Assembly (NCBI GenBank): GCA_022925895.1
Contig: JAKSYS010000263.1
Span: 1 to 64,000, forward strand
DNA from: Fragilaria crotonensis
Lineage: Eukaryota; Bacillariophyta; Fragilariophyceae; Fragilariales; Fragilariaceae
Direction of reading: 5' to 3'
Length of the DNA stretch: 64,000 nucleotides
Part shown: one piece after another, positions 1-64,000 of the stretch
Position numbering within the stretch: position 1 is the first letter of the stretch
Layout: every line of letters starts with the position of its first letter
Position numbers and translations under genes: made by a program
The notes under the pieces: model-generated
Seen by the model: only the letters and a program-made list of their open reading frames with translations
What the model was told of the DNA's origin: nothing
Databases searched by the model: none

Positions 1-11
1 TTTGTCTGAAG

Positions 12-502
12 ATGATGTCCAAGATTGTGCCCACTTCGACACTCCAAAGGATGAGATGCTCGATCCCAACGCAACGAACGTCGCCTGGGTTGACAAGCTT
101 TGATCTGGGTCCTTCAGCATTCTATACGCTGGAAGAGTCGACGCACCGAGACCTGACTGTTTCCCATTTTCGGAGCAAGAGGCTGAACACGATCGAGCTC
201 TCGGGAAGAACTTGCTCAGGCTGAAGATGGTGCGAGCGTCAGGAAAGTACCCCAGTTCCATTGCTGTCGCCACCGCCGTCGCCTCTTTGTGTAGAAAGCG
301 ACAAAGGTCAGCTCACGACAATGTGCGAGTGGCCATGCAACTTGGCCGTCGACTGTGCTCTTCTGGTCACCGGCATGCGGTCGCATTCTCCGGTGTCGCT
401 TGCTATGATGGACGAACAGCCTTTACCTCTTACTACTATGGATATGATGCCGGGACTTCGCTGACACCACTACTTCGAGGGATACGTGTCAACCTGGAAT
501 GA
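12..502 (+). CDS. Possible 3' end of an unidentified gene
   Basis: Open frames on the plus strand run in pieces from the window edge to a stop at 502. An acidic piece lies at 3-110, followed in other frames by stretches at 12-224 and 212-502, as if one gene were cut by single-base frame changes. The last piece is basic and Ala/Ser-rich. I recognise no domain. The 5' part would lie outside the window. It could equally be non-coding sequence with chance open frames. Confidence 0.2.
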
Positions 503-549
503 TGCATTGACTTTATGATACATTAATTGTACTTGTATAGGTTGTTACA

Positions 550-1152
550 TTACATTTGTTGATTATTCATGTCTGCTGACACCATACAATCACGTTCTCC
601 GCTTTCGTCTTTTTCCTCATCACGCAAGCTGATTGCAGCACCCCTGTCGGAATCGTTGAGTTTGGCCAACCATGAGGACTGAATGACATCACCGTTTGGA
701 GGACACCAATGGGGTTTGCCACAGCGCTGCTCTACAGTAACTATGCGTGGATACCAGTTCCGAACAATACGCTCTGCATTCAATGGGATTGTCAATCTCG
801 TGTTGCCATGATAAGTAGGGGATCGGTCCCCATACGCTCGAGCGTTTTGCCCGTTTCCGCCAAAAGTGCCACTGGACAATGAGTGAGTAGAGCCAAGCCG
901 CACATAGCGCGCGGTCAAACCATTGACACCAACAGTGGAACTTACAGATCTGTGTCATTCGTATGATTCCATCTGGGCCGATATAGTAGCCTTTGATCGC
1001 CATTTGTGATGAAGTGGTCGACACCATCTACAATAAGAGCTCCCCAAGGCGGTTGTCGTGGTTGTTGGGCTTGTAAGTTGAAGGTAGGAGATCAAATTTC
1101 GGGCAGATTGAAAGCGAACAACCTGAATTCGTTTCAAGGCTTGCAATTCCAA
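550..1152 (-). CDS. Possible spliced hypothetical gene, minus strand
   Basis: On the minus strand a frame covering 960-1027 (GYYIGPDGIIRMTQI) runs into a GTAAGT donor-like site near 945. A second frame from about 880 down to 550 reads GGNGQNARAYGDRSP and then a Trp/Pro/Cys-rich stretch that looks protein-like. An acceptor-like CAG sits near 882, but the splice phase does not fit without one further base, so the model is incomplete. No family is recognised, and the stop near 550 leaves a short C-terminal tail ending in MNNQQM. Confidence 0.25.
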
Positions 1153-1608
1153 GTTGCAGTTGCGTTATCCAATTTTCGCAACTTTTCCTCCAAATCGTCG
1201 GAGCTCTGTGCGCTTCTTGACAAAAGAGTGGAAACGGTTTTTTCGAAGAGTGAGAAAGGTTACAGCAACACAGTGACAGGAAACCAATCGACACTGGCAA
1301 CCAGTGGCAATTGCACAGGCTGCGTTCATGGCCAGACTTGTGGCATAGGGTCCTTGTACAAGAACATTGCCTTCATTTACAATCAGGGAATGTATGATAG
1401 AACGAGGCGCATTTTGAATCCTATCGGTTTGATCCATGAACTCAAGATCGAGTCACCAATGGTGAGGTACTCATGTTCGATGGCTACAGAGGTGTCTGAA
1501 GATCATGAAGGGACCCAACCAAGCACTACGGGTACGTCGTATTCCTCAGATTTGATGTCGTTGTCGTTGTGCGCGCTCTTCATATTTTGTGCTCCTGGCA
1601 TCAATTGA
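1006..1608 (+). CDS. Open frame of 200 codons, unidentified
   Basis: A single plus-strand frame of 200 codons has a short Cys-containing motif (CTGCVHGQTCGIG, around residue 103) and a hydrophobic C-terminal end. It overlaps several minus-strand open frames, and only one strand is likely to be real. I recognise no domain, signal peptide or repeat that would decide between them. Confidence 0.2.
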   Translation: MMKWSTPSTIRAPQGGCRGCWACKLKVGDQISGRLKANNLNSFQGLQFQVAVALSNFRNFSSKSSELCALLDKRVETVFSKSEKGYSNTVTGNQSTLATSGNCTGCVHGQTCGIGSLYKNIAFIYNQGMYDRTRRILNPIGLIHELKIESPMVRYSCSMATEVSEDHEGTQPSTTGTSYSSDLMSLSLCALFIFCAPGIN

Positions 1609-1734
1609 CATAGAGTGATATACTCCGAGTACATGAACTGTTGGTAACTTCGAGATTGGCGTGCCATGCGATAGCTCCGCTACAGTGCCTGGTACTCCTA
1701 GTACTACAGTACTGAGTACTCGGAACTCGAAGTA

Positions 1735-2935
1735 CTGTACCTGCAAGTTGCGGTCATTCTCTTTTAAACACAAAACTTGTTCGCAGATGGAAGCGACATC
1801 CGAAAAGAAAAAGACATTTGTTCTGAAAGGACGATCTGTCATATCAGAGAAAAGAAATTAAATTTCATGTCAGCAATGTCACAACTACTATCATTATGAG
1901 ACAAAGGAACAATTTCTACTGGTTGTTCATACAACGAATGATTAAAGTCTATTTCGGTTTGGATGACACCTAAAACTTCCGTGGACTTTTTTGAAACCTA
2001 AGTACGACAGGCATTGGTCTTTTTGAAATCGTGGAAAACTCGTCCATGGTCATGACGGAATCTTCGGAATCTCTAAACATTTCTTGAAACCTCTAAAGTT
2101 TTGTCTAAAGTCTCATTCTCTCTAAAGACTTTGGACATTGAAAAGATTCCGTGGAACACTTTAGACATTAGACAAAACTTTAGAGGTTTCATAGAGTTTA
2201 GAACAGATTCCGTCTCACAACTTGGATTCAGACATATCTTTTTCTGAATCTATTTCACGTACGTTTGATTGCAGTCGTCTAGTACATGGAGATTTTAGGC
2301 TATATTCTTAAGTAAACTGAAATTCGACATTTATTGTTAATCATTCGTTGTTTCGTACATACGGGGAAATTATCCTTTGTCTCATATGGTCACTTTGTAC
2401 TGAAACTTGGCTAAGTTAACATCGTGGAAACTTGTCCGTGGTCATGACGGAATCTGCAGAATCTCTAAACATTTCTTGAAACCTCTAAAGTTTTGTCTAA
2501 AGTCTTATTCTCTCTAAAGACTTTAGACATTCGAGAGATTCCTATAACACTTTAGACATTAGACAAAACTTTAGAGGTTTCACTTAAGAGATTAGACAGA
2601 TTCCGTCTCTACGCTTCGGATTCAGACATATCTTTTCTGAATCTTCTCATTACGTTTGATTGCAGTCGTCTTGTACATGATTTTAGGCTGAATCCTTAAG
2701 TAAACTGAAATTCGACATTTATTGTTAATCATTCGTTGTTTCGTATATACAGGAAATTATCCTTTGTCTCATATGGTATCTATGACGTTTCAGAACATCG
2801 ATTCTATTTGGTTTCAAATATACTACAGATCGTCCTTTCAGAATAAATTTCTTTTCCATTACGTTGCCGCTTCCATCTGTCAACAAGTTTTGTGTTTAAA
2901 GAGAATGACCGCAACTTGCTGGTACGGATAAAGTG
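1735..2935. mobile_element. Foldback-type element with long inverted ends and an internal tandem duplication
   Basis: The ends are inverted copies of each other. The segment 1741-1860, starting GCAAGTTGCGGTCATTCTC, returns in reverse complement at 2800-2925 with roughly 80% identity. The inversion continues inward: 1891-1945 pairs with 2725-2775. Inside, a block of about 390 bp is duplicated in direct orientation (about 2030-2395 and 2423-2775). Each copy holds its own inverted words, CCTCTAAAGTTTTGTCTAAAG against its complement some 70 bp on. No coding frame is supported. The outer limits abut GGTAC/GTACC, so a GTAC or TA target duplication is possible but not certain. It is a non-autonomous, hairpin-rich transposon, class not determined. 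Confidence 0.7.
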
Positions 2936-3677
2936 AACTCTCGGAAGTCGGCCTTCCTATTCTGTACTGGTGCCGTGGTGCCGTTTTTTGAGTCCATCGT
3001 TGTCGTTGTCTTACAAATGTATCCACCAGGAGCACTGTATTATGAATCGACACAATGTTAGCGACACACAGAGATAGAAACCTATTTCTAGATCTCGATT
3101 TTCTCTTTTTTGGAAGTAATCGGAGAAAGTTGTCATTTCTCGTGTGTCAGTTAACTATGTACCCTTGTTGATCAAATGATATACTTTCTTCGTTGTGTCC
3201 CACCCAGATCCTAATGATCACACCTGTATACCATAATTTGTAGAGCAAGCATGGTGCAAACGTGCTTCGCAGCTTCACCACTATTCGACTACCCCGGAAG
3301 CGCGATGCACAAGGTCTCCTACTTGTACCACCAGCTACCTGCTCGACTTTGCTTGTGAGATGTGAGTACGAAGTTCTTCTTCTGCTAAGCTGATACCGAT
3401 AGAAAGTAGGAGACGACTATGCAAATTAAAGTGGGGTCAATGACTAGAAGCGTCACGATTTAGGTGAACACTATCCTTGTGAAGTAGTGATAAGAAAACG
3501 AAATCCGTTTAGAGCGCAATCAGATTTTCATCCCCACCACACCGGGAAAATGTCGGGAAACCAATGCTACATCACAGTGCGGCAAACGTGCTGCATTTTT
3601 CGGCAGCTTTACAATCATTTAGTGACGATCTGCCCTCGGAACATCAAACTGGCATCAAGGATCCGCTTCTCACCCCT
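2936..3677. other. Intergenic stretch, no gene seen
   Basis: This is A/T-rich spacer between the foldback element and the 3' end of the TYW1 gene. The open frame at 3487-3702 is short and resembles nothing known. I see no RNA gene or repeat. Confidence 0.5.
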
Positions 3678-5960
3678 TCAGCTCTGTGACGGTAGTTCCT
3701 GAGCCAATCTGACTTTCTTTTCTTCCATCTGTTGAATCAGTGCTGCCCTCTCTGGCACTGAGCTCGTGCCTGTTATGGTCGTGCGTGGGATTCCAAGTTC
3801 ATCAAATTTGGTGTACTTGGGATGTTTTTGCTTCTTGCGGTGTCTGCTGTCAGTTGGGTCAAAGCCTTCCTCTGCAGCGCCAAAAGAGCCCATGATGGCG
3901 TGTCTGCCAAATAGTCTTTCACATCGAAGGTGAAGGTCGGGTCTTCAGCATTGCGAGCAGCCAGTTCTTGGAATTTTTCATAGTCGATCCAAGTGCGCCA
4001 CTTTCGCTGTCCAGTCTCAGGGTCGTCCACAGCAAACTGATCTACTCGAGCCAACAAAACGCTCACTGAGTGCTTGTGCTCACATGCAAGATCATAATCA
4101 GGAATGTCTGGGTCACCTTCTCGGAGCTTGCTGAGTTCGTGCTTGAGATTTCGAACCAACTCCACCACTTCGTGGTGCCAAGGTGTGTTCGACATGTTGA
4201 ATTCGAAGCATCGGATTTCCCACAGAATGTAACCCCTTGACCTCAACCAGCGACACATGTCCCAACGCAATTAACTTCGCGTAGCCTTCCACTTCATCTG
4301 AGTTCCAGCCCTTCACGACAGTCAACCGAGCCACAGTTCTCTGACCCTTCTTCTTTAGCATGCGGAGCGATTCCTGCAGTCTCTCCCATGCGTCTTGGAA
4401 GAGCGGGCGGTCGATGGCTATCAACGTTTCTGGTGTTGGAGCGTCTACCGAAACGTAGAGCTGCGTAATGGGTCGGATACTAGCAATGCTCTGCGGATGC
4501 TGCCCGTTCGTAACGAGATACGTGGAAATCTGACGTCGGTGCAACTCACCCAAAAACTCGTCAATGCGCGGGTACATGATGGGCTCACCCACTAAACTCA
4601 ACGCACAATGTCTGACAGTGTGAGCCTCTCTCCATCGGTCCATCTTGACGCCTGGAATTCCCTTCGTCTCCTTGATCATTAAGATATGTTCCTTAACAGC
4701 CTCTTCTACAATCATGTACGGATCATCCGTCTTCCATCGCCATTCCTTCCCAACTGGATTCTTGTGATGTCGCCAGCAAAAGACACACTTGTTGGCACAT
4801 GCTAGCGATGGCGTCGCCTCCATACATTGATAACTCGTAATGCCGTAAAATGTGTGTTGTAACACCCTCCTCTGCCTCTCAACTGATGCTTCGTCCAGCG
4901 ACAAAGTTTGACGGCGCTATGAGTGCCAATTAGCCTGTATCCTTCCTTTTTGAGGGCGACCGCCTGCGATGGAGTCGTCATATCAGGAAGCTCAGAGGAT
5001 TGTTCAGTTGCATTCGAATTCAGCATAGAAGCACCCATATCTTCCAGATCCATCACTTCTGGTTCACGTTGCTCCGCCTCATCTTCATCATCCTCTTCGT
5101 AGTCTTCTTCAGATTGGTGTTCAACCTCTTTCTGGTGACTGTGGCTACTGCAGCAATCCTCGTTTTTGGACACATTTCCACACCCACATGATGTATTGGA
5201 GTACATGCGCTCTAAATGTGGCACAACATCGCTAGACATCCACTTGTGAAAAGCAAGCTTTGCGTGGTCACCGACAGCATCGTCACCTACTCAGGTACCC
5301 CAATTGTTTTTGCTCAAGCGCCCGAAACTTCTGCCAAGCCTCCTTGGCGGGTCTACCATGGTTGCGTCATCGTAGGCGGAACTCCCCATGCCAAATGTAG
5401 CCACCTGCAATCCTGTCTCGAAGTGGCGCCTTTTCGATGCGCCAGTCGTGTTGCAATTCTTCCAAGGACCGCTCCAAGTCTTCTGCCCCAACTGGCCATG
5501 AACCACCCGCATGAGTCGGCAAGACAAGAATGACGACTGGGTCAGCCTTATCTCCCTTGCTTTGTTCGTCCTCCTTGTTCAATAGCTCATCCCACCAATC
5601 CCATTCTTCGACCTTTCCTATCTGAATGGTGGTTGCCGAAAATGCTGGATTTTGCACCAAAGTCTGCTGAATTTGAGCTGCAAACTTGGAGCATGTTCCT
5701 GTAATCGACGCATGCACAATTGTGATGGTATTGTTGGTCAGAATTCGAATCTTATCGCCAGAGTTGTCGTCGTGTTGTTCCGTCCACTGCACGTCACGTG
5801 GAATCTTGTTGACATTGTCAGGAACGATTACTTCAGTTGCAGTTTCTTCGGCGTCTTGATTGTCCTGCACCTCTCGCTGTTTCTTCCACAGAAGATACAC
5901 ACCTAAACCTAGGGCCGCAGACGTTGCTACCGACACGATCGTCGTTGATCGTCCAGTCAT
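3678..5960 (-). CDS. TYW1: tRNA 4-demethylwyosine synthase, TYW1-type (flavodoxin + radical SAM)
   Basis: TYW1 makes the tricyclic 4-demethylwyosine core from N1-methylguanosine-37 of tRNA-Phe, using pyruvate, S-adenosylmethionine and an iron-sulfur cluster. Reading down from 5960 there is a short N-terminal membrane segment (residues 9-25), a flavodoxin-like domain (ATFGMGSSAY near 5390), an acidic Cys/His-rich linker (5000-5200), the conserved KLCRWTKHQLRGRGGCY block (near 4880), the radical-SAM motif CANKCVFC (near 4790) and the C-terminal block WTWIDYEKFQEL (near 3990). Order and length (about 760 residues) fit eukaryotic TYW1. The frame shifts by one base at about 5425, 5355, 5285, 4865, 4240, 4200 and 3885 with no intron, while the protein stays conserved on both sides. 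Assembly indels are more likely than decay. Confidence 0.92.
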
Positions 5961-6522
5961 AATGCAGGTGTGCGTCTCTCGCTCTATCCTGTGCTAAAAT
6001 TTGTTTCATCCATCTGTTTCCCCCTGCAAATGGTGGTGACTCGAAATGAAGACAAGACAGCGAAGAAAAAACACCATGTATGTATCACGGGTCATATTCA
6101 CATGTGTATTGAAGGGTTGAGGTTGTGACGGAATCCGGCGCTTCGTACTCGACGGGATTTCGATTCGAAACAGGATTAGTCGAGTGCTCCGAGTTCCGAT
6201 TAGTTCGTTGAATTCCAATAATGCCATTTCACAGTACCAGTACAGCGAAAAGAAGTACCAGTACTCCAGTACTAGTAGGACATACTGCAGATTGCAGACT
6301 ACCAGGTAGTGCGCTACGGTAGTAATTGTACTGTTGTACACCGTAGTCGGAGTATGATAGTTCATGGTTGATGGTACTAGTACTGGGGGACGTGGTACTT
6401 CCGTATGAGTGGAGGAGTTCCGCAGTGACATGTGACACACATGTGGACACCCCTCGTTCTCATGAAGGAAGGATCTATCACCTTCTGCTATCAAGGACAC
6501 AGTTGCACAGTAGTATCACCAA
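5961..6522. other. Intergenic spacer with GTAC-palindrome cluster
   Basis: The spacer lies between the 5' end of TYW1 and the 3' end of the MgtE-like gene. At 6230-6400 it is packed with GTAC-centred words (CAGTACCAGTAC, CCAGTACTAGTAGG, GGTACTAGTACTGG). Overlapping open frames in this part follow from the repeated words and are not taken as genes. Confidence 0.5.
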
Positions 6523-7828
6523 CTAGATTGATCCTAAAACTAAACCGCTTACACAGACTGTGATTGTCACTCCCAAAATGTCCATTAGCACTTGGATGGT
6601 GGTGGAACTATGCGCTGGATCAATGCCCACAAATTTCATTCCTAGTGGCAGTGTGGCTCCCAATACAACCGAAATCATAACAATAAGGAACAGAGATGCC
6701 GTGATGGCCATCGTTTCGAAACGGCGTCGCAAACGCAGCCGCACGAAGCCACCGCCGCTCCCAGATGATGCTCAGGCACAAACCGACTGCAAATTCTTTT
6801 CCAAGAAAGGATCGCACGGCGTTGCGCGGGATCGAACCAGTGGCTAGTCCACGAATCACTGCATCGAGAGAGTGATAGACACCCAGCGCGACAAAGTGTT
6901 AGCAATGGTGCACAGAATGCTTGCACGCTGGGAGATATTGCAACGCAAAACACCGTACCGTCCCACAGTGTCACAATAACCAGAAAGACTTGAACGTACC
7001 TCGCACACTGGCTTGATTGCCGGCGTTCCCACCGGCGCCTACCAACATGGTTAAGAAACGGACAATCACCAGATGCTTTTGCAACATGATTTCGTTTCGT
7101 TGAATGATAAAGGAGGACATGGATTGCAGTACCAAAAGCCCCACCAGCCAACCAGCGCGGTCCAAAATCATGCTCCCAAATCCCAACTCATCGTGGTGAC
7201 TGTCACCACAGTCGGCCCGCTGGTTTTTATGGCGCCCAACGCCACATGCATCTTCAGAATGAAATTCATTCAAATTCGTCCCTGCTTCCATGTAGTGCGA
7301 GGGGCGTGGTGATTCGACATCGTCGAAATCGTTCGAGTCGCGATGCTTGACGATGGACATGGCCTTTTTTCGTCGAGGATCGTCGTCCTCCCCAGGTTGT
7401 CGCCGATGATGCAATCCCATCAACGGAATTGAGAGAGGTTCGGCATTCAATGATCGAGGCGCTGTTTGAGATGTAATTTCGTGCTTCAAGGCCGGTAGTG
7501 CGGGCGGCGTCGAATGTTTCGAGTTTGGGATGGCTCGTACTGGCGTGTTTTTTGCACGGGTCACATCCTGTTCGTAACGACGAAGGCGTTTCTTCATATC
7601 CTCCAACTCTAACCGTAACTGTCTGTTTTCGCGTTCGAGACGCAATGGATCGACTTCAAATTCCCCAACGGCGCTGTTCTTACTACTAATCAACGCAAGA
7701 TTCGTTTTGGTTTCAAGTCGAGGAGGAGGGTTGGAAATTCGACGCTTCAAACTCATTTTTGGGTCCATTGCCTTTTCAGCACCGCGTTCAAGAAAAGAGA
7801 GGATGCACGAAGGGTCGTATCTTATCAA
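6523..7828 (-). CDS. MgtE/SLC41-family Mg2+ transporter with coiled-coil N-terminus
   Basis: It is a membrane transporter of the MgtE/SLC41 family, expected to move Mg2+ or another divalent cation. Exon 1 (7828-7000) encodes about 200 soluble residues with a predicted coiled coil (residues 60-92, DPLRLERENRQLRLELEDM), then the first membrane helix and the family signature GGNAGNQASV. A 141-nt intron (6999-6859, GTACGT to GCAG) joins precisely to VIRGLATGSI. The end carries the conserved SVVLGATLPLGMKFVGIDPA and VLMDILGV. One single-base frame change lies near 6765. Only one MgtE membrane unit is present, as in bacterial proteins, whereas animal SLC41 has two. A second ATG at about 7771 is an alternative start. 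Confidence 0.82.
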
Positions 7829-8355
7829 TATGTTACTGTTTCAATCATCCGTGCAGACCTTGTCATGTCACGTCTTGGTCCTTGTTGTAAGTCGAAATGT
7901 CTGCTGTTCCCTGCATTTCAGTGACCTGTGTGACCAGCGACACGCGACACTCGACCCACCCAACCACAACCCGCGACAGCGATTGATCGAGCCACGAAAA
8001 CTTCCGTTCGCTGTACTCTGCACTGTAGCACCAGGTATTGGAGTACTGTAAATACTAGTCGTACTCAGTACTAGTACATGCAAGCTGTGATACTGTACAA
8101 TTGTACAGTTTGTACTGGAGTACTTGTTGTTTGCACAGTACTACGTAGTACTACGTAGTACTGCATAGACACTGCATACCTCGATTTATGATATCTGGTC
8201 ATGCACTCTGAGGTCTGAGGAGTATTAATAAGGGCACCTGGTACTCGTACCACGTATTGAATACGTGCAATCATATCTGTCGGGTCGCAGCAGGTCTCAG
8301 CTTGTCTTGCTACACCCCCAACACAATTTTGGATCTCCGGTCTCTAGGCAGCACC
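7829..8355. other. Divergent-promoter spacer with GTAC palindromes
   Basis: This is the region between the divergently oriented MgtE-like and dynein LIC genes. At 8035-8165 it contains dense GTAC words, including a tandem ACTACGTAGT repeat near 8140. No other feature is recognised. Confidence 0.5.
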
Positions 8356-9526
8356 ATGGCCCTATTTTCAACCCTCCTGTCGGCTTCGAGTGAGCGACCA
8401 GCTTCAACTTCGGCATCGATCCCTACGCTGATGCAACTGTTCACTTCGAAGCCAATAATCTTCGACGAAAATGCAAATTTGGATGCTCATGCTGTACTGT
8501 CCTATCAAGCATTGGAAGTCAACCCGCCTACACCTGAAGGAGAATCGAAACTCTTCCAACAACGACGCAGTAATAATCCAGCGAATGGACCCCTTTCGCC
8601 CAACCTAGGAGTCTGGAACTGTTGCATCTCTAAGAACGAATTGGTCGACTCGCTGCTCAAGATACCGGATGCCGCGTCGTCGAGTACTGGCGATCATCGT
8701 TTCTGCATGACGGTCAGCTTGACAGACCCATCGTTGGTGGAGCCTTCGATGGCAATGATGCACGAGGCCCTTGTACGACTCTTGATTCAACAACCACCGC
8801 CAACACGGAAAGACGTAGCGTCCGAAACTGAAACCACGGCGTCAACGTCATTGGCGCAGCTGAAAACCACTCAATTTGGCTTGGCGCCGGACGACAAACC
8901 TACCGTGTCGCAAGTCGCAGAAGACGACCACCACGTCCAGATTTCTCTCTTAATATGTGCTGTTTTTTGATCACTCGGGTGCTGTTGCCAACAACAAGGA
9001 TGAATACATGGAAACCCAGGCGCAGAACCTTATCATTTACCACTTGCGACGATATGCTGCTGCCTTGAACTGCTCCCTCTGTTTCGTGGGAAACAAGACT
9101 GACATAGATGTTCCTACTATCCCGCTGGCGGATGTTGCCTATACGTGGTTAGAATGGATTTCTTCTACTGATCTTACAGGCAAGGTGGATAACGTGTTCG
9201 CTCCAAATCATCATCAACCTGACTTGATTGAAACCGTCTTGTTGCGCAACGCTCAGCACTTGGCTGGCCATTGGGATGCTTCCAAGGATTCTTTGTGGAA
9301 GGCACTGCCTCCTTCTCAGGAAGAAGAGAATTCCTCAGAGTTTTCAAGCATTAAGAATAAGAAGGCCGCATCCCATGGTGATGATGGTTGGTTGGCACAA
9401 TTGCGAGAATCTGTCGCCAACGTAGAGGCGCAGCCAGTTTCGACACCTTCCGCCGCCGTTTCCGTGGCACCTAAAACGGAAGATGCTGCAGTCTCTAGCT
9501 TCTTTGAGAATCTCCTCAAAAAGTAA
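8356..9526 (+). CDS. Dynein light intermediate chain-like protein without a P-loop
   Basis: It is likely a cytoplasmic dynein light intermediate chain, the subunit that links the motor to cargo adaptors. The predicted protein is 389 residues. A degenerate GTPase-like fold is suggested by LGVWNC (equivalent to the VWILDG strand), the MTVSLTDPS strand, NLIIYHLRRYAAALNC and the VFAPNH segment before GHWD. The C-terminus is diagnostic: a disordered Ser/Pro/Ala linker leads to VSSFFENLLKK, matching the LIC adaptor-binding helix (NFFNSLLSKK in animals). No GxxGxGKT loop is visible, so nucleotide binding looks lost. The frame moves by one base at the T-run at 8962-8967; one T fewer gives AVFDHSGAV. 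The start ATG at 8356 follows GCACC and is preferred over an in-frame ATG at 8257 inside the spacer. Confidence 0.65.
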
Positions 9527-9833
9527 CGCAGAAAGCCTTGTTATCTATTGATATAAAGAACAAGAAAGACTCGAAGTGATACCACGGACTATGATCATAG
9601 TATGTCTACGGTAGTTTTTGTTCAAGTTGATTTTGCTTTCTTTCTTTCAGCCCACCCTGCACCACGTATCTCCTCAAAATTAACGTACAGACACTTAATA
9701 ATCGTTGAATGTAAAGAAAGAGAAAAGATTCGAGTAGGCAAGGTGGAAAATGAAGATTATGTCTGGTATGCAGTTGAAGATGATTTTAGCTTCGAATTAT
9801 TACGTTAGAATATCCTCCCCATCGTGTGCACGA
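9527..9833. other. Convergent 3' spacer, nothing seen
   Basis: This is an A/T-rich spacer between two convergent genes, presumably both 3' untranslated regions. Short open frames here are not supported. Confidence 0.5.
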
Positions 9834-11772
9834 TCACTGCATACTGAATGTCTCCATCTTCAGCATAGTAGCAGCATCAACCTGCGCCTGCGTCAACACC
9901 CGGACTCCGCAAATGTCGCGCATCTCATCGGGAGTTCGGCAATACCCAATGCCTGATCATACAACTCCAGCACTGTACGAGCAACTGACAAATCCGTCGC
10001 CATGGCCAATTTGAGTTGACCAAGATGCATGTACGCCGAATGCATCTGAGGATCGACTTGAATCGCCTTCTCCAGCATTTCAATGGCGCCGGCCACATCC
10101 GGAGGTCCTCCCATGGCGGGTGGTGTATTCATAATCGCCAATGCGATGTTCACGTAGGGTAGGATTGGAGGTTCGAGTGCAATGGCCTTCTCAAACTCCA
10201 CTTTGGATTCCTCCAGTTCGCCCTGCGTGAAATGCATTTCGCCTCGATACGAGTGAACCTCGGACGAATCTGGGGCTAGCTTTTCAGCCTTGTTAAGTTG
10301 TTCTTTGGTTCCTTCAATGTCGTTGACCGCCATCTGCAACGTTGCAAGGCGGAGACGCGCCAAAACATGTTCTGGACGAATTTCAAGGCAGCTCATCAGA
10401 TCAGCACGGGCTTCGTCCACCTTTTGTTGAAGAAGACGAAGATTGGCACGATGGAGAAGAGCGTCGGGAGTATTGGGGTCGAGTCCCAGAGCCATGTCGA
10501 AGAACTCCAGAGCTTCATCGTGGTTACCAGCATCCATTTTGACGCCTGCTTGTTTGACCAGAATTGAAGTCTGCGAAGCATCAATCAATCGATAATTAGA
10601 CGGATTCAACAAGCAAACGGGCACAGTGCGTTGGCGATCAGACACTTACATTAGTGGGTTCCAATTCAGCACATTTTTGGTACGCCTCGAGAGCTCCATC
10701 CAAGTCATACTTCCAGTGTCGTGCCATTCCAACCCACTCTAACAACCTTGCATAGTCATCCTCCTCCAATGCATCTTGGAGATCTGGCTTATCCTCGACT
10801 AATGCAAGACCCGCCTCGAAATCGATCGCTGCCTTCTCATAGGACCTGTCGTGAACATGGCGAAGTCCCCGTTTAAGGAAGAGGCTTGCCTGTTTAGCGG
10901 GGTCAGTTTCGGCCTCCAAAGCAGTTGTGAGCACCGTGACAGTCCCGCCTCGCGCAGCCTTGGACATCCATGCATTGTATCCCGAGAAAGACTTCAGAAG
11001 TTGCGTGAGAGTGTAGTGGGATGGCAGTGGGCGGTCGACTTTTTTGTTGGCAATAGCCATGCACTTCTCGACTTCACCAGGAATGATCTTGGCTATAATT
11101 TCTTCCAGTTTTTGCTGTGAGACTGGCGGTTGAAGAGGGATCCCCATACGAAGCTGGGCTCTGTTATCTTGCATGAACTTGAGTTGCAAAGCGCAAACTT
11201 GGACCAAGGCCTCGGAATAGCGTTCTTGCGATTCAAGAATTCTCAAGGTTCGAGTGCGAGCCTTGTTGTGACCGAGATCTTGTTCCAAAATTGTGGAACA
11301 ATCCAACAACGCAAGATCTGCAAAACCTCCCTTTTCGTAGATGGCAGATCGGTTGTTGATAAGGGTAGTAACTTGACGAGCCAAGGCGGCAGATTCCTTG
11401 GATCCGCCGTGGTTGGCAATCAAATCCAAGGCTTCCGTGAACGCATCTGCTGCTTCAAGATACTTTTTTTCCTTAAAAAGAGCCTTTCCTTTCTTGTCCA
11501 ACTCTTCAATTCTGATGTGAAGTGCCTTCTCCTCACGACCAGTTGTGTTGTCTACGAGGTTGCTGCCCCGACGGCACAGACTTGGTTTCTCCAAAGTCGT
11601 AGCTTTTCCCGCCTGTGGTAAATCACGTGACTTCTTCGCAGTGTCCTTCTTCACGGCATCATCTACTTCACTTTCACGAGGATTGTTGTAAATTTGATAA
11701 AGAACAAGACTGGTGATAGCTGCCAGGCCAAGAACAACTAGGACAGATTGTGAGCCTCGATTGTCTTGACAT
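9834..11772 (-). CDS. TOM70-like mitochondrial import receptor (TPR protein)
   Basis: This is an outer-membrane receptor that binds chaperone-delivered precursor proteins and passes them to the TOM pore. The ATG at 11772 starts a short leader, then a membrane anchor (LVVLGLAAITSLVLY), a charged linker and TPR repeats spread over about 600 residues. Clear TPR helices include GKALFKEKKYLEAADAFTEA, EALEFFDMALGLDPNTPDAL and GAIEMLEKAIQVDPQMHSAY. An intron of 79 nt (10649-10571) joins ELEPTN to TSILVKQ. Two one-base frame changes are inferred: an extra base near 11755 before the anchor, and a missing C near 9935. The second restores a C-terminal helix ending at 9834 instead of the abrupt stop at 9893. 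The anchor-plus-TPR layout fits TOM70; another anchored TPR protein remains possible. Confidence 0.78.
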
Positions 11773-12495
11773 AATGCACTTCTTTCGCCTCTTTTAATCT
11801 TTTAATTCAAATATAATAATGCGTTGCGAGTACGACAAAGCAATGTGACGTGCTCGGTGCTCCTTCAAACAACACACTGGAGTTCCACTCAATGAAACGA
11901 ACGCAAGAAGCAGTTTGGCAGAAGCACGATGACTTTCTGGGTCCTGTGCTCTGGTGCCTTCGCCGACGTCCAGTCCTCCTCCAACACCTGCGGCCTGAGA
12001 TTTTCTTTTTTTTGAAGAGTGGATATGATTTTCGTGACGTGACGATCAGATTCGAAGGAGTACAGTAGCATACGTACAGTACAGTGCATTGATAAAAAAT
12101 CTCATCAACATCTCAACTGCGATGAGAGGATCGTACTTTGAGATAAAGGCTTCTAACTTTCTCAAACGACTCTACTACTGTAGCTAGTAGCGTCATCCAA
12201 TCAGATGCTACACATGACTACAGTACCAGTACCACGTATGCGTAACATACCACCATACCCAATACATGTGCAATGTGCACCCATGCATACCGCAATACGT
12301 GGCCAGCAGTCACTTGGATCTTGTGTTTCACAAGAAATCTACAGAAAACAGTGTTCGCACTGTTGAGTGGCTAGTAGTAGACAGTAGATGTACGAGCACT
12401 ATCAACGACGATGACACCTTGCTGGTAGCTCATCACTTTTTTATTGATCATCACATCATCACTAATCACCACATGCCACCCCATCCCATCAGACC
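11773..12495. other. Divergent-promoter spacer
   Basis: The spacer separates TOM70 from the cyclophilin gene. It contains scattered GTAC/GTACC words (12058-12090 and 12215-12245) and a CATCA-rich stretch near 12440-12490, just before the cyclophilin ATG. No gene or RNA is recognised. Confidence 0.5.
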
Positions 12496-13461
12496 ATGAT
12501 TGCACTATTACCACGACTGCTGCTGCTGATCGCGATGTGTTTCTTAGTTAACAGTTTCGGAAATGCAAAGTGCAGTACACGCTTCAAACATTCAACAAGT
12601 GTGCTGCTAGCGCATGGCCTCGATCGCCGTTCCGCCCTTGCCACGTCGATGGCTATCCTAACGGCATCGCGTCTACCCCCTGCCCAGGCTGATGCTCCTG
12701 ATATTCTTGCTCCTATAACTGATAAAGTCCTTATGGATGTGCGAATTTCTCGTCAGGATGGAACGTTTTATGTCCGAGACGATCTTGAAGATACTCCGGA
12801 AAACAAAGTGTTCTATGGACAACTCACAATTGGGCTCTTTGGTAATGTTGCACCCAAGACTGTCAAGGAGTTTCTATCATATGTAGATATCAACTTCAAC
12901 CCCGCGGATGAAAATCCTCTGCCATCCTACGCTCGTAGTTCCTTTGTCAGTTTGGATCAATCAACTGGATTACTCCTGGGCGGAAACATTCCTAGTCTGG
13001 AAGTCACTGAATTTGGAGGCTCAACAGCTCTCAAATATGGTGGCCGCATCTTAATGGCTCCTCTTTGGTTCGATGGGCAGCAGACAGAGCGAATCTCTCA
13101 CACAAGAAAGGGGTTATTTACCCATCGGACATTGGATGTGGCACCCACATTTGGGATAACCACAAGACCAGCTACAGAACTCGACGGCACGCACACCGTT
13201 TTTGGCCAACTCATCCTGGATGATACGAGTCAAAACTTCCTAAACCTCGTACAAGACCTGCCTACCTACTCCATGGAACGACCTCGTGGTGATCCGCGCC
13301 AGGAAACCGCCATGGACAATGTGGCGTCGGCTGTCTTCAACTCTCAGCGAGAAATCTTTCGATCGGCGGCCCAAACTTTGGGAGACACGAGGGTGAGCAA
13401 GTTGTATCCGGGAAAGTTGTTACGACGCGTGGAAGTGACGCAAATCCGACACGTGGTGTGA
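12496..13461 (+). CDS. Thylakoid-lumen cyclophilin-type peptidyl-prolyl isomerase
   Basis: This is a 321-residue protein of the cyclophilin fold, likely a proline isomerase or assembly factor in the thylakoid lumen. Residues 1-25 form a signal peptide for the outermost plastid membrane. Residues 44-66 form a second, twin-arginine-type signal (RRSALATSMAILTASRLPP) with a lumen cleavage site after AQA. The mature part begins with KVLMDVRISRQDG, followed by a cyclophilin core (FYGQLTIGLFGNVAPKTVKE, around residues 108-128) and the HTVFGQLI strand near residue 236. It resembles the divergent plant lumen cyclophilins of the CYP37/CYP38 type more than classic cyclophilin A, and the usual active-site Arg is not obvious. 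The frame is intact, with no intron. Confidence 0.8.
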   Translation: MIALLPRLLLLIAMCFLVNSFGNAKCSTRFKHSTSVLLAHGLDRRSALATSMAILTASRLPPAQADAPDILAPITDKVLMDVRISRQDGTFYVRDDLEDTPENKVFYGQLTIGLFGNVAPKTVKEFLSYVDINFNPADENPLPSYARSSFVSLDQSTGLLLGGNIPSLEVTEFGGSTALKYGGRILMAPLWFDGQQTERISHTRKGLFTHRTLDVAPTFGITTRPATELDGTHTVFGQLILDDTSQNFLNLVQDLPTYSMERPRGDPRQETAMDNVASAVFNSQREIFRSAAQTLGDTRVSKLYPGKLLRRVEVTQIRHVV

Positions 13462-13931
13462 GGAGCGCTTGATGCACCCTAAAGTCATGAAGTGCGAAAG
13501 CTCTAGAGACAGAAGCATCAACCAATATCCCCATGTCAAGTGTCCCTCGATATTCTAAGGATCAATACGCAGCGCTAGAGGTGTGTGTGAACTTACGCGC
13601 GCCCGGCTGCTTCAAGAATCTTCCTGGTATCCTCGCAAAGCTATAAGAACCTTCACCATCGTTAGTTTACCGCATTTCTCGCCCGTCCCTTTTACATGTG
13701 TCACATCAAGACTAAGGATGGCATGTTTCCAAGGCCGTCCCTGATTATTGTGAGCATTATGCACAGTCAACATCGGTGTAAGGTACCTCCAGTTTTGCGT
13801 ACTGTTCCAGCTTATCAATATGGAACTAGACTCGTCACGTCTGCTCCGGCAGCAGGACAGTCCAGACATTTCCATAACGACCCGCATGATACCAAAATGA
13901 TTGATTGCGACCCAAGACATGACCACCAGTA
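13462..13931. other. Convergent spacer; no supported gene
   Basis: The spacer lies between the cyclophilin 3' end and the sulfotransferase 3' end. A minus-strand donor-like site (GTAAGT at about 13596) follows a plausible peptide (CEDTRKILEAAGR), but no complete gene could be assembled. The 107-codon minus frame at 13612-13935 is judged chance. Confidence 0.35.
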
Positions 13932-15179
13932 TCACTTTTTCGCTTTAGAGTCGACAAAACATCCATACTTGGTACAATTCAACGCCGCCGCGGCCAATTT
14001 GTAGCTTCCTCCATCGTGACAGGGATCAATGTCCCAGCGTTCCAGAAGGTTTCCAAAGTGGTCAGGAGAAGAAACGTGAACGCCCTTGGATGGCAAAAAG
14101 TACGTTCGAATCCATCGTGATCCATTGCGCGCATGTGCCATCAACACTTTGCGGAGATGCGCGTGTTCAGGATCACATATATTGATCTTCTTGGCGTTCC
14201 TCTCTTCTGCCTCTTTCTGAGACAAGTCCTTGCGCCCAGGTTTGAACCAGACCATCGGCGGCAGTTCATTCCTTAGATGGAGAAATTTCTGTAAATCCTT
14301 GCGAAATTGCCATGACCGTGTTTCATTCGGATCATTGAGTTGATCGACCTCGTATAGGAATACGCGTCCGGTAAGGTTATACTTTCTCAAGTAGCGCTGT
14401 CCCCAGAGCGGCATCAATGCACGTTCGGCTTTGGTCTGTCGCGTTTTCCCCAACATGGCAAGATTGACGTGAAAACCGGCTCGGTTCGTACATACGCCAT
14501 TTCCGTTCTTGCTGCAGGATCCAATGAGCTTTGAAAGGTTCAACATTTGGATGTTGTTTTGTATCCGGTGATTATAAAAAGATTCGAACCACTTGACAGG
14601 ATGGCGAATCCCTACAATCATGTCTGTGTTTGGAAAGAACCGCGCATAATTCGTCAAGGCAAGTTTGTTCTCAACATCTCGCGGACACTTGATCCCTCTC
14701 ACAAAATCTCCAGCGGGAAAGTCGGCATACATATCGTTAATCAGGCGCACATGCTGATTACTGCCGAGATCGCATCGTTCATCCTTGTGAATGTGTACTT
14801 CGGGGTTTTTGGCGAAATAGTGCATCAGCGTTGAGGTACCGCATTTTGGAAATGCACTGATCGCAAAGTTAAGGAGCCATTGGGGATCGCCCACCACATT
14901 CCAACCATCGACTATCTCATTTATCTTGGGTCTGGGATTTGGTTCGTACGGGCGAGGCGACCATTGGTTAACTTGTTTTTGTGATGTATTCAGAGTTGAG
15001 GGAAGAAATTGTTTTGTCTCAACATTGAGTGAAGAGAATGCGTCCGGTAGGTGGAGCATTGGATTATCGGCGAAAGCATTTTCACTTGTCGACCCTGCTA
15101 CCTTGAAAGAGACTCTGAGTAATTGGCACAGGCATATCATCACCACCACAACGCAGGCAACCAGAACTTGCACGGTCAT
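13932..15179 (-). CDS. Golgi-type membrane sulfotransferase
   Basis: It is predicted to transfer sulfate from PAPS to a carbohydrate or similar acceptor in the Golgi lumen. The protein starting at the ATG at 15179 has a short N-terminus, a type II membrane anchor (VQVLVACVVVVMICLCQ), a stem region and a sulfotransferase domain. The 5'-phosphosulfate loop is FPKCGTSTL, and the 3'-phosphate site is the GIRHPVKWFESFYNHRI region, with the Arg and Ser in the expected places. Several NxS/T sites suit a lumenal domain. The single exon is intact, and the open frame continues upstream to 15323 into repeat-like sequence, so the later ATG directly before the anchor is preferred. The acceptor cannot be read from sequence. 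Related proteins occur in large families in diatoms. Confidence 0.82.
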   Translation of the reverse strand: MTVQVLVACVVVVMICLCQLLRVSFKVAGSTSENAFADNPMLHLPDAFSSLNVETKQFLPSTLNTSQKQVNQWSPRPYEPNPRPKINEIVDGWNVVGDPQWLLNFAISAFPKCGTSTLMHYFAKNPEVHIHKDERCDLGSNQHVRLINDMYADFPAGDFVRGIKCPRDVENKLALTNYARFFPNTDMIVGIRHPVKWFESFYNHRIQNNIQMLNLSKLIGSCSKNGNGVCTNRAGFHVNLAMLGKTRQTKAERALMPLWGQRYLRKYNLTGRVFLYEVDQLNDPNETRSWQFRKDLQKFLHLRNELPPMVWFKPGRKDLSQKEAEERNAKKINICDPEHAHLRKVLMAHARNGSRWIRTYFLPSKGVHVSSPDHFGNLLERWDIDPCHDGGSYKLAAAALNCTKYGCFVDSKAKK

Positions 15180-15860
15180 TTCGACAACGACCTGTCCTCC
15201 AACAGCTTCAAACTCCAAATAGTGCCTGTGATGGCAACCTTCAGCTCGCAAAAAGTTGGTCTGCATGAATTGTGTGAGGTGTTTGTCAACGCTTACCGCA
15301 ACGTACAATTGTACTTGGAGCACCGTACTACGTCTTCCATTGCAGGCACGAACTGATACTCGTAGGAGTACTGTAGTCTTGCATACAGAGCTCGTAGTGT
15401 CATAGTGTGCTGTCGGTACTGAATGGCGATTACTGAATGATTAATCAAAATTAATGCATACTCCAGTAAAGTACGTCTACAAGTACATCGAGTACCACGT
15501 AAAAGTAACTTTTACTCGAGTTTCTGGAGTACTTGTACTCGTTCTTGTTGCAAGTTGCAAGCAGCCACAGCCTTTGAGTATGTATGATACTCCGAGTACA
15601 TATATATACAAAATACAAATACCAAATACATTTATCGCATAGATGCAACTGTATGCCGGTCAAGGGCGGGACTGATGACGGATGACGGCGTGGATGCATA
15701 GCGAGGGGAAAGTGGAAAATAGCAGTAAGCGTTTTGTTGATAACCCGCCATTGCGGAACGGAACATAGATGAACATAAAGAGGTGAAGGGATAATCATTC
15801 CTTGAGGCATGATACCCGATTACTATCCATAAACGCTACATCTTCTGCCTGCCAAAGCGA
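15180..15860. other. Divergent-promoter spacer rich in GTAC palindromes
   Basis: This is the spacer between the sulfotransferase and CysRS genes. GTAC-centred words are dense at 15300-15620 (GGAGTACTGTAG, GAGTACTTGTACTCG). Open frames inside it mirror each other on both strands and are discounted. Confidence 0.5.
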
Positions 15861-17961
15861 ATGAAAGGGCGCTCTTCTCTCATGCATACCACTGCAATTC
15901 GAAGGTTTCATGGCGCGACGTCGGTCGTCGTACCCTGTTCGTACCGGTCTACTGGTCGATCGTTAAGACCTACCCGAAGCCCAGGGCGACCACGAAGGAC
16001 CATTTGTCGAATACGTCACAGCTATTTCATTCGAATCGCCTCTGCAAGTCAGCACCACCGCGACAAGATGGCTTCTATCTCTACGACTCACTGTCAGAAA
16101 CGTTCAAATCTCTCCTTGATTTCGATGAACAAGGGTTTGGCATGGTACACATGCGGACCAACCACGTATGCCCCTGCTCACTTAGGTCACGCGAGGACCT
16201 ATGTGTGCTTAGACATTGTTCGTCGCGTTCTGGAACATCATCTTGACCAGAACCAACAACCACCACCACTCTTTGTCATGAACATTACTGATGTGGATGA
16301 TAAGATCCTAGCTACCTCCCGGAAACGGGAGAACTACCGCTGGATCTAGCGAGGCGATTCGAACACGATTTTGGAGAGATTTGGACGCCCTTAATTGCCT
16401 GCGACCACACGTGGTAACGCGAGTTTCTGAACATGTATTGTCCGATATCGTTCCTTACATTCAGCGCTTGAGCGACCAAGGGATGGCGTATGAATTAGAC
16501 GATGGCGTCTATTTCGATTTGAGATCTTTTGACGAAAAACTTGGAAAGGTGACTAAATATGGAAAGCTAGCTCCACCTTCGATTGCCACAGATTTCTTTT
16601 CTATTGGAAACGCAGATGCCTCGGAGCATACGAACAAAAAGGATCCTCGGGATTTTGTACTGTGGAAGAAGCGAAAGCATGGAGAGGCGCTTTTTTGGGA
16701 TTCGCCTTGGGGTGAGGGGAGACCTGGTTGGCATATTGAATGCTCTGCCATGATAGAGGCGGTTTCTAATGCCTTCAAGGATACTCACGAGTTCATGTTT
16801 CATGCTGGTGGAGTCGATCTTAAGTTTCCTCATCACACGAATGAAATCGCGCAATCAGAAGCCTATAACGCAAATCGCCTCGAGCAACAACATCGAGAAT
16901 GGATTCCACACTGGGTCCACACAGGACACCTTCATATCGATGGACTGAAAATGTCGAAATCGCTCAAGAATTTCGTCACGATCGAGGAGTTACTTGACGA
17001 CCACAATGGGGCCTCGTCGCTGTCATCGCCTGCGGACGACTTTCGTCTTTGGTGTCTCGGCCTTGCAGGCTCGTACAGAGGTCAAGCTGTCTTCTCCATG
17101 GAACGCATCCACGAGGCGAGGAGCGTACGTGAGAAGCTGGTCAAGTTTCTACTCGATGGTTCTGAATGGTTGGACGAATCTAGAGACTCTGGACCAAGGA
17201 ATTGGATGCAGACAGATATAGATTTATACAAGAGAGCCAATGAACGGTTCACCAAGTCTCAGTCAGCTATTCTGAACGATTTAGACGGAAAGGTGTTCTT
17301 ACAGGAGCTTGTTGCTATCGCCGACATGGGTAACGCGTACCTACGAACACCCCCTGTCGGGTCAGCTGGAGCGTTGGAGCATTGCATATCATTGTTGAGA
17401 AAATCGTTGTCGCTTGTCGGCTTTTCAGAAAAGACTGTTAGAGTCGGTTTGAGGCAAACTTCTTCTGAATCCCCTCATGCAATTGTTGGAGGTACGAGAG
17501 CATTGATTGAGGAGTTCGTCAACTTTCGAAGCGGGGTTCGCAATGCCGCTCTTGTCAATGTCCGAAACGGAGAATCGACAGAAACCGTACGGGAAATTCT
17601 TCGATTGTGTGACGAATCTCGTGATCTTGCGTTTCCCTCTATTGGCTTGCAGCTCATTGACGGGGACAGTGCAAAGTCATGGCGCTACTGTTTACCTCAC
17701 TCTCAAGGTCCTTCTGCCTCGGTCGCCGAGGTACCTGTTACGAAGGCGATTCAATTGGGAGACATCCCGCTGGAAGACTTCTTCAAGGTTGGACAATATG
17801 TTGGTATGTTCAGTGAATTCAATGATGACGGCGTTCCGATCACAAACTCAGACGGGTCAGTTATCTCCAACCGCCAAATGAAAAAGCTGATGGCGAAAAG
17901 GCAGAAACATGAGGAACGTTTGCGTCATGCTGCTGAGGAAAAAGCTCTGCAAGCCTCTTAA
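15861..17961 (+). CDS. CARS: Cysteinyl-tRNA synthetase
   Basis: It charges tRNA-Cys with cysteine. Class I signatures are present: the HIGH-type motif AHLGHARTYV (near 16180), the KMSKS loop (GLKMSKSLKNF near 16950), and zinc-ligand context WYTCGPT, GWHIECSAM and HHTNEIAQSEA. The C-terminus is lysine- and glutamate-rich, typical of eukaryotic enzymes. The N-terminal 60 residues are Arg/Ser-rich and could be an organelle presequence; internal ATGs would give a cytosolic form. Frames change without introns near 16115 (before SLISMNKG), near 16322 (one G short of SRETGELPLDLARRF) and near 16373 (one T short of DFWRDLDALN). The rest, from 16381 to 17961, is open. Confidence 0.92.
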
Positions 17962-18042
17962 AAGGACGGCAGATGAATCCAATAGCTATTTACAATTGTG
18001 GAGCGTGTGGCTTACTTTCTACAGGTGTACTCCGTATAGTGC

Positions 18043-19224
18043 TCATTGAAAATAGCACTCCTCAGTGACTCCGTGCCAAATGCATCCGAAATCGCCGAGC
18101 ATTTCCTCCTCCATCTTCTCTTCAGTCCTCTCAAAGCAATGTGTTGCGAAATCTTTCCACACCGTGACGTCGTCGTCTTGAGTAGGAGGTTCGTTCCACG
18201 CCTTGTCCTTTAGAACAGAAACTCCTCCATCGCGCAGCATCTTGAGTGCCAACTCTGGGGATGGCCTGCCGAAGAAGATTTGATGTTCAATGGGCACCCA
18301 CGCAAAACTGAAGTATTCTTCACCAATTATGATCAGCTGGCCCTCCATCCATTGCGAGTTTTGAAAGTTTTCTTCAGCCACACGACCGAGGCCGTGGTAG
18401 CGAGGAAGCTGGGTTGTTCCCCACTTCTTGGATGCCTTCTCAGTTAGCATAATGGGACTGAGGGGTTCAGGCTTTGTACCTCGATTAATACGATTTAATG
18501 CCAGAGGATTCAAATCAGCTTGAATGTGATTTCACCCCGAGGAACATTCTGGTCCCCAGTGACCTTGAAGGCAATAAGAGTGTCACCTGCGTAGGTAACA
18601 TTAATCATTTCGTACCCATGGCTGCCATACCTTACGAGATCGTCAGCGAATTGAATTGAAAAACAAATATGCCAACAGGCTAAGCAGTTCGACTTACTTT
18701 CCAACCCATAGACCTTCCAAGTTGAAATGAGGAAGGCAACTACGTGCATTTAGGGCTCTACCTTTGTGAAAGATCTCATCCTCTGTGCGCCCATCACGTG
18801 CGGCTTTGTGCATAGCCTCGAGTTCTGTTCTGTACACAAGCTCTGGGTCACGTCTCTCGACTTTGCGAAGACTTCTTCGGATTTCTCTTTCAGTTTCTTC
18901 AGCATTGCTGTTAATCGCCTCGACTAACTGATTACTCAAATCATTCATGGTTCCTCTCAGATCCCACAGATCATTACCGTACTTTGCAAACTGACCTTCA
19001 TTCTCCTTCTCCCGGTCTAAGCGCTCTCGTCGAGCTTGTGACTCAAGCAGCGGTTCCAAATACCCAAATTCTGCAAGGCGACGACGGCCACTTCCGTCGT
19101 GCGCTGCACCGTCAGCGGCCTCGAACAAACGTGATGACAGCATTGGACTGCTGCTTGGCAAGACCACGAACGCCGTGGCCGTGAGGATGCATGAATAGAT
19201 GAAGAGGACGGCAGCCAGTGCCAT
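18043..19224 (-). CDS. EXECUTER-like plastid protein, copy 1
   Basis: The protein starts with a signal peptide and a plastid AF motif (TATAFVVLP, residue 18), so it should enter the plastid. Next comes a charged, coiled-coil/UVR-like region, then a conserved beta domain beginning FNLEGLWVGKYGSHGYEMIN and continuing through TFKAD and GQLIIIGEEYFSFAWVP. This resembles the C-terminal domain shared by plant EXECUTER proteins, which act in singlet-oxygen signalling, and FBXO31. A 67-nt intron (18697-18631) interrupts the Lys codon of GLWVGK. A single missing A near 18518 is needed to join TFK to ADLNPLALN. It is paralogous to the gene at 21841-22960, with the same intron position, and the two face away from each other. 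The role in diatoms is inferred. Confidence 0.6.
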
Positions 19225-21840
19225 GTTGGTCAGGATTGTTTCTGCGAAAATTCCAACTTGTGAGGCATTTCGTTGGTGCTTGATCGGTTGATCCAAACGG
19301 TGACACCTTCTGTGATGCTGAGTGAGGGACGAATTCTGTTCTGCTCCTCTGCCCATTCCTAATCCGATATTTGAAGGTTCACGTCATTCTCCAGTCTCTA
19401 TCCACTCCTCGATATTCACAGCGAAAAAGAATTTTGATGAGAACCCTCGAACATACGTCAATCCTCATCAACGCACGTCATACACTGCACGTCGGGCGGG
19501 ATGCTAATCTACTAGGACAATACGCTAGTAGTCCAGTAGTGTATTCGGATTATGTGTGCTCCCTATACCAGTACGTTGTACTTGTACCACGTATTCATGT
19601 AGTGTTTGCTGCTTCCTTTTGTGTCTTGGGCGTACATAACTTCCACCACCGCGGGCTGTTTTTATACCTCCTATCTCCTTTATCCTATATCGCATATTCA
19701 CTTGTGGTGCAACTACAAGTACCGTATTTCTCGGAATTTTGTTCCTCGGATTCCTGTACGTGTACGGTACCCTTTGCCGAAAATCGATGTACATTTTTGA
19801 CCCACTCGACTCCAAAAAGTGAGCCCTTTTTAGATCCTTTTGCAGAGCAAATTCTGGCATTTCGCTGAAACGTCAAGATCTAGCAATTGGAATATCAACA
19901 CATCTGATGCTGCTTCCATTACCTTAATTGTACTTAGTCTAAATGCAGTGTTGAGGGGAATGGGTACCGAGCCTGCCTTGATTCTTCAGCAAAGTAGAAA
20001 ACAAGAAGGCCTTTTGGAATGTGGTCCTAAATACTCCTGTCATATTCAATCCATCAAATGGACTTATCAGCACTTTATTGTCTCCCAATGGAGGACACAT
20101 GATGGACATGGCAGTAATGAACTCTTTCTCATCAATCGCAAGGAAAGCATCAATGCATTTCGTCAACTTTGTTCATGCTTCTACAAATGTAGAAACAGCA
20201 AGGCAGTAATAGCTTAAATAATCTTGGTTGGTATGTGATTTCCAATTGAATCAGTGTGATATTGGTTAAGAAGATACTGGAGTATCTACCTCCTTTGTCT
20301 GACATACAAACCATCAACTTAACCCCAGCTGTACCATTCTTCAGAGAGGAGTCAAAAGGTTGGAATGGATATGTTGAGAATTGTGGTGTGCAATTTCATT
20401 GGTGCTTGCTTCCAAAATGAGAAAATATTCTGACATGGTGGCATCACAGCCTCATTATTTAGTTGTGGTTATACATGATACATTCTGTTCTAGGCACAGC
20501 GCCTGCTGGCTGAGCTGTGAACGAAAGACAAATATGTGCCAGCTGGAGGTGAAAAATCATTTTGACTTGCTGTTGGGCTGTTGCTATGCTGGATATACCA
20601 GTGTGAGCTTCATTTTGCTGCCACTTGCTGACAAAACATCTCCCAACAAACAAATCTGACTGCTGCCAGCATGTGCACATGAAAAACATATCTGCTGACA
20701 TGATCTTATGATGAAGCTGACAAGTAAGAAATTTTCCAAGTACGAAACAATATGCCAACAAAAAATCTGCTGTCATCTTCTGACATTTGCTCATGAGACA
20801 CAAATCTGCTAGCCTTCATTGATGTTAAAAAATTGCTGACATTTGCTGAACCTTTCCATATCTACTAACAATGCAACACCTTTGTTAGAGCGTTGTTAAG
20901 CCTCTAATAGTTAGTTCAAATTTAAACTGATAACAGGGCCGCCAGACATTGGCTGGCGCACACATCCTCTATGTCTCGAATTTCAGTCCCAAACCTGCTT
21001 TGCCCCGACGTTCCTGGACCTGCAACCTGCAACACGGTGTAAAATGTACTGTAGGACTGCGCCACTATTGAGTCCTTTTAATCGTCCTGTACAAGTACCA
21101 GTACTACGTACGTTACTCAAGTCTACTCTACCGGTAGCTAGTATGCTGAGACTACTACCGGTAGAGTAGCAGGCACTCAGCTACAACACAATATCGTACT
21201 CCGAGTACTACAGTACGTCTGTGTACCTCAGTATTGCTACAAGGTTGTAGTAGTACCGTTTTGTACCTCGTACCAGGTACTGCACTTGTTTCATCACACT
21301 TCACTCTTCGCCAATTTCGCCTATATGAGCTTTATGCGAACTGCCGGTTGAGGCTTGTAGAGACCTGTCCATGTCACGGTACGCTCACGCCAGCCCATAC
21401 GTTGTACTAAGTCAGCACTGGTCCACTGTGCACTACTGTCACATGACTGCCCACCCAGATCTTCCAGTCATTCCACACATGCCCGCACGTCCACTGTCCA
21501 CTGTCCACTCTCATACGCCCAGCTGTCGCACACCGCATTCGTCATCTTGACCATTAGCGCATGGCGACTACAATTTGCAGTCGTCATTGCTGCTTCATAT
21601 TGCCCCATTCAGATTACGACGTCACGTTTGCTTTCGTGGACACCCAATTGGCAGGGATTTTCAGATGCTGTTCGGATGTCTGATTTGATCCCGCAAGGTG
21701 ACGGAGAGCTATCGTATCGTACCAGTCAGATCCTCGACCAAAAACAAAAAAACTAGAGCATCAACTCGTGTACGTTGTCATATTTTCGTTTTGAACGAGA
21801 TACTCTGAATTGCGACGATCTGGTCGTTCAAATCCGCATC
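19225..21840. other. Repeat-rich spacer between two paralogous genes
   Basis: This 2.6 kb spacer separates the head-to-head EXECUTER-like copies. It holds GTAC clusters (19510-19600 and 21085-21295), a truncated MITE at 19722-19878, and A/T-rich sequence at 19880-20865. At 20580-20865 the words TGCTGACA and AAATCTGCTG recur in degenerate form. Short open frames at 19840-20217 and 20381-20803 have no recognisable domain and may be transposon debris. Confidence 0.5.
19722..19878 (+). mobile_element. 5' part of a TA-flanked MITE
   Basis: The sequence starts after TA with CCGTATTTCTCGGAATTTTG and runs to CTGAAACGTCA. It matches the first 150 bp of the complete element at 58791-59121, including the internal GACCCACTCGACTC and GTGAGCCCTTTT words. 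The matching right end is not found downstream, so this copy is truncated or interrupted. Confidence 0.65.
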
Positions 21841-22960
21841 ATGACTCGCTTGTTCCACATCAACGCAGCTATTCTAGCCATATCATCAGCCTCTGCTTTC
21901 ACATGCTTGACGCCACCTTCATCATCACACTCTGTATTCACCGGCCGCTCTCCTCAACCTCTTCACATGTCACTCTCCCATACTGGTGACTGGGAACTCC
22001 CTGATGAAACACCAGACGGAGGCGATGACACAAGCCTCATGGAGTCACCACCAGTGATTATCAGCTTTGTCCAAGGTGATGACTTGCAACGGTTGCGAAT
22101 CCAAGTCTTGGAACTGCGAGCAGAATTGTACGATGCCAAAGCCGCTAATGACGCTGCTCGTGTTCTTGAGCTCCAGCACTCCATCATCAAGGCACAACAA
22201 CATGACGCCGAATTCGTATACTCTGTATCTCTCGAACGTATGGAAGCAGCGGAAGCTCGCGGTCGATGGGTGGAAGCTGAGAAGTTTCGGTTGGACGCTA
22301 TCGAGGCACGTCAATCGTTGCCACAGTTCAATCTGGAAGGCTTGTGGGTTGGAAAGTAAGTAAAGTGCGATACATCAGTATAATGGACTCGAATTCATTG
22401 TTTCGCTAACTTTTGTGATGTCATCTTCAAGATACGGCGACCATGGATACGAAATGATTAATGTCACGTACGTGGGCGACACTCTTCTTGCGCATAAAGT
22501 AACTGGTGAGCAAAACGTGCCCCAGGGTCAGCTATCCTTTACCGTGGACTTGAGTCCGAAATTGGAGAAGGAACAATTTTTGGAACCTGTCGTACTTGGC
22601 GAGGCCGCAGCACGACAATGGGGTGCTAAGTTTCTCTCGCGATTCAGTGGCAAGGGTCAAGTGGCAGGAGAAGGGTACACTAACGCCCAGTTTGTGGAAG
22701 GACAGCTGATTCTTGTTAATGATTTCTTCTCGTTCGCTTGGGTACCCATTGGCCATCAAGTGTTTTTTGGGAGACCAAGTGCTGAGTTGACACTGAAGCT
22801 CTTGAGGGAGTCAGAAGAAGGCGCTCGGGGCGTAGACAAGGCACGTGCTCACCTTGCTCGATGCATGGAGGAGACAAAGAGTCTTGAAGAAGATGACGTT
22901 GAAGACATTCCCGCTATCGCCCAACATGACTACTACGGCGTCCAGGGATACTTCGATTGA
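21841..22960 (+). CDS. EXECUTER-like plastid protein, copy 2
   Basis: The intact model has two exons (21841-22355 and 22432-22960) separated by a 76-nt GT-AG intron, giving 347 residues. The leader carries a textbook diatom plastid motif (SSASAF, residues 15-20). Residues 75-165 are helical and charged, with a UVR-like pattern (GRWVEAEKFRLDAIEARQ). The C-terminal half holds the beta domain FNLEGLWVGKYGDHGYEMIN, HKVTGEQNVPQGQLSF, VEGQLILVNDFFSFAWVP and VFFGRPSAELTL. Plant EXECUTER and FBXO31 share this domain. Identity with copy 1 at 18043-19224 is high in the domain but low in the leader and tail. An intact frame here supports the view that the break in copy 1 is an assembly error. Confidence 0.65.
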
Positions 22961-23578
22961 AGTATATTATACCTGTCTTATGCATTGTGCAACATTCATG
23001 CCACCGCCTGACAAAATGGAGGACATGCCTACTTCGCCTTTCAGGGATTCTTCGTGTACACTAAGTTTTATCAGAAGACGTATGCCATGTAATGCACCGC
23101 AGGCATGGCGACGCTTTGCCAATAACGGAGGGAAGCCATACGTTTCCCCTTGTAATGCTAAATTTATTACGTTCACCCATTATGCGTTGAGATCGACACC
23201 TGTACCTGCGATGGCCTTACGGAGGTGTGTTCGATGTTTACCTATTCTATGAAACTTCGTGCCGCAAGGTCAGCTTTCTGCACGTGTGACACTGCATGTC
23301 TTGAGTGCTTCAACCCTGCAGAATCATAGCGCACACGTCAAACTTTCATCTTTGTGAGTCAAGCTGTCACGCCAGAAGGACGATACCACTGGTATGACAT
23401 TCGGTAGTTTTTCCTGTATGCAGGACCAGGGACATGCGGAAATTCTTCTCAGGACGGAAATAATAACCGTCTTTTGCCGTTGACTGTTTTAAAACCAATG
23501 ATGGATAACGGCAAAATATTTTTGAGCATATCGAAAATGTCAGACTCGCGCTCGTGAGCTTGGCTTGCGCGTTTCCGA
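22961..23578. other. 3' spacer, nothing recognised
   Basis: This region runs from the stop of the EXECUTER-like copy 2 to the first palindromic array. Short open frames (22967-23252) overlap on both strands without protein-like features. Confidence 0.4.
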
Positions 23579-23850
23579 AACCTTCTTATGAACGAAGAAT
23601 GTTGAAAGGACCTTCTTCGCCCGAAGAAGCCTGCTTCCTAATCTTCTTCGTGCGAAGAAACCTTCTTCGTTGGATGTCGTTTTCTACTTACGTCATCGAA
23701 GAAGGTGTTCACATAAAGTCTGGTCTGGTACATGTTGCACACTGAACCAACGTAGAATATTTTTGTGTGTGTCACTTCAAAACCTTCTTCGCATGTCTTC
23801 TTCGTCCGAAGTAGGTTTGCAAATCGTCCTCTTCGCTGGAAGCGTGTTGA
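23579..23850. repeat. Cluster of CTTCTTCG...CGAAGAAG palindromes
   Basis: The word CTTCTTCG and its complement CGAAGAAG occur about ten times in 270 bp, often paired as small hairpins (CTTCTTCGCCCGAAGAAG, CTTCTTCGTGCGAAGAA, CTTCTTCGTCCGAAG). Spacing is irregular. No coding frame is supported. Confidence 0.7.
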
Positions 23851-23907
23851 AGATTTTTGTCTCTCAAATCGTTGTTGGGGTGTGACTGGCGTGCTCGATG
23901 GGAATCT

Positions 23908-24856
23908 GGAGGTTCCGGAATTTCGGCTCTTTTATGTGTCTCATACCTTTCACGCAGATTTTCTACCAGAAATATGTTCGACGAACACCTAAATAATTCC
24001 ACGTTTCAAAATGATAGAATGTCTTCTGTTGAACCACAATAATAAAAACCGTGCTTAAGTTTTGGAACTTTGTTAACATCGTTTGTTATGACAAGTACGA
24101 CATCGATTCAATGTCTTGGATGAACCCTAGTACTATGTAGGGATATTTGGAAAAGACGTTGGCTCTTGAGCCATTGGCTCTTGAGCCATTGGCTCTTGAG
24201 CCAGAGGCTCTTGAGTCATTGGCTCTTGAGTCATTGGCTCTTGAGTCATTGGCTCTTGAGTCATTGGCTCTTGAGCCACTGGCTCAAGAGCCAGTTTACT
24301 TCGTCGAACTAGTCGAGGAACGTGTTTTCCTTAAATGAGAACTCGCCAAACGGGGAACGAAAGAAATGACAGGTCATCTATGGTTGCTATATAGCATTTT
24401 CTGTAAGCATCGGCGAAACAATATTCAAGTATGAAGAGAATACATTGAGCGAATGACAAGCTCTATGACACACAAAAAAGTGTGTTCTTGAGTTTGACTT
24501 CGTCGGGGGCTGTTGTTCAGCCGTTGGCTTTTGAGCCAGCGGCTCTTGAGACAATGGCTCTTGAGCCAGCGGCTCTTGAGACAATGGCTGCCGACACTTC
24601 AAATGTCTTATATCCTTAAGTAGGATTTCATAAGACGTCGATTCCATTGTCGCAAAGTCTAAGCTCAAGTGGGTTCTTTACTTAAAGCTCAAAATTTGTC
24701 ACGTCATGCAATTAATGTACCTAATGATCCGGACATTTGAAGGGGTGATGGAGCGTGGAATATTTGTCCGGCGTGATGAACGAAGTTGTAGAATTAGTAC
24801 TGTATACGTAGCCACTATACACTTAAAGGTAAAAGAGCCGAAATTCCGGAACCTCC
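23908..24856. repeat. 27-bp inverted repeat pair bracketing a palindrome array
   Basis: A 27-bp word beginning GGAGGTTCCGGAATTTCGGC at 23908-23934 recurs exactly in reverse complement at 24830-24856. The 949-bp interval includes the GGCTCTTGAGCC arrays. The pair could be the ends of a small foldback transposon; I did not identify a target duplication. Confidence 0.6.
24158..24300. repeat. 15-bp tandem array of the near-palindrome GGCTCTTGAGCC
   Basis: About nine units of TTGGCTCTTGAGCCA, some with GTCA in place of GCCA, stand head to tail. The last unit is inverted (GGCTCAAGAGCC). A second, shorter block of the same word lies at 24524-24590. The open frames through it just translate the repeat. 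Confidence 0.85.
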
Positions 24857-25129
24857 TGAGTACGCAAGATTACCTTCAAGACGTTATGAAATAACGTTGT
24901 AGTAGCCGTTCAATGTATCCAATAACCCCCGAATTGACTGCCGACTAAAGGTTAAGAAGGAATGCCGCATGTCCCAGCGTACTTTGCTTTCAGGAAGGTC
25001 CGGCCCATGCACGTTCCAGCCGTACCGTTAGGGGCAGTTGTATTTGCGCGTCAGCCTTGCTCCGATTTGCATGATGCGAGAATTTTAGCAATCGCAATGA
25101 TCCATCCGAGCCGGCAAGGTTGCTGCATC

Positions 25130-25420
25130 GTAAGCAAATTTTTCATGACAGTAAGCAAAATCAGTAAGCAAATTATGCCGGTAAGCAAATTTTGTAAGCA
25201 AATTTTTTCTGTAAGCAAATTTGATTTTCGTAAGCAAATTCTTCTTTGCTGTAAGTAAATTTTATTTAGGTGTTTGAAAATTGGTATGTTTTTACGTAGA
25301 AAAGACAGTCCCCGTAAGCAAATTTAATCTCCCAGTAAGCAAATTTTGTAAGCAAATTTCTGCTTACAATAGATTTGCTTATGGTAAGCAAATTCCGTAA
25401 GCAATTTCATTCCGTAAGTA
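25130..25420. repeat. Array of GTAAGCAAATT units
   Basis: Roughly thirteen copies of GTAAGCAAATT lie mostly in one orientation, with irregular A/T-rich spacers of 3-40 bp. One inverted copy is near 25363 (AAATTTCTGCTTAC) and a stray copy lies at 26062. Confidence 0.8.
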
Positions 25421-25574
25421 ATTTTTTTTTCCCAGGAAGGTCCGGCCAAAGCACGTTCTAGCCGTTAAGTTCCGGTAACGAAGTCATTTCCGCGCACGCC
25501 GACTTCAAAATACATGTGCTGCGATATTTGTAGCTTTTGCAGTCAATGCAAACGAGCCGGCAAGGTTTTCTGAT

Positions 25575-25925
25575 GCGAAGTGGAAATCCACTTCAGTGAA
25601 GTGGAATTCCACTTCGGGTAAGTGGAATTTCACTTCGGGGAAGTGGAATTCCACTTAGGGGGAGTGGAATTCCACTTAGGGGAAGTGGAATTCCACTTAC
25701 CCGAAGTGAAATGCAATGTTCCCAAAATGAATTCATACTGAATTGTGTAGGCGTCACGTGTGTCCATCGCATTGTGAGGAAGTGGAATTCCACTTCGGGT
25801 AAGTGAAAATCCACTTCGGTGAAGTGGAATTCCACTTCGGGTAAGTGGAATTTCACTTTGGAGAAGTGGAATTTCACTTAGGGGAAGTGGAATTTCACTT
25901 AGGTGAAGTGGAATTTCACTGACTA
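25575..25925. repeat. Array of the 16-bp palindrome AAGTGGAATTCCACTT
   Basis: About sixteen units of AAGTGGAA(T/A)TCCACTT, or the TTTCACTT variant, are separated by 4-6 bp G/T-rich linkers such as CGGGT or AGGGG. An 85-bp unrelated segment interrupts them at about 25695-25780. Every unit can fold on itself. Confidence 0.85.
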
Positions 25926-26327
25926 GGATCCACATGATAATCGCGCCGGCCTTGCTTTTTATCAGTTGAAAATGACATAACGTGGAAGCGAGACTCTTAC
26001 TATGAGGTGTCACGTGTTCTCGTTTTTTCCTCGATTCCGACGGTGCGGCCGGACCTTCCAGTAAGCAAATTTTCTTACAGACGTCAGCCGTGTCACCACC
26101 ACGCCGGCACATCCAATTTTGCGCCAGCCAGACATCGATCGGAACTTGTTTCCCTCCCGGCGGGCGCGCATACTTCCTTTATTCAGGACTTCGCCCGTAT
26201 TGCCGGACCTTCCTGGGTAGACTCTACTACTGTACCCTAGTAGAGAGTAGAAGTCTCGACTCTACTAGGAAGAGCAAAAACAGACTGGAGTACCTTTGGT
26301 ACTTGTACTCCTAGCTAGTACCTGGTA

Positions 26328-26921
26328 CCACATAAAAAGTGCCTGGAGCCATTACTTTCACCCCGTTGTGGACTAAAGATATCTTGCTCAAAAATGCTTT
26401 GATTTCAATTCTGTTTTTACAAATGCTGTGTGATGTTCTTGGCTATCCAGAACATTAATCATTCTTTTTCCAGAGCAAGAATTGATGAAGTTGTCGCTGA
26501 ACTTGTGACGCTCATTTTAGCAGTTATCAGCTCCAGGCACTTCATTTAAATGTATCCATACCTTAAGACATTTTTTAGGCATCGGTTGAGATTTTTCACC
26601 CCATTCAACTATGATTTTTTTGTACTTGTTTTCTACTGCTACAGAGTTTTTCCCTATTGGTGGTACGCGATCAATGGGGTGAAAATCCGAGGGGGTGAAA
26701 AATTGCGAGCCCTCAACTTCCAGTGATGTTTACAACACCAGTTTCTAATCGGTTTGTTCACCACTCCAGAAGACTTCGTTGTATTGCATATCAGAGATCA
26801 AAACGGCCATAGCAAGTGCCATTGATTTCTTGAAATTGAGTGACTTATTTGTAGGAGGAGTCGAAAAAACCCCGTTTAACGGCTCCAGCGGTCGAAACGG
26901 CTCCAGGCACTTTTTATGTGG
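26328..26921. mobile_element. MITE with 23-bp perfect terminal inverted repeats and TA target duplication
   Basis: The left end is CCACATAAAAAGTGCCTGGA and the right end is its exact complement, with 23 bp perfect. Both are flanked by TA (26326-26327 and 26922-26923). The 594-bp interior is A/T-rich, lacks a coding frame and repeats GGGGTGAAAA words. TA duplication and length suit a Tc1/mariner- or Harbinger-derived MITE. Confidence 0.8.
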
Positions 26922-27352
26922 TAGTAGACAGCAACACTACGCACTACGTGAGACATAGTAGTACTGGAAGTACTGGAGTAGGAAATACAGTACCCCACAG
27001 CATTGCAGGTCATCTTAGTACTTGTACCAGGTACTGTACTGTACATACATTTTCTAGATGCGATTCCTGATTCCCGATCAGAACGTCAATCCCGGTCAAA
27101 GTCCAACTCTCAAACGCAACCATTCCATTTTTTTCGTCGCGGTGTTGTACTGTACAGGCAACAAACTACAGTACCTTGTACCACGCCGTCGTGCAGTGTT
27201 GCAATTGTTGTCAAGTCACGTGACAGCATCAATGCAAGCCACAAGACAACCCGTCCGACATACCGCCTTCTCACCAACCGCATCTCTACACTCTACACTC
27301 ACAATCCCCGAGTCAGCCACTGGCCAAGGCTTCATATCGACCTGGAATAGCG
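26922..27352. other. Upstream region of PRP17 with GTAC palindromes
   Basis: GTAC words cluster at 26950-27050 and 27145-27185 (GTACTGGAAGTACTGGAGTA, GGTACTGTACTGTAC). The remainder is likely promoter and 5' leader of PRP17. No other gene is seen. Confidence 0.5.
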
Positions 27353-29167
27353 ATGGATTTGATCGAGGGATCCGATGATGAGGAACAGACTACAGAGCCG
27401 ATTGTGCCTGTGGTTCGCAGACCGGACCGAAGATTTCTCAACCCGGCTCCGCCAACGTCCATGTTGACAGAAGCCTCCATGGCACTAACAATTCACAAGG
27501 GTAGCGAGCAGAAGAAAACTGCTGCTCCAGGTGGAGCTCTCGTGTTAATGAACAACCCGACCAAGGCGGTGCTGTACCAACCTATACAAGGACCGCAGAT
27601 GGCGGATCCGAAGCGACCTTCAACAAAAACACCGGGGGTGGTGGAAGCCAATATCGCCTTTGACGAAAGCACTTTTAATGAACAGAGAACTGCCTTCCAA
27701 CGTACTGGCAGAGCCTTGGCTCCCTCCAGCACAGGAGAAGTCGTAACACGAACTACTTTGGGTTACACGGAAACCCGTCTTGAGCATTTTGCCAACGAGG
27801 CGATGAATCGTCGCAAACGACCACGATTCGAAGATAAGAGCGAACCAGAACCACTGGTACTTGGAGATGACGATGACACACAATTCGGCATCTGGGGTCC
27901 TCCCACACGAGAGGAGCTTTGGCATGGAGAGAACGCCCTCTCGGACCTGGCACGCGGCGGTGTGGAGGGTTTAGCGCCGGAGCAACTTGCGGAACGCGAA
28001 TATCTGCAAGAACAGAAGCGACAAAAGGGTCTCGAAGAAGAAAACCAAGCCAAGGAACCCGATATCGATCGCTTGGTGGAGCGCAAAATGGCTCACTTGC
28101 TTCCGCCAAGACTCCAAGGGGACGGACCGATCGAACCAACCACCAAGTTCCATGGAAAGGAAGAATTCGATTACAAGGGAAACTCTTGGATGGCACCTCC
28201 TGCTGGCATGGGTTCTGTAAGTGGAGAAGCTGGCGTGGAAGATCACAAATGTTTCGTTCCCAAGAAATGCGTCCATCGATTTACTGGCCACAACAAGGGT
28301 GTTCATCGGATTCGACTTTTCCCCAGAACTGGTCACCTGCTGCTTTCGGGTGGTTTGGATGGGAAATGCAAGGTTTGGTCCATTGAGCATAAGCAGGTGA
28401 TGCGTACCTACTCGGGCCACGCAGCTGGGGTACGGGACGTACAATTCAATCACGACGGGTCCAAATTTGTCTCTGCTTCGTTCGATAGGTACCTCCGCTT
28501 GTGGAAGACCGAGACAGGTGACGTCTTGCAAACCTTTACCAATCGTAAGGTGCCATATGTTGTCAAGTTCTACCCACACGATGACAATCTCTTCGTTGTG
28601 GGGTGCAGTGACAATAAGATTGTGACTTACGATGCCACGACTGGTGAAATTACTCAGGAATACAACCACCACCTTGCGCCAGTGAACGCTATCCTTTTTG
28701 TGGAAGATCATGGAACTAAAATGATAACCAGCAGCGATGACAAGAAAGTGTTGGTATGGGAGTGGGACATTGGCGTTCCTATCAAGTACATATCAGATCC
28801 CACTATGCATTCGATGCCTACGATGACCTTGCACCCGTCCCACCAATTCTTCGTTGGCCAGTCGCTTGACAATCAAATTGTAGTCTTTCAAGCCCAGAAT
28901 CGCTTCGCCATACAGCGAAAACGACGCTTTGCGGGGCATCAAGTGTCTGGATATGCCTGTGAGATGGCCTTTAGTCCCGACGGCCAATTTCTAGCAAGTG
29001 GCGACGGGAATGGCAAGTTATGCTTTTGGGAATGGAAAAGATCGAAATTGCTTCAAAAGTACAAGGCTCACGACAAGGGACCAACTATTGGGTGTGTATG
29101 GCATCCACTGGAACCGTCGGTGGTGTTTACCTGCGGTTGGGATGGCGTAATCAAAATGTGGCAATGA
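27353..29167 (+). CDS. CDC40: Pre-mRNA splicing factor PRP17/CDC40 (WD40)
   Basis: It acts in the second step of splicing as part of the spliceosome. The single intact exon encodes 604 residues (human 579). The N-terminal half is charged and carries the family block TKFHGKEEFDYKGNSW (near residue 263). From about residue 300 there are seven WD40 repeats; conserved family strings include FTGHNKGVHRIRLFP, ASFDRYLRLWKTETGD, FTNRKVPYVVKFYP, MHSMPTMTLHP, SGDGNGKLCFWEWK and TCGWDGVIKMW. The ATG at 27353 follows an in-frame leader and gives the MDLIEGSDDEE start. Nothing looks unusual. Confidence 0.95.
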   Translation: MDLIEGSDDEEQTTEPIVPVVRRPDRRFLNPAPPTSMLTEASMALTIHKGSEQKKTAAPGGALVLMNNPTKAVLYQPIQGPQMADPKRPSTKTPGVVEANIAFDESTFNEQRTAFQRTGRALAPSSTGEVVTRTTLGYTETRLEHFANEAMNRRKRPRFEDKSEPEPLVLGDDDDTQFGIWGPPTREELWHGENALSDLARGGVEGLAPEQLAEREYLQEQKRQKGLEEENQAKEPDIDRLVERKMAHLLPPRLQGDGPIEPTTKFHGKEEFDYKGNSWMAPPAGMGSVSGEAGVEDHKCFVPKKCVHRFTGHNKGVHRIRLFPRTGHLLLSGGLDGKCKVWSIEHKQVMRTYSGHAAGVRDVQFNHDGSKFVSASFDRYLRLWKTETGDVLQTFTNRKVPYVVKFYPHDDNLFVVGCSDNKIVTYDATTGEITQEYNHHLAPVNAILFVEDHGTKMITSSDDKKVLVWEWDIGVPIKYISDPTMHSMPTMTLHPSHQFFVGQSLDNQIVVFQAQNRFAIQRKRRFAGHQVSGYACEMAFSPDGQFLASGDGNGKLCFWEWKRSKLLQKYKAHDKGPTIGCVWHPLEPSVVFTCGWDGVIKMWQ

Positions 29168-29741
29168 GAAACGCCGGGTTCTAAATCTCTGCAGGCTAGC
29201 TCATCGCTAGAAGGGGAAAGGACATCGACGTCGATAATAGCTAAAGGTCAAGCACACTTCTTATTTCTAGTTGAGTTGGCGAGAGAATTTGGATTATCGC
29301 ATACGACACTTCATTGACTACATTGCACTTTCTATTGAGCTTCGGAAACCACTCATAACTGCCGTTAGCCATGACAGCGGAGTGAACGCAAGTGCACTAA
29401 TTGTACAATACCGTTTCCTGGTACCAGTACCGGTAGTAGTATCAAATATGATATACGTAGTATCGTATAGCATATATGCATACATAGGCGAGTGCACGTA
29501 ATCTAGCGCATGGTAAATTTCTGGCGCCACAAACTGCGTTCATTTCGGCTCCAGCAGCAGCAAGCCATTACAGCACTAAGGTTGGTCGGACAGTAACATG
29601 ATCGAACTTATCCTTCAACTAGGCTCATATCTCGATAATCTCACCGGAATCAAAGGTACCCTTGGTGTACGTAGTGTGTTGGGCGACTAGGATGATTAGA
29701 GGACTGATACATGTATCCTCGTTCATGATTTTCTAACAAAA
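29168..29741. other. Intergenic spacer
   Basis: It lies between PRP17 and the MAPR gene, with a GTAC cluster at 29400-29465 (CTGGTACCAGTACCGG). Short frames on both strands are not supported. Confidence 0.5.
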
Positions 29742-30605
29742 ATGCATTTGCTCCCGTTTCTTGACGCTTGCACATACACGCACACACAGCACATTGCCAT
29801 CTTTCTCATTATCTTGGTCGCACACACCTTGGCGAACTATGTTCCATCAGTTAATATTCCACAAACAGGACCAAAGAAAGAAGTAAGAGCGGACGAGAAG
29901 GATCCTCCTCGGAATTTTACTTCGAAACAGCTAGCCGAGTTTGATGGGACCAAGGATGGCGACGAGGATAAACCGGTCTACCTTGCATTGAATGGCATTG
30001 TCTTCGACGTGTCTGAGGGTCGCAACTTTTATGGTCCAGGAGGACCGTACGAACTCTTTGCGGGACATGAATGTGGTGTGGCCTTGGCCAAAATGTCATT
30101 TGACACTGAATATCTTGACGACATGGCCTCGATTCCCAATCTCAAGCATGGAGAACGAGTGGAGTTGGAAAATTGGATTGAAAAATTCACCCACTATCGT
30201 TGCTACCCTGTCATGGGAAGACTCATTCTCGATGACCAGTTACCATCCAGCGATCGAATCCTCACAAAGGAGGACTTGGCAAAACATTCTGGTTTGGAGG
30301 AAACGCCGGACAAATACGGAGCTGCGCCAATTTACATCGGTGCTGGCGACAAGGTGTTTGACGTTTCCTTTGGTGGTGTGATCTTTTATGGACCTGGTTG
30401 CTCGTACCATCGATTTGCGGGGAAGGATGCTTCTCGCGCGCTAGCCAAAATGAGTTTTGAAACCGAAGATATCGAAAACAACTCTGTCGATGATTTGACC
30501 GACAAGCAACGTCAAGTTCTCGATGACTGGATCAAGAATTTCGAGGTACGAAAAGGATATCCCATTGTAGGACGACTAGGAAAAGTTGAGATCTCGTGGT
30601 TCTAA
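29742..30605 (+). CDS. Tandem MAPR (cytochrome b5-like haem-binding) membrane protein
   Basis: It has an N-terminal membrane segment (residues 17-34) followed by two MAPR/PGRMC-type haem domains in tandem. Domain 1 is centred on ALNGIVFDVSEGRNFYGPGG and ELFAGHECGVALAKMSFD. Domain 2 is centred on GDKVFDVSFGGVIFYGPGCS and HRFAGKDASRALAKMSFE. Each keeps the Tyr-bearing FYGPG loop that coordinates haem in PGRMC1. Animal and plant relatives usually have one such domain. The likely role is haem handling or P450 support in the ER or outer membranes; this is inference. The exact start is uncertain, since the Thr/His-rich first 15 residues may be leader sequence. Confidence 0.78.
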   Translation: MHLLPFLDACTYTHTQHIAIFLIILVAHTLANYVPSVNIPQTGPKKEVRADEKDPPRNFTSKQLAEFDGTKDGDEDKPVYLALNGIVFDVSEGRNFYGPGGPYELFAGHECGVALAKMSFDTEYLDDMASIPNLKHGERVELENWIEKFTHYRCYPVMGRLILDDQLPSSDRILTKEDLAKHSGLEETPDKYGAAPIYIGAGDKVFDVSFGGVIFYGPGCSYHRFAGKDASRALAKMSFETEDIENNSVDDLTDKQRQVLDDWIKNFEVRKGYPIVGRLGKVEISWF

Positions 30606-30729
30606 AATTCTAAGAAAGAGAGTAAGTCTATTATGTGGTTGCTAGAGTTTATGGTGTCGTACACCGCTTCACTCGGATTTGTAGGGTCGTGTTGGCTCAC
30701 GGGCATGTCATCAAAAAGAATGACGGGGT

Positions 30730-31728
30730 TTATAGGTGCAGCCTGGTGTTGTCGGTGTCATCACACAGAATCGTGAGGTCCAACTGGGCAGGTTTGGTCT
30801 CGTTTGCTTCTCGCCTCCAGCTTCGATAGCTGCAACAACCAAAAAGCACCTCCGCGACAACAAAGCCAACGATGATTAAGGCCCACCCAAGAAATGGGGA
30901 CGCGCTTCCTGCGCCACTATTTCTAGCAAGCTGCGGCATTGTGTCTCTGCTCATTGAGTTCGAGGGTTCGAGGGTGGGGGTATTGCTGTAAGTGGCTTCT
31001 TCGTTCGTTGGAGTGTCAATTAATTCTTCATTTGTTTTCTCCATTTCGTGAGCAGGTCGCCAGTCGTCATTCCAGTGAAGAGATGAAGGAGCAAGATCGA
31101 TTGGAGAAGAAAGAGACTGCTCCATGCGAAGAGACATACGTTTGCCTGAGTTAGTGGATGAATACTGGTCCATTCCCCAAAGTGCCGTCGGGGTGGAAAA
31201 CATATCTGGGTCGAACTGGTGCCCGAAGTCAACAGTCGTCGGCCCACCTGTTTGAGGCAGGGCCTCAGTCGGAACAGCAATTAACTCAGAAGAGCCTTTG
31301 CCATCCGCAGTGACAGGCGTTGACGTCGGGACTTTTGGTTCACGAACGACCCACTTGCATGGGCGGAGGACTGAGAAATTACTTATGCTGCACAGATCCT
31401 CAGTGATGGTGTCGCAATCAGTTTTCTCACCGTCCACGCCCGAAAAGCATCGATGGCTATCCCACGAGCAGAACCCTTGATATATTCCTAGCGCAGATAT
31501 GCAATCCAACTCGTTGTACAGAGTACCACACGAACTGGAACCATCCAATGCGTTGATATCACCAGAATAGCTGCGCACATTGCTGCACACATGTGATTGG
31601 AGACTGGTTTCACGGTTTGTGGATTCGTCCTGAAGCGCTTGAATTCTCCCACATGAAACCCCGAGAAATACTACGAAAACGAGCAATGCGTGTATGCCAT
31701 TTGAAGACACCAGGATCTTGGTCGTCAT
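30730..31728 (-). CDS. Type I membrane protein with Cys-rich ectodomain, unknown function
   Basis: The ATG at 31728 starts a signal peptide (ALLVFVVFLGVSCG). It is followed by a Cys-rich ectodomain (CSNVRSYSGDINALDGSSSC, LDCISALGIYQGFCSWDSHR, CDTITEDLCSISNF), then a long Ser/Thr/Pro-rich stalk, a membrane helix (GWALIIVGFVVAEVLFGCC) and a 35-residue cytoplasmic tail. The Cys spacing resembles PSI-type knots, but I cannot assign it. The ORF is intact, with no intron. It may be a surface or vesicle protein, perhaps lineage-specific. Confidence 0.6.
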   Translation of the reverse strand: MTTKILVSSNGIHALLVFVVFLGVSCGRIQALQDESTNRETSLQSHVCSNVRSYSGDINALDGSSSCGTLYNELDCISALGIYQGFCSWDSHRCFSGVDGEKTDCDTITEDLCSISNFSVLRPCKWVVREPKVPTSTPVTADGKGSSELIAVPTEALPQTGGPTTVDFGHQFDPDMFSTPTALWGMDQYSSTNSGKRMSLRMEQSLSSPIDLAPSSLHWNDDWRPAHEMEKTNEELIDTPTNEEATYSNTPTLEPSNSMSRDTMPQLARNSGAGSASPFLGWALIIVGFVVAEVLFGCCSYRSWRREANETKPAQLDLTILCDDTDNTRLHL

Positions 31729-32311
31729 CACTCGTTGATAGGCTTTAGAAGTGATGTGCTTGGGGCAAGAGACAATCTGGCGCAAACGAATTCTCTGGGA
31801 CGAGTTTATGAAGACAACAATCTAGCAATCGAAAAAGTGAGACACGATACGCGAACACGATGGTCGACAAAATCTTGACGAAATGAGACCGTGACGTGCA
31901 TCGTGCACCAATACTGTACCTAATACTACAGTAGGAAATACCAAGAACACGTATCATCTATGCATATGACTTACATAGACGTGCATACAGAGTGTACGCC
32001 TCTACTAACTTACCATTAGTCTACTCGACCAGTACCAGTACGAAATTGAAAATATGCACTGTATACGTGTATACGGGTTGGCGTCAGGTTTTTGCATTCG
32101 TGTGAATCGAATCGTGCTGTTGTCTTCGAAAAAGAAATTGATGTCATCAATTGGAAATTATTGCCTCGCGTTTTTGTCACATCAACAAGGAGATTGAAAC
32201 AACGCGATCACTGGAACAGCAAAGTAAACCTCGTACCGAGAGGCCTAGCATATTCCAAACAGGGTATTCCCTTTGTTAAACCAATTGCTGTCTCTTATTG
32301 ATAAAGTAAAT
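31729..32311. other. Divergent-promoter spacer with GTAC words
   Basis: It lies between the type I membrane protein and the RING gene. GTAC or GTATAC words are frequent at 31910-32080. No RNA gene or coding frame is supported. Confidence 0.45.
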
Positions 32312-33284
32312 ATGGGTGCGGGCTTCTTCCTTCCGAGCACTCGTCGTCACGATCGAATCGAGATTTTTGACTACACGTCGCTTATCATAGATGGCAGACT
32401 TCTGAAGTCGGTCCAGGCCCCAGCATGCTTAGAAGAGTTGGTCGATTGGACGAAAGCAGCAAACCTGATGATAAGGGACATGCCAGATATGATTCAGATT
32501 AGATTTCGACCTTATATCAAGACATCGTACCATAACGATGAACCAGACAGCGACCTGTCGTCTGTAAGTCAAATATATGAATAACGCCCCGAGGACGTTG
32601 CGCAGCACGTTCTTTAGATCTTCTGCTTCTCATGGATGATGGTGGGGATTTTGATATTGCGATATCTCTTTTCTTACGGATTTGTATTTCATTTGAATAA
32701 ATCAACAACAGGTGGTCATTGTTGGAGAGGGAGCAGAAGCAGGCACCTTACCGGATTCCACACTAAAGAAGTCTGTCATTTCCGTGCCGGATTTTGCATC
32801 TACTACATGCTGCTTCGAAGATACTCTGAAATCATGGATATTGGCAGGCCATCGTTCCTGCTGAATGGGTTGTCAAGACCGGAATGTGGCATCTGCATGA
32901 GCCAAGCCGATGAAGTCGTGCTTCCTGTGCACACAGCATGTGTTCCACCTGCGCCATGAAATGGGTGGAAGTTCATGCAAATTGCCCATTTTGCCGTTAT
33001 CACTATGATGACCTTAAGCGACTTGAAAGAGATCAATGGCAGGTAGGTTAGTGTGCGTTCATTTTGTTCGTGGTCCAAAATTCAATCTCACAGGAAAGCA
33101 GCTTCATACATGGTCGCAGGATTCACTTGAGCATGATATCTGTAATTTGGAATCGAGACTGAAATCGTTTTGGTACAAACGCAGTAGCTTCTCATTGATC
33201 ACACCTGACGAGTGGATACCGCTCTCATCCTCAGCCACCGTGACATCGGTGAATGTAAACAATGATTTCGTCCTGATTCAGTAG
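32312..33284 (+). CDS. RING-finger E3 ligase-like protein (AIRP2-like layout)
   Basis: It is likely a ubiquitin ligase. Exon 1 (32312-32563) encodes MGAGFFLPSTRRHDRIEIFD and a helical segment. A 148-nt intron ends at CAG/32711, and exon 2 continues VVIVGEGAEAGT. The RING domain reads PECGICMSQADEVVLPC, then HSMCSTCAMKWVEVHANCPF, then CR, a full C3HC4 set. Frame corrections of one base are needed near 32865 and near 32925 (the third RING Cys). Past the RING, a second intron (donor GTTAGT at about 33048, acceptor 33093) keeps the frame open to 33284. The domain order and ECGICM-type RING recall plant AIRP2-like ligases. The N-terminal domain is not otherwise identified. Confidence 0.6.
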
Positions 33285-33317
33285 AAGATTTGCATACTAA
33301 ACTATATTTCAAAGTCA

Positions 33318-34017
33318 CTATATTCCTCCCAGAAGTTCATTGACCGCAGCACTCTCGTCCCAACCATGCTTTTCGAGAGCTCGCTTTGCCGACTTTCTAT
33401 CAAAGCCCATATCACAGACACGTGCAATGGCTTCTTCTTGGTTCGTTTCCTTGGCATACGTTTCAGTCCAAAACTTGGCGGTTTGGTCAAAGTTGGAACG
33501 GTCATTCAGGTACATTTTGGCAACTTCTGCATCCTGCGGATCCGCAGGTTCTGGAGAACAAAGCAGGGCCTGGAGAGAAAGCAACGCCGTCTTGATGGTG
33601 AGAGCGGGCGACCATTGGTCTTTGAGAATGTCCTGCAAAACACGAATTCGGAAAATGGAACAGAAGCAAAGAAGAGGGTCAGCACGGGTGTTGGTACATT
33701 TCTTAGGTGTGGTTGTCTGATTGTGTCGCTCTCGCGGATCTTACCAGACAAATCGCTCCAGTTTGCGAGGAAATGTTGGGGTGCCAGATTTTGGTGTGAA
33801 ACTTCATCTTGGGTGGTTCAAACGGATATTGTTTCGGAATGTCAATGTCAATTTGAAAGATCCCACCTTCGTAGGGAGTGCCTTCTGGTCCCTTTATCGT
33901 CCCGATCAGGACTCTTAGATTGTCGGGTCTGACCGGAACGGCCTTCACTCCAGAGGTTGCGTCATCTCTCCCAACTTCTGAGAGTTCCTTCGACAGACGA
34001 GTAGCAGCAGACGACAT
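33318..34017 (-). CDS. UBE2K: Ubiquitin-conjugating enzyme E2 with UBA domain (UBE2K type)
   Basis: This is an E2 enzyme that builds ubiquitin chains, chiefly K48-linked in known relatives. Two exons (34017-33745 and 33632-33318) flank a 112-nt intron and give 195 residues (human UBE2K 200). Visible features are the EGTPYEGGIFQIDIDIP strand region, the HPN motif (IWHPNI), the catalytic Cys in TGAICLDILKDQWSPALT, and a C-terminal UBA domain (VCDMGFDRKSAKRALEKHGW). The splice junction falls exactly between GAICL and DILKD. The gene is convergent with the RING gene next to it; a functional link between an E2 and a neighbouring RING protein is possible but unproven. Confidence 0.94.
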
Positions 34018-35716
34018 TGAGGATCACAACAACCGTTACAGTAACCAGCGACAACTTGGCGAGCGATAGAAAACGAATAGCGAAGAAGAAGAGAAACCGT
34101 AGTATCTGTAACTGATTTCTATCTTGTATGCGCCGGGAGGGCAACCTGAATGACCGCAGCCTTGGTTCTCTTGAGAAGAGTGTTGCAGATTTGCTTGCGG
34201 TTAGCGGTTAGCGTAATCTTCTACGGGTTCGGCTACAGTACCGGTAGTCTTGAGCCCTTGAGCACATCCAGATTTGCGAACTGGTGCTGATGATGCAATC
34301 GGAATTTCATTCTGAAGCATTCGAACTGGGCACTGTCGTCACAGTACTGTACTCGGAGTATACTCTACACTCTACTGTCCGCTCTCCACCGTCCACACGT
34401 CCGCACTCCACAGATTCAGGTCAGCGCTCACCACATTCGACAGACGTAGTTGGATGTCCAGGATGCAGCATTTGGTTTCACCAATCATGCTACTGTACTC
34501 ACATTTCTCTGGATAAATTTGCTTTAGAAGCTCATCGTGGCTTCAAGAATTCCATTCCAACACTGCAAACCCTAAATTTGACAGTCAAGAATTAAAGGCT
34601 AAATCTTGAATTGACAGCACCACATTGCTTTACTGGTAGGTGCAACTCTACAACCCTAGTCAGGTTTGACACTTTTCTCACCTTCAAAACATGTTGTGGC
34701 CCTACAAAGGTGAACCTATTATAGGGTTCCATAAGGGAAGCTCCTGAAGAAGTTTACCATTCTCAATGTTCAATGGTGGTTTTTGGAATTGAGAAAAGAT
34801 GTACCAGCAGAGTCTTTGCTTTAAATGCTCAAATGTTCCTGGAGAACAATTCTTGAATAGTCATCCTACTTAACCCAGAGTGTTGCGGTGATTCAAAATA
34901 CTATAAATTTGAATCTTGATTGCACCAGGGGTCATGCAGTTCATGGAGATGCACAAGACTTCTGGCATTACAATTGTTGAAGGTGTTGAAGATCACAGAA
35001 CTGCATGTCTTTGCTTCCAGCACAAAAAGATATGGTTGTTCAGTTGACTTTCATGTACTTTATGTGCACCTCCGCAACCAAAATAAGTTACCATCCCTCA
35101 GAACCAAACATCCAATTGGGAAATAGAAGGGTATGCTTCAGGGTGAAGCAGGTACAAGAAATTGGTGAAACCTGTTGTTTATGAGGTGTTTATTGAGAAA
35201 GGAGACAACAACAAGACTGTCAAATAATCAGGAGTTGTTGCCAGCAGGAATGTCAGCTTCTGCAGTCTTCCCCAACACTGGCAGCTATGACAGACGACAA
35301 AAAAAAAATTGCTCCAGTTGCCTCGACATAGGTCTATCATGCTACTGTACACTGTATGCATACAGAGCATCATAGGATCATACCCATGTCGTGTTCTGTG
35401 GGCGTGTATGTGTCACCTGTCACCCATACGACTAGAGGCAACGGCGGTTTTTTCATCAGTTCCTGTGCACGACGTCACGAAAACGAAAAACCGTTATGAC
35501 AATTACGAACATGGGTTTGAAGTTCGAACACGGGACTCTATGCATGTGCCATGTGCCATGTGCAATGTGTTTTCGATGTGCAAAAAGGGATCCCATGAAA
35601 GGCGACTACAAAAAATGCTCGCTCACTCTGGAAAACACGAACACGAGGCGTCTCAGCAACCAGGACAGCGTGAACGACGACAACCACTAATTTCCCGGCT
35701 ACCTCGTCAAGCAGAC
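34018..35716. other. Long spacer without a supported gene
   Basis: GTAC words occur at 34230-34375. The rest is A/T-rich with short frames (34284-34595, 34920-35126, 35175-35375) that lack conserved features. At 35535-35575 CATGTGCCATGTGC-type words repeat. Part of 35500-35716 may be the 5' leader or an extended N-terminus of the next gene. Confidence 0.4.
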
Positions 35717-36399
35717 ATGGACGACAGTTGCACTACTCCTCTTGTTGAACCACGAAAAAGTCGTGGAACACCATCTACGCCTGTTCCACCCGTCGTGAAG
35801 GGGCAACCACCGCATACTGACGAATTCTCGTGCGACATGACGATCTCGCCGGAGCAACCGCAGGCCAACACCAGTTTTTCTTCTCCTCCTCGAACTGGCG
35901 ATCCGTCGGAAGAAGAGTCCATTGCTTTGGCACGACAGCTCATGGCGCAAGAAGCATTGGGAGTCGTACGCTGCATTTTCCAGCGATTACTTACGGTACA
36001 ATACGGCACAATATTCGCAAGAAGATCTGGAAGCCCTCCATGCTGCATTGGACGACGATATCGACGAACAAGTTGGTGGTGAATCAAATGGTGAACAGTA
36101 CGAAATCATGTTACGTTTAGGCGAGGCAATTGGTGATGTCAAAAAACGAACGTTGGAAGATGGTGTCGGATCAGTACATTTCCTTGCTGCCAACGTTTGA
36201 GTTCGACCATGAAGCAGTCAAACAATTGGATGAGAATGATTCCAGACGTAAATGCTTGGTTTGTCAATTTGTCTACGAGGATGGAGAACATTTGAGAACA
36301 CTTCCGTGCGGGCACTGTTTCCATGCTGACTGCGTCGACCAGTGGTTGAAGGACAAGGATTGTTGCGCGTACTGTAGACAGCCAATTGTCCAGGGTTAA
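35717..36399 (+). CDS. RING-H2 finger protein, probable E3 ubiquitin ligase
   Basis: The C-terminal RING-H2 domain is complete: KCLVCQFVYEDGEHLRTLPC, GHCFHADCVDQW, CCAYCRQPIV. Upstream there is an acidic helical region (YSQEDLEALHAALDDDIDEQ) and a Pro/Ser-rich N-terminus starting MDDSCTTPL. Two one-base corrections are needed: one extra G near 35960 (restoring ALGSYAAFSSDYLRYN) and one extra A in the A6 run near 36141 (restoring DVKNERWKMVSDQYISLLPT). With both, the frame runs 226 residues. An open frame continues upstream of 35717, so the start is a choice. No membrane segment is seen. The target is unknown. Confidence 0.65.
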
Positions 36400-36618
36400 A
36401 GGGAGCGCATTCCTCATGTCTTTCCAGGAGAACATAGGTGCACGATGGACTGCGTTCCCCGTGTAGTGCGATTCATTAATTCTTCATGTGCCGTGAGTGG
36501 CGAGCCCGGCCGTTAGAGGATTCGTCGGAAGTCTGCTTAATAAACATGACATTAAGCTAGAAGAGCTACAACCAGAACCTTATGTGTGTCAACCTCCTCC
36601 TCGTATCGTGTTGTTTCG

Positions 36619-37167
36619 TTACAGCAACCTTATTCTTCCTACTTCTCGCCACTCTGCCACACCTGCTACCGTCCCCGGTTCTGTTTTCCACAACGCTAGT
36701 TCCGTAGCCTTAAACCCTTGACGAAGAACCACAGTCTCAGGATCAGGTACATTTTCAGTTCCATAGTACAGCGAAAAATGTGGCTCGCAGATCATTGGGG
36801 CAAACTTGGGTTCTAAAGGTCGCTCAAAGAAAGTTAGACAAGCATCCACCAATTCAATCAAACTCTGGGTTCGCTCGGCCACTGCAACGAGGGCTTGATT
36901 CCACTGCACTGTGCCATCGCGCCGCATTGATACTGTCCTATCAAGGAATTGACAATCGATACCTTTCACAAATCTGCCTCGCAAGGCTTCTTGGAGGTCC
37001 CGGCACAGTTCAGTGGGATCATCACACTGAATTCCTCCAACAATTGTCACGTGGGGTTCAAAGGGCACAGACGACGCTCCTCGTCCTTCAGCAGATAACT
37101 CATCAATCAAACCCCTCCAGTCATTCCCAACCGACGCTGGAGGGAGCAGCCAAAGTGAACATCTCAT
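36619..37167 (-). CDS. Cyclic phosphodiesterase of the 2H superfamily (CPDase)
   Basis: It is a small enzyme of the plant/yeast CPDase type, which opens ADP-ribose 1'',2''-cyclic phosphate formed in tRNA splicing. The two catalytic 2H motifs are present: PHVTIVGG (near residue 39) and PHFSLYYG (near residue 132). Length is about 182 residues, as usual for the family. The ATG at 37167 (MRCSLWLLP) fits better than the one four codons earlier. The frame is intact. The substrate assignment is by family only; other 2H proteins cleave 2',3'-cyclic nucleotides. Confidence 0.78.
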   Translation of the reverse strand: MRCSLWLLPPASVGNDWRGLIDELSAEGRGASSVPFEPHVTIVGGIQCDDPTELCRDLQEALRGRFVKGIDCQFLDRTVSMRRDGTVQWNQALVAVAERTQSLIELVDACLTFFERPLEPKFAPMICEPHFSLYYGTENVPDPETVVLRQGFKATELALWKTEPGTVAGVAEWREVGRIRLL

Positions 37168-37541
37168 CGTGTTTCCCACAATGCGGCCCTGACCACCACA
37201 ATTACTTGGAGATCTTCAGAAGTCGATGAAAAAAATTGAGGCGTATCTTTTTAGTGTCTTGCTTTTCTTCAAACGAGAGCGCAACTCGCGACACACATGA
37301 TGGTATGCATATATTTTATCTCACGAAGCAGAGGCGTGAAAATGGTACCAGGTATGGCTGGTTTCATCAAGAAACTACATATAGTACAAGTTGTGTAGGA
37401 ATGGTACAAAATCCATTGACGTCATGGAGTGAAATGCGATCCGGCATCCTCGCACCTCCGAACAACACGAGTGGCACCACACAAATAAACGATCTTGAGA
37501 CCATGAGATTGCAATGACGATTTGATCGTCTTCCAGTCCTC

Positions 37542-37615
37542 ATCAGCCGGACCTTTTTGAACTCAGAGCTCATTTATCAAGTTGGTTAGGCCCCTGAACT
37601 GAAAGGTCCGGCTGA
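37542..37615. repeat. Short foldback with ATCAGCCGGACCTTT arms
   Basis: Arms of 23-24 bp (left 37542-37565, right 37593-37615) pair with few mismatches around a 27-bp loop. The core AAGGTCCGGC matches the word at the ends of the palindrome-array block at 24990-26217. Confidence 0.6.
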
Positions 37616-37920
37616 TCGGCCATAATGAACCCACTGCTGATGTCCTTCCGATGATGGCTGTAAACGTTCGCCTCTCGCTCTACAGAATGCATTTCCGGAC
37701 GCCAATTGGCGTGGATACGTCCCTAAGTGATTCATTTCCAAAGCCAACAAGTGTGCATCCCATACCCAGCAGATTGCATGCAACAACGTTGCTGAATTGC
37801 CTCAGCAGGGTCTTCAGAAAGTTGCTCGACCATAAACACTACCTGACTATGACTATCAGCTATCAGGTGCGGAGTTATACACAGTCTCGCACTTGAAACA
37901 TAAGGAAAGGCTGCTACCGG

Positions 37921-38922
37921 CTATTTGGAGTTCTCATCATCCCAGCTTGAAGCATCTGAATAAATGAACGCTATTAGTGAACCAAAAGTGCTCTGCTTCA
38001 CTACTATTTCACTCGTTGTGTTTAATATTACTATGCGATTGTCATTTGTGGTCCTCTCCTGCCTCAATAGGTTGTATGCAGTGGCATAACTTTTGACCAC
38101 AAAGATTCCACCCACAAAAGGAGTTTGATAGAAAGCAGACGTTGATGAAGTGGGCATATACTCATGGTCGGCTTGAAATCATCCACGACATTGCTTTGCT
38201 GGAAATTCATTCGTCTAGTGTCCATCCTCGGCAACGTCAGAGTACTTGGAGCTTTCAAAGGCTGGAACCTTCATCATCTGATTTTGAACGTTCCTCTCGC
38301 ACTCCAGAATGTAGGGTTCGCCGGCAACATGGTTTGACTCAGCTGGTACGTAGCAGGGCTTGCAATGACAGACAGCAATACACAACCCGGCAATAGGAGT
38401 CAATGACCGTTGCGGAGCTTGCGGTATTGAGCCAAGTATGGCATCTCATGAAAGGCATACTTCATGATAGTCATCATAGTCATGAGGTCAGAGATTAGTC
38501 AGGAACGTTGCTCAGTTTGATGTTGCATATGACATCAGGTGTAAGTCGCTTCACTTTGCTGCTGCACCATCAAGATTAGGGCCGTGCTGGCTGCAAAAGG
38601 CCTTCAAAACAAGGAAGTCAGTGTTAAGAACTTCAGCCATGGCAATCATCGCCTTCAAAAAGTCAGTTCCAATGATGGTGTTCAAGTCGCTGAAGGTCTT
38701 CCGAAGGGTACGAGTCGAAATGCCGATGCCGCAGCATGTGACCGACAACGCTGCACCTTCCCTAGTGCCAGTAGAGAAAAAAGGCATCGATTTCGATAAA
38801 AAAGGAACACATTTGAAGGCGTTAGTCAAAGATGCAAAAAGCAGGGAAGTTCTCACAACCGAGACAGTCCTCCGCAAGTGTTCAAGGCAGGCAAGCGAGA
38901 GGGTACGGCGCATATCATTCAT
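37921..38922 (-). pseudogene. Possible broken hypothetical gene, minus strand
   Basis: Several minus-strand frames look protein-like and follow one another. They are 38922-38551 (123 codons), then a stretch at 38390-38215 (HVAGEPYILECERNVQNQMM) and 38157-37921 (TSAFYQTPFVGGIFVVKSYA). They lie in different frames without recognisable splice sites. No family is recognised. It may be a decayed gene, a retroelement remnant, or a gene damaged by assembly errors. Confidence 0.25.
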
Positions 38923-39363
38923 GAGAGCACAAACAGGGCAGATTAAAGCACAAAACTCACCCTTCCGCTAATCGAACGCCGTGTCAAGGCATTTACAACA
39001 AATGAAAGCTGTCGACTTGTGATACAGGCTTTGTTTACGGCTTTGTGCCTACCGCCTACCATGACGGATGGATTGTAACAATTATGACGAACGACGAGGT
39101 TGATTCCAAAACTTTTGCGCCAGATAAATTTTTAGAGTACTGAGTGTACGTGTTGCTACGATATTCAGCCAAAGGATGAAACCAGCCATACCAGGTGATA
39201 GTATGTGTACATACTCGTACATGCGTATGTATGATACGCGTGAAATGCGTACTACTGGCCACTGGCTACTTGTGCTGGCGAAATTAAGCATCCGCAATCC
39301 GCAATCCGCACTTCCTCGTACTTAAAAAAGCACACTCTGTCGACAAGAAATTCGATTCAACCG

Positions 39364-40991
39364 ATGCGCCGGAAGATCTCAATTCTTGATCAAGAGCCTA
39401 TGATGCAGGTCAACGAACATGAACTAGTTCCTCTTTCGATTGATCGGGACGAAGTCGTTATCCAGAGCAACGGAAAACCGTTGGATGAACGCATCCTCGA
39501 TTTGGTTGCCAAGAATCCATCCAAAGTGTATCCTACGCGATTGGTAACCGAATTGGGTCTTTCACACGATGACGCATCGGCAGAGTTATGCGGGCTCTTG
39601 AAGGCTGTCGGAAGTGGAGCATCCTTTCAATTTGAACATTTGGAAAGTGATGTTGTCATGTGTTTCTCCTTCCCACCCGATTTCCGCCAGAGAGCCAGAC
39701 GGAGTCGCGCCCAACACGAGTGGAGTGAACGACTTTGGACGACGGCAGCCTATGTGGTAAAGGTCTTGAAAATCGTGACAGCGTTTGGATTGATTCTTTC
39801 GTTACTTATTGTAACTGTTGCCGGGATGATTGGCCTAGTGGCAGCGTTGGTGGCCATGTCTCGAGCCGGCAACAGCGATCATCATCGGAACCAGCTAATG
39901 CGACGAATGCGAGATATGTTTTATTCCATGAGGCAATTAATGTGGTGCTACGCGATGTTTGGACACCATTTGGAAGGTCAAGATCCTTTTTTGAGTGAAA
40001 TAGCCTACGATGTTTCTCTCCTAACGTCAATATGCTGTGGAAATCCGAGTTCCATGTGGTTTTGGTTTCGTGCGCAACAACTGTCTCGTCGTCGCAGCTA
40101 CATGGCCCGATCCTGGGGTCGACTGGTACAGTCTGACTCTGCGGGAGTGGCAAATAGTCTCGTGCGAGTACAAGGTGAAAACGAAGAAGAGTTGCCATCG
40201 TCAAATCGTCTCGAGACGAACGAACATCGGGGATTACTGTCTTTAGCAGTGGAATTCCTGTTTGGCCCCATTCCCCTTTGCACCTGGACCGACAAGTCTC
40301 GAGAAGTGGAAGCTACGCGCTGCAGTGATTTTGGAGCAGAGTGCTAGGGATGGCAGTGCAACGCTTTCCAGCTTGACACCCTTCTTTGACGATCCTCCAG
40401 GTTCCTTGACCGACACCGTAAAAATTCAAGCGAACGGGCTTGCAATCGTGACTCATTTTCATGGCATACCGAAGCAAATGGATGACAAAGAGCAACACTT
40501 TATTTTTTCCAGAGTTGCTCGCGGAGAGCACGCATTCCACCACCTACGAAGAAGGAGCAGATTCAGATGATGGTTCTTGGCGAGCACTTCTCTATGTTCC
40601 TGATATCATACTTTGGTCTCCGACGGGTCGACTGCCGTCATCGCTTCAAGAACGACGCTACCGCCTTACTTTGCTAGGCTCGAAACAATTTCTCACATGC
40701 GTGACCATCGGGTCGTTGAATCTGATTGGCGTTTGGTGGCTGACCCTTTCGCTCCGCCCTGGCGGGGTTTTGAATGACTTCATCCGTAGTGCCGCTATTG
40801 TAAATGCACTTCAACGGACAATCATACCAATCCTGCAGTTCTATTCGGTTCTCTTCTTCATCCTTCCAGCTGGTCGCTTGTTGCTTATTCTCGGATTCAA
40901 CGCAAAGCTGGAAGCCCGTAATCGGAAGCGTGCCGATTTAGCGCATGCCTTGGGGCTGCTGCCCATCCAGCATGATGCACAAGTGCTTTAA
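39364..40991 (+). CDS. Multi-pass membrane protein, At5g03900-like, probably plastidic
   Basis: The C-terminal half matches the plant At5g03900 family, annotated loosely as iron-sulfur cluster biosynthesis family. Matching blocks are LEKWKLRAAVILEQSARDG, ALLYVPDIILWSPTGRLPSS, SLNLIGVWWLTLSLRPGG and QFYSVLFFILPAGRLLLILG, then a charged NAKLEARNRKRADLA tail. The N-terminal part has a winged-helix-like region (VYPTRLVTELGLSHDDASAE) and a membrane helix (FGLILSLLIVTVAGMIGLV). Two one-base insertions are inferred, near 40270 (C4 run) and near 40503 (T6 run). Removing them gives about 541 residues. The family function is not established, and no plastid leader is obvious at this start. Confidence 0.6.
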
Positions 40992-42405
40992 GGGTTTTGG
41001 TGGGATGGAGGTTGAGAATCAATCTCCACAGGTCGCTCCTCGGTTCCGTCTTGCTCATTGGAAAAAACACCGCTTAATAAGACCTCGAGAGCGGCCTCCA
41101 CACTTCCATGACATCGGAGTAATGCCCTGTCGGCTGCAGACTGAGTGAAGCCCATGGATTCTAGCTGCTGCAGCGCTGATTCTGCGGGATCAGACTTGAG
41201 CTTCTTTGTCGCTGCCTGTTTAAGCGGCGCTTTCGGAGCTGGCGATGATCGCTTCATGGAAGCAAAGAAATTTTGTTTCGCCCGCGTGGTATCGACTAAA
41301 TTTCGAAATCTTGAAACGATCTTGTGACGATCGCTCTCGTCTGAGAAAACCGTGGGGATGACCTTGCGGGGCTTGAGAAAAGTGACAAAGTCAACTAGCT
41401 CGGTAAAGGCTGAATGCTCCGAATAGCTAACGAGTCTAATCTCCACTTCTACCCTTTCATTTTGATTAGTTTTGTACGACATGGACTTGGTAACAATGGC
41501 GTTCTTTTTGTTCCAGTTCGATCCATTGGCCCAACCAGTTGGAAGAAAGGCCACCACCTTGGAGTACCGCTTGTGCTCCAGCGCTTCTGCATAATCACGA
41601 CATGCAGAATAGTTGGGTTGGAAGAAGGGCCACAGTTCACCAGCTAGTCCCATGGGTATGACATGAATATCTGTTTCAGAGGTGTCCAAGGTGCACAAGT
41701 CCAGTCGTTCCTGGCAACACTCCAACAATTTTTTTTTTTTTCTCTGAAACAAAAATGGGTTGTTGGGCACGGGCGGCGCACTCCCAAAGCACTTTCTCTT
41801 TTCCGATGGAGTAGCAAGACAGAAGAACCAGAGTTGAGTCGGGGGGACTTGATGAGTCGTTCGACAACCGTGGCAACCTGGTCCACCGCTTCGGATTGGG
41901 GACAAAAATCATGTTTTGGATGTCCATAAGTAGTATCGAGATACACCAAATCAATTTTTCGATTCTCGACTGCTTCTTTTAGCAGCGAGTATTCTTTCAT
42001 TGCAGGCGAGTACCGCATATCTCCACAATGCAGATGATGGTTGCCATCGGGTAGTTTTACAAGCACTATGACAGCTCCGGGACAGTGGTTGGCGTCATAG
42101 AAAGTTATCTTGGCCTCAGAGTTTTCCATCTCCCATGTCTCTCCGAAGGCATGTTCCCTTACAAACTGTGCGGGGACTTGGTGAACGTGAAGTAGCAGGG
42201 CAGCGGTGACTGGTGAGCAATGTATCACAGCAGGACCTTGGTACTTGTTGTCGCGAGGCAAACTTTGATAGTGATCTCCGTGGTAATGAGTGAGAACAAA
42301 GGTATTACTGTTGTCTGACGTCTTTCGAAGTAGAGGTCCTCGAAAGGCATCGATAAAGAGATGCGGGCAACCTTCAATTTCATGACAGTCGTTAGCCGCA
42401 TTCAT
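40988..42405 (-). CDS. SNM1/PSO2-type DNA cross-link repair nuclease with C-terminal UBA domain
   Basis: This is a metallo-beta-lactamase/beta-CASP nuclease of the SNM1 (DCLRE1) family, which trims DNA at interstrand cross-links or ends. From the ATG at 42405: FVLTHYHGDHYQSLP (the HxHxDH site), YDANHCPGAVIVLV, HCGDMRYSPAM, YLDTTYGHPKHDF, CYSIGKEKVLW, LPTGWANG and VSYSEHSAFTELVDF, all family hallmarks. A Lys/Ala linker leads to a UBA-like domain (ESALQQLESMGFTQSAADRA) near the end. Frames change near 41830 and in the long A-run near 41735. The N-terminus is short, so this is a core-only SNM1. The 3' end overlaps the convergent neighbouring gene by four bases. Confidence 0.88.
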
Positions 42406-42909
42406 CGTCGTTCTTTCTGACTGAAGATCGAGAGTCGAGATGTAGAACTCCCCTCCACCCGGGACTGAACCAGATTCGTGATCTGAGGGATGGAGGGTGG
42501 AGGGTGCACTATTCGAGTAACAGCGTACTGTAGTACTGGTACCGCCTCTGATTTTGGACGAGAACGCGTAGAAACATATGCACACGCAAATACTTCTACT
42601 AGGTACTAGTACAGTGGTACAGATATCTGTACTGTTGTACTTGCACTCCTTGCACAAAGTGCGAAGTCCTGGTTCGTACTCAATGCTGGAGTACTGTACA
42701 CTTTGTGAGTACTGGTACTAGTACCACGAACACCGAACACTGTGGAGTGCTACTACTGGGAGTAATACAAAAGTACACTTCACAAGTGATAACGGGGTGC
42801 AATCATGTAAACGAACCAAGTACGTGGTGGCCATCAGCATCATCACTGCCAAACATCACTTTCTGCACACCGAATCAGTCAGATCACCATTATCGACACC
42901 GAGTAGACC
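42406..42909. other. Divergent-promoter spacer with dense GTAC palindromes
   Basis: It lies between SNM1 and the aldo/keto reductase. From 42520 to 42780 GTAC words are almost continuous (GTACTGTAGTACTGGTACC, GTACTGGTACTAGTACC). No gene is seen. Confidence 0.55.
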
Positions 42910-44165
42910 ATGGCGACGATTCGACGATTATTTGCAGTATCTACATTGTTTGCATCGACCATCGCCTTTCAAATACCTCCGTCGATAGAACGATCAACAT
43001 GCTTGAAAGCCAAATCTGCCGATGAATTGAGTCGTCGAGACGTCATAGATCGATTTGCGGCGGCAAGCATGACCACAGCGTCTGGCTTGATGATTCCTAA
43101 GAATGCCGCGTCGGCTGAAGAATTATCTCCTGCAGTTGTGGTTCCCAAAATTAAACTTGGAGCTAGTTCCCTGGAAGTATCCCGCACCATTCAAGGGCAT
43201 TGGCAACTAGCTGGAGGACACGGAAAGTACAAAGAAACCGATGCCATTGCCAACATGGAAGCTCATTTAGCGGCTGGTATAAACACATTGGACACGGCGG
43301 ATATTTACGGCCCCTCCGAGCTTATCGTCGGAAAGTTCGCCAAGAGCAATCCGTCCGCTGTCCCTCTCACAAAGTTTTGCTGCTTTCGCTTCCTGGACGA
43401 AATTGATCGAGCTGAAGTCCGCAGTCGCATCCAAAAGTCCTGCGAACGATTGCAGGTTTCGAAACTGCCTCTAGTACAGTTCTTCTGGTCCAATTACAAA
43501 GAACCTAATTACATTAACGTTGCTCTGTGGTTGACGGAACTTAAGGATGAAGGTCTCATTCAAGAGATCGGTGCTACCAACTTCGATCTGAAGCATTTGC
43601 AAGAGTTGAAAAACGCTGGCGTGCCACTCGTGTCGCATCAAGTGCAGCTGTCGGCACTCGACCGACGACCTGTTCAGTCAGGCATGGCAGACTGGTGTCT
43701 CGAGAACAACGTTAGTTTGATTGGATTTGGAACTGTTGGAAGCGGTATTCTGTCTAGCCTCTACTTGGGTAAGAGTGCTCCGACAAACAACGAATTGAAC
43801 ACACCAAGTTTGAGAATGTACAGTAGTACGGCTGGCCGATTCGGTGAATGGAAACTTGTTCAGGAGCTTTTACAAACGATGGACGTGATTTCCAAAGAAG
43901 TGCGCGACGATGGACGCTGTGCCGAATGCAGTATTGCGAACATTGCTCAACGCTACGTCCTAGAGACACCAGCGGTGGCGGCCGTCCTAATGGAGTTCGC
44001 AATCAAGATCACATTGCCGAAAATGTTCGGACGCATGCCTTCACTTTAACCCAGGCGGAACGAGATGCAATTGACGCTGTCGTCGCCAAACGAAAGGGAC
44101 CGCAAGGTGATGTCTGGGATATCGAACGAGGCGCTCTGGCTGATATGCAAGTGAAGAAGGAGTGA
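42910..44165 (+). CDS. Plastid aldo/keto reductase with lumen-type signal and altered active site
   Basis: This is an aldo/keto reductase fold protein of about 418 residues. Residues 1-20 are a signal peptide ending in a plastid motif (IAFQIP). Residues 42-69 look like a twin-arginine lumen signal (SRRDVIDRF...NAASAEE). The barrel begins IKLGASSLEVSRTIQGHWQL. Of the catalytic tetrad, Asp and Tyr are in NTLDTADIYG and Lys in PLTKF, but the His position reads VQFFW where relatives have QFHW. A missing G near 43992 breaks the frame; restoring it joins AAVLMGVRNQDHIAENV to the C-terminus ending at 44165. It may be a redox enzyme with weak activity or an NADP(H)-binding protein. Confidence 0.8.
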
Positions 44166-44243
44166 TTACTCAAACACTACCACGCTAGCTACCAATCAAC
44201 TACCATGCAGCATTCACTTCACTGTAGTCTTCGTCATCAAGTG

Positions 44244-46518
44244 TCAAGATACGGATGTACCGTGTATCGTTTGGTTGTCAGTGTTGTCACATTCGTCGAA
44301 TGCTGTACAAAGGGAATCCAATGATTCTCGAGGTGGTATTCGTGCTTTTGTTGTTCTTGTTGACGTCTTGACAGGAGAAGGCGCCATTTCAGAATTCAGG
44401 GAACTAGTCGACTCCAGTCCCTCCATTGAAGTCGATAATCTGTGTCTTGGAACCTTGACTGGGGAAGGGGACATGCAGCCCCAGGATTCCGACGTCTGAG
44501 GGCGCAACGGAGAGGTTGGTAAGGGCGCCTCTGTGCCCCGATTGCTGCTTCTCGTGATCATTTTGTTTGCCTTCATCTTCTTGCGAGGCGTGGTGGTCTT
44601 GTCCCCATCTGTAGCGACACAAATTTCCCGAAGTTTCGCTTCCAACAGTGGTCCCAGTTTTGACACGTCCAGCAGATCGTGATCTTCTTGTTCGTTGTCG
44701 GTAGAATCGTCGCTCCGATGCGTATCGGCACTCACTTTTGCGGTCCAACCCCGAATTACCTTCAAGAAGTGCTTCTGATAGCTTACATCCTTGGACTTGC
44801 AGATGACGCACGCCATCGCTGCCGCGGCAGATGGGATGTATCGCGTGTCTCGAATAGTTGTTTTGAGCTGCATTGGTGTGAGTAAGAGGGCTGGATTTGT
44901 TTTTTGAAGTGATTGCAAGCACTTCACCACACCTGCCTCCACCGCGCTGTCAATGGCAATATCGTTGAGTGGTAGTCGACTTTTGGACAGAGTTGGAAGT
45001 GGAAGAGACGACGGATGTGCATGGATCTGAATTACGACGAGGATGTTCCCAAGCCGGAGATGTGCCGGCAGCAAGTGCGACGTTTGTGCCCTATTCTTAG
45101 GGCGGTGAGCAAGCTCATCGTCCTCTCCATTTTCCGCTTCGCTTTGATCATCATCCCCATCCTCGATATCCTGGAGCTCGAATAGTTGATGTGGACTACG
45201 ATTCTGGAAGAAGGATGCCACGCTATCGGAATCTCGGATTGCATAGGTGGGAACAAAGAGACGCAAATCAGACGCTGTTTGATCTGTTCCATGACTGGCA
45301 GACAGACCGAAGGAGGACCACATGGATTGCTTGGTTGCAACGCATTGGACCAAGCCACACGCCGATGCTTCCGCCCCGTCCAAGAGTGGAATACGATTTA
45401 CCATTCTCACCAGCGTCATACGGGCCGAAGGCATGTCGGATGAATTGTCAGTACCTTCGTCATTGTCCGTTCTCTTTTCGTACACGATCATGTCAACCTC
45501 CAGAGTTGGACTTGTTTTGGAACGACGTTTGCCGTTCCGAATCGGTTGTTTCGAGTGTGCAACATTCTTGAGATCGACATTGCACCTTAAAAGCAAGAGA
45601 CGGCTCGCTGGATGTCTATGCGGATATCTTCGTCAGCGTCCACAGAACATGCTGAGTCGGAGTCTGAGCCGGCATCTTTTAGGCCCCATTCGTCGTCTTC
45701 CGTTGGATGGATGGAGTTTGTTACAGCGTGTTGGTTCTGTTGCCGTCGTTCAAGAGGGGAGCGTACAAAGAGCGGAACAGTCGATAGGCTTGGCGCCATG
45801 ACTTCTAAGCTGCAGGGCAATCCCAACGATAGTTGAAATCTGGCGAAATACTCAGCTAGTCGAGGCCAGGCACGATGTGCCATGGGGCCGCCCTTGACGC
45901 AAGAGAGAAGAGTTACGTTCCAGGTGAGATTGGGGAGTGCAAGGGGAACAAAAATTCTAGAAAACTCATGCAACGTACTGGTACCAGAATACTGACAGAC
46001 GTTCCCGACTCGTCTGGTCTACTCTTTGGTGTTTCCTCCCTTGGAATGCATTTGACGCAATCCCCTTCAGTATCGACGACGTAATCTGCCGTCTGAAAGC
46101 ACTTCGACGTTTCTGTGGCGGATGAAATTGATGCAGTTGAATTCGGTACCAATCGCTGCGCATGCAGCAAACAAAGAGTCAGTCCGATTCCATATCGTCC
46201 GGCCGTCTTGCTTTGCTTCTCATTCGATTCTCCCTTGTTGGATCGAAAGGCTTCGACACAGTCTTGTATACAGGACATACCGCATCCATTGTCCGTGACT
46301 GTCACTCGTAGGACAGTAGGAGAGACCTGAGTAAAGTCGACTCGGACTCGTCGAATTTGGTCGGAATCCTTTCGGCAAGCGTCGACCGCGTTGTCCACCA
46401 GTTCCTTGACAATCTGTGCGAAGGCATCGCAATCCCCTTCTCGGATGGATAGGCCACTCTCGTTTCCGAAGCCTCCGAGTGCCGGGTTCGACTGAAATGT
46501 TTTCAGGATTCGTGCCAT
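44244..46518 (-). CDS. Topoisomerase VI subunit B-like GHKL ATPase
   Basis: It is an ATPase subunit of the TopoVI/SPO11-partner type. The GHKL motifs are clear: N-box QIVKELVDNAVDAC, G1 VTDNGCGM and G2 TAGRYGIGLTLCLLHAQRLV. An 86-nt intron (45978-45893) joins SILVP to GGPMAHRAWPRLAEYF. The transducer domain carries RMVNRIPLLDGAEASACGLV, typical of TopoVI-B. The C-terminal 200 residues are low-complexity and basic (TPRKKMKANKMITRSSNRG), probably DNA-binding or regulatory. One T is missing near 45600. Protein length is about 730 residues. In plants the complex serves endoreduplication (TOP6B) or meiosis (MTOPVIB); which applies here cannot be told from sequence. Confidence 0.72.
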
Positions 46519-46524
46519 GGTCAA

Positions 46525-47132
46525 ACAAAAGTTCCAAGTGCGCGCGTTCTCAGCACATTCGGACGAATACGTTTATTTTAGACTACGGTGCGGTGCCTGC
46601 GTAGTACTAGCGGCGAGTCACACATCAACTCACAGATTAGGCATGATTTGCACGTGCACCAGTACCAAGATCTACTTGTGCTCGTACTACAAAATAACAT
46701 TGGCGTACTCCAGATTCCAGTACCAGGTACTTGTACTTGTACTCGAAGGCACTTTTTCGCTTTTTTCTAGAAGAGCGAGGTTTGCATTTCTTTGCATCTC
46801 AGACTTTGAAAATCGAGCTTGCGAGGAGGTGATACATATGTCACCGTACATCTTCTGTGGTCTCTACGACATGCATTTCATAGGGCGTCTGGGAAATGGC
46901 GATTTTCAAATCCAAGGCCATGTCATTGTCACCACGGCGTCACCAGGTCACCAGTCACCACACACCATGGCCGATTGAACGTACAATACTCTACCGGTAG
47001 TAGGTAGTAGCGTACTCCGAGTACGAACGTATGAGTGTACTCGAGTAGTATTTAGTGTGCAGTATGTAGTATGTAGTACAGTAGTACCAGGTACTCGGAT
47101 TACTGCAGTATTTTGAGATCACTTTCACTGGC
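46525..47132. other. Divergent-promoter spacer with GTAC words
   Basis: It lies between the TopoVI-B-like and PAP2 genes. GTAC and TAGTA words fill 46650-46745 and 46980-47105 (GTACCAGGTACTTGTACTTG, AGTACAGTAGTACCAGGTAC). No coding frame is supported. Confidence 0.5.
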
Positions 47133-48056
47133 ATGGCTTGTTACAACGTTATGCTGCCAGCTTCTGCTGACAATCAGGTTGGATTCCATGTTCTCGCCAT
47201 GGTCGATAGTCATGACGAAACAAACGCGTTGGCCGAAGGGCCCGAAGATCTGCCACCGTCTTCTACAGGAGCTGCCAGCAGAAGCTGGTCATGGTCTCCT
47301 GCGTGGAAGGAGCTTGTTGGCTCCATTTTATTCTTTATTCTTTGCATGATCCCTTTCCTCGCGACCATTGCGCCCCGTACCCGTCCGATTCCTTTTCAAC
47401 TCATCATGTCTGGAGAATACATCTTGAATCTGGTGAATAATGAGTCCTTTGATTCCGAGACAATATCGACTCTGGTTCTCTTTGTCGTCTCGGCGTTGGT
47501 ACCTTTTGGCCTTCAAGTAATTCACGTCGCAACCAAGTCAAGACGAAACGAGGACACGCTCCACACTATTTGTGTCTACCTCGTTGGATTCGGTTTAACA
47601 ATGCTCGTCACCGAAACCCTCAAATCCTACGTTGGATACTTGCGTCCCTCATTTTATGACCTTTGCGAGCCAACTGCAGATTACACATCATGCACTGCAG
47701 GAGACAGCAACGACGCTAGAAAGTCATTTCCCTCGGGCCATGCATCCACTGCCTTTTGTGGATTTTCTCTGTTTTCCAGATACTTGGAACGAACCTATGG
47801 GGTCGAGAGTGTCCGAGAAGTTGCGATAGAGGACAACAACGCTGCGATGGTTGTTCGATACACAACAGCTGCACCGCATTACCACAGATTCTGTTCGATC
47901 CTGTGCCTACTACCCATGGCATTGGCAATCTATATTGCAGCGTCCCGCGTGGTGGACAACAAGCACTTTCCAGCAGATGTTGTTGCTGGGTCGTTACTCG
48001 GAGCTGCCAGTGCTCATTTTGCAAACCGATTATGGTTTCCATCGCTATTAGCATGA
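47133..48056 (+). CDS. PAP2-family lipid phosphate phosphatase
   Basis: This is an integral membrane phosphatase acting on phosphatidate or related lipid phosphates. The three catalytic motifs are in order: KSYVGYLRP (KX6RP, near residue 166), FPSGHAS (PSGH, near residue 195) and SRVVDNKHFPADVVAG (SRX5HX3D, near residue 272). About five or six hydrophobic helices surround them. The frame is intact, 307 residues and intronless. An internal ATG at residue 23 (MVDSHDET) is an alternative start. It could feed diacylglycerol into storage-lipid synthesis; that is inference. Confidence 0.88.
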   Translation: MACYNVMLPASADNQVGFHVLAMVDSHDETNALAEGPEDLPPSSTGAASRSWSWSPAWKELVGSILFFILCMIPFLATIAPRTRPIPFQLIMSGEYILNLVNNESFDSETISTLVLFVVSALVPFGLQVIHVATKSRRNEDTLHTICVYLVGFGLTMLVTETLKSYVGYLRPSFYDLCEPTADYTSCTAGDSNDARKSFPSGHASTAFCGFSLFSRYLERTYGVESVREVAIEDNNAAMVVRYTTAAPHYHRFCSILCLLPMALAIYIAASRVVDNKHFPADVVAGSLLGAASAHFANRLWFPSLLA

Positions 48057-48107
48057 CATCATGACTAACCCAAGATCAAATGCATCAAAATCAATCCAAA
48101 TTCACCT

Positions 48108-49013
48108 TTAGGCATGTATTACAAAGTGTGCCGCTGGCTTCGAACGTCGTTGCTTGCGGCCGGACGCTAAAATCCGGGTAGTTTTGTGCGACCGTCTCCA
48201 GCCCTCCTTCTTGGCAGGTTTATTTTTGGAAATACCAGTCTTCTTGATTGTGCTGATACCATCTTGCAGTTTACTTCTGGAGAAGAGAAGTGCAGCTTGC
48301 GATGGTTTCGTTCCTGTCGCCGCAGCTACGGCTTCTGGAGATCCCAGCACCACCACTGCAATATTGTGCTCTCGCTCCACCACATTTTCTGTTTCTTCCC
48401 TAGAAATAAATGTCGTTTTCTTTCCCTTGGGCGCAATCTTGGCTTGTTTCTTATCTCTGCGTTCTTGGTCAAGTTCGGCATCGAGTTTCGCAAAAAAATC
48501 CTCGTCCATGGCGTCGTCTGTTGTCGGCATGGTGTCGACAGCCTTGCGCTTTCGCTTCGTCTCTATTTTCTGAAGAACAATAGCAGTCTTTCGTTCCAGT
48601 TGCATCTGTCCAACAACTTGCTCCTTGGCAACGGAGGCCTTCACTTCTTCCACATTTCCATCATCATCGTCGTCGTCGAGTGCTTCATCATCATTCGTCA
48701 ACTCTTTTGTGAAGGGGACTGTTTCATCTGCGAGTTCATCGTCTCTAAAAATTATTTTCTTGGCAGCCGTTTGCTCAGTATCAATTTTCCCGACGAGACC
48801 AACGCTCTTGGCACGAAGGTCCTCACTGCGTTTCTTCTTGGATTCCCGCGTCAAGGCCCGCGTAGACCTCTTGGACACTGCCGTGGCTCCATCGAGGACC
48901 TTTTCATCGTCATTCATGTTATCATTATCTGGTGCTTGTTCTGATTCTTTTTGATCTTGGACCGCTTCAACCTGCAATTCTTTAGCCTTTCGAGACGATC
49001 GTCGTACAACCAT
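48108..49013 (-). CDS. Basic nuclear protein, unknown function
   Basis: The 301-residue intact frame is highly charged, with repeated Lys/Arg clusters (RRSSRKAK, ESKKKR, KRKRKAVD) and an acidic run (DDEALDDDDDDG). A more conserved-looking part is DEDFFAKLDAELDQERRDKK and GWRRSHKTTRILASGRKQRR near the C-terminus. The composition fits a nucleolar ribosome-biogenesis factor of the UTP16 kind, but the match is only by general character. It ends convergently, about 50 bp from the PAP2 gene. Confidence 0.55.
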   Translation of the reverse strand: MVVRRSSRKAKELQVEAVQDQKESEQAPDNDNMNDDEKVLDGATAVSKRSTRALTRESKKKRSEDLRAKSVGLVGKIDTEQTAAKKIIFRDDELADETVPFTKELTNDDEALDDDDDDGNVEEVKASVAKEQVVGQMQLERKTAIVLQKIETKRKRKAVDTMPTTDDAMDEDFFAKLDAELDQERRDKKQAKIAPKGKKTTFISREETENVVEREHNIAVVVLGSPEAVAAATGTKPSQAALLFSRSKLQDGISTIKKTGISKNKPAKKEGWRRSHKTTRILASGRKQRRSKPAAHFVIHA

Positions 49014-49308
49014 GGCTTATGCAAATGTTTCGTCGGGCGGGTGCAACAATGATGCCGGTGGAGGCGTCGTCGGAGCGGTGTATGTTTAAGAATGTCGGTC
49101 GAGAGTCACTCAGTGTTGAAGTGTTGGATGGAGATGCCAGATTGGGCTCATAATCCGATGAAGAACGAAAAGCACAGTGCTAGTACACACTATTGCTCGT
49201 TGCTATTGCTATACTGTACCGAGCACATGCGAGTCCTCTACCGATATTCTAAAATATTGGATACCTGGTAGTAGTACTCCTGCAAATAGCTGATAACTTC
49301 CATTATAC
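49014..49308. other. Short spacer
   Basis: It carries the promoter side of the basic nuclear protein and the 3' side of the Tic22-like gene, with a few GTAC words at 49170-49280. Nothing else is seen. Confidence 0.4.
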
Positions 49309-50432
49309 CTACTGTCCCATCAACTCAATTGCTTTATTGACATCGTCGGCCGAAGCATAAAATGATAATTGCGTCATGCCGGGTCTAGTGCCTTTTTCCA
49401 TCGAGAATAGTTCGTCGTTCAGCGTTGTCGACCGGATGTTTGGTGTCTCCGGTAGGTTAAGATTGGTGCCTCGAAGTCGATTGTAACTTGTAAGGCAGTC
49501 GCGCTTTTCGAGAAAAAGAGGAACCTGTCGTCAAGACAAGTGTCATTAGCCGTCGCTGCATCGTCGCCATACGCAATATTGAGCCATACAAGCAACGCAC
49601 CTGCAAACCACCATTCGGACTGGCAAATGCGAGACGATCTGCCACAAAGAGCGGGAAGTCACTGCTAGAAAGGTCAATTTTGAGTTCGGCAGCATCTGCC
49701 AGCGCTTGCTTTGAGGGGACAAGGGTGAAGGTCGTGTCTGAACCGACCAGCGCCTCTTCTGCCTTCTGAATTTCGGAGGGCGGAGGCGCCATGCGCATGC
49801 GACCTCGCTTCAATACTAATGGATATCTGAATCATAGAAGATCAGAATAAAGCTGAGGTAACGCCAGAATTGTTCGAAAACACTTACTCGACTTGGTCCA
49901 ACGTGGTTGCTTTTACAATTTTGCTCCCTGCAACGTCCTTGGCATCATTGTAGGATAAGTACAAATCAGTTCCCATTTCGCCATTGCCTCCGACGACATA
50001 GAACACTGGGACTGTATTTAACTTTTCTTGAATAGCGGCTCTTGACAACCGGTATTTATCATTCGTCACTACTTGTTGTTGTTGATCTCGTGTAGCCACC
50101 GAGTTGGCCAAGGGAGCAACACCGCCACCAGCACGTCCCATATCCATCATGGGTAGGATACTTCCACCGACAAAGAGAATCACAATGACAAGCAATCCAG
50201 CGGCCGTCACTATTCCCTTGGAGCTTCCACCTCCCGACGACGACATGGTCAACGCAGTGGAAAGTGGGCGCGGTGAAAGATCAGCCGGCACCAGCTGCGA
50301 CGAACGACTCCCAGTAGCGACATGGATTTTCGTCTCGTGATGCTTCAAAGGGATAAAGCCAAATATGCCTGGAAGAAACAATGATGAGACGAGAGAGAGG
50401 AGCAGGAAACGACGCCGTTGATGGATTGACAT
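49309..50432 (-). CDS. Tic22-like plastid protein-import component
   Basis: Tic22 is an intermembrane-space chaperone of the plastid import machinery. Three exons (50432-49888, 49826-49601, 49524-49309) with introns of 61 and 76 nt give 328 residues in one frame. The start MSIHQRRRFLLLSLVSSLFL is a signal peptide followed by a plastid motif (IFGFIP, residue 23). A membrane-like segment (VTAAGLLVIVILFVGGSILP) follows. The Tic22 domain shows VPVFYVVGGNGEMGTDLYLS, FTLVPSKQALADAAE and GLQVPLFLEKRDCL. An upstream ATG at 50630 would only add leader. The membrane segment is unusual for Tic22, so a related divergent member is possible. Confidence 0.65.
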
Positions 50433-50708
50433 TGTACGAAGGTTTTGTTGCCACACTGAGATGATCGAGGAATCGGACGTTGAAGTGTCAAGGGAATCTA
50501 TTATGATTTCGGATGCTTCCTTGTCCGAATGTCCGCGTTCATCAGAATTAAAATGCGTTTGGGGTTCCCCTTTCCACCACGAAACGGGAACTTTCAATCT
50601 GTGCCAGAACAACGAACTACACGTATGCATAGGTAGGTAACGGAACAGCGACCTTATTACCTCTATTGGGTCTATTGTCTATTGCAAAAAGACCACAGAA
50701 CATAGACC

Positions 50709-52161
50709 ATGCCGACGAAAAAGCGCATTCGCTCTGATGGCGAGGAAAAAGCGGTCGACCCCAGCGAGGAAGATGAGCTCGAGGCCTCCAATATCGCCCA
50801 TGTGCATCCTCACGTGGGAATGAGACTCGAAATCCGCGATGCAGACTACATCTGGTCGTCCGGGTTCATTGTCCAGATATCGATCAACGACAAGCAGACG
50901 ATGGTGACTGTTGCTTCCGACGGATGGGGAAGACAGTGGGATGAGGTGATGACTTGGCCGAATGATCGACTGGCAAAGCTTTACACTTACACGAAGCAGG
51001 TGAAGTGCAACTTGGATTTGATCCGTAAAAATACGAGTAGAAAGCCCTCGCGGCAGGACTTGGCAAACCTTCCGAAACGTGCCAAGAGAGTGTACTCCAC
51101 GTTATGGCCAGGTACAGCTCAATTTCGAATGCCTCATCCTGGGGTCAAGCACGCTAGGTATGCATTGCGATTAGAGGACAAGGTGTATGTCAAGCCATAC
51201 GGCGTGGAGTTCCTGCCGAAGGGGATCCAGGCAACGATGGTTCACGATGGAGGATGCTGGCTCCATCATTCAAAGATAAGATTGTGGAGAGATGATCCGA
51301 TTACCTGCGGTGTTCTGCATGCGAATTATCAACAAGCATTCCAGATAGCTCGGCGAGATCAAACTGTCAAGGGTTTGCTACGTGTGAAAGCGTTAGAGGA
51401 GAGCTCCCTCCTGCACGAGAGATATCGCGCGCTCGACATTCGTGGGTGCGACATCTTCGATGGAGTTCTACGCGAAATGAAGCCTCCTGAGAAACGTCAA
51501 CGACTTGATCTTCTCGACGATGAGGAAGAAACGAATGAAACGCGAAGTGAGAAACCACCTTCAGTTGTAGCAATTCACGGTGTTTCGGTCGCAAAGGTAA
51601 GTTGCCGCAAGTTTCTTGCCAAATTTAAAAATCGCTGATTCTAACTGCGATCCCAGAAACCAGAATATTGTGAACCTCCCAAATTGCCTCCTCCCATTCC
51701 GATTACAGAACCTCTGTATCCAAACAGCGGTGTTATGAAGTGCCAGAAGACTAATCAGTGGGTTGCTTCTCTATCTATGAACGGCAATCAAGTGTTCCTT
51801 GGGTCGTTTCCTACGGAATCTCAAGCTTGGCTGGCGACCCGCAAGGCAAGGGAAGCCAACGTCGAAGTGCCTAACACATTGTTAGAGGCGCAACAAGCGG
51901 ACATACAAGGTGTGTCCATGGAGACTATAATTGATGCATACGAAGCTCATTATGACCCCACTGTCAATGGCTTCTCTCCATAACTGGACGGTGGCCAAAA
52001 TCAATCATTATTGTTACATGCGAGATAAGCTGCGTTCAGAGATTGAAGCTCGCCACAAGAAACCTGAGCAAAGTGCTATTCCACTGCAGCCACAGGTTGA
52101 GCGGAAGAACAAACGCAAGGGACAACCACGTAAAGTCGTTTTAGCGAGAACGATACCTTGA
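50709..52161 (+). CDS. Chromatin-type protein with MBT/Tudor-like and AP2-like domains
   Basis: Exon 1 (50709-51596) encodes an acidic, nuclear-type N-terminus and an MBT/Tudor-like module (HVGMRLEIRDADYIWSSGFI...VASDGWGRQWDEV, residues 36-85). A middle region of unknown fold follows (WPGTAQFRMPHPGVKHARYA). A 60-nt intron (51597-51656) joins VAK to KPEYCEPPKLPPP. Exon 2 carries an AP2/ERF-like strand pattern (NQWVASLSMNGNQVFLGSFP...AWLATRKARE) and a basic tail. One extra C near 51980 breaks the frame; without it the protein continues FSHNWTVAKINHYC to 52161. Likely a DNA- or histone-binding regulator; partners are unknown. Confidence 0.6.
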
Positions 52162-52271
52162 TGAAAGTCTGTCGCTTGAGATTAAAGTCATGCGCACACT
52201 ACCAACAGCAGAGAGAAAATGGTCCACAGGTATAAAGAAAATAGAATTTGCTTTCTTTTCTAATAACGCCT

Positions 52272-53012
52272 TTACTGGAAATGGAAGGAAACCTGCTTGT
52301 TGGTAAGCTTTCCGTAGACAGCAGCAAATGTTTCAAGTTTGCCCTCCACGTTTGGCTCGTCCTTGCCGTCAAGGAAAACCTTGAGAATTCTCTTTCCGTC
52401 CACCTTTACGCGAGTGCGCTTTCCAACGATTTCGGTTGGGTAGACAATGTCCTCCAAGATTGCGTCCTGAACATGTGTCAAGGTACGGGAACGCGGGCGA
52501 GGTCCCTTCGTCTTGGTGCCGCGAGCAAAGGCCTTGCCCAAGATGATTCTTTGCGCAATGATAATGACATGACGTCCTGAGAACTTCTTCTCCAATTCAC
52601 GCACCAATCGTTGTTGAATTTTGTTGAACGACTTGAGCAACTTGTATGGAACGTAGATGATGATAGCCTTCTTGTCACCTCCGCAGTCAACATCCTTGGC
52701 AGCGGTAATGTACAAATCACGGAGCGACGCCTTGAGCTCGGTCGAGGTCATCTCAAGGTTGAGAAGCTCCTGAGCCACCGAAAGCTCGAACTGGTCTGGT
52801 TCCTGAAGGAAAGGAGAAGAGGCAAAAGTCAGGCAAACGTTCACGTTGTGTTATCGTAACCCTCAATAGCACAGATTGAAGATCGAGAAACAACGTTCTC
52901 AGTGATTGTCAGGGATTGATGCTGCTGACAACTACAATCATCCACTCCTCAACACCGACGCTATGCCATGTGCATCACTCACTCCACTGCTCTTTCTGAT
53001 CTTGGTCGCCAT
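52272..53012 (-). CDS. RPS7: 40S ribosomal protein eS7 (RPS7)
   Basis: This is a structural protein of the small ribosomal subunit. Exon 1 is only ten codons (53012-52983, [10 protein letters not shown]). A 180-nt intron (52982-52803, GTGAGT to TTCAG) precedes exon 2 (52802-52272). The 185-residue product matches eS7 throughout: [80 protein letters not shown] and [21 protein letters not shown] long first intron right after a tiny first exon is common for ribosomal-protein genes. Confidence 0.95.
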
Positions 53013-53836
53013 GGTCGACTGTCTTTGACTGCGTGTCGTTCTCGGTGCGGAATGTTGCAACCAATCGATCAGTCAAAGGCTACTTGGTTTGGTACTAATA
53101 AGGACGTAGCCATGACAAGTAAGATGCTCTGAGGTAAAAATGTTCTAATTTAGAGTTCGAGTTATGAGTTCCTGAAGCAGTGGTTTCTTCGCTTCTGTGA
53201 GTTTACATACGCCAGTACATGTGTCCAGCTGTATCCGTATTCCATATGACAGTGAGAGGTATGGGCGTATGGGTATCGTGTACCTGGTACAGTACAATGG
53301 TATCGGGTATGCGATGCGGTATGCATATGCGGTATACGGTATGCGGTACGAGTATGCGGGGTAGGGGGGACAGGAGACAGGATAGACAGTTTTCTTGGCC
53401 TACACTCGCTGGCTCCCTGGTATAAGTACTGCCACCACCATTGCGTTACCAGGCGTACAACCTGCTCGGACTCTACGGCGTCAATTATGGTGTAGGTACT
53501 TGCTTCCTGTAACTATATCAATACCGAATGACCGGCAAACCTATCCTAGGTCCCAGCGTATGCTTCGAAATATACTTCGCGGCTCTGAGATTCTTGCGAT
53601 TGTAAGCCTAGCTTTACCTTACTAACCTACTGGGATCATTTCATCCATTCCCTTGCAGTCTTCTGTCATATGAGATTCTTTCTTCATGACTATTCTTAAA
53701 CCATCGCTTGTCTTCGCCTCGCCGTTCTCAGTGTTCGACCACGTTGGCGCGTATGGTATGTCAGTAGCCGACAATCCCACTTCCTTCGTGTCACTCACTC
53801 AGTTCTCTCCGAGTACCCCGGAGATGTCCTACGACA
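53013..53836. other. Spacer with GGTATGCG-type simple repeats
   Basis: It contains the eS7 promoter side. At 53255-53370 the words GGTATGCG, GTATACGG and GTACGAG repeat. Open frames at 53219-53901 are not supported. Confidence 0.45.
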
Positions 53837-55453
53837 CTACTCAACATCGTCGAGCGAGTTCGATGCATCCTCTTTCGCAAGCTCCCAATCAAGAAACTTA
53901 ATGATCTCTCGGAGCTCCTTCATCTCATCGACCCGGCTGATCGGCATGGAGGCGCTTGGACTGTTCTGCATCTCGCCAAACCTATGCGTGTCAATTGGTA
54001 AACATGGCATGGAGGAACGGCGCATTGGCGATGGCTCAAGCATGCAGGAGATCGTTGAGCCATAATATTGATCCCGTTCCTCTTCAGTAGCAATTATGGC
54101 AGAGAATGGTTCACTGGGCTTAACCATGCCAGAGACCATTGAGACACGAGACTTATCACTTTCGTCTTCGGTCGGGTTTGCATCACGACATAACATGGCC
54201 ATAAACGCCGTAACATTTCCACCGTCCATCCAGGCGTCATTGCCTCCTGGCCCTCCGTACGCGACGGGTTCTATAAAACCAGCAGGATTAGAGCAATCAG
54301 CTCCGAAGGACGACAATAGAGGCACAGAGGACGACGATTGCCCGGGATGGCAGGTTGTCACCTCCGGCAAGGAGAAACGACCTCCCATAATATCTAGAAG
54401 GCTCATTGGAAGTGAAGTGCCCTTCTCTGACACCTCTTCTGACTCCTCTGATCCTTCAACGGGTGGAAACGAGGCGAAGGCAGGCACGGACACGCGGCGA
54501 GGTCCTGCGTGTAGCGGAGGAACCGAGGACAACGATGGTTCATGGTGGCGGGTTGTCGCTTCTCCTTGACGCATCATGCTCCCTTGAAGGCTCATTGCCA
54601 GCGAAGCGCTCTTGTGTAAGTCCTCCGATCCTTGAACGAGAGGAGATGAGGAGAAAGTATGCATGGACATACGGCGAGGTCCTGCGCCCAAGGGCGGAAC
54701 AGAGGACAATGATAGCCCGTGATGGCAGGAAGTAATTTCTCCTTGACGCCCTTCGCTACCATGAAGGCTCATTGGCAACGAAGCGCTCTTTCCTGACTGC
54801 GCTGATCCTTCAACGAGAGATGAGGTAAAAGTAGGCATAGACATGCGGCGAGGTTCTGCAAATAGAGCAGCATTTTGAAGCTGGGCCTGCATCATCAGTC
54901 GTGCTTCAACCTCATGTCGTTGAACTGAGAGGCTACCACTCAAATTTGGGTCCGGCTTGTTCTGAGCGACCAAGGAAGGAAGTGGTGTCAGGACGTAATC
55001 CCCTGAGGCCATGATGTGCTGTTGTTGATGGGCAATCAACTTCTTCAAATCGAGTTTGCTTTGAGCTTTCCACTGTGAAAGAGCCATTCTGTAGCGCCTT
55101 TTCTCATGGACAGCCTCCTCGTCGAATTGCTTTCGGTCGTTGACATCGAGAGCGTTCCATTTGGCCGAGATTTCCTTGGCCATATCGGAAAACCCGAGCT
55201 TGCGTTTTGCCTTAACAAGCTTCGCGCGTTCCGACCTGAAGAAAGATTGTACGCTGTAAGGGAGCGCTTCGGTTTGCGGTTTACTCTCGCGCATGGACAT
55301 GCTACGTTGAAGCTCGGCCACATATTCGAAATATCTCTTGATCATGCGATTCACTCCTATAGTGTCGTTTGAGGACGAATCTAGCTGCAGAACCCTGTCC
55401 ATAGTCTGTATTAGAGGAGCGATTGTTCGTCCTCGTTCCAGCCTTGGTGGCAC
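53837..55453 (-). CDS. HMG-box protein with three internal repeats
   Basis: The single intact exon encodes 538 residues. An HMG-box lies at residues 65-130 (PYSVQSFFRSERAKLVKAKR, FSDMAKEISAKWNALD, EKRRYRMALSQWK), so DNA binding is expected. From about residue 205 to 385 a unit of about 58 residues repeats three times, each starting PRR(M/V)S and including (S/A)LPMSL or LAMSL and SLSSVPPL. The RRxS cores look like basophilic-kinase sites, and a fourth lies at MRRSSM near residue 480. A helical C-terminus (VDEMKELREIIKFLDWELAK) could be a coiled coil. The start at 55453 or at the Met 17 codons later is open. It is probably a transcription or chromatin regulator. Confidence 0.78.
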   Translation of the reverse strand: MPPRLERGRTIAPLIQTMDRVLQLDSSSNDTIGVNRMIKRYFEYVAELQRSMSMRESKPQTEALPYSVQSFFRSERAKLVKAKRKLGFSDMAKEISAKWNALDVNDRKQFDEEAVHEKRRYRMALSQWKAQSKLDLKKLIAHQQQHIMASGDYVLTPLPSLVAQNKPDPNLSGSLSVQRHEVEARLMMQAQLQNAALFAEPRRMSMPTFTSSLVEGSAQSGKSASLPMSLHGSEGRQGEITSCHHGLSLSSVPPLGAGPRRMSMHTFSSSPLVQGSEDLHKSASLAMSLQGSMMRQGEATTRHHEPSLSSVPPLHAGPRRVSVPAFASFPPVEGSEESEEVSEKGTSLPMSLLDIMGGRFSLPEVTTCHPGQSSSSVPLLSSFGADCSNPAGFIEPVAYGGPGGNDAWMDGGNVTAFMAMLCRDANPTEDESDKSRVSMVSGMVKPSEPFSAIIATEEERDQYYGSTISCMLEPSPMRRSSMPCLPIDTHRFGEMQNSPSASMPISRVDEMKELREIIKFLDWELAKEDASNSLDDVE

Positions 55454-55862
55454 AGCCTCTAATGCGAATGGATGAATTTTTTTCAGATCACGTACGGATA
55501 CTACCAGTAGCTGTGTTCGTTGCTCTATTTTTTTAAAAGAACGGAGAATCCTCAGATCCTTGAGTACTTAGTACTCGATGTACAAGGTATTGTACCAGGT
55601 ACTCCCGAGGTATGACATACTAGTAGTATGGCACTCTATATGCATATTGCGTATATGAATATTCACTCCCGTATACAGACCAAAATGTCGCAATCATCAG
55701 AGAGGATAGGAAATAAGTAATCCTACTATATTATAAATTAATTGTGTGCGTGTGTGCGTGCGTGCGTCCGTCTGTTACGGAGTATGACCACTCTGGGGTA
55801 CTGGATCAAATGAATACTGTCTCATACTCTGAGCATATATGTCATACATGCATACTGGAGTA
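55454..55862. other. Spacer with GTAC words and GTGCGTGC-type repeat
   Basis: GTAC words lie at 55563-55625. A (GTGCGT)n-like stretch at 55742-55770 is followed by CTGTTACGGAGTATGACCAC, which recurs at 56686-56705. The two copies flank the MITE. Confidence 0.5.
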
Positions 55863-56629
55863 CTCCCTCCGTCCGAATATAGTAGTCCCACTTAAACTTT
55901 CAGTCGAGAAAATTCTGGCATTTCACTGAAACGTCATGTCATTTGGATTGCTCGAAATGAACACTATCGATCCATGTATAACATCAAATGCATGCGTTTT
56001 GATCTGAATGTTCGAAATTGAGTTTTCAGGTCGCAATTTTCTAAATAAATTTTTCTTAAGGCTATAACTCGCGCAGATGACCTTCCCCGTCCCGAAGCTT
56101 CCGTTACGACTTTTTCAACTATGCATGAGGAACACAAAACGTACTGGGGGCTAAACATAATAAATCGTTTCCAGAACGCTGTCACACCTGAAAGGTTGCA
56201 GTCCTGACGGTAGTTTTGCTTGAAGTCATTAACGGTCGTTGTTCATGGCTTTTTATGTGCTTACCAAATCAATATCACGCCATATAGGAAGGACTAACGG
56301 AAAATGTCTAATTAAAAATCGTGTCTCGAATTGCAAGGACACTTTTCCTCATACAAGGCTCATTCAAAACTTTATGTAACTATTAGTGTCATTCGTTTTG
56401 AATACTGTTCCGTTTCCGTGTGTTTCATTCTACATGACCTATGGAAAGTCAATTAGGCGGAATTTTTTGTCACAATGCGGAAATTTCTCTAAGTAGTGTC
56501 GGTTGAGAGAGCGCATGCCTCGCCAAATCGTAGAAACATACCAGGAGCGTACGTCCAAATGACTGAAAGACACCGGATGGGAACCCCTTTAAAATATTAG
56601 TCGGGACTACTATATTCGGACGGAGGGAG
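55863..56629. mobile_element. Stowaway-like MITE, 767 bp, with TA duplication
   Basis: The left end is CTCCCTCCGTCCGAATATAG and the right end is its exact complement; 27 bp are perfect. TA flanks both sides (55861-55862, 56630-56631). CTCCCTCCGT is the classic Stowaway/mariner terminal sequence known from grasses. The interior has no transposase. Just inside the left end, AAATTCTGGCATTTCACTGAAACGTCA is shared with the elements at 19722 and 58791. Confidence 0.85.
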
Positions 56630-56631
56630 TA

Positions 56632-58643
56632 CTCCGTAAGCGATGTCGGTAAGATTTGCATATACGTAGTTGCGTCAGTGCGTGCGTCTGTTACGGAGTA
56701 TGACCACTCTGGGGTACTGCACTACTTGCGTATAGTACTGAACTGTACAAACAGTACACACAACCGTGCACAACCCATACCGTACACGTATTCCAAAAGT
56801 CCGACCAATTGGGAGGTACCCACTAGTAGGTAATAAATGTTAAACTCGGAATACCTACACTCTTTATGTCAAGTCCTTTGACAGGTGTCATTGAGACTTG
56901 ACGCCGATTTGTCCGGTAAACACGTCCTACATTGGTCGAATACTACGACGCGTCTCTCCATTCCGACCATATCGTTGGCTCTTACCCGGAATCCATCAGT
57001 CGCATGGGGTAATCCAGAGTTCATAAATGTGATACAAATGGAGATCATATTCAGAATCTTATCTTGGATATTTCAGTGCTATCAATTTTGAGTGAATTCC
57101 TGAGCACTATGAACAATATCACACTCTCCTCCAGAGTCCAGAGCACTCGACGTGTGTCTCGTATCTCCAGACAAAAATCCACTTTCCGATTTTGTGCGAC
57201 ATGACTGTTCTCCCTCCAGATCCTGCCAACACTGTTTTAATTATTCTGTGATGCTCAAGGACATCAGAAACTCAGCGTTGTCAGATGGTAATGTTTGTGC
57301 CGCGCTTATCATAGTATTGAGCGATCCCTAAATCTCCGCGATACAAAAGCACATTTTGTCGATTGGAAATGTCATCAGGACACTGTCCATGTTTAGATTT
57401 ATGCGCCGCACATGGAAAAATGTGCTTTTGCGAGTGTGATTGCTTCCAAGGGCAACAACGTTTCCGTTGTGAAAACGAGAAGGCGAATCTGTAGTGAATC
57501 TGCTTCGAAATCAGGACTGCATGTGCAGAAATTGCGAAACACAAGACCCATCCTGCACTAACCACGTACGGTGAAAGTTTTGACCATCGTGAAACGGAAA
57601 GATTCTAATCACAGTATTCAACAAGCAAACCAGCCTTTCTTGACACACAACGAACATAATAGTAGTGACAGGTTTCTCTTGAACAGCAGTCAAGCAGCTC
57701 TTCGCACAAATACTAGAACTGTCTTGTTAGCTAATGACAATTGAGATGGCATTGACACAATTAAAGAATAGGATTGTTGTGCATTCCACCAAGTACAGAA
57801 ATACCTATCTACTTGAAGAAGCAACTTCAGAAGCCAGCCCATGCAACATTGTTTATGCCCGTGCTGCATCTTTGTCTGTCACTGCAAGATACAGCAACTC
57901 ACAGTTCACCACTGTACACCACCAACAATTGGAAGAGAGGATTACAAGTCTCCCTTTGAGTTGTTAACAAGGTGTGAAGTCACTCCAAATCTGTATCTTT
58001 TTCAAGCTTGTGGATGTTGTGTGTTTGTCCTCGGCAAGAAATTGCACTCTGGCAAGCATCTGCCTAAGTGGGAGGTCAGATGGCGTATCTCCAAGAAGTG
58101 GAGTCTCAGAAGGTGGTATGAACTTTCCTGACAAGGACTCCATTGCAGCCCTGTCCAAGAGTAAAAGTCTGACTCGGCAAGGTTGAGAATAGAGGAGGCC
58201 AAGGGGCGGAATTGGCACTCAGATCGAGCGACGGACACTACTTAAGGGATTCAAAAATGCCTTTAGCTGATGGAACCACGTCCTCTGATGGATTAGCAAA
58301 ATGTTGACATGTTAACCTTCTCACACAGCTTCCGCTTGTATTGGTCCAAAAATAAGCTCCTCGTATCTTTCTATTATTTTTTTCGCCGTTAATTCTTGAC
58401 GAGGGGGACGGCATTTCTTTTATGAATAGGAGTGTGAAGCGTGAAAGTATCGTGATAATGCAATCGGTGGTTCATTTGTCATAGTTGGGTTGATTATGTT
58501 ACATGTTCAATGGATTGTCAGCATTGGACATCGAGTGTGATTGTGATGGGTGATGAACACATCGAATCTGTCAACATAAATGGCGGATGGGGTATGATGG
58601 TGTTATGGTGTACCTGCACATGATACACGTGATACGTGATACG
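56632..58643. other. Gene-poor region with unexplained open frames
   Basis: GTAC words lie at 56720-56815. Short frames on both strands at 57281-57693 (minus; Cys/His-bearing RKRCCPWKQSHSQKHIFPC) and 57734-58238 resemble transposon debris but carry no diagnostic motif. At 58555-58640 GTGATACACGT/GTGATACG words begin. Confidence 0.4.
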
Positions 58644-59641
58644 CAGGCCACTTTAATAGTGGCATTTTCTGGGAAAAACCACTATTAACCACTATTAACC
58701 TTTCTGGTGGCGCCACTATTAACGATTTTTTTTACGTAGAATCCATACTACGGCGCATTTGCACGCCTTAACTTTAGTAGTACAGTACTACCGTATTTCT
58801 CGGAATTTTGTACCCCACGGATTCCTGTACCCTTCACCGAAAATCAATAAACATTCTTGACCCACTCGACTCAAAAAAGTGAGCCCTTTTAGAACCTTTT
58901 GAAGAGCAAATTCTGGCATATCGCTGAAACGTCAGGTCATTTGAATTCTTCGTGACGAAACCTATATTTACATGTATAACTTCAATGATCAAGTGATGTG
59001 TTTAAATCTTTGTTTTCAAGTTTTTCACTGGGTTGCGCATTGGTTTTTTTTCCTCGGTGACCTGTACCCTTCGGACATTTTTGATGTACATTTGGGGGGT
59101 ACAAAATACCGAGAAATACGGTAGTACATAGTACACACTTCATTGATCCTGACTCCGAACAAGAGCAGAAGACACTGTTCAATGAAGGCCATGCCATTGC
59201 ATATGGCCTCACAGTATGTGAGCAAGTGGATGCACAGACAGCACAGTCAGTAGTTTCAGTTTCACATCAATTCTGTTTACATTTCAGTCATGATGTGAAG
59301 ACTTTGAGTGGAGGCTTCTTAGCCACTGCATTGTTTCCAGGGACATCATTTGTTGAGAGTGACTTCTCTGAAGTAAAGTGAAGAATGATTGCTGAACTGG
59401 TCTTAAAAACTTTCTTTTGGTGGATGGCATTCTGCATTCTACTACATTCCAAGCAGTTTACAATGCTTCAATCCAGCGTATTCCTACTGTATTCTACTAC
59501 TTGTACCTGTGGCTCCTACTGTAGTAGTGTTTCTGGTGTACACTGGCACGTGACCACTATTAGCCACTATTAACTTTCTGACGGCGCCACTATTAGCTTA
59601 ATAGTGGTAATAGTGGCGTCCGCCACTATTAAAGTGGCCTG
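58644..59641. mobile_element. hAT-like element with CAGG ends and possible 8-bp target duplication
   Basis: The ends are CAGGCCACTTTAATAGTGGC and its complement. GTGATACG flanks both sides (58636-58643, 59642-59649), the 8-bp duplication expected of hAT; however, the site lies in a GATACGT tandem, which weakens this evidence. CCACTATTA words are repeated near both ends (58679-58723 and 59554-59596), like hAT subterminal binding sites. At 59145-59380 an open frame without ATG ends GGFLATALFPGTSFVESDFS, possibly a transposase remnant. A second MITE is nested inside. Confidence 0.65.
58791..59121. mobile_element. TA-flanked MITE nested in the hAT-like element
   Basis: The ends are CCGTATTTCTCGG(A)ATTTTGTACCCC and its complement, flanked by TA (58789-58790, 59122-59123). 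It is 331 bp, non-coding, and the complete relative of the truncated copy at 19722. Confidence 0.8.
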
Positions 59642-59674
59642 GTGATACGTGATACGTGATACGTGATACGTGAT

Positions 59675-59865
59675 ACTTGCTACTAGTACTTGCTACTAGT
59701 ACTTGCTACTAGTACTTGCTACTAGTACTTGCTACTAGTACTTGCTACTAGTACTTGCTACTAGTACTTGCTTCTAGTACTTGCTACTAGTACTTGCTAC
59801 TAGTACTTGCTACTAGTACTTGCTACTAGTACTTGCTACTAGTACTTGCTACTAGTACTTGCTAC
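59675..59865 (+). repeat. Minisatellite, 13-bp unit ACTTGCTACTAGT
   Basis: About fourteen nearly perfect units stand head to tail, framed by GATACGT and TACTTGAT simple repeats. Each unit contains the near-palindrome ACTAGT. Confidence 0.9.
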
Positions 59866-60332
59866 TTGCTACTTGCTACTTGTACTTGTTACTTGATACT
59901 TGATACTTGATACTTGATACAGCCCACACCATACACAAATACACTACTAGGAGTACACCATACGCAGACCATAGACCATCGTATGCATAAAATGTGTATT
60001 CATTATTACCATATATACTTGGACCTTGTACCAGGTACTACAAAATTGTAATGGAGTTGCAGTACGAAATACCTGTACGAGTACCTGCTCCCCCTACATT
60101 AGAAGACTCCGGAGTAAAATCGGAGTGTTTTTTATCACACACCCTGTCTTTCTGTATTTTTACGCAGTCTGAAGTTGAAGGTCGAATTGCTGGCAGAACA
60201 CGAACAACCACATACTTGACACTTGACATGCATTTGTCGGTATTGCTGTAGTCCCTGATAAAGAGTCTTATCTTAGGAGAAGTACTCCAATATTTTGCAT
60301 TCAATATTGCTTCACAAGAACAAAACGGTGCC
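59866..60332. other. Upstream region of FTO
   Basis: It contains degenerate TACTTGATAC repeats, GTAC words at 60010-60085 and the likely promoter and leader of FTO. The minus-strand frame at 60038-60391 overlaps the FTO start and is discounted. Confidence 0.5.
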
Positions 60333-61868
60333 ATGGCTAGAAGCAAAACGACTGATAAGCTCAAGAAGAAACCTGAAAAGGGTGAAAACAACCCAACAGA
60401 GACACAACATCACTCACTCGTTGCTCAGCTTCGGCGTGAAAGGGGAACAGCTGATTCCACTCCGCTCCCCCCTCCCTACGAACGAACGTCCCAGTCCTCA
60501 CTCACACCGACCGACGAGCACTTTCAAGAATGTTTGAAAACGTCGTACCAAGGATTTGTATACCAAACTCCGGATGAGCTGGAGGACTCGTTGCACACCG
60601 CCTTTGAAAAGTGCTTTCAAGATCTTGAAGAACTGTATCTTTATGATGCAGTTCAAGCCGGGGGTCAGCGTGTTTCTCGCACTTTTGTACGAAGGTGTCT
60701 GATCGGTGAGCCAGGTTCAACGTACAAGTATTTGGGCTTGCGCCTTTTCTCGCATCCGTGGTCGTTATCATCGTCGTCGTCGATTGTTAAGGAAGGGTCA
60801 AAAAGTGCCAACCTGGTCGCGTTGGGATACACGAAGCAGCATGCACGAGCCCTAATTCAAATGGGAAAATTAAATCGAATCCTGGTGCAGAAAACTAAAG
60901 AGCAACTGCAAAGTCTTTCGGAAAAGGGCAAAGTGTTGGGATCATGTGAATTCACGTTAACTCTTGTTAATCGAATGGAGCCATCCTCTCAGAAGAAGGA
61001 TCTTAAACGAGATCCCATCTTGCAGAACAAGACATCCGTCAGCTGGCACAAGGATTCTGGCTTGATGGACTTCTCATCGATTGCCGTTTATCACAAACTA
61101 ATTGGGGACGATGTCGCACGCACAAAACCATGGCGAGTTGCTCTTCGTGTAGCGTCGCCGTCATCGAAAACACCGGCACTAGAAGTTCCGCTTCCATCCG
61201 GAGCGCTATACTATCTCCTGACGATTTCAACCACCAGCACGAGCACGCCGTCCTGTCAGGCGCAACGCAGCTCCGATACTCCAGCACCCATCGAGTTGCC
61301 CGTGGACAAACGTGGGAATCCGTCAAAGTCAGATGTCAATCCATACTTGAAAGTAATCAGCCTGTCGCGTCAGCTGGCAGCGGGCAAAACAGGTTCGGGC
61401 CAAGCAGCAGCTGTGGACTGAGTTGGAATTCGAATGGATACGGCAATGGTGCATTCAAGGTGCATGCCGAATTGCATCCTACTGGCATGGTCCGTTAAAA
61501 TATCTTGAGGAGTGTTGGAAGAGCCTGAATACCATGACCTTGACTGTGTTAAACGACCTCAAAAACGGCTCGCCTGAAGAAGACCTGTACGATGTTATGA
61601 TCGAATCCTACCAAGAACGGATTGCTCTGCGTGAAAGTGGGAAGTGCGGTTGCGAGACCCACTATATGCCACAATGGATGCCGAAGCAAAGCCCATGACA
61701 TGCGAATCCTGTCCAACAACTCTGGCGGAGCTCAATTCGACTCTAGCTAATCTCCGTACGTGGATGAAGCGCAAATTCGCTGGTGGAAAAACCAAGAAGG
61801 AGAAACGAAAGGTCGCATCTAACTGGGAAGCGATGAAGAAGTCCGAAAAGAAGCACAAGCATTCATAA
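60333..61868 (+). CDS. FTO: FTO-like 2-oxoglutarate/Fe(II) RNA demethylase
   Basis: It is homologous to animal FTO, which oxidatively removes N6-methyl groups from adenine in RNA. The corrected frame is about 512 residues (human 505). N-terminal catalytic-domain blocks are TYKYLGLRLFSHPW and TSVSWHKDSGLMDFSSIAVY, where the His and Asp bind iron. The third iron ligand is in LRYSSTHRVA, and the nearby DDFNHQHEHAVLSG strand matches human DDLNATHQHCVLAG. The FTO-specific C-terminal helical domain is present: ELEFEWIRQWCIQGACRIAS and LRDPLYATMDAEAKPMTCES. Three missing bases are inferred, near 61218, between 61360 and 61410, and near 61643. A Lys-rich tail could be a nuclear signal. Confidence 0.85.
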
Positions 61869-61975
61869 CCCCCGACATTTTTGTCCTAGCGGGTAGGACA
61901 AAAAACAAAATGATTTTCGGATCGCCGAATCCATTTTGTCCTCTGGCGGATTTAGCAATAGGACAAAAAGTAACC
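61869..61975. repeat. Two hairpins built from TTTTTGTCCTA / TAGGACAAAAA
   Basis: The first hairpin, at 61878-61904, has an 11-bp perfect stem and a 5-bp loop; the second lies at 61933-61969. They sit right after the FTO stop. They could be 3' UTR structure or the end of the transposon that follows. Confidence 0.6.
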
Positions 61976-62296
61976 TTATAACCACGGGTTAATCAAGTTT
62001 AACACGAAGAACACCGTGTTGACCATGATCTGATCACACCATTCTTCATGGCTTACTCGCTCAGTGTCACGGATCGTTTCACAACAACCAAACGCACCTC
62101 CGGGGTACACTTGTTTATGCGTATGCAATCCAGTTTTGACGTTGAATGACGGGTTGGTACGTTATGACAGTATCATGGCATGGTCGTTGAGACAATTTTC
62201 GGTGATGAACACGACCTGAACCTTTGTTACAATGCGAGTTCTTTACTACTCGCATTTCCTTGCAAATTCCATTGCAAATGAAACAGCAACTTCATC

Positions 62297-63682
62297 ATGC
62301 ACGATGATGATCAGTATGAAGGTGCTAACGAGGACCTCCTTGGAGGGATTGAAGATGTTGACAACAGCATGATGGAGACCATGTTCAACCTGAGTGCGTA
62401 CGTCAGCGGTAGTAACAATGATGAGGACGACGACGAAAGTGATGATGATACGTCTGTCCAGCACGGTGTGAGGACCAATTGCGATGATGTGGCAAGTCAA
62501 GGCTGGACGTATCTCACTGGATGCAACCGTCCAGAAGTTTCCATTTCAATTGATGGCATCGACAACCGTCTGCTTGACAGGGCTCGCGAAGAAGTTACTG
62601 TTGTGCTTCTAAACCTGAAAAAGAATTGGTTCAAGACGCGATCGGGATGTTCGTACAATTTCGCCCGGTGACTGCTTGAAGGCCTTCATGGATCCAAACT
62701 TTCTGGGATACATGAAGGCCTTCATTAATTCAACATGAGAAATAGTAATGATCTTGTATCAAGCTCCGACATAATTGCATTCATTCGTGTCGAGCTCATG
62801 ATTTCGTTTTATAAGGTAAGAACATCAGTTATCAACGCCTTCCTTGTGTTTTTAATTTCATCAATGGACTGACCGGCAATTTGCCTTTTGTTCTCGTCCC
62901 TCTTCTTAGGTTTCCCCCTCAATGTACTTTGATCCTGCAAATGCAGCAAACTTCCCTTCCTCCACTGGTGGCATGAGTCACTATCAGTACAGCCAAATAC
63001 TGAAAGCACTCGATACCACCAACCGTGCTCCACGAACGCAGGTGGTGTGTGGAACAACTGGTCGTACTATTGATTCGTTAGGAGTTGGAGTTTGGAAGCC
63101 CCCTATGACACACAACACAGATATGGCAACTGCCATGTCAATCGTTCGCAGAACATGTGCTGAGATTGCTTTTGTTCTGGCACAACAGACATCGGGCTCG
63201 ATGATGATCTGCTACGACTTCGTTCTAGAAGTTGTGCTTGAAGGGTACTCTCAGATAAACAACCCCAACAAGGGGCTGGGCGTCATCCACCATGGCGCTG
63301 TCTCCAACTGTACATCTTTGTACTGTGGAGGCCATGTCGCATCAGGAAAGAGTCGACGATTGATTGTGTAAAGATACTCCTTCTTGCATTGTCTGGAGCG
63401 TCAATTGAGTCTCAGATCTATCTCAACAGGACAAAATTCTTTTGGGACAGAGGCTACGGCGGCGTCGAAGGTGAAGTGAATTCGTTTGCAACTCGCAAAG
63501 GTGCTGTGCTTGTGGGCACGTCGAAACGCATGAAATCATCGTTCACATTTGACCAACACAGGCCCTTCGCCGGCTCGTCAAAGAGAAGAGGCACCGCCGC
63601 AGCATATTGGGCTGTCAGGGAACCGGACGAAACAAGCAGTTCGCCTTGGCTAACAGGAGTGGGTTGGGTCGCGTTGTACTGA
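62297..63682 (+). pseudogene. Transposase-like remnant in several frames
   Basis: Open frames follow one another: 62297-62671 (acidic, DEDDDESDDDT), 62922-63371 (YFDPANAANFPSSTGGMSHY) and 63389-63682 (YLNRTKFFWDRGYGGVEGEV). The DRGYG motif and layout suggest a DDE-type transposase, perhaps PiggyBac-like, but the catalytic residues cannot be confirmed. Frame breaks and lack of a clear start suggest a decayed element. It may continue past the right edge of the window. Confidence 0.3.
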
Positions 63683-64000
63683 TGCACACAACGGATGAAA
63701 CGTTGGGTCCAGGGCGTTACACTCTGATCACGCAGCGGGGAGCGAACGCGTAAGCAAGTTCTGGAGCGCGACGATCCAGTAATGCCATATCTTGACAAAG
63801 TTCAATCATGTTGACGGAAAGCCAGCGAACTCCTGAATGGTTTCTGCTTCGAAGTTTCGGATAACAGGAACAGGTGCGTACGCTATTTGGGTGCTACTCA
63901 GTCGCTATCCAGATGTTGATCGCGACGAGAACATCAATGCAGTGCTGCGGATTCTCAGCCTGCTACGGACATGCTGATGACAGGCGGTGGATGACGTTGT
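63683..64000. other. Right edge, no supported gene
   Basis: This is probably a continuation of the transposon-like sequence. A minus-strand 114-codon frame (63454-63798) overlaps the plus-strand frames and is discounted. Confidence 0.3.

Follow-up and report, generated by a model that had tools for sequence, protein, structure and literature searches.

The window, that is, the whole 64,000-nucleotide stretch of DNA that was analysed, has a GC content of 47% and encodes eS7, an aldo/keto reductase and a WD40 protein; several leader peptides look plastid-directed, which makes a diatom or another photosynthetic stramenopile the probable eukaryotic host, and ARAGORN found no tRNAs. The repeat block described here is flanked on one side by a likely coding frame ending at 22960 and on the other by the WD40 gene, which lies directly downstream and has its first ATG at 27353. 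Left of the block, the segments 18534-18726 and 22327-22528 are inverted paralogues of 77-86% identity; the coding frames in which they sit are probably related and run on opposite strands. A miniature inverted-repeat transposable element (MITE) at 26326-26923 has 25-bp perfect inverted ends (TACCACATAAAAAGTGCCTGGAGCC) with TA at its start and end, and its commonest 8-mer occurs only four times.

Two nested pairs of inverted-repeat transposons

The block consists of two nested pairs of apparently non-autonomous transposons with terminal inverted repeats (TIRs), in which no transposase was found; this anatomy is well supported. The four arrays of short words listed in the preliminary description are present where it had placed them, and to these can be added the TIRs, the target duplications, the nesting and the division of every array word into two blocks with a spacer between them.

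The outer element of the first pair, E1 (23427-24977), has a CAG target site duplication (TSD) at 23427-23429 and 24975-24977, the element proper running from 23430 to 24974. Its TIR, GGACATGCGG, is exact over 10 bp and matches at 17 of the first 20 bp; minus E2 and one TSD copy, E1 measures about 595 bp (592 in the script). The E1 arrays (23593-23835) comprise two blocks on either side of 23705-23783 and hold, outside E2, 11 copies of CTTCTTCG / CGAAGAAG with at most one mismatch, frequently arranged as CTTCTTCG-NN-CGAAGAAG. Self-comparison also places an inverted counterpart of the CTTCTTCG block at 24965-24975.

Inside E1 lies E2 (23906-24858; element 23909-24855), with a CTG TSD at 23906-23908 and 24856-24858. 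The E2 TIR, GAGGTTCCGGAATTTCGGCTCTTTTA, is perfect over 26 bp, and its first mismatch falls precisely on the W of CWG, as would be expected if a palindromic target had been duplicated. The TIR also contains the half-word GGCTCTT; judged by eye, such a half-word in the TIR is clear for E2 only, weaker in E1 and not seen in A or B. The E2 word, GGCTCTTGAGCC, occurs in 14 copies with at most three mismatches, of which the two 15-bp arrays account for 13 and the right TIR for one. The left array (24159-24293) has nine 15-bp units, the last of them inverted, and the right array (24525-24589) has four copies; a self-comparison shows the arrays bracketed by a 27-bp perfect inverted match. The longest open frame in E1 and E2 is 97 aa.

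In the second pair, the outer element A (24991-26215; element 24994-26212; TIR GAAGGTCCGGC) is flanked by CAG at 24991-24993 and CTG at 26213-26215, which are non-identical and do not form a true duplication. The inner element B (25433-26061; element 25436-26058; TIR GAAGGTCCGGCC) is located in A's array and has a CAG TSD at 25433-25435 and 26059-26061. The A arrays (25130-25425, plus strand) contain 15 copies of GTAAGCAAATT in two partly duplicated blocks on either side of 25262-25313, and the array resumes directly after B at 26062-26078 on the plus strand, where, together with the last base of the B duplication, it reads GTAAGCAAATTTTCTTAC, a nearly full 18-bp palindrome. In all, A holds outside B 16 irregularly spaced copies with at most two mismatches. 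The B word, AAGTGGAATTCCACTT, is repeated with a 21-bp period in six copies in the left array (25577-25698) and seven in the right (25778-25921), i.e., 13 copies with at most four mismatches. The longest open frame in A and B, 182 aa, is largely array-derived.

The 5' ends of A (24994-25129) and B (25436-25576), both on the plus strand, are the first and second copies of the 140-bp module that the preliminary description had noticed. This module is real: the two ends align at 136 of 141 bp (z 8.1 against 60 shuffles, first 12 bp excluded) and are then followed by different words. Its start is terminal sequence of which inverted copies occur at 26049-26061 and 26203-26215, and the window contains two full copies of the module. 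No comparable similarity was seen between the 3' segments of the two elements, apart from the TIR and a common CCGGC motif. The idea of a chassis carrying an exchangeable word thus describes A and B well, with their same TIR, homologous 5' segment and different words; however, the chassis is a TIR transposon rather than a lone 140-bp module, and the other two arrays belong to elements that are organised in a similar way and have different TIRs.

Two further elements were found in the window. E0 (1741-2921) has a CTG TSD, a 21-bp exact TIR (CAAGTTGCGGTCATTCTCTTT) and a long inverted subterminal region with inverted copies of the word ACTTTAGA (nine copies). E8 (37349-39194) has a CAG TSD and a 17-bp TIR (GTATGGCTGGTTTCATC) and is devoid of word arrays; arrays are therefore not obligatory, and target type and arrays are separable. 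The two longest frames of E8 gave sub-threshold Pfam matches only. Its interior contains a 75-bp hairpin (37542-37616) with 15-bp perfect arms (ATCAGCCGGACCTTT), which holds the GGTCCGG core of the A and B ends, turned outward.

Target duplications, array words and array placement

To assess the target duplications, the window was scanned without reference to CWG for inverted pairs with an exact match of at least 11 bp, 300-3000 bp apart. A 3-bp direct duplication whose outer bases are complementary flanks nine of the 74 pairs obtained. CWG accounts for six of these duplications, which belong to five independent elements, E1, E2, B, E0 and E8 (position 26061 being paired twice); the other three are AAT, ATT and TAA. 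In 60 Markov-1 sequences such duplications had a mean of 0.72 (maximum 3) and CWG duplications a mean of 0.13 (maximum 2), although these sequences held fewer inverted pairs than the array-bearing window (mean 38.5 vs 74).

The TIR starts also share a pattern, with G9 and G10 in all five families and G1, A3, T6 and C8 in four of the five; the simulated p for at least five such columns is about 1.5e-4, on an alignment made after the fact. The pattern CWGN5TNCGG occurs 29 times in comparison with 11.8 +- 3.2 expected and a maximum of 20 in 100 shuffles; it was derived from 10 of the 29 sites and is to that extent circular, 19 occurrences being left without them.

Joining the flanks of B with a single CAG gives an 18-bp exact match to the A array at 25330-25347, and thus provides a paralogous empty site for B. 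Part of this match is the repeated word itself, which limits the independent support to the few bases before the word. When the test was applied to B, E2, E1, E0 and E8, the match was informative for B only; E2 and E1 gave nothing, E8 a trivial self-match, and E0 only 12-bp GTAC-rich matches, which equal the 95th percentile of random sites.

The self-complementarity that had been ascribed to the array words is also present: the word of B is perfectly palindromic and that of E2 is so apart from its central TT, whereas the word of A, one half of an 18-bp palindrome, is mostly arranged as direct repeats (14 of 16 copies on the plus strand). Across the whole window, the E1, E2, A and B words were counted 110, 53, 35 and 20 times, in comparison with means of 57, 41, 18 and 2 in 10 Markov sequences; at these mismatch levels the words are not rare as such, and it is their clustering that constitutes the feature. 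The commonest 8-mer has 7 copies in E1, 12 in E2, 13 in A and 17 in B; the range of 7-17 copies also covers E0, while E8 lies outside it. For comparison, the maximum in Markov-1 sequences, 300 for each of six lengths (592-1846 bp), was 5 copies. An 8-mer count of at least 6 was reached in 18 of 210 steps of 900 bp across the window, which correspond to the block, E0, the arrays at 58.8-60 kb and, in addition, three steps with a count of 6 at 41.1-41.7 kb.

The outer edges of the arrays lie at similar distances from the left and right ends of their elements: 250/266 bp in E2, 141/137 in B, 136/134 in A, 163/186 in E1 and 341/336 in E0. Under uniform placement, the single p values are 0.033, 0.018, 0.011, 0.069 and 0.009, respectively; the E1 offsets were computed without E2, and with one TSD copy kept the right offset is 189 instead of 186 and p is slightly weaker. 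The combined p is 2.9e-4 for the four block elements; it becomes 2.9e-5 when E0 is added and 2.5e-3 when only E2, B and E1 are considered, all of these values being approximate, as the array borders and the inclusion of E0 were picked after inspection. Among 66 pairs of end segments compared beyond their first 12 bp, three exceeded z 3, namely the 5' ends of A and B, the two ends of E2 (3.9, weak) and the two ends of E0 (17.9, strong). Inverted duplication of the ends therefore does not explain the symmetry in A, B and E1, and may contribute to it in E0 and E2.

Within the arrays, words and spacers were compared in A, B and E2. The two duplicated pieces of the A array differ at 4 of 66 word sites and at 13 of 20 spacer sites (p 1.4e-7). 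The mean minor-base fractions of word and spacer are 0.042 and 0.283 in B (12 of 13 copies) and 0.045 and 0.242 in E2 (11 of 13 copies), on segments chosen by similarity, a choice that favours the words. The comparison suggests that the words are under constraint in these three elements.

Relation to known transposons and a possible role for the arrays

NuwaI, of the PHIS (PIF/Harbinger-ISL2EU-Spy) superfamily, is defined by CWG duplications; in the available text of PMC4482050 its autonomous members mostly encode a transposase and a Myb/SANT protein, its TIRs are 12-61 bp long and usually start with GGG, and it is reported from 16 animal genomes only. The 5'-CWG-3' duplications of 3 bp in E0, E1, E2, B and E8 (not exact in A) are comparable, as are the TIRs, which are exact over 10-26 bp and begin with G in four of the five families. 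In contrast, the TIRs here start with GGA, GAG, GAA, GTA or CAA instead of GGG, a criterion that the source words as usual rather than absolute, and the present host is a eukaryote with plastid-targeted-looking proteins. The word 'subterminal' does not occur in the main text of PMC4482050, and the accessible parts of PMC11304231 and PMC12595863 add nothing on CWG. We therefore describe the block elements as apparently NuwaI-like by target and do not claim membership. A MITE is defined by TIRs, a target duplication, a lack of coding capacity and the presence of several copies; in the block elements, TIRs and duplications are present (imperfect in A), the longest open frames are those of 97 and 182 aa given above, and A and B are two related copies. 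Harbinger-like elements are mentioned in Thalassiosira pseudonana in the part of PMC2806351 at hand.

Subterminal motifs read by transposon-coded proteins have been described in other systems. In zebrafish Harbinger3_DR, according to the available text of PMC9710019, a Myb-like protein recognises a 9-bp subterminal motif. The likeness lies in a short subterminal motif read by a transposon-coded protein, binding here being deduced from sequence; the difference lies in a 9-bp motif as opposed to densely arrayed words of 8-16 bp, palindromic or half-palindromic, that are specific to each family. In maize, the Spm/En protein TNPA binds to repeats in the subterminal regions, and in soybean such repeats differ between CACTA families of the one species (PMC2613891, available text). 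The block elements resemble CACTA transposons (En/Spm, Tgm), as far as that text describes them, in having short motifs near both ends, a 3-bp duplication and a family-specific motif within one species, and differ in that the words are mostly palindromic and form two discrete blocks starting about 135-340 bp from the ends. Furthermore, the TIRs do not start with CACTA. Foldback elements such as Drosophila FB and Tetris carry tandem arrays in their arms and are similar in combining tandem arrays with inverted repeats, whereas the elements described here have short TIR arms and internal, palindromic arrays. A paper on DINE-1 Helentrons (PMC4067079) also mentions subterminal repeats and palindromes, by word count. 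No title or abstract start among the literature matches listed reported arrays of subterminal palindromes, whether in diatoms, in protists or in Harbinger MITEs. Searches of IMG/VR with five DNA patterns found no relative; the single match (contig L001), a 21-bp identity in a phage gene that we take to be a terminase, with the rest of the element dissimilar, was discarded as chance. A GTDB scan with the E2 TIR gave no match.

On balance, we consider it rather probable that the elements are PHIS/NuwaI-like relatives of MITEs whose family-specific subterminal arrays serve as docking sites for a transposon-coded protein. Protein binding is also the best fit among the three roles that had been suggested for the arrays. 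We hypothesize that each word could be the binding site of a DNA-binding accessory protein supplied by the autonomous family that moves the element, either Myb-like as in Harbinger or TNPA-like as in CACTA. Such a protein would load both arrays as dimers, which would account for the palindromic words, draw the ends together and recruit a DDE transposase to the short TIRs; the transposase would then cut the element and insert it at CWG. The period of B (21 bp) spans about two turns of the helix and that of E2 (15 bp) about 1.5, and stacking on the same face is thus not general. Families would diverge when a word changes together with its protein while the TIR and adjoining end stay alike, as in A and B. 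A Pfam scan of 10 proteins from the window, with the two longest frames of E8 among them, revealed neither a transposase nor a Myb gene.

A more far-reaching and tentative possibility, which we would not put above a minority chance, is that these elements represent a CWG transposon lineage with modular address arrays, in which a conserved end chassis carries an exchangeable block of palindromic words at a set offset, each word being read by a matching transposon-coded protein. If so, the swapping of words, as between A and B, would create families that do not compete for one transposase. What keeps a non-autonomous transposon paired with a single transposase, and lets it avoid competition, is a standing question; related elements of one genome with similar ends and different conserved arrays could offer an array-to-protein code that is readable from sequence and testable in vitro. 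They may also extend CWG-target transposons beyond animals.

Other readings of the arrays have to be weighed against docking. With an appreciable but clearly smaller probability, the CWG transposons are real and their arrays passive, i.e., internal tandem repeats that grew at hairpins through replication slippage and unequal exchange and take no part in transposition. In B and E2 the arrays have a regular period (21 and 15 bp) and their spacers are related, and hence they have grown by tandem duplication; folding of a single strand is much stronger for B than for 20 shuffled sequences (z -15), and E8 lacks an array altogether. However, the words are kept while the spacers drift, even in the irregularly spaced A, and in all four elements of the block the array borders lie at comparable distances from the two ends (single p 0.011 to 0.069), two features for which slippage alone, another of the roles proposed earlier, accounts poorly. 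In addition, words are found in five of the six elements (A included despite its CAG/CTG flanks) and are absent from random sequence of equal lengths. It is also conceivable, although improbable, that the conserved words bind a host transcription, silencing or replication factor and thereby influence regulation or chromatin state instead of docking a transposase, as palindromic, regularly spaced sites are typical of dimeric DNA-binding proteins and 21 bp is about two turns; against this, a different word in each family would call for four different host factors, and the similar distance to both ends points to an end function.

The strong foldback of B would suit a source of structural or small RNA as well, with foldback arrays transcribed and processed. 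As a principal explanation this seems very unlikely, since Rfam gave no match at gathering score and since the CWG duplications, like the nesting, are indicative of DNA transposition; a secondary role of this kind is possible. Least probable of all is that the block is a chance assortment of inverted repeats with CAG or CTG close by: any single 3-bp flank is weak evidence, the flanks of A mismatch and three of the nine duplications are not CWG, but five independent CWG elements stand against 0.13 expected, the TIRs of 26 and 21 bp are perfect, and B has a paralogous empty site. This reading is already disfavoured.

Other repeats in the window

An element with a hAT-like structure is located at 58644-59641, with a 20-bp perfect TIR (CAGGCCACTTTAATAGTGGC), 8-bp flanks (GTGATACG) and copies of CCACTATTAA at both tips. 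Its flanks lie in a GTGATAC array, and the length of the duplication can therefore be 1 or 8 modulo 7. A and this element both read CAG...CTG, for which reason hAT membership was considered for E1, E2, A and B; it was rejected, as their flanks have no 8-bp duplication. The 58644-59641 element contains, at 58785-59127, a mariner-like element terminated by TA, and the GTGATAC array at 59642-59920 leads into 18.8 copies of TACTTGCTACTAG.

Self-complementary words of the GTAC type are over-represented across the whole window in comparison with 20 Markov sequences: GTAC occurs 375 times vs 160, AGTACT 53 vs 10 and TACTAGTA 19 vs 0.2. The segment 55857-56635 has a 33-bp perfect TIR (GGAGTACTCCCTCCGTCCGAATATAGTAGTCCC), which resembles the ends of plant Stowaway elements. 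At 54442-54859, a 177-bp repeat is present in 2.4 copies within an ORF with an HMG box.
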